This document shows positions 1 through 42,282 of a stretch of 42,282 nucleotides of DNA, in pieces. Numbering within the stretch: position 1 is the first letter of the stretch; each line of letters begins with the position of its first letter. The notes under the pieces are model-generated. The model was not told where the DNA came from. It saw nothing but the letters and a program-made list of their open reading frames with translations, and ran no database searches. A program made the position numbers and the translations under genes. Source of the stretch: Verrucomicrobiota bacterium (GTDB lineage: Bacteria > Verrucomicrobiota > Kiritimatiellia > SS1-B-03-39 > UBA6053). The stretch spans positions 1-42,282 of the forward strand of contig JAFIGC010000035.1 of NCBI GenBank assembly GCA_020831635.1, in the 5' to 3' direction.

Positions 1-57
1 CCAAGCCCGAATCCCCAAGCACCAAGCCCCACGCTCCACGCCCCCAACCCCCGGAAT
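1..57. repeat. degenerate 7-bp tandem repeat
   Basis: Splitting the first bases into sevens gives about seven consecutive units close to CCAAGCC (CCAAGCC, CGAATCC, CCAAGCA, CCAAGCC, CCACGCT, CCACGCC, CCCAACC). The array may continue left of the window. Other 7-bp arrays of different sequence occur near 13236, 37206, 40380 and 42129. Confidence 0.6.
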
Positions 58-60
58 CTC

Positions 61-363
61 ATGAAAAAATGCCCTTATTGCGCCGAGGAAGTTCAGGACG
101 AAGCCATTAAATGCAAACACTGTGGTGAATTCCTGCCCTCCGATGCCCGTGGTCCTCACGCTGGCTCCGGCGTCCCTCCGAAAAGGCTGACCCGCTCCAT
201 CAGGGATCGCCAGATCTGCGGTGTTTGCGGCGGTTTTGCCGAGCACCTTTCCATGGACCCCACCCTGATGCGCATCCTCTTTGTGCTCGTCACCCTTGGC
301 ACCGGCATCCTCCCCGGCATCATCGCGTATATCATTTTTGCCATGATCATTCCCGAAGCGTGA
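61..363 (+). CDS. zinc-ribbon / PspC-domain membrane protein
   Basis: A 100-residue protein. Residues 1-25 form a short zinc ribbon with two CxxC pairs (KCPYCAEE and KCKHCGEF). Residues 40-98 match a PspC domain: a basic start (RLTRSIRDRQICGVCGGFAEHL), then a hydrophobic helix around residues 70-97 that ends in a proline and acidic C-terminus. PspC proteins are small inner-membrane proteins linked to envelope stress sensing; fusions of a zinc ribbon to PspC are common in many phyla. There is no psp operon around it, so a regulatory role here is only inferred. The preceding bases are a heptamer repeat, with no clear ribosome binding site except a weak GGAA. The family call is firm; the role is not. 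Confidence 0.85.
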   Translation: MKKCPYCAEEVQDEAIKCKHCGEFLPSDARGPHAGSGVPPKRLTRSIRDRQICGVCGGFAEHLSMDPTLMRILFVLVTLGTGILPGIIAYIIFAMIIPEA

Positions 364-426
364 GCGTCCGCCGCTTCGATTGCGGTTCAATATTGACTCA
401 AACGTTGAGGACGTTAGAGGGTTGGT

Positions 427-2046
427 ATGATGAAAAATAACTGCTTGCCATTCTTTTTTTCGCACGCGCGGGTCTGTTTGGGGTCTGTTGCGGTTTTCTT
501 TGTCGCTTGCGTCATTCGGGTGAATGCGGAGGTGCCTCGGGACAATCCGGTGATGGCGCGGTACGGGGAGGAGACCCCGGCGTGGATTCAGACGCTTCCC
601 TGGGATCGGGTGGTGTCGGTGGCCGACATGGCGGGGGAGAGTGACGGGGAACGATATGAGGCGGCGCGCCGGGAGGTGGAGGCCGCCGGGGGCGGGGTGG
701 TTTATTTTCCGCCCGGTGTCTATCAGTTTACCGAGTCATTGCTCATGGGGGACGGGGTGATTTTGCGGGGGGCACCGCCGGAGGAGGGAGAAGATGGCTT
801 GGTGTGGCACACGCGCTTTGAATTTCCCCGCTACGAAGCGGTGCGGGAAGGGGAGGGCACGCCGGTCGATACCGCGTTCAAGCACATCCGGCTCGCGGAG
901 CCGTCCACGGACAGCCGTCTGGGGGTGGCGCATATCGCCATCAATCTTGGGCATATTCACTTTGGTCACGGGGCCGAATTCGCGACAGGCACGGATCGCT
1001 TTGTATTTGGCTGCGAATTGCGCAACACGGCCTACATCGATCGTGGCGTTCCGGATGCGAACTACGATCAGAAGCCCTGGCAGCGGTGGACGCAGCGGCA
1101 TCGGGCCGCCATTCACGTGAATGCGGAGGAGAACCTGTTTGTGGCGGGGAATCGGGTGCCGGAGTCCGGTGAGGCGAATTTCGAGATGCCGGGGTATGTG
1201 GTGCATCGTCCGCTGGGCATTCACAGTCAGGCCTTTCGGTTGGGTCAGCACCGGAGCGAGGCGGTGGAATTGGAAGAGATCGCCTTTGATTACGACAACC
1301 GTCCGGGGATTTACGCGAACAGTCAGCCCATCGGCCCTCCGCAGTCCTCGCCGGAGGCCCTCGGCACCCCGGAAAGTCATCCCCACGGGTTTCGCAAGGG
1401 AACGGTGATACGGGACAATTACATTTTCGCGACCGGGCGCACCGCCATTTCCTTTGCCGGGGACGGGGTGTTGTGTTTGGACAATACCATTCGCTTCGCC
1501 GAGAACGTGTATCGTCCGACCACCACCGGTCGGGTGACCTCCGACGGCAGCGCCACCAACGACAATCGGGCCGTGCGGATGCACGGGTATCGGTGGACGG
1601 TGCAGGGCACGGATTTCGAGGTCTACAAAAACAGGTCCTTCAATCGCGGGCAATGGATCAATGACGGGGAGGGGTTGATGCACGAGCGGCACACCAACAG
1701 CGAGATTCGCGACAGCCGCCTGATCGAAAACCGGGGCAATGCCTACCTCTGCATGTGGCGGGTGCCGATTCGGGGGTTGGAGATTCGCGGGAACGTGATG
1801 GATGCCGATTCCTCCATTGGCGATATCGTGGTGCTGGGGCATCACAGTCATGGCGGCGTGACCCTGCAGGGAATCGTGATCGAGGACAATGTCACCCGCG
1901 GACGCGGGATATCGGTCACCGGAGGCGAAGCGGACAATGACGTGTTGATCCGCGGGAACCGCCACGAAGGCGAAAACGGACGCATTCGCAATACCGCCGG
2001 GGCGCGGCTGGAAGGAAACGAGGGTTACGAGATCGAAGAAGAGTAA
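427..2046 (+). CDS. secreted right-handed beta-helix (pectate-lyase-fold) protein
   Basis: 539 residues. The N-terminus has basic and hydrophobic stretches with a likely signal peptidase I site near residue 34 (VNA before EVP), so export is expected. From about residue 60 it reads like a pectate-lyase-3/beta-helix protein: a glycine-rich GGGVVYFPPGVYQF segment, typical of the first coils of such folds, then repeated short strands with Asn turns (IRDNYIF, IRGNVM, IEDNVT, IRGNR) up to the C-terminus. Such proteins often bind or cleave polysaccharides, but no catalytic residues were identified, so the substrate is unknown. ATG codons lie at 427 and 430 after a GAGGG-like ribosome site. It is followed, 9 bp later, by a convergent VOC gene. 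A second, unrelated-looking beta-helix protein lies at 34893-37010. Confidence 0.8.
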   Translation: MMKNNCLPFFFSHARVCLGSVAVFFVACVIRVNAEVPRDNPVMARYGEETPAWIQTLPWDRVVSVADMAGESDGERYEAARREVEAAGGGVVYFPPGVYQFTESLLMGDGVILRGAPPEEGEDGLVWHTRFEFPRYEAVREGEGTPVDTAFKHIRLAEPSTDSRLGVAHIAINLGHIHFGHGAEFATGTDRFVFGCELRNTAYIDRGVPDANYDQKPWQRWTQRHRAAIHVNAEENLFVAGNRVPESGEANFEMPGYVVHRPLGIHSQAFRLGQHRSEAVELEEIAFDYDNRPGIYANSQPIGPPQSSPEALGTPESHPHGFRKGTVIRDNYIFATGRTAISFAGDGVLCLDNTIRFAENVYRPTTTGRVTSDGSATNDNRAVRMHGYRWTVQGTDFEVYKNRSFNRGQWINDGEGLMHERHTNSEIRDSRLIENRGNAYLCMWRVPIRGLEIRGNVMDADSSIGDIVVLGHHSHGGVTLQGIVIEDNVTRGRGISVTGGEADNDVLIRGNRHEGENGRIRNTAGARLEGNEGYEIEEE

Positions 2047-2055
2047 ATCCGACGA

Positions 2056-2466
2056 TTACCAGTCCACATGGCAATCCTTGCCGGTGAGCTGACGGCTTTC
2101 GGGGGTGTATTCCTGAAATTCGATGTCGATGCCGTTGGGGTCGGTGCACCAGAATTGATGACTGCCATCCGCGCCCATTTTCCGTCCGCGGGTTTCCACC
2201 CCGGCGGCCTGTAGCGAGGATTCCAAGGCGGCAATGTCCAAGGTTTGCAGACAGAAATGCTTGATGTCTCCCTGCACGACCGATCCCTCTCCCCGGACAA
2301 AGCATTCCAAAAAGGTCTGCTTGCCCGCATGAAAATAACATCCGATCTTTTCGTCTTTTTTGAGGAAATGGAAGGTGACCTCGAGTCCGAGGATTTCGTG
2401 GTAAAACCGGACCGTGGCCTCCAAATCGGGGGTGTTGAAGCAGACGTGGGCAAGTTGGTGGATCAT
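2056..2466 (-). CDS. VOC / glyoxalase-like metalloprotein
   Basis: 136 residues, one complete VOC (glyoxalase/bleomycin-resistance/dioxygenase) fold with two beta-alpha-beta-beta-beta halves. It starts with HQLAHVCFNTPDLEATVRFY and the first half continues FYHEILGLEV. The second half has KHFCLQT and ends with WCTDPNGIDIEFQEYTP, the usual DPDGN-x-IE-type end of glyoxalase I-like proteins. Putative metal ligands are the His of LAHV, the His of IKHFC and the Glu of IEFQE. Members bind a divalent metal and act on small substrates such as methylglyoxal adducts, but the substrate cannot be read from the sequence. It is a lone gene, convergent with the beta-helix gene. Confidence 0.85.
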   Translation of the reverse strand: MIHQLAHVCFNTPDLEATVRFYHEILGLEVTFHFLKKDEKIGCYFHAGKQTFLECFVRGEGSVVQGDIKHFCLQTLDIAALESSLQAAGVETRGRKMGADGSHQFWCTDPNGIDIEFQEYTPESRQLTGKDCHVDW

Positions 2467-2772
2467 GGGGGGGCTTTCGCGGTTGGGGAGGGGACAAAAT
2501 ACCGGGTGGTTCCGACGTTGGCATGATCCTTCGGCGGTGTCAAACCTTCAGACCGTCATATCATGATTTTGGGCTAAAACCCCCGCCTCCCCGTATTTTA
2601 TGAACAGGAGGACGCGGAGGGCGCAGAGGGGAAATGAGGATTGGGTGAGGAATACGTCCTCCAGTCGTAATCTAAAACTGAATGCTCTCTGGGGGGAGTG
2701 CGACCCCGTTGGCATCGGCAAATGGGGGTGGGATGCAGTTCCCCGGGGCGTTGCCGCCGGGCTGACGGGTTG

Positions 2773-2866
2773 GACCCCGTTGGGGTCAATGGGGAATGTC
2801 GAATTTTGAGTGACGAATGTCGAATGATTCCCCCGCCCGAAGCCGCATCCCAACGGGATGCCACTC
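2773..2866. repeat. 94-bp interspersed repeat, copy 1
   Basis: A 94-bp unit that recurs at 4532-4625 with only about four mismatches. It starts with GACCCCGTTGGGG and ends with CATCCCAACGGGATGCCACTC, so its ends are imperfect inverted repeats and the 3' end is itself a hairpin. It also contains the internal duplication GAATGTCGAA / CGAATGTCGAA. It looks like a small palindromic (REP- or MITE-like) element without coding capacity. Confidence 0.8.
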
Positions 2867-2900
2867 GTCAGCCGGGGGTGAAACCCCTGGACCATGTGCC

Positions 2901-2935
2901 CCCACCCGAACCCGCATCCCAACGGGATGCCACTC
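2901..2935. repeat. partial copy of the 94-bp repeat (3' hairpin only)
   Basis: Only the terminal hairpin part (CCCGCATCCCAACGGGATGC then CACTC) of the unit at 2773-2866 is present, about 70 bp downstream of the full copy. Confidence 0.65.
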
Positions 2936-2991
2936 TTCCCGGTTGCCCCGCACTTGGTATGGCGAGCTTGCGAGATGCCGTTTCTATCCGC

Positions 2992-3037
2992 TTCCGAGAC
3001 TCGGAATCCGAAATTCAAAGCCTTCCGACACTCGGAA
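2992..3037. repeat. pair of TTCCGA-N3-TCGGAA palindromes
   Basis: Two 15-bp palindromes, TTCCGAGACTCGGAA (2992-3006) and TTCCGACACTCGGAA (3023-3037), start 31 bp apart. The same arrangement, with 32-bp spacing, lies inside the methyltransferase gene at 32714-32760. Confidence 0.7.
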
Positions 3038-3207
3038 CGGACTCAAAAACGTCAGACACGCGCACCCTTGCTCTACCCAAGCGCTGGTGCTGGCAACTGC
3101 AAAGCAAGTCGTATTGGGCACTGTTGTGTACGATTCATTTTTCTGGAAAGTGCATTGCCATAAAACCTTGGTTGAAGTAATCAGGTTTTTGTGAGAGTAA
3201 CGGACTT

Positions 3208-4506
3208 ATGACCCTTTCACGCAAAATTATTCTGGGTGTTTTCCTCTTTTTTGTTTTCCTGTTGTTGCCGCTGGGGCTGTTGATGTTGCCCATTTGGGAC
3301 GGTCCGCTTCCCGATGATGCCGACATGATGGTGCCGGTTCGCGAGATTCCGGAAGAAGAGAACGCCTACGCCCTCTACTTGGAGGCTTATGAAAAACTTG
3401 ATATGCCCGATGGGAATGTCCTTGGAAAGTGGGTGCAGAATCCCGATGCGCATCTGGAGGAGATCCAGGCCGAGCTGACCTCAAATGCGGAGAGTTTTGA
3501 GTGGGTGGAGCAGGGGATTCGCCGCGGGGATTATCAGCCACCCTTTGATCCGGAGCTTGCTTATGGGGTTGCAGAAGTCCTTGAGTTGGGAAGGTCACTT
3601 TCCATTTTTGCCCGCGTGGCCCCAACACCCGGGGAACGGATGGCGTTTGCCCGCACCTTGTCGGATTTCACAAAATCTTATGCACGCACCGAAGGGCCTT
3701 TGATTATCGGGCTCATTCGAAATGCGGTTGAAACCTTCGCACACGAAGCTTTTCGAGTCAGTGCCCGAAATCCTGACATCCCCACCGAAGATTTGGGCGA
3801 TCTCCTGGAACGCATAAAACCTCTGGGCCCCCGTTCTCAACAACTTGAGCGGGGGTACCCGTTGGAGTACCAATATTTTATCAGGGAATTTGAAGCCGAT
3901 GAAATGGAAATGTTGAATAGGACATTGGGGAAATCCCGGACTTCCGGATTTTGGGTCTCCGTGGGATTTTTATACCAACCCAACAATACCCGCCGACTGG
4001 TTCTGGACATCTTCCGAGCCCGTATGGATCACCTCGAAGAAGATTTCGGACGGGGTCCGGTCCCGATCCAGGAGCTTTTGGAGTATGAATTGGAATACCT
4101 CCCCCAATGGAACCCACGGTTTTGGTTCAATCGTACCGGGCGTACCTTTGCCATGGAATATCACAAGAACATGAATGTCGAGGAGCGATTTCTACGTTCA
4201 CAGGCTGATCATGCGGCCACCTTGCTGATATTGGCCCTGAATCTCTGGCACCATGAACACGGAGAATTGCCCGAGCGCCTCGAAGAATTGGTGCCGGAAT
4301 TCCTCGCGGAGATTCCTGCGGATCCTTATGACGGGGAGCCCTTCCGCTACAACCGGGAACGGGCCCGCATTTATGCGCTCGGGGAAAACCTCACGGATTA
4401 TGGCGGGTCCGCGAGATCGACGGCAAGAACAAAAGCCAGACGCACCGCCGAGGATTTTGTTTACGGGATTTTTGAGGAAATTGATTTTTTCGCTGATTCA
4501 CCTTAA
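3208..4506 (+). CDS. membrane-anchored protein of unknown function
   Basis: 432 residues. Residues 7-28 are one hydrophobic segment (LGVFLFFVFLLLPLGLLMLP) after a basic start, so the protein is probably anchored with the bulk outside the cytoplasm. The rest is acidic, helix-rich and has no motif I can name. The last quarter reads HEHGELPERLEEL followed by LAEIPADPYDGEPFRYNRE. This HG-x-LP ... P-x-DP-x-(D/S)G ... F-x-Y pattern is common at the C-termini of large unknown families in Planctomycetes and Verrucomicrobia, which supports the lineage guess. It sits alone between two repeat-rich gaps. The gene is intact and its function is unknown. Confidence 0.8.
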   Translation: MTLSRKIILGVFLFFVFLLLPLGLLMLPIWDGPLPDDADMMVPVREIPEEENAYALYLEAYEKLDMPDGNVLGKWVQNPDAHLEEIQAELTSNAESFEWVEQGIRRGDYQPPFDPELAYGVAEVLELGRSLSIFARVAPTPGERMAFARTLSDFTKSYARTEGPLIIGLIRNAVETFAHEAFRVSARNPDIPTEDLGDLLERIKPLGPRSQQLERGYPLEYQYFIREFEADEMEMLNRTLGKSRTSGFWVSVGFLYQPNNTRRLVLDIFRARMDHLEEDFGRGPVPIQELLEYELEYLPQWNPRFWFNRTGRTFAMEYHKNMNVEERFLRSQADHAATLLILALNLWHHEHGELPERLEELVPEFLAEIPADPYDGEPFRYNRERARIYALGENLTDYGGSARSTARTKARRTAEDFVYGIFEEIDFFADSP

Positions 4507-4531
4507 TCCAGCAACACACAAAGAGGAGTGC

Positions 4532-4625
4532 GACCTCGTTGGGGCCAATGGGGAATGTCGAATTTTGAGTGACGAATGTCGAATGATGCCCCCGCCCGAA
4601 GCCGCATCCCAACGGGGTGCCACTC
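4532..4625. repeat. 94-bp interspersed repeat, copy 2
   Basis: Same unit and length as 2773-2866 with about four substitutions, placed 26 bp after the end of the 3208-4506 gene. The two copies flank that gene in the same orientation, so recombination between them could delete it. Confidence 0.8.
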
Positions 4626-4667
4626 TTCCCGCCCCCGCGACACACAATTCACGTTCCGAGATTGAGA

Positions 4668-5059
4668 GCAGCCGCGAATGGCACGAACTTTAGGGCTGCT
4701 GAAGTCTGGAGTGCATCTCGATTTTGTAAGATTTGCGGGCCGAAGGTCCGCGCCAATACCAGCCCAGTCCGTCGGAACGACGGGCTGGGTTTCAGGAACA
4801 AAACAAGGGCGGCGGGCCGAAGGTCCGCCCAGATCAAAAGACCGCATGACCTTGAAAGAAAGGATGTTGTTCGCATCCGTTGATCTGTGCTGACTTTCAG
4901 CCCGCATTCAATTTCCCAAAATCCTCAACCCAGCCCGAGCACGCTTCGCGGCTCGGACTGGGCTGGTATTTGCTCGGGCCTTCGGCCCGAAAATGGAACC
5001 GAAATCACCGATATTTCTCTTGAAACACTCCTTAAGTTAGTGCCACTCAGAGCTGCCGC
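4668..5059. repeat. large imperfect inverted repeat (about 390 bp, non-coding)
   Basis: The two outer ends match in inverse orientation: GCAGCCGCGAATGGCACGAA (4668) against the complement of TTAGTGCCACTCAGAGCTGC (to 5056). Inside, AATACCAGCCCAGTCCG (about 4755-4771) is the exact inverse of CGGACTGGGCTGGTATT (about 4957-4973), next to CGGGCCGAAGGTCCGC on the left and the matching GGGCCTTCGGCCCG on the right. A further CGGGCCGAAGGTCCGC copy lies near 4815. The whole stretch from 4507 to about 5150 has no credible gene. It may be a degenerate MITE or a nested REP-like element. Confidence 0.65.
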
Positions 5060-5151
5060 TTTATCCGCTCCCCATTTTTTCTTGCAGTTGTTTCTGGTTG
5101 CTGGTATAAGGAAAATAAATCAAGTTGTCCATCAAAAAATCGAGCAAATAC

Positions 5152-5574
5152 ATGACCAAGACTCAGCCTATGAAAACCTCTACGGACATTGCTATTCTGA
5201 AACTTCTTCTGAAAGCAACTCAGAATAAAATTATGGCTTGGGAAATTGTAGACGACGACAATAGTGACCGATTTTCTTCGAAGTTGGGGGAAGATTCTTT
5301 TGAAATCGAGCTTATTTACATGCAACGTTCTTGTGGAAGGGCATCCGAAAGATCTTTGGTTGAAATTCAAGGTTCAGGTATTTGCGAAACATATTCAATC
5401 GGAACGGACGGTTACAATTTATTGATACGAATGTTGGGGGAAAATATTTTTGGTTGGAAAGAGGGGCTCGATAAATCTGAAACCAGGATGCTCAAATTGC
5501 AAAAGCGAATACAATCAACGATCACAGGGCAATTAGGAGAAAATAATGAAAATTCAACGGATGTTGCTCACTAA
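5152..5574 (+). CDS. small protein of unknown function
   Basis: 140 residues from the ATG at 5152; the frame stays open back to a TTG at 5125, and another ATG lies at 5170. No family motif was recognised. The sequence is mixed alpha/beta in look, with IALKLLL-type hydrophobic stretches but no membrane helix or signal peptide, and ends in a polar, Asn-rich tail. Local composition is clearly AT-richer than the neighbours, which suggests recent acquisition or low expression. Its 3' end overlaps the start of the small lipoprotein-like frame at 5546 by 29 bp, so the two may be translationally coupled. It is a plausible gene rather than a proven one. Confidence 0.55.
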   Translation: MTKTQPMKTSTDIAILKLLLKATQNKIMAWEIVDDDNSDRFSSKLGEDSFEIELIYMQRSCGRASERSLVEIQGSGICETYSIGTDGYNLLIRMLGENIFGWKEGLDKSETRMLKLQKRIQSTITGQLGENNENSTDVAH

Positions 5575-5680
5575 TACACTCGCCACTTTCTTTTTGTTTG
5601 GATGTGCAAGTCCGCATCGCGAAACTGGAGAATCCTGTTTTATTTCAGGGCGGAACCGGTTCCTGTTCGCACTCCCATAG
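5546..5680 (+). CDS. tiny lipoprotein-like peptide (44 aa)
   Basis: A short frame starting at ATG 5546 with a good ribosome site (AGGAGA at 5535-5540). The product starts MKIQRMLLTNTLATFFLFGC followed by ASPHRETGES. This is a basic n-region, a hydrophobic h-region and a lipobox (FGC before ASP) as in lipoproteins processed by signal peptidase II. The mature part would be only about 25 residues, so it may be a small lipoprotein such as a lysis- or entericidin-like peptide, or the start of a lipoprotein gene truncated by a stop at 5678-5680. It overlaps the end of the upstream gene. The signal is clear; the function is not. Confidence 0.5.
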   Translation: MKIQRMLLTNTLATFFLFGCASPHRETGESCFISGRNRFLFALP

Positions 5681-5702
5681 AGAACAGCTTGTTCTTAAAT
5701 AA

Positions 5703-6047
5703 ATGAAACCATCCAAGCACCCAAAAAACATCTCCTGGTTAAGAATCCTCTTACCCGTGTTCTTCCAATTGATCCTCATCGCGATCCTGGTGCCTCCTTC
5801 TGACCAACCTGTTGTGGCCTGGGTTTTCATGTCGACTTTTACCCTTCTTTTCGGGCTGTTGTTTTTCGCGATCTACGAAAAATTCAAAGGGAACGTAAGA
5901 AAAGCCCATGTGCTGACGATTCTGAATGCCACCCTTGTTTTCTGGTGGGTGCCTTTGTCGATGGGTATCTGGAATCTCGCGATGGAAATGCTGGACACGG
6001 GAAGTTTCCCTTGCATATGTCGTGGGGTTTCTGGCAAGATGCGGTGA
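5703..6047 (+). CDS. small integral membrane protein, unknown
   Basis: 114 residues with three predicted membrane helices (about 13-31, 38-59 and 69-90: ILLPVFFQLILIAILV, AWVFMSTFTLLFGLLFFAIY, VLTILNATLVFWWVPLSMGI). No family recognised. The last 15 residues (SFPCICRGVSGKMR) look atypical, whereas the -1 frame from about 5995 reads GKFPLHMSWGFWQDAVKNYT, which looks more protein-like; a single-base indel near 5995 is possible. As it stands, the stop lies 12 bp before the acyl-CoA ligase start, so the two may be co-transcribed. Confidence 0.55.
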   Translation: MKPSKHPKNISWLRILLPVFFQLILIAILVPPSDQPVVAWVFMSTFTLLFGLLFFAIYEKFKGNVRKAHVLTILNATLVFWWVPLSMGIWNLAMEMLDTGSFPCICRGVSGKMR

Positions 6048-6059
6048 AAAACTACACCT

Positions 6060-8015
6060 ATGAAAAATTCCTCCTCCAGTCGGATACTTGCTCCGCATCT
6101 TGCCGGGCTTTATCGTCAGGCCGCGGAACGCTATGAATCGCTTCCCGCCTTTGCCACCCGCAAAAAAGCGCGGGAGTGGGAGCCGATTTCTTTTCGGGAT
6201 TTATACGAACGGGGCAGGGCGCTTGCGGCGGGTTTGATTGAAATGGGGGTGGAGGCCAGGGAACCGGTGGGGGTGTTCAGCGACAATCGTCTGGAGTGGA
6301 TGATCGCCGATTATGGGATTCAACTGTGCGGCGCGGTCAATACGCCACGGGGAACCGATGTCACGGATGACGACCTCATTCATATCATCAACCAGGCCGG
6401 CATCCATGTGGCGTTTGTCGAAACCGGGGAACTGCTCGATAAAATCCATCGTCTGCGCGGGGTTCTGCCGGAGTTGCGGGAATTGATTCTGTTGCGTCCC
6501 TCTCATAAGCCCAGATCCGAAGAGCTTCTTCTGGAAGACGTCATCCGCCGGGGCTCCGAAAAGCTGGCGGAGGGGGATGACCGGGTCTCGGAACGCATGG
6601 AGGGGGTCCGGTCGGATGATCTTTTCGCTTTGATCTATACCTCGGGCACCACGGGGAAACCGAAGGGTGTGATGTTGACCCATGCCAATGTGATGTCCCA
6701 ATTGGAGGCCATCCCCTTGTCGTTGTCCTGCACCGACCGGGTCTTGTCGATCCTGCCCATCTGGCATATTTTCGAAAGGACCTTTGAAATTTATGCCATC
6801 AGCAGTGGGGCTTGCAATTATTACACCAGCCCGCGCACCCTGTCCGAGGATCTCGCCAACGTGGAACCGACGTTCATGGGGTCGGCGCCCCGGTTGTGGG
6901 AGACGCTGCATCATCGCATTCTCGCCGGAGTGAAAAAGGCCCATCCCGTGCGCCGGGGACTGTTCAGAATCGCCTATTTTCTGGGACATCACTACCACGA
7001 GTCCCGTTTCTTTTTGCGGGATCAGGATTTGCAAATGCGTCCCCCGAGGATAGTGGTTCGTATTCCCCTCAAGTGTCTGCATGCGCTGCGCATGGTTTTG
7101 CTGCTGCCTTGGTATGGATTTTTCAATGCGGCGGTGCTGGAAACCGTACGCCGTCGTGCGGGCGGCTCCCTCAAATACACGATTTCCGGCGGGGGCGCCT
7201 TGCCCGTGGAAATCGATCAGTTTTTCAATTACATCGGGATTCCGGTCTTGGAGGGGTACGGGTTGACGGAAACCTCGCCGGTGCTCGCGGTTCGTCCGGA
7301 GGGAAAACTCGTCTGCGGCACCGTGGGTCCGGTGATCCCCGGCACGGAACTGCGGTTGGTCGACCCGGAGAGCGGCAAGACCCTGTATCCCGATCCCGAA
7401 GACCCGCACGGCGGACGTACCCGCCGCGGGGAAGTTTGGGTGCGGGGTCCCCAGGTGATGAAAGGCTATTACCGTGAACCCGAACTCACCCGGAAGGTGC
7501 TGGACGAGGACGGATGGTTCCACACCGGGGACCTCGGCATGGTCACGTTTAATGACGCCTTGAAAATCCTGGGACGTTGCAAATCCACCATCGTGCTGTC
7601 CAACGGGGAGAACGTGGAACCCGAACCCATCGAAATGCGCCTTTGTCAAAGCCCCTATATCGATCAATGCATGGTGTTGGGGCAGGACCGCAAGTTTTTG
7701 GCCGCGCTCATCGTGCCCCGTCTGGAGGCCTTCGCGGAGGCCGGTTTCGTGGAAAACGCACACGCCGATTTGGTCGGGAATGAACGGGCCCGCGTGTTGA
7801 TCCAAAAAGAAATCCGAACGGCCATGGGGCAGGGACACTTCAAACGCTACGAATACGTTCGCGAATTCCGTCTCCTGCCCGAACCGTTTTCCGCCGGAGA
7901 AGAGCTGACCAATTTGTTCAAGCTCAAGCGGCACGTGATCGAGGCCAAATATGAAGAGGAGATTGCCGAACTCTTCTCGCCGCGCGCGGGATCTTCGCCG
8001 GAGGACAAGGCATGA
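6060..8015 (+). CDS. long-chain fatty acid--CoA ligase (AMP-forming, FadD15/ACSL-like)
   Basis: 651 residues with the full ANL-superfamily motif set: the P-loop LIYTSGTTGKPKGVMLTH near residue 195, the acyl-pocket/A5 motif GYGLTETSPVL near 400, GWFHTGDLG near 485, and the C-terminal lysine region (LFKLKRHVIEAKYEEE) that carries the adenylation lysine. It activates long-chain fatty acids to acyl-CoA through acyl-AMP at the cytoplasmic face of the membrane. The long insert around residues 280-350 with membrane-interacting hydrophobic and basic residues (HPVRRGLFRIAYFLGHHYH) is typical of the bacterial long-chain/ACSL-like branch rather than E. coli FadD. Its stop overlaps the symporter start (ATGA), so the two are translationally coupled. 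Confidence 0.9.
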   Translation: MKNSSSSRILAPHLAGLYRQAAERYESLPAFATRKKAREWEPISFRDLYERGRALAAGLIEMGVEAREPVGVFSDNRLEWMIADYGIQLCGAVNTPRGTDVTDDDLIHIINQAGIHVAFVETGELLDKIHRLRGVLPELRELILLRPSHKPRSEELLLEDVIRRGSEKLAEGDDRVSERMEGVRSDDLFALIYTSGTTGKPKGVMLTHANVMSQLEAIPLSLSCTDRVLSILPIWHIFERTFEIYAISSGACNYYTSPRTLSEDLANVEPTFMGSAPRLWETLHHRILAGVKKAHPVRRGLFRIAYFLGHHYHESRFFLRDQDLQMRPPRIVVRIPLKCLHALRMVLLLPWYGFFNAAVLETVRRRAGGSLKYTISGGGALPVEIDQFFNYIGIPVLEGYGLTETSPVLAVRPEGKLVCGTVGPVIPGTELRLVDPESGKTLYPDPEDPHGGRTRRGEVWVRGPQVMKGYYREPELTRKVLDEDGWFHTGDLGMVTFNDALKILGRCKSTIVLSNGENVEPEPIEMRLCQSPYIDQCMVLGQDRKFLAALIVPRLEAFAEAGFVENAHADLVGNERARVLIQKEIRTAMGQGHFKRYEYVREFRLLPEPFSAGEELTNLFKLKRHVIEAKYEEEIAELFSPRAGSSPEDKA

Positions 8016-9070
8016 AAGAAATCGAAGGACAACTGCTCCACGACGTGGATCAAATTTTGCTGGCGGTGATGATCCTGATCATCATGTTCGGCATGGGGGC
8101 GAGTCTGACCCTCAACGACTTCAAAACCGTGGCCCGTCGTCCACGTTTGGTTTTCGTGGGGTTTCTCTCCCAGTTCGGGTTCATGCCCCTGATTGCCTTT
8201 GGCTTGGCGCATGTGCTCAACTTGGACCCGGCTTTGGCAATTGCCCTGATTTTGCTCGGCTGTCTGCCGGGGGGAACCACTTCCAACATGTTCACGTATT
8301 TTGCCCGGGGATCGGTGGCCCTGAGCATTGCCATGACCACCGCGTCCACTTTGTTGGCGTTGGTGATGATGCCGCTCTTGTTGGAGTTGTACACGCCGGG
8401 CTTTGCGAGGGAGATTCAAGAAAACCTGATTGCCGCGGGAGGCGGGGGGGAGGTGGAATTCGTGATTCCCACCGCCAACATCGTGATTTCTCTGCTGTTG
8501 GTGCTGCTGCCGGTCGGCGGGGGGTTGGTTTTGCGCCGGGTTTCCCGCGGATGGGCCAAGGTGGCGGAAGATACCGCCGGGTTCACGGCCATGATCGTGA
8601 TTGTGTTTCTGATCGTGACCACCTTTGCCCGGCATCTCGATTTGGTGCGGGCCACCCCCTGGCAGGTGTACCTTGCGGCGGTATCACTGGGACTGACCGG
8701 GTTCTTTTTTGGATTTTGGGTGTCGCGCTTGTTTGGCGCCCAACCCATTTACCAACGTGCCATCGCCTTGGAGACCGGCATTCAAAACGGTCCCGTGGCC
8801 TTTGCCATTATTCTGCTCAGTTTCCCGGAACAAGCGGTTCAAAACCAAATGGTGTGGCTGGGAATTCTGTACTCCACCTTTGTGGTGATTTCCTCCTCTT
8901 ATTTCACGCTATACCTGCGCAAACGCGGAAAATTTGACTGGGAGGTCTATCAAAACACGATGATTCACCGTCGCCTGTTCGGGCCTGGATACGAGACCCG
9001 TTATCCCGAAGGTTACCTCCCGCCCCGCATCGCCGGGGACCCCGCTCAAGGAGGGTTGGAAGGGGAGTGA
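8012..9070 (+). CDS. bile acid:sodium symporter (BASS/SBF) family transporter
   Basis: 352 residues, about nine to ten membrane helices. The hallmark is LGCLPGGTTSNMFTYFARG near residues 87-105, equivalent to the PGG-x-x-SN sodium-binding crossover of BASS transporters; a second conserved element is ALETGIQNGPVAFAIIL near 248-264. Such carriers take up organic anions with sodium; known substrates across the family include bile acids, pyruvate and pantoate, and the substrate here cannot be deduced. It starts inside the stop of the acyl-CoA ligase gene (ATGA overlap), so uptake of a carboxylate that the ligase then activates is a reasonable but unproven idea. The last 45 residues are a polar cytoplasmic tail. 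The next gene is convergent, only 1 bp away. Confidence 0.88.
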   Translation: MKEIEGQLLHDVDQILLAVMILIIMFGMGASLTLNDFKTVARRPRLVFVGFLSQFGFMPLIAFGLAHVLNLDPALAIALILLGCLPGGTTSNMFTYFARGSVALSIAMTTASTLLALVMMPLLLELYTPGFAREIQENLIAAGGGGEVEFVIPTANIVISLLLVLLPVGGGLVLRRVSRGWAKVAEDTAGFTAMIVIVFLIVTTFARHLDLVRATPWQVYLAAVSLGLTGFFFGFWVSRLFGAQPIYQRAIALETGIQNGPVAFAIILLSFPEQAVQNQMVWLGILYSTFVVISSSYFTLYLRKRGKFDWEVYQNTMIHRRLFGPGYETRYPEGYLPPRIAGDPAQGGLEGE

Positions 9071-9071
9071 C

Positions 9072-9497
9072 TCAACCCGCGTCGTTGCCGTTGACCATGA
9101 TCAATGAGATTTGATCCAGGGCGGTTTGAATATTGGCGAATTCATGCCGCAATTCCTCGATACGGCTTTTTTGGCTGGCGGCGGTTTTTTCCAAGGCGTC
9201 CCGACGCTGGGTGAGTTTGGTCACCTGGGCGGTAAGTTCGTCGATCTGCTTGCGACTTTCTTCCAGGGCCTCCGCCAAAGCCTCGGTGGGCATGTTGACG
9301 GAATCCGGAGAATCGACTTTCTCGTTGGAAACGGTGGGCACGCGCACCAAACCGCTGCAATCGGGGCATTCAATGGTCAACCCCATTCCCCGTTTGTCAA
9401 TGGCCATGCTCTTTCCGCAATGGGGACATTCGAAAAAAATGTCGTCCTCGGTGAACTGGTCGTTCTTGTCGTCTGATTTCGTTTTTGTATCGGTCAT
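9072..9497 (-). CDS. zinc-ribbon plus coiled-coil protein
   Basis: 141 residues. The start at 9497 (MTDTKTK) was chosen because GGAGAGG lies just ahead of it; an in-frame ATG four codons upstream has no ribosome site. Residues 24-52 form a zinc ribbon (FECPHCGKSM ... TIECPDCSGLVRVP) of the type that starts many Verrucomicrobia and Planctomycetes proteins. Residues 73-130 are a coiled coil (ESRKQIDELTAQVTKLTQRR...). No enzymatic domain. It could be a scaffold or adaptor, but this cannot be shown. It is a single gene, convergent with the symporter and divergent from the DUF2062-like gene. Confidence 0.7.
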   Translation of the reverse strand: MTDTKTKSDDKNDQFTEDDIFFECPHCGKSMAIDKRGMGLTIECPDCSGLVRVPTVSNEKVDSPDSVNMPTEALAEALEESRKQIDELTAQVTKLTQRRDALEKTAASQKSRIEELRHEFANIQTALDQISLIMVNGNDAG

Positions 9498-9632
9498 GGG
9501 CCTCTCCATTCTGATGATTGGTTCTTTCTAACAACTTACCCAGTTCATCGAAAGTTGTAAACCCTTTGGTGTTATTTGGGGAGTTTTTATGAAAAAGCAG
9601 TAAGAACATCCTTGTGAACCCGATGGATAGAC

Positions 9633-10133
9633 ATGTTTTCAACCGTAAAAGACAAATTGCAATTGGTGGTGACCCAGGCGCTGCGCCAAGGATGGAGCCG
9701 CGACGGCGTGGCCCGGGCTTCGGCGTGGGGCGTTGCCGTGGGGGTATTTCCCATCTATGGGGTTACCACGGCCGCATTGGGGGTCATTGGGGTGGTGGCC
9801 CATTTGAACCACGCGGTGTTGCAGGCCTTCAATTATTTGGTGTCGCCCTTGAAATTTCTGCTGATCATTCCCTATATCCGTTTGGGAGAGTTTCTGTTTC
9901 GCGAGGAAAACCCATTTCGCCTCAGCATTCCCGAATTCACGGAAAGATTTCAGGCCGCTCCCTGGGAAACGCTTTCAAGATTTTCCATGACTTTTGTACA
10001 CGCCATCGCCGCTTGGGCGGTGACCTTTCCGGTTTGGATGGTTTTCGTGTATCTGGTGATGACTGGATTGATTCGCTCGGGACAGGCCGCGCATGAGACC
10101 GCCAAAGAATTTACCAAGGAGAAAACCGCATGA
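9633..10133 (+). CDS. DUF2062-like membrane protein
   Basis: 166 residues. The central part (RASAWGVAVGVFPIYGVTTAALGVIGVVAHLNHAVLQAFNYL) matches the DUF2062 pattern: a GVFxGxxPxxG-like turn, hydrophobic helices, then a conserved Asn and a PL-containing helix (VSPLKFLLIIPYIRLGEFL). A further helix lies near residues 125-150. DUF2062 proteins are small inner-membrane proteins of unknown mechanism, often near glycosyltransferases or envelope genes. It overlaps the next gene by 4 bp (ATGA), suggesting a two-gene operon. Confidence 0.75.
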   Translation: MFSTVKDKLQLVVTQALRQGWSRDGVARASAWGVAVGVFPIYGVTTAALGVIGVVAHLNHAVLQAFNYLVSPLKFLLIIPYIRLGEFLFREENPFRLSIPEFTERFQAAPWETLSRFSMTFVHAIAAWAVTFPVWMVFVYLVMTGLIRSGQAAHETAKEFTKEKTA

Positions 10134-10729
10134 AAATGTTTTTATTGGGCGCCTTCGTGATGTTTTTGATGTTTTTGGGGATGTTTGTAGGCCTGGATCG
10201 ATTTGGACGCGAACCACGCCATGACGCGGCCGGAACCAACGCGCAATACCGCGGGGCGTTGGCGCTATCCGCCGAACGCGCGGCCAATCCGCCCGTGGGC
10301 GGGACGCGGGAGGCGGAATGGATTCAAAAAGTACAGGACGCGTTCAGCCCCTTCAGCGTCGAAAACGTCAGCACCGCCTTCCCCGAAGCGTATGCGGAAG
10401 AATTTTATTTTCGGGACGCCTTTCACGTGTTTACCGAGTTGGAGCCGATGCTGGCCTACATGGTCAAGACCGCCGAAGCCAGTCCGGGGGTGACTTTTGA
10501 ATATGAAGCCCCCGCCCGCCGAGGCCCGGATTTCTACTTGCCCTGGGTCATGGTATTGCCGCTTCGCGGGAGCGAAAAGGAGCAACGTTCCATCGGCATG
10601 AGCCATTTGCGGTTCAACGAAGAGGGAAAAGTGATTTTCCACCAGGACTACTGGGACTCATCAGATGTGTTGGTGGAAAGAGTTCCCGTGGCCAATGGCC
10701 TGATCGAATGGGTGCGGCGGCGGTTTTAG
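10130..10729 (+). CDS. membrane-anchored NTF2-like (SnoaL-like) protein
   Basis: 199 residues. Residues 1-22 are a strongly hydrophobic anchor (MFLLGAFVMFLMFLGMFVGL-type). Residues 60-190 look like an NTF2/SnoaL-like cone fold: an initial helix (AEWIQKVQDAFSPF), a FYFRDAFHVFTELEPMLAYM segment, a domain of strands, and the common ending GKVIFHQDYWD. Members of this fold bind small hydrophobic ligands or act as enzymes such as cyclases; catalytic residues were not assigned. It starts within the stop of the DUF2062-like gene and ends 6 bp from a convergent gene, so the pair forms a compact operon. Confidence 0.65.
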   Translation: MKMFLLGAFVMFLMFLGMFVGLDRFGREPRHDAAGTNAQYRGALALSAERAANPPVGGTREAEWIQKVQDAFSPFSVENVSTAFPEAYAEEFYFRDAFHVFTELEPMLAYMVKTAEASPGVTFEYEAPARRGPDFYLPWVMVLPLRGSEKEQRSIGMSHLRFNEEGKVIFHQDYWDSSDVLVERVPVANGLIEWVRRRF

Positions 10730-10735
10730 GCCCTT

Positions 10736-12571
10736 TCAGCCTCGCGCTTTTTTGAGCAATTCGGCGCGGTGGGCGAGGGCTTCGTGGACCCTGGCCCTGA
10801 TTTCGTTGGGGGTAAAGGGTTTTTCGAGGACCGCCAAGACGCCTTGTGCACGCAGCACGTCCTCGCTGTGTTTGGAGCTGTATCCGGTGATGACCAGACA
10901 GGGCATGATGGGATCGATGGCTTGGGCCTGTCGCAGGAGTTCCAATCCGTCCCGTTTGGGCAGGGAAAGATCGGTGATGAGCAAATCGAATTTATCGTTT
11001 TTCAGGTGCGTCAACGCTTCGTCCACGGATTCCGCCCGGGTAACGGCGTACATTTCGTCGCTGAGCATGCGCGAGACGAGTTGCAAAATATGGGGGTCGT
11101 CATCGACCACGAGAATGGGATGGGGACCGGGGGCGCGGCTTTCGGGGTGTTGCGCGACCCAGGCTTGGACGCGGTTCCCGCCAGCGCGTTTTCCTTCGTA
11201 CAAAGCTTGGTCCGCGCATTCCATCAGTTGCATGGAAGACGCGATGGCGCTGTCGTCCCCCCCATGGGCAAAGCCGATGGTCAGGGTCAGCGATAATTTC
11301 GCGTCCCCCACTTCGAAAACGTGGTTTTGAAACGTTTTCAGGATCCGTTCGGCCAATACCTCGGGGGCATTGTCCGCTGCCGGGGGAATGAACACCACGA
11401 ATTCATCTCCGCCGATGCGAACCAGCAGGTCGGATTGGCGCACCATTTCCTGGAGCAAATTGGAGGCTTGCAAGAGGATTTCGTCTCCGGCGGTGTGCCC
11501 ATGGGAATCGTTGATGCTTTTGAAACCGTCCAAGTCGAGCATGAGCAAGCTCAGACGTCCCCGGGCGCGTTTGGCCAGCAGCCAGGCGCGCTCGATTTCG
11601 CCGTGCAGGTATTGACGGTTGAAGAGTCCGGTGAGGGGATCGACCAAACTCTGGCGATGGATTTCTTCGATGGCCTGAAGCAGGGTGCTGAAGTGGTGGG
11701 CGAAATAATAAAGCAAAGGCGCTTTGACCGGATTCAGAGGGTGCTGCGGGGTGGGGTGGAGCACCAATAAAGCCTCGATGCGATCAATTCCCATGATGGG
11801 CAGGTACACGGGGGGCGTCGAAGGCATGGGCGTTTTTCCGTAGGTGAAATCCAAGTGGATTTGACTTTCAGGAATGTCCGGTTTTTGTCCGGAAAGCAGT
11901 TCGAACTGTTCCAAAACATGGGCCACGGCGGCTTGAAAACCTTGCTGGGCCGGAGTAGAGGTGGACCGAGCGAACAGGTAAGCGGTTTCGTCGTCCAAAG
12001 CCAAGAGGATAGCGGATTCCCAAGGGACCAAGTGCTGTAATTTGCTTAAAAACACTTCGCAGGCGGGCTGAATCCTGGGTTTGTTCCAGATTGCGTGCGC
12101 CAACTCCCGGAACTCATTCAGCGCGGTGGATGGACCGCCGTCGGGAAGAGAAGAGGTGGCCTGATTCGCGCCCGAACCTTGGCCGACGCGACTGACTTGA
12201 ATGGCCTCGTGCAGGGTGTTCAGGCTGATGGGTTTTTCGAGAATGGTTTGAATGCCCGCCGCCTGAATTTTTTTCTTGAGGACCGGGTCCAAAAATCCCG
12301 TGCAAATGATCATTTCCTGCCAAGGCCAGATTCGCGCGACGATTCCCGAGAAGCTCAATCCATCCATGACCGGCATCTTCAAGTCGACCACCACCAGATG
12401 GAAATGATATCGGGCCATCAGCGCCAAACCTTCCCGGCCATTGCTGGCGGTTTCGACATCGTACCCTTCGTTCCGGAAAAAAAACCGGAACATTCTCAAG
12501 ACTTTTTCATCGTCGTCCAAGACCAGAACGCGCAGATGTTTCATGGCGGCTATTTGAGGCGAGGTTGTCAT
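10736..12571 (-). CDS. REC - sensor region - GGDEF - REC diguanylate cyclase
   Basis: 611 residues. Residues 12-125 are a receiver domain (VLVLDDDEKVL, acceptor Asp in VVVDLKMPVMDG, Lys in LEKPIS). Residues 150-310 are a divergent GAF-like region. Residues 320-470 are a complete GGDEF domain: DPLTGLFNR start, LDLDGFKSIND metal site, RIGGDEFVVF active site, and an RQSD inhibitory I-site exactly five residues before GGDEF, so product inhibition by c-di-GMP is expected. Residues 490-605 are a second receiver (ILVVDDDPHIL, acceptor in LLITDLSLPKRDG, EKPF). It would make c-di-GMP under phosphorelay control; two receivers at opposite ends suggest two inputs. An alternative start is the Met at residue 9. 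No kinase gene is adjacent, but two histidine kinases lie at 26.4-30.1 kb and an exopolysaccharide cluster starts 2 kb away. Confidence 0.9.
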   Translation of the reverse strand: MTTSPQIAAMKHLRVLVLDDDEKVLRMFRFFFRNEGYDVETASNGREGLALMARYHFHLVVVDLKMPVMDGLSFSGIVARIWPWQEMIICTGFLDPVLKKKIQAAGIQTILEKPISLNTLHEAIQVSRVGQGSGANQATSSLPDGGPSTALNEFRELAHAIWNKPRIQPACEVFLSKLQHLVPWESAILLALDDETAYLFARSTSTPAQQGFQAAVAHVLEQFELLSGQKPDIPESQIHLDFTYGKTPMPSTPPVYLPIMGIDRIEALLVLHPTPQHPLNPVKAPLLYYFAHHFSTLLQAIEEIHRQSLVDPLTGLFNRQYLHGEIERAWLLAKRARGRLSLLMLDLDGFKSINDSHGHTAGDEILLQASNLLQEMVRQSDLLVRIGGDEFVVFIPPAADNAPEVLAERILKTFQNHVFEVGDAKLSLTLTIGFAHGGDDSAIASSMQLMECADQALYEGKRAGGNRVQAWVAQHPESRAPGPHPILVVDDDPHILQLVSRMLSDEMYAVTRAESVDEALTHLKNDKFDLLITDLSLPKRDGLELLRQAQAIDPIMPCLVITGYSSKHSEDVLRAQGVLAVLEKPFTPNEIRARVHEALAHRAELLKKARG

Positions 12572-12671
12572 AACTTGATTATGCTACGTAATGGGGCCGA
12601 ATCCAAACCTTTCGTGCATTTTTTTTGGGGTTGAGTTTGATTTCGCCCGGATTTCCACACATATTCCCGTC

Positions 12672-13232
12672 ATGAAAGCACTCGTATTGTTAGCACCCGG
12701 TTGTGAGGAAATGGAAGCGGTCATTGTCATGGATGTCCTGCGCAGAGGCGGAGTTGACGTGGTGGGGGCGGGTTTGGACCCCGGGGTGTTGACGGCCTCC
12801 CGCGGGGTGAAAATCGAGCCCGACCTGCCCTTGGATGCCTTGGAGAATGCCAAGGATTTCGACCTGCTGGTCCTTCCCGGGGGCTTGCCGGGCACCGAGG
12901 CCATGCTGGCGGATGTGCGCGTGCGGGACTTGGTTTTACACTACGCGACGACGCCTGGGCAGCTCTTGGGCGCCATTTGCGCTGCGCCTCTGGTGCTCGA
13001 CGCCCACGGGGTACTGGAGGGGAAGGGGTTCACCTGTTTTCCCACGTTGCGCCATCGGATTGAAACCCGGGGTTGGTCCCCGGAGCGCGTGGTGGAGGAC
13101 GGCGAACTCATTACCAGCCAAGGTCCCGGCACGGCCATGGCCTTCGCCTTGTGCCTTGTGCGCCGTTTGGCCGGCGAAGAGGCCGCGCACAGTGTCGCCG
13201 AGGGGCTTTTGTTCCAAAACCCGTCCGAATAG
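12672..13232 (+). CDS. DJ-1/PfpI family protein (YajL-like)
   Basis: 186 residues from the ATG at 12672; the open frame extends upstream but the conserved fold starts at MKALVLLAPGCEEMEAV. It shows the DJ-1 signature: the early Glu in the EEMEA motif, VLPGGLPG near residue 75, the nucleophile elbow GAICAAPLVL with the reactive Cys near residue 104, and ITSQGPGTAMAFAL near 150, which is typical of YajL/DJ-1 rather than PfpI proteases. Family members act as redox-sensitive chaperones or alpha-oxoaldehyde-handling enzymes in the cytoplasm. It is a lone gene, convergent with rnhC, separated by a heptamer repeat. Confidence 0.9.
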   Translation: MKALVLLAPGCEEMEAVIVMDVLRRGGVDVVGAGLDPGVLTASRGVKIEPDLPLDALENAKDFDLLVLPGGLPGTEAMLADVRVRDLVLHYATTPGQLLGAICAAPLVLDAHGVLEGKGFTCFPTLRHRIETRGWSPERVVEDGELITSQGPGTAMAFALCLVRRLAGEEAAHSVAEGLLFQNPSE

Positions 13233-13235
13233 CCG

Positions 13236-13299
13236 TCACTCCGCACTCCAAACTCCAAACTCCGCACTCCGAACTCCGAACTCCGAACTCCGCACTCAA
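13236..13299. repeat. 7-bp tandem repeat (NNACTCC), about 9 copies
   Basis: Between the stops of the DJ-1 gene and rnhC the bases split cleanly into sevens: GTCACTCC, then GCACTCC, AAACTCC, AAACTCC, GCACTCC, GAACTCC, GAACTCC, GAACTCC, GCACTCA. Only the first two bases of each unit vary. Copy number may vary among strains. Confidence 0.85.
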
Positions 13300-13300
13300 A

Positions 13301-14281
13301 TCACGATCTCTTCACCCATTTTTTGGGTTCCGGGGTGCCCAAAAGGTCTGCCGGGTAGCCGCAAGCTTCCAGCACTTGGCGGGTGGTTCGGAAGTGGGTT
13401 TTGGCCACTTTGCGCAACACCTCGGGGCCTTGGGCTTTGACCAAATCCTCCGCGGGTCCCCGGACGTGGGTGGCCCCTTTGGGCAGGGGCGTGGAGACTT
13501 CCGCGCTCAGTTCACGCAATCCATTGACGAAATCGGCCCGGGCCAGAATCGAGGCCGCCGCGACCGCCGGATCGGATTCGGCCCGGTGGCGTTGAATGAG
13601 TTCGATGGCCTTGCCCCGGGTTTTCAGGGCCTGTTTGATTTGGTGTTCGGGGCCAAACTGGTCCGCCACCGCGCGTTGGATCGCAGGGTAGCGGGTGAGC
13701 AGGTTTTCCAAAACCGTGGCGTGTCCCCAGGCAAGCACCCGGTTGACGGAGCCCATGCGTTTCACGAGGTCGTTGTAGGTTTGGGGGGCGAGCCGCAGCA
13801 CTTCGACGTGACCCGGGGCCTGTTCTCGAAGGACTTCCGCCACTTTGATCATTTTATCGTCGGAAGAGATCTGTTTGCTGTCACGCACCCCCAGCTTTTG
13901 CAGGAGCGGGAGGAGCCCCGGGGTCAGGTAATATCCGGCAATGACCAACGGCCCAAAGAAATCGCCCTTGCCACTTTCGTCAATACCGATGCGGGGGACC
14001 TCGTCCTCCGAAGCCGCTGACTCCGTCGAGGTCGCGCCGCTGGCGGCAGGTGACAACAAACGCTGAAGGATTTCTGGTTCCAGGGCGAATTCGACCCATT
14101 CCCGGGTGCGTTTCCCTTGGACCACAAGCTTACCGCTTTGGTACAAAACTATGTTGAGCCCGTCTTTTTTTCCGGCAATGCGGGCATGTGCGACGGTGTT
14201 CAGGCTGAAGCCGTTCTCACGGAGATGGAGGGCGAGGCGTTTTTGTTCATCGGAATTGAGGGGCAGGGATAGCGTGTTCAT
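13301..14281 (-). CDS. rnhC: ribonuclease HIII
   Basis: 326 residues from the ATG at 14281, chosen because AAGGA precedes it and the extended frame (to 14356) would overlap the promoter of the next gene. Residues 1-85 are the TBP-like N-terminal domain of RNase HIII that binds the RNA-DNA hybrid (GLNIVLYQSGKLVVQGK). The catalytic domain starts at RIGIDESGKGDFFGPLVIAG, with the first Asp and the Glu of DESGKGD, then DSKQISSDDKM, and the conserved ESDPAVAAASILARADFV helix with another catalytic Asp. It removes RNA primers and R-loops. RNase HIII instead of, or beside, HII is known in Firmicutes, Chlamydiae and some relatives, which fits a PVC-group host. Confidence 0.93.
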   Translation of the reverse strand: MNTLSLPLNSDEQKRLALHLRENGFSLNTVAHARIAGKKDGLNIVLYQSGKLVVQGKRTREWVEFALEPEILQRLLSPAASGATSTESAASEDEVPRIGIDESGKGDFFGPLVIAGYYLTPGLLPLLQKLGVRDSKQISSDDKMIKVAEVLREQAPGHVEVLRLAPQTYNDLVKRMGSVNRVLAWGHATVLENLLTRYPAIQRAVADQFGPEHQIKQALKTRGKAIELIQRHRAESDPAVAAASILARADFVNGLRELSAEVSTPLPKGATHVRGPAEDLVKAQGPEVLRKVAKTHFRTTRQVLEACGYPADLLGTPEPKKWVKRS

Positions 14282-14349
14282 GGTGTGTCCTTGTGTCGAA
14301 AAGCCTTCCGAAGGCAAAACATTTTTTTCATTATTCACGAGAACTTCCC

Positions 14350-14379
14350 TTGACATTTTGCATGAAGAAGGGCTAAGAT
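14350..14379 (+). promoter_or_regulatory. putative sigma70-type promoter ahead of the exopolysaccharide block
   Basis: TTGACA at 14350-14355 and TAAGAT at 14374-14379, with an 18-bp spacer; a second -10-like GATAAT begins at 14380. It points toward the gene at 14448, giving a leader of about 60 bases. A perfect -35 and a 4/6 -10 make it plausible. Confidence 0.45.
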
Positions 14380-14447
14380 GATAATTAGATCGATTACGTA
14401 CGTCTAAATTTCATCAAGTCATTTCATCAAGTCATGGAGATCACGAT

Positions 14448-15113
14448 ATGAACACCCAAGCCAAAAACTTCTTTTTCACGCTGGCAGCTCTTTGCCTGAT
14501 GGTCGCCCCATTGTCTTTCGCTCAGGACGATCATGCCGGAGACACCATCACCCAAGGAGAGGCCGCGTTGCTTCTCGCGCAACGGTTGTCCTACAACATT
14601 GAGGCCAGTCACCCGCTTGCCGCGCACCAAGCCATCAAGGTGTTGACGGAAAACCGCATCACCCCCTTTGGCGGGTGGGATGCGGCCGCCCCCCTGATGG
14701 AGCACGATCTTGCGCGCATCTTGGTGTTGGCCCTGGGTTTCATTGATGAGATCCCCGAGGAAGAACGGGAAAACCCGGAAACCACGGCGTATCGTGATTA
14801 TCTCGTCAGGGACCACAACTTGGATTTAAGCAGCCTCAGCGCCGCTTTGGATGGCGTGCGGGGTTCCAGACAGAACGTAGGCAGCGGCTTGGCCGAAAGC
14901 GATGCCTCCTCTGACCCGCTGCGCACTCGCGGACAGGGCGGGGAAGTGGGCGGTTCGGCGGGTGGCGCGCCCTTTGGCGCGTTTATCCCCACAAGCGAAG
15001 CCGTGGTGGCGGCAGCGCTGGAGGCCATTATTCCCACGCCCGGCGCCGGTCGTCGCTTGTCCCCGGCTCCCCGGGAAACCGTGTCCGACACCACCCCCAG
15101 CGAACCCAGTTGA
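14448..15113 (+). CDS. secreted protein of unknown function at the start of the exopolysaccharide block
   Basis: 221 residues after a good ribosome site (GGAGA). Residues 1-25 are a signal peptide with a site after SFA (before QDDHAG). Residues 30-125 are helix-rich (ITQGEAALLLAQRLSYNI, DLARILVLALGF), and this part resembles S-layer-homology-like or anchoring helices only loosely. The rest is a low-complexity Gly/Ser/Pro/Ala tail (GGEVGGSAGGAPFG). No family was recognised. It lies 95 bp ahead of an outer-membrane barrel gene and is transcribed toward the polysaccharide genes, so a periplasmic or envelope role in export is likely by context only. Confidence 0.7.
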   Translation: MNTQAKNFFFTLAALCLMVAPLSFAQDDHAGDTITQGEAALLLAQRLSYNIEASHPLAAHQAIKVLTENRITPFGGWDAAAPLMEHDLARILVLALGFIDEIPEEERENPETTAYRDYLVRDHNLDLSSLSAALDGVRGSRQNVGSGLAESDASSDPLRTRGQGGEVGGSAGGAPFGAFIPTSEAVVAAALEAIIPTPGAGRRLSPAPRETVSDTTPSEPS

Positions 15114-15208
15114 GGAACCGTCGGAATTCAAAATCCACCTTCTGTCAAATCCCCTGTCTAAATTCCCAACGTATTGATTCCTGAATTGGAAAGGACCCAT
15201 ACCGCCTT

Positions 15209-16405
15209 ATGAAAACAAAGATCGCACAACTCACCCTCCTCACGTTCGCCAGTGGTTCGCTGGTGTTTGCCCAGCCCAACCGCCTTCCCGTGGACATTAC
15301 CAACACCCTTCGGGTTGGATACGATGACAACGTGTTGACCACCGGCAAGGGGTCTTCCACAGGGAAGCAGGACACGTTCACGATTCAGAATCAAATTGAG
15401 TTCCTGTTGGATCGCGAGCAGAATGCCACCTATTGGGGACTTCGTTATGCGCCTTCGTTCATTTATTACGAAGATCGCCCCGGAGACAGCACTGATATCA
15501 ACCATCAGTTTGATTTGACCTTCAGCCATCAATTCACCCCCTTGAGTCGGCTCCAAGTGCGCAACACCCTGCGTGCGGCCGAAGAACCCGAATTGGTGGA
15601 AGACGATGTGACGGTTCGGCGTCGTAACGACTTCTTCTACAACTCCCTCAACGTGTCGTACGACACGCAAGTGGTCCCCGAAAAAACCACCCTGCGCGTG
15701 GATGGCCGATATGCGGTGATGCGGTATGATGACAGCGAGGTGTCCAACATTGCGGATTACGACCAACTGGTCGCGGGTTTGAATGTCATTCAGCAATTGG
15801 CCCCGAACACCACCGGCGGCCTTGAATTCCGGTATCAGGAGTTAAGCTACGAAAACAATCTCCGCGATTTGGATGCCATCCAAGTGGGCGCGACCTTCAG
15901 CAAAATCTTTTCACCGACCTTACAGGGGGATGTCCGCTTCGGTTACGAATATCGTGACGCGGACAATGCCGTGGAGCAAACTTCGGACAGTCCCTACATC
16001 GACGGAAGCGTTGTGTTCCTGCCCGCCATCAATACACGGCTGACCGTGGGGGCCGGCTTTTCCAAAGACCAATCGCCCGTGAACCGCTTTGCCCAACAAG
16101 AGCGGACGCGTTTTTATGGCACTTTGGCCCAGACCCTTACTCCCGCCACAACTTTGTATGTGTCTGGGTCCTATTCCCTGGGTTCCTTTGACCGCGACGA
16201 CGCCACCAGTGCGTTCAATCCCGAAATTCACACCGATGGTGATGAAACCGTCCTCCGTTTCAGCACCCGTTTGGCGCATCGTCTGAATGTGAAAAATTCC
16301 ATCGAAGCCACCTATCAATACACGGAATTGGATTCCGATGTGAGACCGGATGACGACTTCGAAAGAAATCGTGTCTCCATCGCATGGAAATACAGCTTCC
16401 AGTAA
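15209..16405 (+). CDS. outer-membrane beta-barrel protein
   Basis: 398 residues. Residues 1-21 are a signal peptide (LTLLTFASGSLVFA before QPN). The rest alternates hydrophobic and polar residues in many amphipathic strands (GLRYAPSFIYYEDRPG, TTGGLEFRYQELSYENN, TTLYVSGSYSLGSFDRDD, NSIEATYQYTELD) and ends in WKYSFQ; the aromatic residue close to the end fits an outer-membrane barrel. The number of strands suggests about 16. Similar barrels accompany Wzc/Wza-type exopolysaccharide clusters (EpsL-like), where they may form an export pore. A hairpin terminator follows before the tyrosine autokinase gene. Confidence 0.75.
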   Translation: MKTKIAQLTLLTFASGSLVFAQPNRLPVDITNTLRVGYDDNVLTTGKGSSTGKQDTFTIQNQIEFLLDREQNATYWGLRYAPSFIYYEDRPGDSTDINHQFDLTFSHQFTPLSRLQVRNTLRAAEEPELVEDDVTVRRRNDFFYNSLNVSYDTQVVPEKTTLRVDGRYAVMRYDDSEVSNIADYDQLVAGLNVIQQLAPNTTGGLEFRYQELSYENNLRDLDAIQVGATFSKIFSPTLQGDVRFGYEYRDADNAVEQTSDSPYIDGSVVFLPAINTRLTVGAGFSKDQSPVNRFAQQERTRFYGTLAQTLTPATTLYVSGSYSLGSFDRDDATSAFNPEIHTDGDETVLRFSTRLAHRLNVKNSIEATYQYTELDSDVRPDDDFERNRVSIAWKYSFQ

Positions 16406-16449
16406 GCTTGACATTCCACCCTCGCGCCTTCATGTTACGGCGCGTTCTT

Positions 16450-16488
16450 ACTGGCGTACCGGTGGCTCACGGGTACGCCGGTTTCTTT
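16450..16488 (+). terminator. hairpin with T-rich tail between barrel and autokinase genes
   Basis: ACTGGCGTACC (16450-16460) pairs with GGTACGCCGGT (16472-16482) over 11 bp with one G-T pair, loop of 11 bases, followed by TTCTTT. It fits an intrinsic terminator and would partly separate the first two genes from wzc-like, wza-like and wzy-like genes. Confidence 0.65.
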
Positions 16489-16525
16489 CACAGGCATCAT
16501 GCACTGAGGACACACTTGAGGAAAT

Positions 16526-18661
16526 ATGGATCAAAATAACAATCAAACGGATTCCACAAACCTACATTTTCTGGATTATTGGCGGGTCGTACGCTCTCGA
16601 AAAGAAATCATCCTTGCGGTGATCGTTCTTGTCGTGCTTGTCGGTGGTTTTGTTACCACCCTCATGCCGGAACGCTACATGGCCACCTCCCGAATTCGGG
16701 TGCAGCAAGACTCGCCCACCGTTCAGTCCTTCGGGGCCAACTCGGCCATGGGCCAGCAGTACAATCCCTATTTCCTGTTGACGGAGCTGGAGATCCTGCA
16801 GTCGGATTTGATTTTGGGCGAAGTCGTGGATGTCGCCAATTTGACCCGCATTTGGGGGCAAAAATATACCAGGGACAACGTGGATTTGCCCCGGGAAACG
16901 GTGATGGAAATGTTGAAACGCCGGGTTCGCGTGCAACAACAGCGCAACACCAGCAACATTGACATCACCGTGGTGGCTGATGACCCCAGTGAGGCCGCCT
17001 TTTTGGCCAACCAGATTGCCGAATCCTATCGTCAGCACCGCGTTTCCTCGAAAGTCAGGGATGTGCGCCGGGGCATTGCCGCGTTGGAGGAGGCCCTCGC
17101 GGAAAAAGGCAGGGAAGTGGAAGAGGCCGAGGACGAGTTGGAAAGGGTTCGGGATGAACTCGGTTTGACCGCCATCGGCATGATGGGCACCAGAATCACC
17201 GCGGAAACCGAACGGGTGCGGCAACTTCAGGCGGATTTGATGGCATTTCGCGTGGATATGTTGACCCGGGAAGCCCGCTTGAACGAATTGGAAAAATTGG
17301 AAGGCGAAGGCTTGGTCAACGCTTTGTTGATGAGTGTGCCGGATCGGAGTTTGGAAGTCTTGCGTGGACAATTGATTGACGCGGAGATCCAATTGCGCAT
17401 GTTGCTTGAAAACCTTGGGACCAACCACCCCGATGTACGGCGGGTCCGGGCGGGTCTTGAAGAGACCCGGGACCGTATGGAGGCCGCCATCAATGGCATC
17501 AAGGCCGGCTTGCGGAGCGATTATGTGGTTTCGCGCAGCAAGGTGGAAGCCTTGCAAACGGAACTCAATCTCGTGGAACAGGCGGAGCGGAACGCGCAGA
17601 CCATGAAAGTTCTCCCCTTTGAACGCGCGGAACGTCGCTTGCGCGAAAAACGCGCCATTCACGCGGCCTTGAATGCCCGGGTGGCCCAAGAAGGGGTGGA
17701 CATCAGTTTGCCGCGCAACCCCGTGGAAGTATTTGAGCCCGCCAAGCCTCCCGAAAGACCGTTCAGCCCCCGTTGGGTGCTGAACATGGCCTTGTCCGTC
17801 TTTGTCGGCAGTGTGTTTGGCGTTGGCCTGGCCTTCTTCATTGAATATCTCGATACCTCCGTCAAGACCGTGGATGACGTGGAACGCCACCTCAACTCGC
17901 CGGTGATCGGGGTCATTCCCCAAAAGGTGAAGCCCTTGAACCAAGAGGGGCCCGAAAGTCCACACGCGGAATCCTATCGGGTGTTGCGTACAAATTTACA
18001 GTTCGCCAACAAAGGGCATACTGGTGGAGCCTTCGCCATTTGCTCGGGTGGCGTGGGCGAAGGAAAGTCCACCACGCTCTTCAATCTGGCTTATGTATGT
18101 GCGTCCATGGGAGATCGGGTGTTGATTGTGGACTCGGACATGCGGCGTCCGGTTCAGCATACGATTCTTGGCATCTCCAACAGTACGGGCTTAACCAATG
18201 TGCTGCTGCGGGACTTGCCCGTGGAAGATGCGATCAAGACCACGAATTTGCCGAACCTACATTTCCTGCCCAGCGGCAGGTTGCCCCGCACATCCGTAGG
18301 TTTGCTGGATACCCAGAGGATTCGCGACCTCATCAAAAATCTGAAAGCCCGTTACGATTATGTGTTTTTTGATTCTCCGCCGATTATGGGCGTGAGCGAT
18401 TCGTCCATTCTCGCCAGTGAAGTGGACGGGGTCCTTTTGGTGGTGCAATATCGGAAATATCCCCGGCAAATGTCCTCCCGCGCCAAACGCCTCATCGAGA
18501 ACGTGGGCGGAACCTTGGTGGGCGTTGTGTTGAACAACATCAACATTCTCCGGGATGATTCCTACTATTACTACAGCTCCTATTATTCCCATTATGCGAG
18601 TACTTCCGATGAGGAAATTTCCGCCGACGAACAAAGTGGACCCGCCCAAGAACGTTTCTAA
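16526..18661 (+). CDS. polysaccharide co-polymerase / tyrosine autokinase (Wzc-type)
   Basis: 711 residues with GAGGAA ahead of the ATG. Residues 10-50 hold the first membrane helix of a Wzz domain, residues 50-400 the periplasmic part with long coiled coils (about 170-280), and a second helix lies near 415-440 after the proline-rich PAKPPERPFSP motif. The cytoplasmic BY-kinase domain follows: Walker A SGGVGEGKSTTLFNLAY, Walker A' VLIVDSDMRRP, Walker B YVFFDSPPIMGVSD. The C-terminus has a Tyr cluster (YYYYSSYYSHY) for autophosphorylation. One-chain Wzc proteins control chain length and export of capsular or secreted polysaccharide, cycling with phosphorylation. The stop shares one base with the next start (TAATG overlap), so coupled to the Wza-like gene. 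No phosphatase gene is present here. Confidence 0.93.
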   Translation: MDQNNNQTDSTNLHFLDYWRVVRSRKEIILAVIVLVVLVGGFVTTLMPERYMATSRIRVQQDSPTVQSFGANSAMGQQYNPYFLLTELEILQSDLILGEVVDVANLTRIWGQKYTRDNVDLPRETVMEMLKRRVRVQQQRNTSNIDITVVADDPSEAAFLANQIAESYRQHRVSSKVRDVRRGIAALEEALAEKGREVEEAEDELERVRDELGLTAIGMMGTRITAETERVRQLQADLMAFRVDMLTREARLNELEKLEGEGLVNALLMSVPDRSLEVLRGQLIDAEIQLRMLLENLGTNHPDVRRVRAGLEETRDRMEAAINGIKAGLRSDYVVSRSKVEALQTELNLVEQAERNAQTMKVLPFERAERRLREKRAIHAALNARVAQEGVDISLPRNPVEVFEPAKPPERPFSPRWVLNMALSVFVGSVFGVGLAFFIEYLDTSVKTVDDVERHLNSPVIGVIPQKVKPLNQEGPESPHAESYRVLRTNLQFANKGHTGGAFAICSGGVGEGKSTTLFNLAYVCASMGDRVLIVDSDMRRPVQHTILGISNSTGLTNVLLRDLPVEDAIKTTNLPNLHFLPSGRLPRTSVGLLDTQRIRDLIKNLKARYDYVFFDSPPIMGVSDSSILASEVDGVLLVVQYRKYPRQMSSRAKRLIENVGGTLVGVVLNNINILRDDSYYYYSSYYSHYASTSDEEISADEQSGPAQERF

Positions 18662-19503
18662 TGAAAAAACACTGCCCATCAATCCTTCTCTCCTTTTCCG
18701 CCCTGCTGTTGATGCTTTCCGGTTGTCAGGCCCTCCAGGAGGGGCGACGCAACGAGCTTGAATATCATGCTTTGATTGTTTCCGAACAGGCTGAAACACC
18801 CGCTTTAGAGCCGGAAGTCAATGAGGATTCCGCCGAGGTGGCCCCCAGGCGGGGCTTTTTCTCCAGGGTTTTCGGGCAAAGCGATCCTCAAGTCGAGCCC
18901 CCCACGGATGAAATACGCGCCCCGGGGCCACAACAAGGGGACCCTGCGACGCCACCGGTGGCCCAACCCATGGCCCAACCCATGGACCAAGCGCAGGCCG
19001 TTGCGGAAGGGGATGCCATGGCGGCCAATCGGCTCCAGTCCGGCGAACCCATCATTGTCGTGATCTCCGGGACCACCATGGATGATCGCGTGGAAGCGAA
19101 CATCGATGAGCGGGGTTTCATCAAGCTCAGATACATCGGCAGCGTCCGTGCCGCCGGACGGACCCCCACGGAATTAGCCCGTGAAATTGAAGCGGAGTAC
19201 ACGGATCGTCAGCAGATCTTCCGCGAAGTGTACGTGACCGTTCATGTGCCCAATCGTTATTACTTCATTGGCGGGGAAATCCGGCAGGCGGGGCGGTATC
19301 CTTTGGTGGGCCGCGTGACATTGAGTCAGGCCATCGTCGCCGCCGGTAATTTTACCGAATGGGCCCGCAATGACGGTCGCTTGACCCTGCTGCGTGACAA
19401 CGAGCGCACTACGATCAACTTCCGGGATATCACCAATGATCCCAATTTGGATGTGGAACTGAGACCCGGGGACGTCATTACCGTGGACCGTCGAGGCTTT
19501 TAA
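18661..19503 (+). CDS. polysaccharide export lipoprotein (Wza-type)
   Basis: 280 residues. A lipoprotein signal (LLLMLSGCQALQ, lipidated Cys near residue 22) places it at the outer membrane. Residues 30-120 are a Pro/Gln-rich linker (QPMAQPMDQAQA). Residues 120-205 match the polysaccharide export domain (GEPIIVVISGTTMDDRVEANIDERGFIKLRYIGSVRAAGRT, ELAREIEAEYTDRQ), and residues 205-280 are an SLBB domain (YFIGGEIRQAGRYPLVGRVTLSQAIVAAGNF ... LRPGDVITVDRRG). Such proteins form the outer-membrane channel for the polymer handed over by the Wzc-type protein. It starts in the stop of the autokinase gene and is 8 bp from the next gene, so it lies in a tight operon. Confidence 0.92.
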   Translation: MKKHCPSILLSFSALLLMLSGCQALQEGRRNELEYHALIVSEQAETPALEPEVNEDSAEVAPRRGFFSRVFGQSDPQVEPPTDEIRAPGPQQGDPATPPVAQPMAQPMDQAQAVAEGDAMAANRLQSGEPIIVVISGTTMDDRVEANIDERGFIKLRYIGSVRAAGRTPTELAREIEAEYTDRQQIFREVYVTVHVPNRYYFIGGEIRQAGRYPLVGRVTLSQAIVAAGNFTEWARNDGRLTLLRDNERTTINFRDITNDPNLDVELRPGDVITVDRRGF

Positions 19504-19511
19504 ATGGCGGA

Positions 19512-21425
19512 ATGATGGGGCGCAAACGATCCAGTCGACGAAGGCGGAGCGCGGATGTGGTTTCCCCCACATCAGGTTTCCCCGTGTTTGATACGCTGGC
19601 CGTCCTCTTGCTTTCCTTGGCAGCGATTGGAATGGCTTTTTTATTTGGCGGCACGGTTTTTTGGGCTTCCGGCATTCCTTTCGCTTTGGGATTGATGGTG
19701 GTATTCGCCTGTCAAATCATGGCCTTGCGGTCCGGCATGCCGCTGGCCCTTTCCCCGCCACCGGGCACCTTGGCTTGGAGTCTGTTGCTGCTCTATGCAC
19801 TTGTTCGCGCGATTTTCGTCCCGGTGATTCCTTATCAAGCGTGGACCGAAGTCATGCAAATGGGCGCGGTGCTCCTGTTCTACGTCACCTTTGCGGATTT
19901 GTGCAATCGTCGAAAGCTTTGGAAAATCGTGGTCCAGGTGTTTCTGGTTTCCATCGCCATTCAAGCCTTGTACGCGTTGTCGCTTCATTTGCGGGGGCTT
20001 GACGACGTGCTTTGGTTGACGAGGCCCTCCCAATATGGCATGAGAGCCAGCGGCACGTTCATTTGCCCCAATCACTATGCGCAACTGCTACAGATTGGCA
20101 TTCTCTTGGCCGTCGGATTGATTCTCACCCCCAAAATGGGCTTTGGGTTGAAATTCATGTCCGGATATACGGCGCTGTTGGCACTACCCGCGCTTTTTTT
20201 GACCGGATCGCGCTCCGGCTGGCTCGGATTGTTGGCGGGTTTGGCAGTCATTGCTTTTATGAAGGCCTTGAAAAAGGGTCCGCTGGTCGTGTGCATCACC
20301 ACGGGTGTGTTTGCCCTACTTTCCGGACTTTCGTTTTTTGCGCTTTGGACGTTTTCCTCCATGTTTCAAACCCGAGTGCAACGTGCGATTCAGGGGGATA
20401 TCCGGGTGAGAGGCCTGTGGCCGGATACCTGGCGAATGATTCAGGAGGAAGGGGCCTGGGGCGTGGGGCCTGGTCTGTTTCGGCATCGCTTCGAACAGTT
20501 TCGCTTTCATTTTGATCGACCCAGCGTCATGTTGCGCCACGCCCACAACGAATACCTGCACGTGGTTGCGGATTACGGTTGGTTGGGTCTTGCGATTGTT
20601 CTTTTGGGTTTGATTTCCGTTACGTGGTTGCTCTGCCGGGCGATTTTCAGGCAGGAGAGTTCATCTCTGGTGATGATCCCCGTGACCATGCTGGGAGTAT
20701 TCGTGGCCACGGCGGTTCATTCCGTATTTGATTTCAACGCCCACATCAATGGAAACATGACGACATTGGTGTTGGTGATGGGCGCCCTGTATGGCCATGG
20801 TCTTCACATGGGCGTATGGAAAGCCTCGGCGATCCCTCTGAAAGCGGGACGGGTCATGGTTTGGGGGGTATTGACCATTACGCCGTTGCTATTCATTGGG
20901 TTTTTGGTCTTGGCCATGGGGAGCTGGGCGGAACTGCGTATGGACAGGGCCCGGGAGCAAAAAGATCTTGCGTCAGAGAAACGCCATGCGGCCACCATGC
21001 GGAGATGGACGCCTTTTCATTGGCGGGGCTGGGCCGAACACGGGTATCATTTGCGCGCCGAAGCCTTTTGGAATCGAAATCCCGAACAGCGTGCCGAATT
21101 GGTTGAGGGCAGCCGGGAGGCGTATGAGACGGCGTTGCGCTGGAATCCCATGGACCGTATTGCGCTGATGGGCTTGGCGGAATTGGAAAGACAGGAGGGG
21201 AATTTGGAGGCAGCCGCCGAGTGGATGGACGCTTTGCTGCAATGGGACCCGCGCAATGCCCATGTGCTGGTGCAATATGGCATCGTTTTGCGCCGTTTGG
21301 GAAGATACGAAGAAGCCTTGGAGGCTTTCGAAGTGGCCAGCCGGTACCGCCGCAACGACCGTCAAATTCAAATGAACATCGAACTGCTGGAAAAGCGCAT
21401 TCGGGAAGCCGGCCAAGAGGACTAA
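19512..21425 (+). CDS. O-antigen ligase/polymerase-family membrane protein with C-terminal TPRs
   Basis: 637 residues starting at the first of two adjacent ATGs. After a very basic start (MMGRKRSSRRRRS) it has about 11 to 13 membrane helices through residue 470. The Wzy_C/O-antigen-ligase loop is visible around residues 300-350 (RGLWPDTWRMIQEEGAWGVGPGLFRHRF and RHAHNEYLHVVADYGWLGL), including the conserved HNEYL-type motif. Residues 530-625 hold two to three TPR units (EGNLEAAAEWMDALLQWDP, LGRYEEALEAFEVASRYR). It probably polymerises or ligates the repeat units of the exopolysaccharide. It lies 8 bp after the Wza-like gene. Glycosyltransferase and flippase genes are not adjacent, so the unit must be made elsewhere. 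Confidence 0.88.
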   Translation: MMGRKRSSRRRRSADVVSPTSGFPVFDTLAVLLLSLAAIGMAFLFGGTVFWASGIPFALGLMVVFACQIMALRSGMPLALSPPPGTLAWSLLLLYALVRAIFVPVIPYQAWTEVMQMGAVLLFYVTFADLCNRRKLWKIVVQVFLVSIAIQALYALSLHLRGLDDVLWLTRPSQYGMRASGTFICPNHYAQLLQIGILLAVGLILTPKMGFGLKFMSGYTALLALPALFLTGSRSGWLGLLAGLAVIAFMKALKKGPLVVCITTGVFALLSGLSFFALWTFSSMFQTRVQRAIQGDIRVRGLWPDTWRMIQEEGAWGVGPGLFRHRFEQFRFHFDRPSVMLRHAHNEYLHVVADYGWLGLAIVLLGLISVTWLLCRAIFRQESSSLVMIPVTMLGVFVATAVHSVFDFNAHINGNMTTLVLVMGALYGHGLHMGVWKASAIPLKAGRVMVWGVLTITPLLFIGFLVLAMGSWAELRMDRAREQKDLASEKRHAATMRRWTPFHWRGWAEHGYHLRAEAFWNRNPEQRAELVEGSREAYETALRWNPMDRIALMGLAELERQEGNLEAAAEWMDALLQWDPRNAHVLVQYGIVLRRLGRYEEALEAFEVASRYRRNDRQIQMNIELLEKRIREAGQED

Positions 21426-21913
21426 AGCGGCAGGCGTTTTAATGCACCGGTTCGGGTCTCCAAAACCGAGACCATCGGGGTCTGGGCGCGGTGCACGGCC
21501 CCCGGATTGATCATGCGAGTGCTTCCATGGGTTTCATCGCAAGGGACATGGGTATGACCGGTAAAAATAAAATCCAGGTTTTCCTCGAGCAGTTCGTTTA
21601 TCGCCTGAGGATCGTGCCCATGCGTCATCCCATACGAAAAGGTGTCGAAGGTGCCTTTGGCGATCCGGGGCAGGGACAGGCCCAGTTGTTTGGCATACAG
21701 ATGCAGTCCGGGATCCCATTGATCCACATTGCCATGCACCAAGGTCACGGGGGTTCCAGTCTCCCGGGTTTCAAAGAGGAGGTTGATGATTTCCTCACTG
21801 CCGATGTCGCCGCAATGAAGGATGTGTTGGGCCCCGGCGTTTTTCAACAGGGAAAGAGCGGTTTCCGTTCTGCGGACATTCCCGTGGGTATCTGACAAAA
21901 GGCCGATGATCAT
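21422..21913 (-). CDS. YfcE/MJ0936-type metallophosphoesterase
   Basis: 163 residues, the usual length for this family. All metal-binding motifs are present: GLLSDTHGN near residue 5, HCGDIGSEE near 37, VHGNVDQWD near 60, YGMTHGHDP near 97, and FTGHTHVPCDE near 115, followed by MINPGAVHRAQ. It hydrolyses phosphodiesters or phosphomonoesters with Mn or similar metals in the cytoplasm; the physiological substrate is unknown. It ends 4 bp inside the convergent O-antigen-ligase-like gene. Upstream on the same strand lies gcvT, 10 bp away, so it may be the third gene of the glycine-cleavage operon. Confidence 0.9.
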   Translation of the reverse strand: MIIGLLSDTHGNVRRTETALSLLKNAGAQHILHCGDIGSEEIINLLFETRETGTPVTLVHGNVDQWDPGLHLYAKQLGLSLPRIAKGTFDTFSYGMTHGHDPQAINELLEENLDFIFTGHTHVPCDETHGSTRMINPGAVHRAQTPMVSVLETRTGALKRLPL

Positions 21914-21923
21914 GGGATTGGGC

Positions 21924-23162
21924 TTACAGGGGCCAGGCCATGCGGGCGGTGCGATGGGGGCGAATGTCAGTGACGACTCGAACCGGAATTTCCCGGCGTT
22001 TGTCTTTCAAAATCAGGGATTCGCCAACCGAAAGTGCATGGTTCACGCGAATGAACCCGCAGCTGAGCCCACGCGGGGCAAATGAAGCGGGTGCGTTGGG
22101 GGAGGCGAGGCTGACGACTTCGCCGTCCACGAGATCAATGGCCATGTCCGTCGCACAAGTCAAGACGGTGCCGATCGGTTCGCCGCTCAGGATGACTTCC
22201 GCGCCCGCTTCCACCTTGCGCCCGTTCTCCCCCAGAAAGGCCAGGGTATGCGGCTCGGTGGGTTGTGCGGCCAGCAGGGCCTGGTCACCGACGAAGCTTT
22301 TGGTGAACTTCCCGCCTTTCCACGGCAAGGCAAAGGACCAGGGATGGTTGACGCATGGCCAGTCGCCAATGTCCTGATGGCTCAGCGGCAACATGGCCCC
22401 GGTGCGCAAGCTGTCCCGGGCGCCCAGACCACAGGGCAGGAGTCCGAATTCCTCGCCCGCATCCAGAATTTGTTGCCAGAGGCTTGCGAAATCCTGGGGG
22501 CGCACGAAGAGTTCGAAGCCGAACTCTCCCGTGTATCCGGTGCGGGACACCATCACGGAAAAACCGCGCGTGCTTTTGACACCGCGTTGGAGATGGTCGT
22601 AGTGTCCGGCAAACGAAAAATAGGGAAAGGGCGCCTTGAGTTTCGAGGTGGGTTGCAGAATTTTTTGGAGGATTTTGCCAGAGGCGGGCCCCTGCAAATC
22701 CAGCTTGCTCAAGCGGTCGGTCAGATCGGAAACGGTCACATCCAAGTCTTCGCCCAAATGCAGGAGGTGCTTGGTGACGGTCGCGCCCATGCCGGCATTG
22801 ACGACGAGCAGATATCGCTCGGTTTCCTCCATCATGACAATGGCATCGTCAATGACATGTCCGGAATCGTTGAGGAGAAACCCATAGGTGGCCCGTCCGG
22901 GTTCGAGCGGATGTTGCCTGGCGATGCAGGTGCCCAAGTCTTTGGTCAGGCTGCGCTGTACCAATTCCTCGGCATTGGGGCCCTCCACCAAAATTTGCGC
23001 CATGTGGGAGGTGTCAAACAAACCGGCGGCGGTGACCACGGCCCGATGTTCTTTGATGGGACCGGATTTGTACCAGAGCGGCATCCGATATCCGCCGAAC
23101 TCCGCCATGGTGGCGCCATGATGTTGGTGCCACGCGCATAATTGGGTTTCTTTTATGTCCAT
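21924..23162 (-). CDS. gcvT: aminomethyltransferase (glycine cleavage T protein)
   Basis: 412 residues from the ATG at 23162, which has GAAGGTG ahead of it; the frame stays open to 23228 but that part would overlap gcvP. GCV_T core is visible: AEFGGYRMPLWYKSGPIKEH near residue 20, GLFDTSHMAQILVEGPNAEE near 50, the GYTGEFGFELFVRP motif near 220, and GLGARDSLRTGAMLPLSHQDI near 265. The C-terminal barrel follows (AFALPWKGGKFTKSFVGDQAL). It transfers the aminomethyl carbon of glycine from the H protein to tetrahydrofolate, releasing ammonia. It lies only 4 bp downstream of gcvP. It is somewhat longer than the usual 360-370 residues. Confidence 0.93.
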   Translation of the reverse strand: MDIKETQLCAWHQHHGATMAEFGGYRMPLWYKSGPIKEHRAVVTAAGLFDTSHMAQILVEGPNAEELVQRSLTKDLGTCIARQHPLEPGRATYGFLLNDSGHVIDDAIVMMEETERYLLVVNAGMGATVTKHLLHLGEDLDVTVSDLTDRLSKLDLQGPASGKILQKILQPTSKLKAPFPYFSFAGHYDHLQRGVKSTRGFSVMVSRTGYTGEFGFELFVRPQDFASLWQQILDAGEEFGLLPCGLGARDSLRTGAMLPLSHQDIGDWPCVNHPWSFALPWKGGKFTKSFVGDQALLAAQPTEPHTLAFLGENGRKVEAGAEVILSGEPIGTVLTCATDMAIDLVDGEVVSLASPNAPASFAPRGLSCGFIRVNHALSVGESLILKDKRREIPVRVVTDIRPHRTARMAWPL

Positions 23163-23166
23163 TTGA

Positions 23167-26031
<2,865 letters not shown>

Positions 26032-26070
26032 GGGTCGGTCGGGTTTTGGGGTTCATGGTGGATCGTCGAC

Positions 26071-26227
26071 CCCGCTCTGTCCGGATACCTGAGAGGTTGA
26101 CTCCTTCGGTGAACGTGCGCGCTGCTCTCCAGAGAATGACGTTGTAACCGGGGTCCTTTTGCCTGAGAGTTTCCGGGGCGGGTTTCACCTTCGGCGGGCG
26201 GATTCAACCGCCTCTCTTCCCTGGTCC
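26071..26227 (-). promoter_or_regulatory. tandem glycine riboswitch upstream of gcvP
   Basis: Read on the minus strand the leader has two aptamers. Aptamer I (about 26225 to 26151) shows GAGAG, GCCGAAGGTGAAACC, then AACTCTCAGGCAAAAGGACC. Aptamer II (about 26138 to 26071) shows CTCTGGAGAGC, ACCGAAGGAGTCAACCTCTC, AGGTATCCGGACAGAGCGGG. These GCCGAAGG and CTCTCAGG-CAAAAGGAC signatures are diagnostic of the glycine class, and about 12-15 bases link the two. It lies 40 bases before the gcvP start. Turning on gcvPT when glycine is abundant is the established role; the expression platform could not be resolved. Confidence 0.92.
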
Positions 26228-26452
26228 TTTTGTCAATGCCGCATCCATAAGCGATTCACGGGAAATGTCAATCCCGACAGGCGGCTTGCCCAACAGCAAA
26301 TGTTAAAAGGATGAGGCGAAGGGGCACGGGAGCGCCGATCTCCGGCCACGCAGTCGCGGGACAGGGGCAACGGGGGAGAAACGGCGGGACTCTGAAATTT
26401 TCTGCCGCCGATTTGTCTGGCATAATGCCCGATTTTGTTGGATCATGCGCGG

Positions 26453-28138
26453 ATGTATTCAGGGTTTGTATTGAATTTATCCCTTTTGGTTTCCTTGAGC
26501 GTGTTTGCGGGGGTCTTGGCGGATGTCGTGCGGCACCGCTCCAAGGCGCTTCCTTGGTTGCAGGGACTGCTGTTCGGGGGAATCGTGGTGCTGCTGATGT
26601 TCTACCGGGTGCAAATCGCGCCGGGAATTGTTTTTGACGGGCGGACGGGGGTTTTGTTTTTGGGCAGTTGGTTTTTCGGAGCCCCCGCCGCTTTGGTCGC
26701 CAGTGTCATGGCATTGACTTTCCGCTTTTTCATCGGCGGGGACGGGATGTGGTTGGGGGTGGCTTCGATCTGTTTGTCGAGCTTGGCGGGCTTGATCCAC
26801 TTTCGCGAACAGCGTCCGGAAACCCAATGCCCGGGTTTTTTCGTGCTGCTCCGTCATGCCTGTATTCTGCATTTCCTGGTGGTGATGTTGTTTTTTTTCA
26901 TGCTTCCGTTGGAAGTGGTCATTGGGGTTTGGTGGATTTTCCTGTTTGTGATGCCCGCGGCCACGGCCTTCGCGGGAAAAATGATTGCCATGCAACTCCA
27001 AATGCGTCCAATGCTGGATTCCCTGAAGACCCAAGATCAAAGGCTGCGCATGATTACCGACAACATGCGGGAGGTGTTTTGGGTGATGGACATGGATACC
27101 TTGCGCTTCAGTTATCTCAGCCACTCGGCCTATGATTACACCGGTTACACCGTCGAAGAAGCCATGCGGTTGGATATCGAGGATATCTTGACGCCAACTT
27201 CGCTGGAGGAAGTGAAGGGATGGTTGCGGCACGAACTGCCCCACCTGCATAAACCCGAAAGAGCTGCTGAATTTTCCTCGCAATTGCGCAGAATCGAGGA
27301 GAAATGCAAAGATGGTTCCACGGTCTGGTCGGAAATTTCCATGAGCGTGATCCATGGGGAAAACAACAAACCCATTAAAATTTTGGGGATTTCCCGAAAT
27401 ATTTCCGAGCGCGTGCAAATGGAGGAAGCGCTTCAACGCTCCTTGAATGAAAAGGAGGCCTTGCTCAAGGAAGTGCATCATCGGGTCAAAAACAATCTGC
27501 AGGTGATCACCAGCATTTTACGCCTGGAATCACATCGAATCGACCATCCTTATACCCGCGACGTGCTCGGTGACATGCAGCGGCGTATCCGCTCCATTGC
27601 CCTCTTGCACGAGATGGTCTACCAATCCCACAGCTTCGCCGCTGTAAACATGCGGGATTACCTGCGCAAGCTCCTGCGGCAAATCTCCGTGGCCATGTCG
27701 TCTACCCTTTCCGTCAGAACCGCGGCAGAGGGCGAAAGCCCGGAGCCGCCCCGGATTGAGGCAAGATTTGAAGTGGAGGACATTTCCTTGCCCTTGGAAA
27801 AAGCCATCCCCTGTGGATTGCTGGCCAATGAACTCCTCAGCAATGCGTACAAACATGCTTTTGGTCCCGGAGAAAGCGGATTCATCACTTTGGTGATGCG
27901 AAAAAACATTGAAACCGAGTACTATGAATTGTACGTGATGGACACCGGGCGTGGGTTGCCCGAAGATTTGGAAAAGCCGGGCCACAAAACCCTGGGCATG
28001 CAATTGATTTCCGACTTGATTCTCCAACTCGAAGGCACATCCATTCTTGAGCGCGGTCCTCCCGTTCGCGTTGGGGTGACCTTTGCCGACCCGTCCACCC
28101 GGAAAAACCACGACACCCTTGCAGAACACCATGACTGA
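26453..28138 (+). CDS. sensor histidine kinase: 5TM-LytS-like - PAS - HisKA_2 - HATPase
   Basis: 561 residues from the ATG at 26453; a TTG at 26435 is an alternative and neither has a good ribosome site. Residues 1-180 are six hydrophobic segments with the 5TMR_LYT pattern (APGIVFDGRTGVLFLGSWFF, LTFRFFIGGDGMWLGV). A PAS domain follows near 195-320 (MREVFWVMDMDTLRFSYLS, then GISRNISERVQ). The phosphoacceptor is HisKA_2 type: LLKEVHHRVKNNLQVITSILRLES, with His near residue 346. The HATPase part has LLANELLSNAYKHAF and DTGRGLPEDL. HisKA_2 kinases often pair with a receiver lacking an HTH output. It overlaps the next gene by 8 bp, and that protein starts with such a receiver, so they probably form one phosphorelay. 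Confidence 0.88.
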   Translation: MYSGFVLNLSLLVSLSVFAGVLADVVRHRSKALPWLQGLLFGGIVVLLMFYRVQIAPGIVFDGRTGVLFLGSWFFGAPAALVASVMALTFRFFIGGDGMWLGVASICLSSLAGLIHFREQRPETQCPGFFVLLRHACILHFLVVMLFFFMLPLEVVIGVWWIFLFVMPAATAFAGKMIAMQLQMRPMLDSLKTQDQRLRMITDNMREVFWVMDMDTLRFSYLSHSAYDYTGYTVEEAMRLDIEDILTPTSLEEVKGWLRHELPHLHKPERAAEFSSQLRRIEEKCKDGSTVWSEISMSVIHGENNKPIKILGISRNISERVQMEEALQRSLNEKEALLKEVHHRVKNNLQVITSILRLESHRIDHPYTRDVLGDMQRRIRSIALLHEMVYQSHSFAAVNMRDYLRKLLRQISVAMSSTLSVRTAAEGESPEPPRIEARFEVEDISLPLEKAIPCGLLANELLSNAYKHAFGPGESGFITLVMRKNIETEYYELYVMDTGRGLPEDLEKPGHKTLGMQLISDLILQLEGTSILERGPPVRVGVTFADPSTRKNHDTLAEHHD

Positions 28139-30068
28139 ACCTTCTCATATTTCCGAAACCACTGAATCCAAATTACGTGCCGTTCCCGCTTCCGTGCTCA
28201 TCGTGGAGGACGAACCCATTGTCGCCCGGGACATTTGTCAAGAACTGGAAATCTTGGGATACAACATTGCCGGCGAGGCCCGCACCGGCGAGTCCGCACT
28301 CGAATTGGCGGCCGAGTTGAAGCCCGATTTGATTCTCATGGACATTCAGTTGGCCGGGGAAATGGATGGGGTGACCGCCGCCGGGATTATTCGAGATGAA
28401 ATGGATATTCCCGTCGTCTTTCTCACCGCCTTTGCCGGGGGCGAGATTTTCGAACGTGCCAAGAAAATGGAACCCTTCGGTTACATTCTCAAACCCTTCG
28501 AAGAAAGGGAACTGCAGATTGTCGTGGACATGGCCCTGTACAAGCATGGCATGGAAAAGGAAATGCGCTTCAAAAGCCAAGCGCTTTCCTCGGCCGCAAA
28601 TGCGATCGTTATCACCGATCCCGAGGGGAAAATCGTCTGGGTTAACGCGGCTTTCTCCCGGTACACGGGATATTCCATGGAAGAGGCTTTGAAAAAAAAT
28701 CCAAGTGAATTGGTGAAATCCAGTGAACAAGACGAGGAATTTTACAAAAAAATGTGGGAGACCATTTCCCGCGGGGAGGTTTGGGAAGGCGAATTGGTGA
28801 ATCGGCGCAAAGACGGAACCACTTACCCCGAACGTATGACCATTACCCCCATGTTTGGTCCGGCGGGAAAAATCACCCACTATATTGCCATCAAACAGGA
28901 CATCACGGAGCAGAAAAAACTGGAGAAACTGCAACTGCGCTCACAGCGCATGGAAAGCATTGGCACCTTGGCGGGAGGCATTGCCCATGATCTCAACAAC
29001 ATCCTCTCTCCGATCATCATGTCCGCCGATCTTCTCGTCAAAACCTGCGAGGACCCCGAACAGTTGGACATGCTGAAAATGATTTCCGACAGCGCCCAAC
29101 GGGGCGCTGAAATCGTCAAGCAGGTCCTCTCCTTCGCGCGGGGCACCGATGGTCGCAAAAGCGAAATCCAGATCCGACATATTCTCGTGGACCTGGCCAA
29201 AGTTTGCCGTGAAACGTTTCCCCGAAAAATCGAAGTGCTCAACTATGTTCCCCGGGATTTGTGGCTGGTCCGGGCCGATCCCACCCAAATTCATCAAGTG
29301 TTGATGAATGTGCTCATCAACGCCCGTGACGCCATGCCCGAAGGCGGCCAACTGACCATCAAGGGCATGAACGTTGAACTCAATGACACGGAGGATGATG
29401 GCCTTCCCGAGGAGTTAGCCCCGGGTCGATACGTCCGCTTGCAAATCATGGATACGGGCATCGGGATCTCTGAAGACGTGATGAAACATATTTTCGATCT
29501 TTTCTTCACCACCAAGGCCCAAGGGGAGGGCACGGGACTGGGTTTGTCCACGGCCATGGGAATTGTGCGCGCGCACGGTGGGGCCATGACCGTTCAATCC
29601 GCCTCCGGGGCAGGAGCCTGCTTCACCATCTATTTGCCCGCGGACCCCACCCCCGCGGAAAAAAAGATCGGTACCCCCCGGAAAAAGTTGCCCCGCGGCA
29701 ACGGGGAACGCATTTTGATCGTCGATGACGAGGAGTCCATCCGATGGATGCTGAAAACCACGCTGGATGGCATGGGCTACGTTGTGGATCAAGCCGTCAA
29801 TGGCAGCCATGCCATGGAGAAGCTTGCCGAAATCGGGCCACCTTGTGATTTGGTGATTTCCGATGTGATGATGCCCGTCATGGATGGCGCCGAATTGGTC
29901 AAAGCCTTGGAAGCCTCCCGTCCCGGATTGCCAGTGTTGTTGATCAGCGGCATGTTGCCCGAGGGAGGTTTGGAGGCACGGGGGCTTGAGCTGAACAAGC
30001 CTTGTTTGATCAAACCGTTTGCGATTGCCGACTTGGCTGAAAAAGTGGCGGAATTACTTCGAACCTGA
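28131..30068 (+). CDS. hybrid sensor kinase: REC - PAS - HisKA - HATPase - REC
   Basis: 645 residues from the ATG at 28131, which overlaps the stop of the upstream kinase. Residues 20-135 are a receiver (SVLIVEDEPIVARD, acceptor in ILMDIQLAGEMDG, Lys in ILKPFEE), the type often found with HisKA_2 partners. PAS spans about 145-270 (ANAIVITDPEGKIVWVNAAF). HisKA has GTLAGGIAHDLNNILSPI with His near residue 288; HATPase has NVLINARDAMPEG, DTGIGISEDV and GEGTGLGLSTAMGIVRAHGG. Residues 525-640 are a second receiver (RILIVDDEESIRWML, VISDVMMPVMDG, CLIKPFA). No membrane helix, so cytosolic. The design suggests the upstream kinase phosphorylates the first receiver, which tunes this kinase, a relay ending in the C-terminal receiver or beyond. 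Confidence 0.9.
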   Translation: MTEPSHISETTESKLRAVPASVLIVEDEPIVARDICQELEILGYNIAGEARTGESALELAAELKPDLILMDIQLAGEMDGVTAAGIIRDEMDIPVVFLTAFAGGEIFERAKKMEPFGYILKPFEERELQIVVDMALYKHGMEKEMRFKSQALSSAANAIVITDPEGKIVWVNAAFSRYTGYSMEEALKKNPSELVKSSEQDEEFYKKMWETISRGEVWEGELVNRRKDGTTYPERMTITPMFGPAGKITHYIAIKQDITEQKKLEKLQLRSQRMESIGTLAGGIAHDLNNILSPIIMSADLLVKTCEDPEQLDMLKMISDSAQRGAEIVKQVLSFARGTDGRKSEIQIRHILVDLAKVCRETFPRKIEVLNYVPRDLWLVRADPTQIHQVLMNVLINARDAMPEGGQLTIKGMNVELNDTEDDGLPEELAPGRYVRLQIMDTGIGISEDVMKHIFDLFFTTKAQGEGTGLGLSTAMGIVRAHGGAMTVQSASGAGACFTIYLPADPTPAEKKIGTPRKKLPRGNGERILIVDDEESIRWMLKTTLDGMGYVVDQAVNGSHAMEKLAEIGPPCDLVISDVMMPVMDGAELVKALEASRPGLPVLLISGMLPEGGLEARGLELNKPCLIKPFAIADLAEKVAELLRT

Positions 30069-30075
30069 ATCCGAC

Positions 30076-31065
30076 CTAAATTTCCTCGGCCAGCCCAAAC
30101 AGCTCCAACAGGCGATCCAAATCGTCGTTGGAGTAAAAGTCGATTTCCAGTTTGCCCCGTTGTTTTTTGCCATTGGCAAGGGAACGGGTGGGGGAAATGC
30201 GCACGCTGGTCCCCAGCCGCTGGTGCAGGCGGTCAATCAGGTATTGCAAATGGTCCGGGGGAATGTCGGCTTTGCCCCCCTCGGGCACGGTGGGTTTGCG
30301 GGGCGGATTCAGGCGGGCTTTCACCTGCCGTTCCAGTTCGCGAACGCTCCAGCGTTCCCGGAGACAGGCATTGGCGAGGATGATCTGCTCGTCCTCGATT
30401 TCCAAGCTCAACAACACCTTCGCATGGCCGGTGGACAGACGCCCGTCGGCCACCATGGTGCGCACGTCCGGGGCCAGGGAAAGCATGCGCAAGGCATTGG
30501 CCACCGTGGCCCGGCCTTTGCCCACCCGTTTGGCAATCGCCTCTTGGGTCAGATGAAAATCCGCGGCCAGCCGCTGATAGCCTTCCGCCTCCTCGATGAT
30601 GTTCAAATCGCGGCGTTGCAGGTTTTCCACCAAGGCGATTTCCAACGCCTCCTGGTCCGTCAGGTCCCGCACGATCACGGGCACTTTTTTCAATCCGGCC
30701 CGTTGCGCGGCCCGGAAACGGCGCTCCCCGGCGATCAGTTGGTAGCCGCTGGCGTCATCTTGCCGCCGGCGGACCAACAAGGGGGACAAGACCCCCATTT
30801 CCCGGATGGACGCGGCCAGTTCTTCCAAGGCCTCCTCGTCAAAGCTGGCCCGCGGCTGCCAGGGGTTGGCCACGATCAGGTGGATGGCCACCTCATGGGG
30901 CGTGTCATCCGGCACGGCCTCCGGAGGAGGCGGCGTTTTGGAGGGTGAATCGCTTTTCGCAACGGGTTTCGTGTCCCCAACGGGTTTTTTTGAGTCGGCG
31001 GGGCTGCCGCCCTGAGTGATCAGTGCGTTCAAACCGCGTCCCAATCCGGATTTTTTCGTGGCCAT
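30076..31065 (-). CDS. parB: chromosome-partitioning protein ParB
   Basis: 329 residues from the ATG at 31065, with AAGGA ahead of it. The typical N-terminus is ATKKSGLGRGLNALI. The CTP-binding/ParB core covers about 85-190: VANPWQPRASFDEEALEELAASI, GVLSPLLVR, and the signature LIAGERRFRAAQRAGLKKVPVIVRDLTD. The HTH that binds parS is at about 205-235 (LTQEAIAKRVGKGRATVANALRML), and the dimerising C-terminus ends around residue 329. It loads at parS and slides as a CTP-dependent clamp to segregate the origin. parA is not next to it in this window; the upstream gene is divergent. No canonical parS site was spotted. Confidence 0.93.
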   Translation of the reverse strand: MATKKSGLGRGLNALITQGGSPADSKKPVGDTKPVAKSDSPSKTPPPPEAVPDDTPHEVAIHLIVANPWQPRASFDEEALEELAASIREMGVLSPLLVRRRQDDASGYQLIAGERRFRAAQRAGLKKVPVIVRDLTDQEALEIALVENLQRRDLNIIEEAEGYQRLAADFHLTQEAIAKRVGKGRATVANALRMLSLAPDVRTMVADGRLSTGHAKVLLSLEIEDEQIILANACLRERWSVRELERQVKARLNPPRKPTVPEGGKADIPPDHLQYLIDRLHQRLGTSVRISPTRSLANGKKQRGKLEIDFYSNDDLDRLLELFGLAEEI

Positions 31066-31230
31066 AAGTGTTCCTTCAATCAATGAAAATGTTGTCAACT
31101 TTCCGCTTGTTAGCAGGTTGTGAGAAAAAGTTCAGTTCTTTTTCACGGGAATCGTTGGTAAGGTTTGCGCGGAAACAAACGACTTAAGAGTACGTTCTTG
31201 ATTGCAAAAACCAAATATGAAAGACATAAA

Positions 31231-32433
31231 ATGACGATTATGACTGAAAACCCTCCCATTGCCTTCCCCACTCTTGCCGGGGAGCGCGCGTTTCCCGCCT
31301 TTGACCTCTGCAAACTGCTGCGCACCGTCTTTAATCCCATCGAGGGATGCAAGGTGGCCATTCTCATTGATCTGCCCGACCCGGTGTTGGCCAAGGATTT
31401 CGCCTTCCTCCGCGCCGAAGGACACCCCGTACAAAAAAAAGCCTACGAAGTTTTCTATCAGGGCCTTCAAAATGGCGGCATGGCCAAGCTGGGTCTGAGC
31501 GGCGGCGAACTTTTCGCCTATGAAACCACCGGCGGCAGCAACCTCGATCTTCCCGAAAACGCCGTGGGCACCGACGGAAAAATCGTAAATCTCGCCAATG
31601 ACGTGTACACCCCGTACGACCTCATTCTCTGCATCTCCGATTATTCCGCCACCGCTCCGCTTACCGCCCATGCCAAGACCTACAACTTCCGCGGGTCCAC
31701 CATGCACGGCTTGAACGACATCATCATCAGCAGCGGCTTGGCGGTGGACTATCGCGAAGTCAGCTCCGACGCCGAAAAAATGCGTTTGGGGCTCACCAAA
31801 GCCGACAAAGTCGAAATCGACTTCGTGGTCGGCGCGGAAAAATGCACCCTGACCTTGATCCTCAATGGCCAGGAAGCCCAAAAAAGCCACGGCCTCTGCC
31901 ATGGCCGCGCCCCCGACATCGCCAACCTGCCCGCCGGCGAAGTGTACTTCGTACCCGAAGGCGCCTTCGGAAAATTTCCCATGAAATACGAAGAGGACGG
32001 CACCCTCGCCATCCAGCACGTCATGGACGGACGGATTTTCGACCTCGAATTCATCTCCGGCAATCCCGAAACCGTGGAAGCCCATCGCCTCAAGTTGGCC
32101 ACCGATCCCGTTACCGGCGAAATCGGAGAACTCGGACTGGGCACCCAAGTGTTGCCCTACAGCGGCGCCGACATTCAGGACGAAAAGACCCTCGGCACCG
32201 TGCACGTGGCCACCGGACGCAGTGACCACTTGGGCGGACATTTGGTGCCCGGGATGTTTGCCGAAGCGAAAAACGCTTCCCACGACGACATCCTCTTCCA
32301 TCCCAACAAAACCCCGGAAATCAAAGTCCCGGAAGTGCGCTGGTACAAAGGCGACCGCACCGAAGTGATCATCGAAAACTACCGGCCCTCCGCGTACATC
32401 ACCGGTTTGCTGAATGACAGCGGCCTTGTATGA
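31231..32433 (+). CDS. M29-like aminopeptidase (AmpS/PepS fold)
   Basis: 400 residues from the ATG at 31231 (a second Met lies three codons on). Parts match the metal-binding C-terminal half of M29 aminopeptidases: LPAGEVYFVPEGAFGKFPM (first Glu), GEIGELGLGTQ (second Glu), DEKTLGTVHVATGRSDHLGG (His) and ASHDDILFHP (His and Asp). Known family members use two metal ions to cleave N-terminal residues of peptides. The N-terminal half (VAILIDLPDPVLAKDFAFL) fits a Rossmann-like part less clearly. Sequence divergence from AmpS means a changed substrate, or a non-peptidase relative, cannot be excluded. The stop overlaps the methyltransferase start by 20 bp, so the two are translationally coupled and probably work together. 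Confidence 0.6.
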   Translation: MTIMTENPPIAFPTLAGERAFPAFDLCKLLRTVFNPIEGCKVAILIDLPDPVLAKDFAFLRAEGHPVQKKAYEVFYQGLQNGGMAKLGLSGGELFAYETTGGSNLDLPENAVGTDGKIVNLANDVYTPYDLILCISDYSATAPLTAHAKTYNFRGSTMHGLNDIIISSGLAVDYREVSSDAEKMRLGLTKADKVEIDFVVGAEKCTLTLILNGQEAQKSHGLCHGRAPDIANLPAGEVYFVPEGAFGKFPMKYEEDGTLAIQHVMDGRIFDLEFISGNPETVEAHRLKLATDPVTGEIGELGLGTQVLPYSGADIQDEKTLGTVHVATGRSDHLGGHLVPGMFAEAKNASHDDILFHPNKTPEIKVPEVRWYKGDRTEVIIENYRPSAYITGLLNDSGLV

Positions 32434-33127
32434 GTCGGAGGCTTTGCTGCGGCAGTACCTGGATTTTCATTTCCGCGGAGATGAACCCGGGTACTTGCCC
32501 CGTCATTCTCTCCCGGATGGCGTGCTCGGCTATCCCCGGCGATGCGCGGAATGGTTGATTTCCCACGCGAAATCCTTTGACCGTGCCTTGGATTTGGGCT
32601 GTGCCGTGGGCGGAAGCGCCTTCGCATTGTCCGCCCGCTTTGACGAAGTCGTCGGGATCGATTTTTCCGGTGCCTTCATCGATGCCGCCGAGACGATGCG
32701 CCGCGAGGGCCTTTTCCGACGCTCGGAAGACCATTGGACCCTCCCTTCCGACGCTCGGAAAGAGCGGGTGCGCTTTCTCCGGGGCGATGCTTGCGATCTT
32801 CCGTCCGATCTGGGGCGTTTTGATGCCGTCTTGATGGCCAACTTGCTTTGCCGTCTGCCCGATCCCGCCGCTTGTCTGCGCGGTCTGCGGGATCATGTGC
32901 GGTCCGGAAGCGTCTTGATCTTCACCACCCCGTGCAGTTGGGATGTCGCGTACACCCCCCGGAAAAAATGGTTGGTGCCCACCCTGGAGGCCATGCATGA
33001 ACATCTGGACCCGTGGTGTGAATTGTTGGAAACCCGGGAAATGCCGTTCGTGATCCGCGAGCACGAGCGCAAGGCCCAGTTCACGGTTGCCGAAGGGTCC
33101 GCATGGCGGGTGACAAGCGGAACTTGA
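32414..33127 (+). CDS. putative 4-mercaptohistidine N1-methyltransferase (OvoA C-terminal-type), stand-alone
   Basis: 237 residues, a class I SAM methyltransferase. The SAM-binding motif I is ALDLGCAVGGSAFAL near residue 57, followed by VVGIDFSGAFIDAAE. The family call rests on features of the OvoA C-terminal domain: an N-terminal ESEALLRQYLDFHF, a YPRRCAEW turn, RFLRGDACDLPSDLGRFDAVL, TTPCSWDVAYTPRKKWL, and the ending EMPFVIREHERKAQFTVAEGSAWRV. In ovothiol synthesis this domain methylates N of 5(4)-mercaptohistidine; in OvoA it is fused to the sulfoxide synthase. Here it is separate and no sulfoxide synthase gene is present. It overlaps the M29-like gene by 20 bp and, at its 3' end, a convergent glycosyltransferase by 47 bp. 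A pair of palindromic repeats lies inside residues 101-116. Confidence 0.78.
   Translation: MTAALYESEALLRQYLDFHFRGDEPGYLPRHSLPDGVLGYPRRCAEWLISHAKSFDRALDLGCAVGGSAFALSARFDEVVGIDFSGAFIDAAETMRREGLFRRSEDHWTLPSDARKERVRFLRGDACDLPSDLGRFDAVLMANLLCRLPDPAACLRGLRDHVRSGSVLIFTTPCSWDVAYTPRKKWLVPTLEAMHEHLDPWCELLETREMPFVIREHERKAQFTVAEGSAWRVTSGT
32714..32760. repeat. paired TTCCGACGCTCGGAA palindromes inside a coding sequence
   Basis: Two identical 15-bp palindromes (32714-32728 and 32746-32760), 32 bp apart, in frame within the methyltransferase gene (encoding roughly FRRSEDHWTLPSDARKE). Similar pairs occur between genes at 2992-3037. The spacing and stem (TTCCGA/TCGGAA) are the same. Confidence 0.75.
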
Positions 33128-33815
33128 GGGTTTGCCAGGTGGAAAGCAGAGCCGCCTTGGCCAAACGGCCCTTGCGGATGGATACCTCTCCCGTTTGCCG
33201 GGGGGTGTAGGAAACCGGAAGTTCCCGAACCCGCATTTTCCCTGTGCAGGCCATGCCCGAAATCAACACATTGGGCGCGAAGGTTTTTTCGGGAATGGCT
33301 TCCACCACCTTCGCAAAGGCTTGGCTGCGGAACAGACGGCAGGGACAGTTCACATCGGAAATTCCCGGACCATAGAGAACGCGGTTCATCCATCGGAGAA
33401 CGGCGGAGATGAAGCGGCGGGAAAGGGGACCGCCGCGATTTTGCCGGTGGCCCACCCATAAATCCCCCTCTTCCCGCTGCCGCCAAAATTCGGGAAAGGT
33501 GTCGGCGGCTATTTCCCCGTCAGAATCGCTTTGAAACACCCAATCGGACTCCGTGACCGCACGACGGTATGCGGCGATCAGCGTGGGCCCGTGGCCCTGG
33601 TTGGGGGCGTGGATGACTTCCAGCCGTTCATGGGAGATCGCATCCAAAATCGCGCCCGTGTCGTCCCGGCTGCCGTCATTGTAGATGCGAAGCCGCCAGT
33701 CGTCCGCCTCCACTCGCTCCAACACTTGCAGCCACTCCCGGGTCACCCGGTCGATCACCTCGGCTTCGTTGTACACGGGCATCACCACAATGAAATCCAG
33801 CTTTTGATTGCGCAT
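33081..33815 (-). CDS. family 2 glycosyltransferase
   Basis: 244 residues from the ATG at 33815, with AAGGGG ahead; the frame is open further upstream but that part is repeat-like and has no homology pattern. GT-A fold motifs are FIVVMPVYNEAEVIDRVTREW, the nucleotide-sugar motif LRIYNDGSRDDTGAIL, the DxD-like metal site VFQSDSDGEIAADTFPEF, and GISDVNCPCRLFRSQAF. It resembles dolichol-phosphate-mannose-synthase-like enzymes but has no C-terminal membrane helix. It transfers a sugar to a lipid or glycan. It is transcribed against the methyltransferase gene with 47 bp of coding overlap, so the two 3' ends share DNA. Confidence 0.85.
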   Translation of the reverse strand: MRNQKLDFIVVMPVYNEAEVIDRVTREWLQVLERVEADDWRLRIYNDGSRDDTGAILDAISHERLEVIHAPNQGHGPTLIAAYRRAVTESDWVFQSDSDGEIAADTFPEFWRQREEGDLWVGHRQNRGGPLSRRFISAVLRWMNRVLYGPGISDVNCPCRLFRSQAFAKVVEAIPEKTFAPNVLISGMACTGKMRVRELPVSYTPRQTGEVSIRKGRLAKAALLSTWQTLKFRLSPAMRTLRQP

Positions 33816-34026
33816 GACCCCTTCATGGGCCATTCGCAACTCGTTGACAAGGCAAAATCGTAATCGTAATCCTAATCCTACTCGAATCCCCCCTTCGCCC
33901 CTGCCGGTGCGGAGACCGGCGCTCCCGTCCACCCCGAATTCCTTCAAAGCGCATGACCCTGAAACCGATAGATTTGCAAAAAAGACCATTGCCTATTGAT
34001 TCGGCATGAGGTACGATCAACTTCTT

Positions 34027-34629
34027 ATGAAACATACACTCAGAATTACTTCCGCATTCACCCTGTTGGCCGGCACGCAAATTTTCCTGACCGGTTGTGC
34101 CACGCCAGGTTCGCCTTCGTTGGCGGACACCACCGAAATCCAAGAACAAGCGCTTCAAGAACAAGCGCTACGGGATCACGTGCTCTCCGCCGGTGTGCCC
34201 GTGGCCCTTGATTTGGACAATCACCTGTATTACGGCAATTTGGAAGTTTCCACCACCGAAAGCGGGGCCAAACGCATCGTGCTGAATACCGAAGCGGATG
34301 ATGAGGTCCACGCTACCGGATTCTTTTGGCGCTTGCCCGAGCCCATGGAGGCCGGCGATCAATTCGTCCTCACTCTCACCGCCCGCACGATTGAGGGTGG
34401 TTCCATGTCCTTCCCGGTCATGGTGGAAATGGGGGAAGCTCCCTGGATCAAGTCGGCCATCGACACCCTGAGCTTTGACGGACAAAGCCGCAGCCAGCGT
34501 TTGGTCGGGGTCATGAATCCCGAAGCCGTGGGTGCCCCCACGCACGTGAACCTCCACCTCGGCCAACTGAACGGGGTCCTGGAAATCGAAGCCTTGGAAT
34601 TGGTCCGGCTGCCACATACCGCCCCTTGA
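34027..34629 (+). CDS. outer-envelope lipoprotein of unknown function
   Basis: 200 residues from the ATG at 34027. The signal peptide is KHTLRITSAFTLLAGTQIFLTGCATPG, with a lipobox LTGC, so it is lipidated at about residue 24. The next 20 residues hold a duplication (EQALQEQALRDH). Residues 60-195 are strand-rich (ALDLDNHLYYGNLEVSTT, HATGFFWRLPEPMEAGDQFVLTLTART, THVNLHLGQLNGVLEIEALELVRLP) and read like a carbohydrate-binding-module-like jelly roll, but no specific family is certain. Lone gene. It is followed by a repeat element. Confidence 0.7.
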   Translation: MKHTLRITSAFTLLAGTQIFLTGCATPGSPSLADTTEIQEQALQEQALRDHVLSAGVPVALDLDNHLYYGNLEVSTTESGAKRIVLNTEADDEVHATGFFWRLPEPMEAGDQFVLTLTARTIEGGSMSFPVMVEMGEAPWIKSAIDTLSFDGQSRSQRLVGVMNPEAVGAPTHVNLHLGQLNGVLEIEALELVRLPHTAP

Positions 34630-34649
34630 ACATGACGCGGATTTTGCCT

Positions 34650-34917
34650 TAGTCCCGCGTTTACGCGGATAGTCCAGAGGGCCATTTATGGCCCGGGAAC
34701 GCATCGGACAAGGCCCACGGATCGCATAGACCCAGAGGGCCATTTATGGCCCGGGAACGCATCGGACAAGGCCCACGGATCGCATAGACCCAGAGGGCCA
34801 TTCATGGCCTGGGAACACGACGGAAGAGGTCTCTTTCCCCAAAAAAATACAGACCCTATACCCTGAAAACCCGCACCCTGAAGGGTGCTCGATCACTTCC
34901 GCGTAAACGCGGGACTA
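34650..34917. repeat. repeat element bounded by perfect 20-bp inverted repeats
   Basis: TAGTCCCGCGTTTACGCGGA (34650-34669) is the exact reverse complement of TCCGCGTAAACGCGGGACTA (34898-34917). Each arm is also a small hairpin (CCGCG TTTA CGCGG). Between them lies a 58-bp tandem repeat. The right arm overlaps the 3' end of the beta-helix gene and provides its last codons and stop. The about 268-bp unit has no coding capacity. Confidence 0.85.
34675..34829. repeat. 58-bp tandem repeat, 2 full copies and one diverged partial
   Basis: Units beginning CAGAGGGCCATTTATGGCCC start at 34675, 34733 and 34791, a 58-bp period. The first two are identical or nearly so; the third (CAGAGGGCCATTCATGGCCT) is diverged and incomplete. 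The unit contains the palindrome GGGCCATTTATGGCCC. Confidence 0.85.
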
Positions 34918-37010
34918 GGACCGCATCCTCCGAGAAAATCAAACCCGCGATCACGGAGCGGGGAGTCGGGTTTGAGGGAGAAGTCGTGCCGATGGGGATC
35001 GGTGAAACCCGGGTCGGCGACGAGGCCGTCGAATTCGATGCCAAAGGCTTGCTCGCGGTCGAGGTGGTCGCGGGCGGCTTGGGGGTCGTCCAGACACCAA
35101 TAAAGATTGTGATTGCAGTCGGCGTCCCGCAGGAGGGCGCGGCGTCCGTCGCCGTGGATGCGGGATTGCCAGGCGAAGGCCTGCTCGGGGGATTGGGTGA
35201 GAAAGACGTTGTGTTGGATCACGCTGCCGTTCTGTGGACCGTTTTCGAGGGAGAGCATGCCGCGTCGGGGCGTGGTGAGGGGGAGGGCGAGGATGTTGTT
35301 GGTGACGCGGTTGACGCCTTTGAGGGTGATGCCGGTGGCGTGGCCGCCCATGCCGAAGATGAGATTGCCGTGGATGAGGGTCTGGTGCTGGTCGTCGTCG
35401 CAACGGATGCCCTCGGCCATGTTGTGTGAGGGGCAGGGGCCGATGCGGTTGAAGCGGACGACGTTTCCACCCCCGCCGCCGGAGACGTAGATGCCGTTTC
35501 CGTCGCCCATGATTTGCATGACGTCGTGGATGTGGTTGTGTTCGATGAGGTTTTCCCGGGCGTGCTGGAGGGGTTCGCGCCGCCACCAGTCCATCAACCA
35601 TCCGTGATACCAGGGGGGCTGATGGTAGTCGGCGCCGAGGAGGCCGTCGACTTCGTGCCAGCGAATGGTTCCGGCGCCTTCGGCGGTGGGTTCTTTGCGC
35701 AGTTTCACGCGTCCGGAGCAGACGATGGCGGTGTAGGGGAGGTCGTGGAGATGGTTGTGGGCGATGCGGTTGGCTCCGCTTTGCCAGACGAAGATGGCGG
35801 GGGCGTGCCAGTAGTGTTCGCCGAGGTGGTGGAGGTGGTTGTCGGTGAGGTGGTTTTCGCGATTGGCGTATTTGAGGCCGGGGCCGTGGCCGCAAAGAAC
35901 GATGCCGCAACCGCCGAGGTGCTGGAATCGGCAGCTTCGGACGTGATTGTGGCGGGCGCGCAAATCCATGCGGAGCCCGCTGGAGCCGCTGTGTTGGAAG
36001 CTGCAGTTTTCGATGTGACAGTGTTCGGCGCCCCGGAGGCGGAGCATGGCGCTGGGGGCGTCGTACATTTCCCAGTCGTGTTGCATGCCTTTGCCAGTGA
36101 GGCCGTGAAAGGGGAAGCGGTTGCCGTGTTCGAAGACGAGACCTTCGAACGACAGGTTGCGGACGGGTTGGTCTTCGAGGCCGGGTTGGTCGATTTGGCC
36201 TTCGATCCGAATGAACTCGGTGAGGCTGGCGGCCACCAGGTCCGCGGGTGGTTCGGCGTCATCGGTGCAAAAATAGAGGGTGAGGGCGTGGCGGTGAAAA
36301 ACCCAAGTACCCGGAGCAAGGGCGGCCAAGGTGTTTTCCGCCCACAGGGTGTGCTCGAAGGTGGCGTCATGGCCGGGGACGCCGATGGGGTAGGTGCAGG
36401 GGAGGGCGGTGCGGGCGGTGAGCGTGTCCTCGTCGACCTCGGCGAGGGGAAGGATGTTCATGGTCCAAGAAAATTTGGGAACGGTGACGAGTTCGGCTTC
36501 ACGGAGGTCGGGCCAATTTTGCAGAGCGTGGGGCGGAAAAGAAAAGGTGGTGGGACTCAGCGGACGGTCGGTTTGTGTGGGCTTGAATCCGGGACCGCGG
36601 GCGCGGGGGATGCGGGTTTCGCCCCGGAAGAGATCCCTGGGGCAGGCGTTTTCCGGAAGTGTGAGCGTCCAGACCTTGCCGCGGGCATTGGGCGGGAGGA
36701 AGTCGGGTTCTGCATCGCATTTTTGCCAGCCGGTGAGGGGGAGGGCACCCGAAATGCGGGCGGTGCCCGCTTCGGCGGCCCGCCAGCGGACGCGGCGGTC
36801 TCCCTCACGCGGAGCGTCCTCGAGTCCGAGCACCAACGTGTTCTCCAAACGGTAGGTGCCGGGGTGGAGGATGACGTCGATGTCGCCGGACCGGGCCGGA
36901 TCGCGCAGGGCGTGGCGGACCGCATCCCGTGCCCTCACGAGCGAAGCGAAAGGAAGGGATTCGGTTCCGGGATTTTGGTCGTGACCGTTGGGGGAGAGGT
37001 GAATGTGCAT
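34893..37010 (-). CDS. large right-handed beta-helix protein (DUF1565/pectate-lyase-like), cytosolic
   Basis: 705 residues, no signal peptide (MHIHLSPNGHDQNPGTESLPFASLVRARDAVR). The start matches DUF1565-like openings (G-x-D-x-N-x-G-x-x-x-x-P-F-x-x-L-x-x-A). Residues 290-610 are beta-helix coils (NRFPFHGLTG, SFQHSGSSGLRMD, CRFQHLGGCGIVLCG, NLIEHNHIHDVMQIMGDGNGIYVSGG, NLIFGMGGHATGITLKG). Such proteins act on or bind glycans, often as lyases or glycosidases; no active site was assigned. The last residues (SPAFTRK) are encoded by the inverted-repeat arm, so the C-terminus has probably been remodelled by repeat insertion. Lone gene with a repeat-filled leader. Confidence 0.82.
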   Translation of the reverse strand: MHIHLSPNGHDQNPGTESLPFASLVRARDAVRHALRDPARSGDIDVILHPGTYRLENTLVLGLEDAPREGDRRVRWRAAEAGTARISGALPLTGWQKCDAEPDFLPPNARGKVWTLTLPENACPRDLFRGETRIPRARGPGFKPTQTDRPLSPTTFSFPPHALQNWPDLREAELVTVPKFSWTMNILPLAEVDEDTLTARTALPCTYPIGVPGHDATFEHTLWAENTLAALAPGTWVFHRHALTLYFCTDDAEPPADLVAASLTEFIRIEGQIDQPGLEDQPVRNLSFEGLVFEHGNRFPFHGLTGKGMQHDWEMYDAPSAMLRLRGAEHCHIENCSFQHSGSSGLRMDLRARHNHVRSCRFQHLGGCGIVLCGHGPGLKYANRENHLTDNHLHHLGEHYWHAPAIFVWQSGANRIAHNHLHDLPYTAIVCSGRVKLRKEPTAEGAGTIRWHEVDGLLGADYHQPPWYHGWLMDWWRREPLQHARENLIEHNHIHDVMQIMGDGNGIYVSGGGGGNVVRFNRIGPCPSHNMAEGIRCDDDQHQTLIHGNLIFGMGGHATGITLKGVNRVTNNILALPLTTPRRGMLSLENGPQNGSVIQHNVFLTQSPEQAFAWQSRIHGDGRRALLRDADCNHNLYWCLDDPQAARDHLDREQAFGIEFDGLVADPGFTDPHRHDFSLKPDSPLRDRGFDFLGGCGPSPAFTRK

Positions 37011-37376
37011 AAGAGAGGAGGCGAGGGTTCGGAGTCGGATGCCTGAAACGGCGTGTTTTGGGGTGCAATAGGGAAGGTGATTGTGAAAAGCTGACTGAAA
37101 GCGGACTGAGAGTCAAGGCGAAACGGCTTTTGGAGATTCCCCAAGCTTTTGAAAGGTTGACCCTTTGGATCGTGTTGGACCCTTCATCCTATTTGATCCT
37201 TCAAAGCAACCCACAACCGGCAACAGGCAACCCTCAACCCCTCCCCCCATCCCTTATCCAGCGAGCTTGCCTCGCGATGATCCCTTATCCGCAGCGAAGG
37301 CACACCTACTTGGACCCGAAAAATGGGCTTGCGGGAAGAAGCAGGTTGGCGTACATTCATTCATAACGGAGTCGAA
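37011..37376. other. gene-free gap with heptamer and hairpin repeats
   Basis: No gene is visible. At 37206-37240 the bases fall into sevens of NCAACCN (GCAACCC, ACAACCG, GCAACAG, GCAACCC, TCAACCC). This is followed by a composite block (CCAGCGAGCTTGCCTCGCGA then ATCCCTTATCC) that recurs near 40360 and 42105. The upstream part would hold the promoter of the minus-strand beta-helix gene, but none stands out. Confidence 0.6.
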
Positions 37377-37685
37377 CTACAGAAGCTGTTTCAGCTTTTT
37401 CACGAACGAGATCACCAGACCTGGAGTCATTTCGCCTTCGCAAAGTCGGTTTGAACGCAAATAATCCAAAACCCCCTGACGGATAGGGGTCATCTTCTTT
37501 GGCATCCCGCCGACTCCGCCACCGATGGGAGGGCAACTGAAATTCAGGTTGATATCCCCTCCCAGCGTAATCTGCAGTATGATGGATTCCCCGAGAGCAC
37601 GAGCCTCCCGGAAACGATGGCCGATCCAGGCTTCGAGTTCTTGGTCGAACGAGCGGGTTTGACCATTGATGGTAATTGTATGCAT
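37377..37685 (-). CDS. small protein of unknown function, divergent from the XRE-IrrE gene
   Basis: 102 residues, ATG at 37685 preceded by AGAGGA at about five bases. No family recognised. The first 50 residues are an amphipathic mix (TITINGQTRSFDQELEAWIGHRF), the middle has a Gly-rich loop (GGGVGGMPKKMT), and the end is Lys/Leu-rich and helical (VISFVKKLKQLL). No signal or membrane helix. Its promoter overlaps the ATGTATAC boxes that precede the XRE-protease gene, so it is probably under that regulator. Whether it is a toxin, effector or simply a neighbour cannot be told from sequence. Confidence 0.55.
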   Translation of the reverse strand: MHTITINGQTRSFDQELEAWIGHRFREARALGESIILQITLGGDINLNFSCPPIGGGVGGMPKKMTPIRQGVLDYLRSNRLCEGEMTPGLVISFVKKLKQLL

Positions 37686-37734
37686 TTTTCCTCTGATTTT
37701 GACGAATTGAGACTACATGTTGTGTTGTGGTAAT

Positions 37735-37764
37735 ATGTATACACTACAAAATGTATACTGTAAA
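37735..37764 (-). promoter_or_regulatory. divergent promoter with two ATGTATAC boxes (likely XRE operator)
   Basis: Two identical octamers ATGTATAC lie at 37735-37742 and 37751-37758, 16 bp apart. On the minus strand a -35 TTTACA (37764-37759), 17-bp spacer and -10-like TATACA (37741-37736) drive the gene at 37685, so the boxes cover the -10 and the spacer. Such placement is what a repressor operator looks like. Confidence 0.5.
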
Positions 37765-37792
37765 TAAAAATATTGCGATTTAAAAAATGCAA

Positions 37793-37821
37793 TTGCGGAT
37801 CCAAGGCACTCGGGGTATATT
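37793..37821 (+). promoter_or_regulatory. putative promoter giving a leaderless XRE-IrrE mRNA
   Basis: TTGCGG at 37793-37798, 17-bp spacer, TATATT at 37816-37821 (5/6 match to TATAAT). The expected start point is at 37828, which is the A of the ATG itself. No Shine-Dalgarno precedes that ATG, as usual for leaderless genes such as some phage repressors. Confidence 0.45.
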
Positions 37822-37827
37822 GAGACC

Positions 37828-38946
37828 ATGGAGACCACAAAACAGAACGAACATATTGGATTCCGGGTGGCGGCCGCCCGCAAGCAGGCGGACCTTACCC
37901 AAGAAGCGTTGTCGGATGCCCTCGGGTTCAAGGATCGGCAAATCTTGTCGAACATCGAGTCGGGCAAACGCGCGTTGAGTCCCGAAGAGCTGGTGAAAAT
38001 CATGGAGGTGACAGGACTCGACCTCAATTTCTTTACGGACCCCTACCGACTGGTCGGGGAGGGGCGGTTCTCGTTCCGTGCCGAGAAAGCCGATGCGGAA
38101 ATGCTCAATGATTTTGAAAGTCAGGCGGGACGCTGGGTGGCGCTGTACCGTCGGCTGACAACCTTGGACGGTGATCCGCGTTTTGCAGTTACCCCCTACA
38201 CCCTGAGTCTGAAACTCGGGTACGAAAACACTTTTGAGGAAGCGGCGGCAGCGGCGGAATGGCTGCAGCGCGAATGGGAACTGGGCCCGGTACCCTCCCG
38301 AACACTTGTAGAGGCCGCGGAACGCGAATTGCGCCTGCTGGTGTTGTTTGTGGATGCCCCGGACGGCATTTCCGGCGCGGCATGTCGCCTTACGGATCTG
38401 GACACGGTGATTGTGAACCGGAGAGACAACCCCGGACGACGCCATTACGACTTCGCCCACGAGTTGTTCCACATCCTGACGTGGGACCGGATGCCGCCCG
38501 CGCGCATGGATGTGGCAAACCCCAAGGCTCACAAAGCGAAACGCGCGGAACAAATGGCCAACGCGTTTGCCAGCCGCCTGCTTTTCCCTAAGGATGAATT
38601 GCGGACGCGGTGGGAATGCCGCGATGCAAACACGTCCACGGAGCAAAGTTTGCGGAATCTGGCGAAGTCTTTCGGCACCAGCACCCAGGCTCTGTTTTGG
38701 CGCTTGGTGAATGATGGACTGCTGGAAAAAGACGCGGTTTCTGATTACCGCAGCCTACCGGAACCCTTGTGGGATTCGGTTGACACCCCCCGAACCTTTT
38801 CCGGTGATTTTCTGCGAATTCTGCACAAGTCCCTCGACTCCGGTGCGATCTCCGCCCGCAAAGCGTCGAAGGTTTTGGGCGTGACTCTGGAAGAAATGGC
38901 CATGCTGTTCGATGAGCACGGCTTGAGCAGGCCCTACGATCTGTAA
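37828..38946 (+). CDS. XRE-family HTH fused to ImmA/IrrE metallopeptidase
   Basis: 372 residues. Residues 9-68 are an XRE/Cro-type helix-turn-helix (FRVAAARKQADLTQEALSDALG, ILSNIESGKRALSPEEL). Residues 165-275 are an ImmA/IrrE (COG2856) zinc peptidase: the active-site helix HYDFAHELFHILTWD has the HExxH motif near residues 211-219, and downstream RAEQMANAFASRLLFPKDEL carries the usual third ligand region. In ICEBs1 ImmA cleaves the repressor ImmR; in Deinococcus IrrE cleaves DdrO. Here regulator and protease are one chain, a combination known from XRE-COG2856 toxin-antitoxin-like loci. The C-terminal 100 residues are unassigned. A PIN-like gene follows 10 bp later, and ATGTATAC boxes lie upstream, so autoregulation of a two-gene module is likely. 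Confidence 0.85.
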   Translation: METTKQNEHIGFRVAAARKQADLTQEALSDALGFKDRQILSNIESGKRALSPEELVKIMEVTGLDLNFFTDPYRLVGEGRFSFRAEKADAEMLNDFESQAGRWVALYRRLTTLDGDPRFAVTPYTLSLKLGYENTFEEAAAAAEWLQREWELGPVPSRTLVEAAERELRLLVLFVDAPDGISGAACRLTDLDTVIVNRRDNPGRRHYDFAHELFHILTWDRMPPARMDVANPKAHKAKRAEQMANAFASRLLFPKDELRTRWECRDANTSTEQSLRNLAKSFGTSTQALFWRLVNDGLLEKDAVSDYRSLPEPLWDSVDTPRTFSGDFLRILHKSLDSGAISARKASKVLGVTLEEMAMLFDEHGLSRPYDL

Positions 38947-38956
38947 GGACAGGATC

Positions 38957-39448
38957 ATGGAGCCGGCAAAAGGTGGAGTGGTTCTCCTGGATACAAATGT
39001 CATCATCGAAGCTCACCGTGTGTCCTGTTGGAAAGCGTTGGCAAACGCCTTCACCCTGCAAACCGTCTCCCGTTGTGTGCAGGAGGCCACGGACAGGCGA
39101 AATCAATACCGCCCCGGTTATGTGGAGGTGCCCTCGGAATCCTTGGAGGGCCGGATCGAGGTATGCGGCGTCACTGAATCCGACATCGCACGTTTGCAAT
39201 TCCGCGCCCCCAATGTGTACGATTTGGATGACGGAGAACGGGACCTGCTCGCTTATGCTTGCATTCGTGAGGCGAAATGGGTGTTGGCCAGCCCCGATCA
39301 CGCTGTTGTACAGGCCATGAAAACGCTGGAATTACTGGACCGATTCGTCAGTCTGGAAGCCCTTTTGGAAACCGCCAAAATCAAACCCGCCCGAACCTTG
39401 CGGGGGAACCACCGGAAAGATTGGCTCACACGCCAGTTGCTGAAGTGA
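38957..39448 (+). CDS. PIN-like domain protein (putative RNase toxin)
   Basis: 163 residues. It starts with VVLLDTNVIIEAHRV, the first acidic Asp of a PIN nuclease, and continues with TLQTVSRCVQEATD (Glu near residue 43), DLDDGERDLLAYACI (Asp/Glu cluster near 92) and WVLASPDHAVVQAM (last Asp near 113). These four acidic positions match the PIN active-site layout. The C-terminal 40 residues are basic (RTLRGNHRKDWLTRQLLK). PIN proteins are RNases, commonly toxins of VapBC loci. It follows the XRE-IrrE gene by 10 bp with AGGACAGGATC ahead of the ATG, so it is co-transcribed. No VapB-like antitoxin is seen; the upstream protein may serve that role. Confidence 0.7.
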   Translation: MEPAKGGVVLLDTNVIIEAHRVSCWKALANAFTLQTVSRCVQEATDRRNQYRPGYVEVPSESLEGRIEVCGVTESDIARLQFRAPNVYDLDDGERDLLAYACIREAKWVLASPDHAVVQAMKTLELLDRFVSLEALLETAKIKPARTLRGNHRKDWLTRQLLK

Positions 39449-39574
39449 ACAGTGAGTTTGTATCTTTATCCTGTCTCCCCCGCATCCTCACTTGACTTTG
39501 ACGGGGAAGGTGATTCTGTGTTTGGGTGGTTTAACGGATCTGTTGAATCACTTTATGACGATGAGGAGAAAATA

Positions 39575-40158
39575 ATGAAGTTACAACCAATCAGTATCCG
39601 TCGAAGTGAGAAATTATCTGAAAAATGGGTTCAGGAGCAAATCGCCGATGACCCGAGTATTCTTGGTTTGGGCGATCTGGTGCTGAAAGACAAAGAACGG
39701 ATGCAGCCCCGAGCCGGTCGTCTGGATCTGCTCCTGCAAGATCCCGATTCTCTCAAGCGGTATGAAATCGAGGTTCAGCTTGGTGCCACCGACGAAAGTC
39801 ATCTGATTCGGACGATCGAGAACTATTGACTGATAAACTACTGGATACCGTTCAAGAGGCGGAACCGGGGGCCACTCTAAATTACAACAAGCACTATATC
39901 GGATTGAAAGTGGAGGGTTCGGCCATGAATTTCGTAACCTTCTATCCCCGCAAAGCTCACGTGATCATGACGTTCAAATTGCCCCAGATGCAGGAGGTTG
40001 ATGAGGAACTGAGTGAGGCCGATGTAGACACCATGCCATACGATAAAGGCTGGAAGCAGTATCGTTTGCGTTTTTCCTCGCAGCCTGTAGAGGCCGAGAA
40101 GGTAGTCATTCGAAATTTAGCAAAAAGAGCCCACGAAACATACGGAAAACCAGCCTAA
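39575..40158 (+). pseudogene. DUF91/NucS-like nuclease gene with internal deletion
   Basis: The first part starts at ATG 39575 (GAGGAG ahead of it) and gives 85 residues: MKLQPISIRRSEKLSEKWVQ, QIADDPSILGLGDLVLKDKERMQPRAGRLDLLLQD, RYEIEVQLGATDESHLIRTIENY then a stop. This is the recognisable N-terminal nuclease core of a family related to DUF91/NucS, with the conserved Asp of GRLDLLL and EIEVQ. The second part (39826-40158, frame opened by a TTG) gives 110 residues that look like the C-terminal domain (LLDTVQEAEPGATLNYNKHYIGLKVEG). The expected middle after IENYW is missing and the frames differ, so an internal deletion broke the gene. A nuclease remnant beside a PIN and a Fic gene suggests a defence-type neighbourhood. 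Confidence 0.65.
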
Positions 40159-40166
40159 AGCTCCCA

Positions 40167-40428
40167 AGATGGGGTTGAAACCCCCGGGTCCGTCAGGCGA
40201 CGCTACGCGGCGCACGGATCGGATGGGTTCTCCAACCGTGGATTGAAATCCACGGCTATGCGTCGAACGTCGCTACGCGACGAAGAGCGAATTGAACCCT
40301 GACCCGGATTGACCCATCATGGCAACCCCTCCACCCGCAACAAAACCCCTCAATCCCTGATCCAGCGAGCTTGCCTCGCGATTATCCCTTATCCCTTATC
40401 CGCGGCGGAGCCGCTCCGTCCCTTATCC
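40167..40428. repeat. about 260-bp direct repeat, left copy (flanks fic)
   Basis: Starts AGATGGGGTTGAAACC and ends in CGCGGCGGAGCCGCTCCG-type text. The same sequence recurs at 41917-42178, offset 1750 bp, with near identity over the first 140 bp and high similarity to the end. It contains hairpins (CCGTGGATTGAAATCCACGG, CGTCGCTACGCGACG) and TTATCCC heptamers. The gap from 40159 to 40550 has no other content that I can recognise. Confidence 0.9.
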
Positions 40429-40583
40429 AGCGAGCTTGTCTCGCGATTATCCCTTATCCTTTATCCCATAATCACAGCTTGACTTTGTCGGGGGAGGTGG
40501 TTCTATGGAGTGCATCCGCTGTTGCCACCGAGCCCGGATGAACACTGGCGATGATGCGGCATCTTTCCAATCCAATCAAAAGC

Positions 40584-41624
40584 ATGAACCCTCAGTTTCA
40601 GATAACCAACTCCATCACGGAAGACCTTTCGCGGATCGATCAGGCCAAGGGTTTTTTGGATGCAACCAAATTATCGGAAGAGTGGTTGGGAGAGATGGAA
40701 CGGCGGGCACTGGTGCGCGAAGCGCATTACACAACGCATATCGAAGGCAGCCAATTAACCTTAGAGCAGGCGGAGCGGCTTTTGCAGGGTGAAAAATTGC
40801 CTGATGTGGACCCGGAAGACGAACGGGAACTGCGAAACTGGATTGATGCTTTTGAGTTTGTAAAGCAATATGTAGTGGGCGGGGCACCCATCACGGAGCG
40901 AATGGTACTTGAAATTCATCGGCGGCTGGTGACCGGAGTCCGCGGGGGCAGTGCCTCACCGGGACAGTACCGCGAAAAGCAGAATTACGTGATCAACAAC
41001 AGAACGAAAAAGGTTGTTTACACGCCGCCTCCCGCAAACGAGGTGCCGGGTTTGATGGCCTCTCTGGTGGAATGGATGAACACCCCGTCGGCCATTCATC
41101 CCGTATTGAAAAGCGGCGTGGCCCAATTCCAGTTGGTGCACATTCATCCATTTCGTGACGGCAACGGGCGCACGTCCAGATTGCTTTTCACTCTCTGTAT
41201 GTATCGAGCGGGTTACGACTTCAAACGTATGTTCACCATCAGCGAATTTTATGACCGGGACCGACAGGCTTTTTACAACGCGATCCAGGGTGTGCGGGAC
41301 AGCAATATGGATTTGACCGGCTGGCTTGAATACTTTGCGCGCGGATTGGCCACTCAGTTGGTGGAAGTCAAAGAACGCGGACAAAGGGTCATCCAAACCG
41401 ACCTGCTTGCACAGAGACATACCCTTAGTGACCGCCAAAAAAGGGTGATTGGCTTTCTGTTTGAAAAGCAGACCCTTTTGTTTTCGGATCTTGCGGACGC
41501 TTTCGCGGACATTCCCCGAAGAACGCTTCAACGCGATTTGAAGACCCTGGTGGATTTGGGTCTTCTGGTGACTTCTGGGGCAACCAGCTCCTTGCGATAT
41601 TCCCTGAAAAAACCCATGCAGTGA
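40584..41624 (+). CDS. fic: Fic family protein with inhibitory helix and winged-helix C-terminus
   Basis: 346 residues from the ATG at 40584, chosen because MNPQFQITNSITEDLSRI matches the usual family start (an upstream Met at 40551 is possible). Residues 45-62 hold the inhibitory motif TTHIEGSQ, fitting (S/T)xxxE(G/N), N-terminal to the Fic domain, so class II. The catalytic loop is VHIHPFRDGNGRTSRLLF near residue 190 (HxFxDGNGRxxR). Residues 280-346 are a winged-helix DNA-binding domain (LSDRQKRVIGFLFEKQTLLFSDLADAFADIPRRTLQRDLKTL). Such enzymes usually transfer AMP from ATP to hydroxyl groups of target proteins, kept inactive by the inhibitory Glu. It sits between two direct repeats of about 260 bp and has no antitoxin gene beside it. 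Confidence 0.92.
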   Translation: MNPQFQITNSITEDLSRIDQAKGFLDATKLSEEWLGEMERRALVREAHYTTHIEGSQLTLEQAERLLQGEKLPDVDPEDERELRNWIDAFEFVKQYVVGGAPITERMVLEIHRRLVTGVRGGSASPGQYREKQNYVINNRTKKVVYTPPPANEVPGLMASLVEWMNTPSAIHPVLKSGVAQFQLVHIHPFRDGNGRTSRLLFTLCMYRAGYDFKRMFTISEFYDRDRQAFYNAIQGVRDSNMDLTGWLEYFARGLATQLVEVKERGQRVIQTDLLAQRHTLSDRQKRVIGFLFEKQTLLFSDLADAFADIPRRTLQRDLKTLVDLGLLVTSGATSSLRYSLKKPMQ

Positions 41625-41916
41625 AAACTTGCGCCAATCTTACGCCATCTCTTACGCCAAACTTGCGCCATAGCTCCGTTTGCCTTTGACGGGGAAGTTT
41701 CCCACGACCTGCGGCATGGCAGCGGGTTTGGAGGGACTGGAAATGTGAAAACGCAGGGTTTGGTGCCGTATCTCGTCGCGTAGCGACGGTCCCATGCATA
41801 GCCGCGGGTTTCAACCCACGGGGCCGGACGCAAAACACCAATCCCGTCGCGTAGTGACGGCTCAAGGGCACGGGGATTTCAATCCCCCTCATTCCGCAAT
41901 CCCAAATCCATAACCG
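41625..41916. other. gene-free stretch with hairpin repeats
   Basis: No gene seen. 41640-41690 is a loose TTACGCCA/TTGCGCCA repeat. 41760-41890 holds palindromic blocks such as CGTCGCGTAGCGACG, CGTCGCGTAGTGACGG, CCGCGGGTTTCAACCCACGG and GGGGATTTCAATCCCC, typical of repeated hairpins in such genomes. Confidence 0.6.
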
Positions 41917-42178
41917 AGATGGGGTTGAAACCTCCATGTCCGTCAGGCGACGCTACGCGGCGCACGGATCGGATGGGTTCTCCAACCGTGGATTGAAATC
42001 CACGGCTATGCGTCGAACGTCGCTACGCGACGAAGAGCGAATTGAACCCTGACCCGGACCCATCAAGGCAAACCCTTCACCCGCAACAAAACCCCTCAAT
42101 CCTTTATCCAGCGAGCTTGCCACGCGATTATCCCTTATCCCTTATCCCTTATCCGCGGCGAAGCCGCTCCATCCCTTA
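41917..42178. repeat. about 260-bp direct repeat, right copy (flanks fic)
   Basis: Second copy of 40167-40428 in the same orientation. Beyond it, to the end of the window, the sequence contains further TTATCCC heptamers and a GGCAATT/GGCAACC 7-bp repeat; no gene is supported there (the short open frame at 42042-42272 runs through repeats). Confidence 0.9.
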
Positions 42179-42282
42179 TGGATTGATAAACTTTGGCAAT
42201 TGGCAACCGGCACTAAGAAGATATTTTTTACGGCTGATTTTTCTAAGAGAGCCATGCTTTGGAATGTTTTGAAGTAAGCAAG

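Follow-up and report, generated by a model that had tools for sequence, protein, structure and literature searches.

The closest described relatives of the methyltransferase considered here are PDB chains named 5-thiohistidine or 5-selenohistidine methyltransferases. In OvoA (8khq) the methyltransferase is fused to a sulfoxide synthase. OvsM (9bxh) and OvoM (9bxl) are chains of 267 and 273 residues, respectively, and OvoM may be either a natural protein or an excised domain; a separate methyltransferase is therefore less unusual than the first-pass annotation of this DNA had supposed. For the second protein at the locus, the described relatives are the M29 aminopeptidases; NicX (2,5-dihydroxypyridine 5,6-dioxygenase), a mononuclear Fe(II) oxygenase; and CgnB and CgnE of the crocagin pathway. 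The crocagin source (PMC10070186) assigns CgnB and CgnE to no Pfam family, describes a dinuclear zinc site in CgnB, and states that aminopeptidase activity was not observed. The crocagin methyltransferase, CgnL, acts at a later step than CgnB and CgnE. Nalpha-acetyl-5-thiohistidine is also known as the product of a bacterial acetyltransferase (PMC12631010).

The two genes lie on the + strand of a window, by which we mean the whole stretch of 42,282 nucleotides analysed, from a Verrucomicrobiota genome (GCA_020831635.1; 96.5% complete, 308 contigs). An ORF call places an M29-like metalloenzyme gene at 31231..32433 (P0001, 400 residues), and matches to TIGR04345 and to PDB chains identify the ORF at 32414..33127 (P0002, 237 residues) as a class I SAM methyltransferase (MT) related to OvoA-C/OvoM/OvsM. 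The genes overlap by 20 bp (32414..32433), exactly as first described. We propose, with a little less than even confidence, that this pair is an OvoA-independent, two-enzyme biosynthetic module leading to an N-methylated imidazole-type amino acid, for which we infer the chemistry. A gap of 132 bp separates a parB ORF from the start of the M29-like gene, and the ORF downstream of the pair is convergent. Six other genes of the window, encoding ParB, a GT2, two histidine kinases, a beta-helix protein, and a 207-residue protein, had no matches in 80 related loci at an E of 1e-10. In an RNA-family search of 12 sources, the hits were two tRNAs and two TPP riboswitches, none of them adjoining the M29-like start. 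An in-frame TGA in G001 and G003 was considered as a selenocysteine codon and rejected, being the terminal stop.

Searches of Pfam and NCBIfam returned no family for P0001 at E < 1, PF02073 (Peptidase M29) included, and three other orthologs gave 10.4 bits, 18.6 bits, and no match against a PF02073 cut-off of 27. (The genome also has a distinct gene, L157, that scores above this cut-off.) Comparison by hhalign of the P0001 family with 12 M29 sequences from relatives gave an E of 1.4e-8 and a probability of 95.5. The AlphaFold2 model (pLDDT 88.5) has its highest VIA-align score with NicX (Z 25.9 over 310 residues, 13% identity), followed by the M29 peptidases AmpT, PepS, and AmpS (Z 17.9-19.1; AmpT 19.1) and then by CgnE (Z 13.2) and CgnB (Z 11.9). 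Peptidases are among the 50 Foldseek matches listed for the model, NicX is absent from them, and a sequence profile of the M29-like family, run against the PDB, returned neither M29 proteins nor NicX up to an E of 10. A plasmid search with P0001 yielded three weak matches of 27-31% identity, two of them annotated as aminopeptidases. The earlier description of a divergent M29-fold metalloenzyme is borne out by the hhalign result and the fold matches, and metal binding is presumed.

Alignment places the putative metal site at six residues. E237 (codon 31939..31941) aligns with the Glu conserved in the NxPxGEV segment of M29 proteins; E300 (32128..32130) with the M29 Glu of GELG, at the position of NicX H265; E318 and H325 of the DEK...H segment (32182..32205) with a Glu and a His that are conserved in M29; and H351 and D353 of the HDD segment (32281..32289) with the M29 HxD and with H318/D320 of NicX. 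Each of these aligned positions is invariant in 87/87 orthologs. Its sequence marks P0001 as a divergent M29-fold protein that retains every one of the six residues aligned with the dinuclear M29 metal site. Cys223, 14 residues N-terminal of E237, is also invariant (87/87). The Tyr that follows the HxAxG segment has a catalytic role in M29 enzymes; it is present in 12/12 M29 sequences, and the position is Asp (D332) in 87/87 orthologs. The loop around D332 has a pLDDT under 50 in the model. An indirect alignment, through the M29-like protein L144, puts Glu at the NicX iron-ligand position His265 and Ala at Ser302, with the HxD kept. Given the Tyr to Asp change and a VIA-align fold closer to the dioxygenase NicX than to M29 peptidases, hydrolysis by the M29-like protein is not assured.

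TIGR04345 (ovoA_Cterm) matches residues 6-232 of P0002 with an E of 4.2e-49 and 167.3 bits, missing the equivalog cut-off of 170 by 2.7 bits. The best PDB match is OvsM (9bxh, 1.6e-46), followed by OvoA (8khq, 7.3e-36) and OvoM (9bxl, 3.2e-32). Seven related stand-alone MTs were scanned as well: five pass the cut-off (L134, 228.4; L133, 226.4; L141, 224.3; L137, 195.5; L129, 186.5) and two fail it (L143, 153.9; L040, 139.5); a control, the OvoA of L160, scores 336.2 bits. A tree was built with 78 sequences from 91 loci having a match, plus three PDB segments, after sequences shorter than 180 residues and duplicates had been dropped; the MT of L059 is also not among its rows. One branch, with support of 100/94, separates 16 OvoA MT domains, OvsM, and OvoM from 59 MTs of genomes with the M29-like gene, and the midpoint root allows the 59-member group to be either sister to or nested within OvoA/OvoM/OvsM. 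A Streptomyces OvoA domain on a long branch (L163) falls outside the 18-row OvoA/OvsM/OvoM group, on the stand-alone side, with weak support. By sequence comparison, P0002 belongs with the SAM methyltransferases related to OvoA-C/OvoM/OvsM, yet outside that group. The first-pass annotation, which called it OvoA-type, was right about its kinship with OvoA-C (TIGR04345) and not about membership in the OvoA C-terminal clade, outside which the tree puts it, though most of the scanned relatives pass TIGR04345.

The motifs of P0002 read NLLCR, TPC, and QF, versus NLIDR, SPY, and QH in OvoA/OvoM/OvsM. C146 (codon 32849..32851) replaces the Asp of NLIDR, C174 (32933..32935) the Tyr of SPY, and F223 (33080..33082) the His of QH. 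Among the OvoA/OvsM/OvoM rows, the Asp of NLIDR, SPY, and the His of QH are each found in 14/18. These motifs presumably bind substrate, and with three of their residues changed, the substrate of the MT may be no thiohistidine, perhaps not even histidine.

The distribution of the pair was followed in two overlapping genome draws, a phylum draw of 288 and a class draw of 218. The M29-like gene is accompanied by a non-OvoA MT in 43/43 and 84/85 of the genomes that have it, respectively (95/96 in the union), which is more than chance, by Fisher tests that ignore shared ancestry; the exception, G418, has the M29-like gene without an MT. In the first draw the pair spans 11 Verrucomicrobiota families, and 42 of its 43 M29-like genomes are at least 90% complete. 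The MT lies within 7 kb of the M29-like gene in 34/43, always downstream on the same strand (34/34), and is far from it in the other 9 (17 kb, 460 kb, or separate contigs). Among the visible genomes of the second draw, those of families f41, f46, and f70 never have one gene of the pair without the other, and the same holds for f42 except in G406, which has the MT only. A lack of conservation would have spoken against a meaningful pair; instead, it is kept across draws of the phylum, and the named strain Haloferula rosea KCTC 22201 (L058) carries it. A third gene recurs near the pair only patchily: among ORF families of at least 90 residues at 80 loci, antisense shadows aside, none is present in more than 18, and the largest families that do not look antisense occupy 18, 14, 10, 9, and 9 loci. 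Two families found at 9 loci were named by eye as an SDR and a FolC-like protein. At 20 MT loci inspected, a transporter-like gene, also named by eye, adjoins the MT in 3 genomes, all of them related and from family f56.

A non-OvoA MT occurs in the absence of the M29-like gene in six genomes altogether. In three, an OvoA is present but NLIDR and SPY are gone from its fused MT domain, so a 5-thiohistidine-like substrate is plausibly methylated in trans by this group of MTs; in G161, whose OvoA MT domain is degenerate, there is no stand-alone MT. The other three, G375, G401, and G406, all from the second draw, have neither the M29-like gene nor OvoA. In G406 the MT begins at base 24 of its contig, which would cut off any partner located upstream. 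As for G375 and G401, both 95% complete, members of their genus or family often have the M29-like gene and the MT on different contigs. To account for all three by contig breaks is an excuse. A prediction that the MT would always be paired with the M29-like gene or with OvoA failed on these genomes.

The first-pass annotation had offered a choice: either the sulfoxide synthase lies elsewhere in the genome, or the pair works in a different pathway. With the OvoA N-terminal domain (TIGR04344), the best score in the source genome is 21.9 bits against a cut-off of 400, and weak FGE-like matches are present. The first option is disfavoured, and with no sulfoxide synthase found in the genome, the pair probably belongs to a different pathway. 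The domain exceeds the cut-off in 13/288 and 5/218 genomes, none of which has the M29-like gene (0/43 and 0/85 of the M29-like genomes); longer sub-threshold matches (115-126 bits, in frames of 447-480 residues) occur only in G167 and G405. A selenium route, to ovoselenol or selenoneine, was considered through TIGR04348, which we take to be the selenosugar synthase SenB, and rejected: 0/288 genomes exceed the cut-off of 300, the source genome scores 50 bits, and only G259 comes close (273.6).

Since the M29-like gene and the MT occur together in Verrucomicrobiota genomes without OvoA, they probably define a small undescribed pathway; a search of openly licensed PMC papers found no report of such a small-molecule pathway. 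In the proposed scheme, the M29-like protein would bind two metal ions and work upstream of the MT. Metal-activated hydrolysis of an amide, peptide, or related bond would free an imidazole-type amino acid, most likely derived from histidine and possibly thiolated, and the MT would then methylate a ring nitrogen of the freed amino acid. Such a pathway would end in a small molecule resembling ovothiol or N-methylhistidine, formed without participation of an oxygen-dependent sulfoxide synthase.

Several other readings bear on the same evidence. Finding a stand-alone MT in the draw of 288 only with the M29-like gene (43) or with an OvoA having a degenerate MT domain (3) would fit a non-orthologous replacement of OvoA, in which 5-thiohistidine comes from the M29-like enzyme itself, by installation of sulfur or in some other way and perhaps without oxygen, and the MT completes ovothiol A. 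The invariant Cys223 would also fit, as would the VIA-align proximity to NicX, a mononuclear Fe(II) oxygenase, since it suggests a fold capable of redox chemistry on an N-heterocycle. We nevertheless consider this replacement unlikely: the metal-site residues match dinuclear M29 proteins rather than NicX, the motif residues of the MT are unlike those of OvoM and OvoA, inspection of the neighbours by eye picked out no sulfur-donor gene that is repeatedly linked, and the three MT-only genomes of the second draw lack OvoA. The broader version, a phylum-wide, OvoA-free route to an ovothiol-like N-methyl imidazole in which an M29-fold metalloenzyme takes the place of the oxygen-dependent sulfoxide synthase and passes its product to a dedicated stand-alone MT, is to our minds equally unlikely.

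Slightly more doubtful still is salvage or unmasking, in which the M29-like enzyme would act on a (thio)histidine conjugate, either imported or stored, by removing its acyl, aminoacyl, or gamma-glutamyl group, and the MT would methylate the compound released, with no de novo synthesis. The sole transporter-like neighbour recurs in just the 3 related f56 genomes, and near-universal co-occurrence seems less easily fitted by pure salvage, as against the M29-type dinuclear site residues, the bacterial route to Nalpha-acetyl-5-thiohistidine (PMC12631010), and the sulfoxide synthase not found in the genome, all of which agree with it. Peptide modification is improbable. Here the M29-like protein would bind or process a peptide that the MT methylates, much as crocagin, a RiPP, involves CgnB/CgnE and an N-methyltransferase; CgnE and CgnB are indeed the fold matches next after the M29 peptidases, and the description of that system (Pfam status, dinuclear zinc, and no observed aminopeptidase activity in PMC10070186; a later-acting CgnL) is in keeping with it. 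However, the 132 bp upstream and the convergent ORF downstream leave scant room in the window for a precursor gene, and no ORF family of at least 90 residues besides the pair and antisense shadows exceeds 18/80 loci. That a sulfoxide synthase was missed through an assembly gap or a divergent form, the M29-like neighbour being unrelated, is very hard to credit, since, for all the 308 contigs, 96.5% completeness, and weak FGE-like matches of the source assembly, no M29-like genome in either draw has OvoA above cut-off, 42/43 are at least 90% complete, and the longer sub-threshold matches are confined to two genomes.

On the preferred reading, a biosynthetic two-enzyme module, the M29-like/MT pair, co-occurring tightly and not found with OvoA, would mark a small-molecule pathway. 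If its product is ovothiol-like, the pair would offer another way of reaching a 5-thiohistidine, one that perhaps dispenses with oxygen. If the product is something else, the members of the MT group that pass TIGR04345 (5/7 scanned) would be misnamed as 4-mercaptohistidine methyltransferases. The presence of both genes in H. rosea KCTC 22201 makes the pair directly testable.

Compared with known systems, the MT shares with OvoA-C, OvoM, and OvsM (TIGR04345; 8khq, 9bxl, 9bxh) homology over most or all of its length, an LDxGCA-type SAM motif, and a C-terminal RExxRK...W; unlike that of OvoA, it is unfused to a sulfoxide synthase, none having been found in the genome. P0001 has the fold and the six aligned metal-site residues of the M29 aminopeptidases AmpS, AmpT, and PepS (PF02073), and differs from them in lacking a PF02073 match and in having Asp where M29 has Tyr. 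NicX (7cn3, 7cup) shares the fold (Z 25.9) and an aligned HxD pair; however, its Fe ligands include His265 and Ser302, it is a mononuclear Fe(II) enzyme, and, in the alignment through L144, it carries neither an acidic residue nor His where P0001 has E237, E318, and H325. CgnB and CgnE (6zsv, 6zsu) have lower fold similarity (Z 11.9-13.2) and belong to a RiPP pathway that involves a precursor peptide and a dioxygenase, neither of which is seen at this locus. They resemble P0001 in being M29-like, in belonging to no Pfam family, and in serving a pathway with an N-methyltransferase, and the zinc site of CgnB, with three Glu, two His, and one Asp, has the same make-up as the six P0001 positions.

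The gene for the M29-like protein P0001 (400 aa; 31231-32433, + strand) and that for the stand-alone methyltransferase (MT) P0002 (237 aa; 32414-33127, + strand) have 20 bp in common. A divergent parB ORF (30076-31098, - strand) lies upstream of the pair and a convergent glycosyltransferase ORF (33081-33989, - strand) downstream. Because six other genes of the window have no match in any of 80 related loci, many of which end early at contig ends, it is the pair that forms the conserved unit. The genome (G000) comprises 6.0 Mb in 308 contigs, with a completeness of 96.5%, and the seven named relatives of the P0001 gene (69-77% identity) all come from Kiritimatiellota or Verrucomicrobia genomes. 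TPP riboswitches found 3' of the pair in two relatives (L043:8021-8128 and L045:9717-9824) are probably unrelated to it.

A functional link between the two genes is, in our judgement, very probable. Among 288 genomes of the phylum, 43 encode P0001 orthologs (51-100% identity), 46 encode non-OvoA MTs, and 43 encode both; in an overlapping draw of 218 genomes from one class, that of G237, the numbers are 85, 90, and 84. These counts exclude weaker P0001 homologs (paralogs and M29 proteins), which are the only matches in 13 of the 56 matching genomes of the first draw and in G361 and G430 of the second, as well as MT domains within OvoA genes and a fragment in G161. The exceptions are G418, which has the M29-like gene and no MT, and G191, G243, G248, G375, G401, and G406, which have an MT without the M29-like gene. 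Fisher p values are 4e-48 and 7e-52 for the first and second draws, with shared ancestry ignored. A partial control for ancestry comes from the second draw: the genomes listed for families f41, f46, and f70 have both genes or neither, never one, as do those listed for f42 apart from G406, the unmatched genomes being the first 20 per search. In the first draw, 29 of the 43 pairs lie within 1 kb and 5 at 1.2-6.1 kb, and the MT gene is downstream on the same strand in all 34. In two more pairs, the genes share a contig but are 17 kb and 460 kb apart; the remaining seven are on different contigs, and the fetched MT flanks contain no P0001 match. An MT-family ORF falls within the fetched flanks of 28 of 80 P0001 loci in named genomes, always on the same strand.

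P0002 scores 167.3 bits against TIGR04345 (ovoA_Cterm), 2.7 bits short of the equivalog cut-off. Five of seven related stand-alone MTs exceed this cut-off (186.5-228.4 bits), two fall below it (153.9 and 139.5 bits), and an OvoA control reaches 336.2 bits. The closest solved structure is 9bxh, named OvsM (5-selenohistidine N-methyltransferase; E 1.6e-46); other solved relatives are OvoA 8khq (E 7.3e-36) and OvoM 9bxl (E 3.2e-32). In a tree of 81 sequences, whose midpoint root does not give the sister or nested status of its two sides, a branch with support 100/94 sets apart 18 rows (16 OvoA MT domains, OvsM, and OvoM). On the opposite side, the base of which is poorly resolved, are all 59 M29-linked MTs (those whose locus or genome has the M29-like gene), three stand-alone MTs encoded in genomes with OvoA, and a Streptomyces OvoA domain that has a very long branch and an unsure placement.

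Position 146 is Cys (53/59) or Asp (6/59) in the M29-linked rows, whereas the OvoA/OvsM/OvoM rows have Asp (14/18) or Glu (4/18). At positions 172-174, all six Asp-146 rows (L023, L141, L142, L143, L171, and L174) have SPY, as do 14 of the 18 OvoA/OvsM/OvoM rows; the 53 Cys-146 rows all lack it and have TPC (35), TPF (8), or others (10). His at position 223 occurs in none of the 58 M29-linked rows covering it, versus 14 of 18 OvoA/OvsM/OvoM rows. Judging from this conservation and covariation, the residues at 146, 172-174, and 223 may line the substrate pocket.

OvoA N-terminal domains scoring above cut-off are encoded by 13 of the 288 and 5 of the 218 genomes, none of which has the M29-like gene; longer sub-threshold matches occur in two genomes that do (G167, 126.3 bits; G405, 115.5 bits). 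Families f43 and f59 yielded four OvoA genomes (G243, G191, G248, and G161; OvoA loci L122, L175, L176, and L177, respectively), each with a degenerate fused MT domain that is without NLIDR and SPY and has Lys within the GCA motif. A stand-alone MT placed on the M29-linked side of the tree is also encoded in G243, G191, and G248, but not in G161. The seven other OvoA MT domains compared for motifs (those of G081, G157, G184, G060, G185, G300, and G311, all remaining OvoA genomes but G264, G048, and G245) are intact, with no second MT match in these seven genomes. The main hint that the stand-alone MT may accept a 5-thiohistidine-like substrate comes from these comparisons, the degenerate-OvoA genomes belonging to two families.

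G161 may have a duplicated or broken OvoA gene, as suggested by a further, partial match to the OvoA N-terminal domain (289-444) immediately 3' of the first. A LemA-like ORF, named by eye, adjoins the stand-alone MT in G191 (L133:3886-4491) and G248 (L135:4054-4653), probably by coincidence; a LemA gene that adjoins OvoA in P. saccharofermentans is considered to be unlinked in the available text of one report (PMC12631010). On a Sulfurovum mangrovi plasmid (L160:1651-4909), the gene immediately after OvoA encodes a PatB-family C-S lyase, consistent with an OvoA-OvoB pair. The sole match above 80 bits to TIGR04348, the SenB model, among the 288 genomes is G259:C12:3147-4064 (273.6 bits; cut-off 300).

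The most economical reading of the pair would be an upstream metal-dependent step, perhaps hydrolysis, conjugate unmasking, or true sulfur insertion, and then N-methylation of an imidazole amino acid. That the pair forms an OvoA-free ovothiol route is unlikely. The ovothiol enzymes in the available text of PMC12631010 are OvoA, OvoB, and the OvoA methyltransferase domain, with an acetyltransferase branch also described and no M29-like partner mentioned; that of PMC13188914 mentions ovoselenol in passing only. No report of the M29-like/MT pair was found in the openly licensed literature, a scope outside which most subscription papers lie.

P0001 has no match at E<1 in Pfam or NCBIfam, and of three orthologs compared with PF02073 (cut-off 27), two score 10.4 and 18.6 bits and the third is unmatched. 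Profile-profile comparison aligns the P0001 family with 12 M29 sequences (E 1.4e-8, 141 columns) and with a closer-paralog family of 11 sequences (E 4.8e-39, 344 columns). An AlphaFold2 model from 37 sequences (pLDDT 88.5, pTM 0.86; residues 332-348 under pLDDT 50) aligns best in VIA-align with the dioxygenase NicX (Z 25.9 and 25.7, 310-311 residues), then with M29 peptidases (Z 17.9-19.1), and third with the crocagin proteins CgnE (Z 13.2) and CgnB (Z 11.9), all other rows listed being <7. Foldseek gives E <0.001 for peptidases 4icr and 1zjc only; since its 50 listed matches do not include NicX, the order of NicX before M29 belongs to one aligner.

P0001 residues E237, E300, E318, H325, H351, and D353 align with the M29 metal-site positions and are invariant in 87 of 87 orthologs (distinct, at least 360 aa, from the first 119 loci); P0001 is a putative metal-binding protein. 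The M29 Tyr position is Tyr in 12/12 M29 sequences and Asp in 87/87 orthologs. P0001 is not the sole M29-fold protein of its genome, because a canonical M29 peptidase is also encoded there (L157, G000:C190:4207-5226; 254.3 bits). Class relatives contain a second M29-like family (L024-L034, L038, and L039) that is ~30% identical to P0001; it has a GRS[ED]HLGG loop and, in 11/11 sequences aligned, keeps all six metal-site positions. An MT match was looked for in these loci and none was found.

According to the available text of PMC7910607, NicX holds one iron by His265, Ser302, His318, and Asp320. In an indirect alignment through the M29-like protein L144, P0001 E300 corresponds to NicX His265, and the two proteins have just the HxD pair in common. 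The crystallographic zinc site of CgnB, as given in the available text of PMC10070186, comprises three Glu, two His, and one Asp, a residue make-up that the six positions of P0001 match. Thus, the overall shape of P0001 is closest to NicX by one measure, and its metal-site residues are closest to those of M29 and CgnB.
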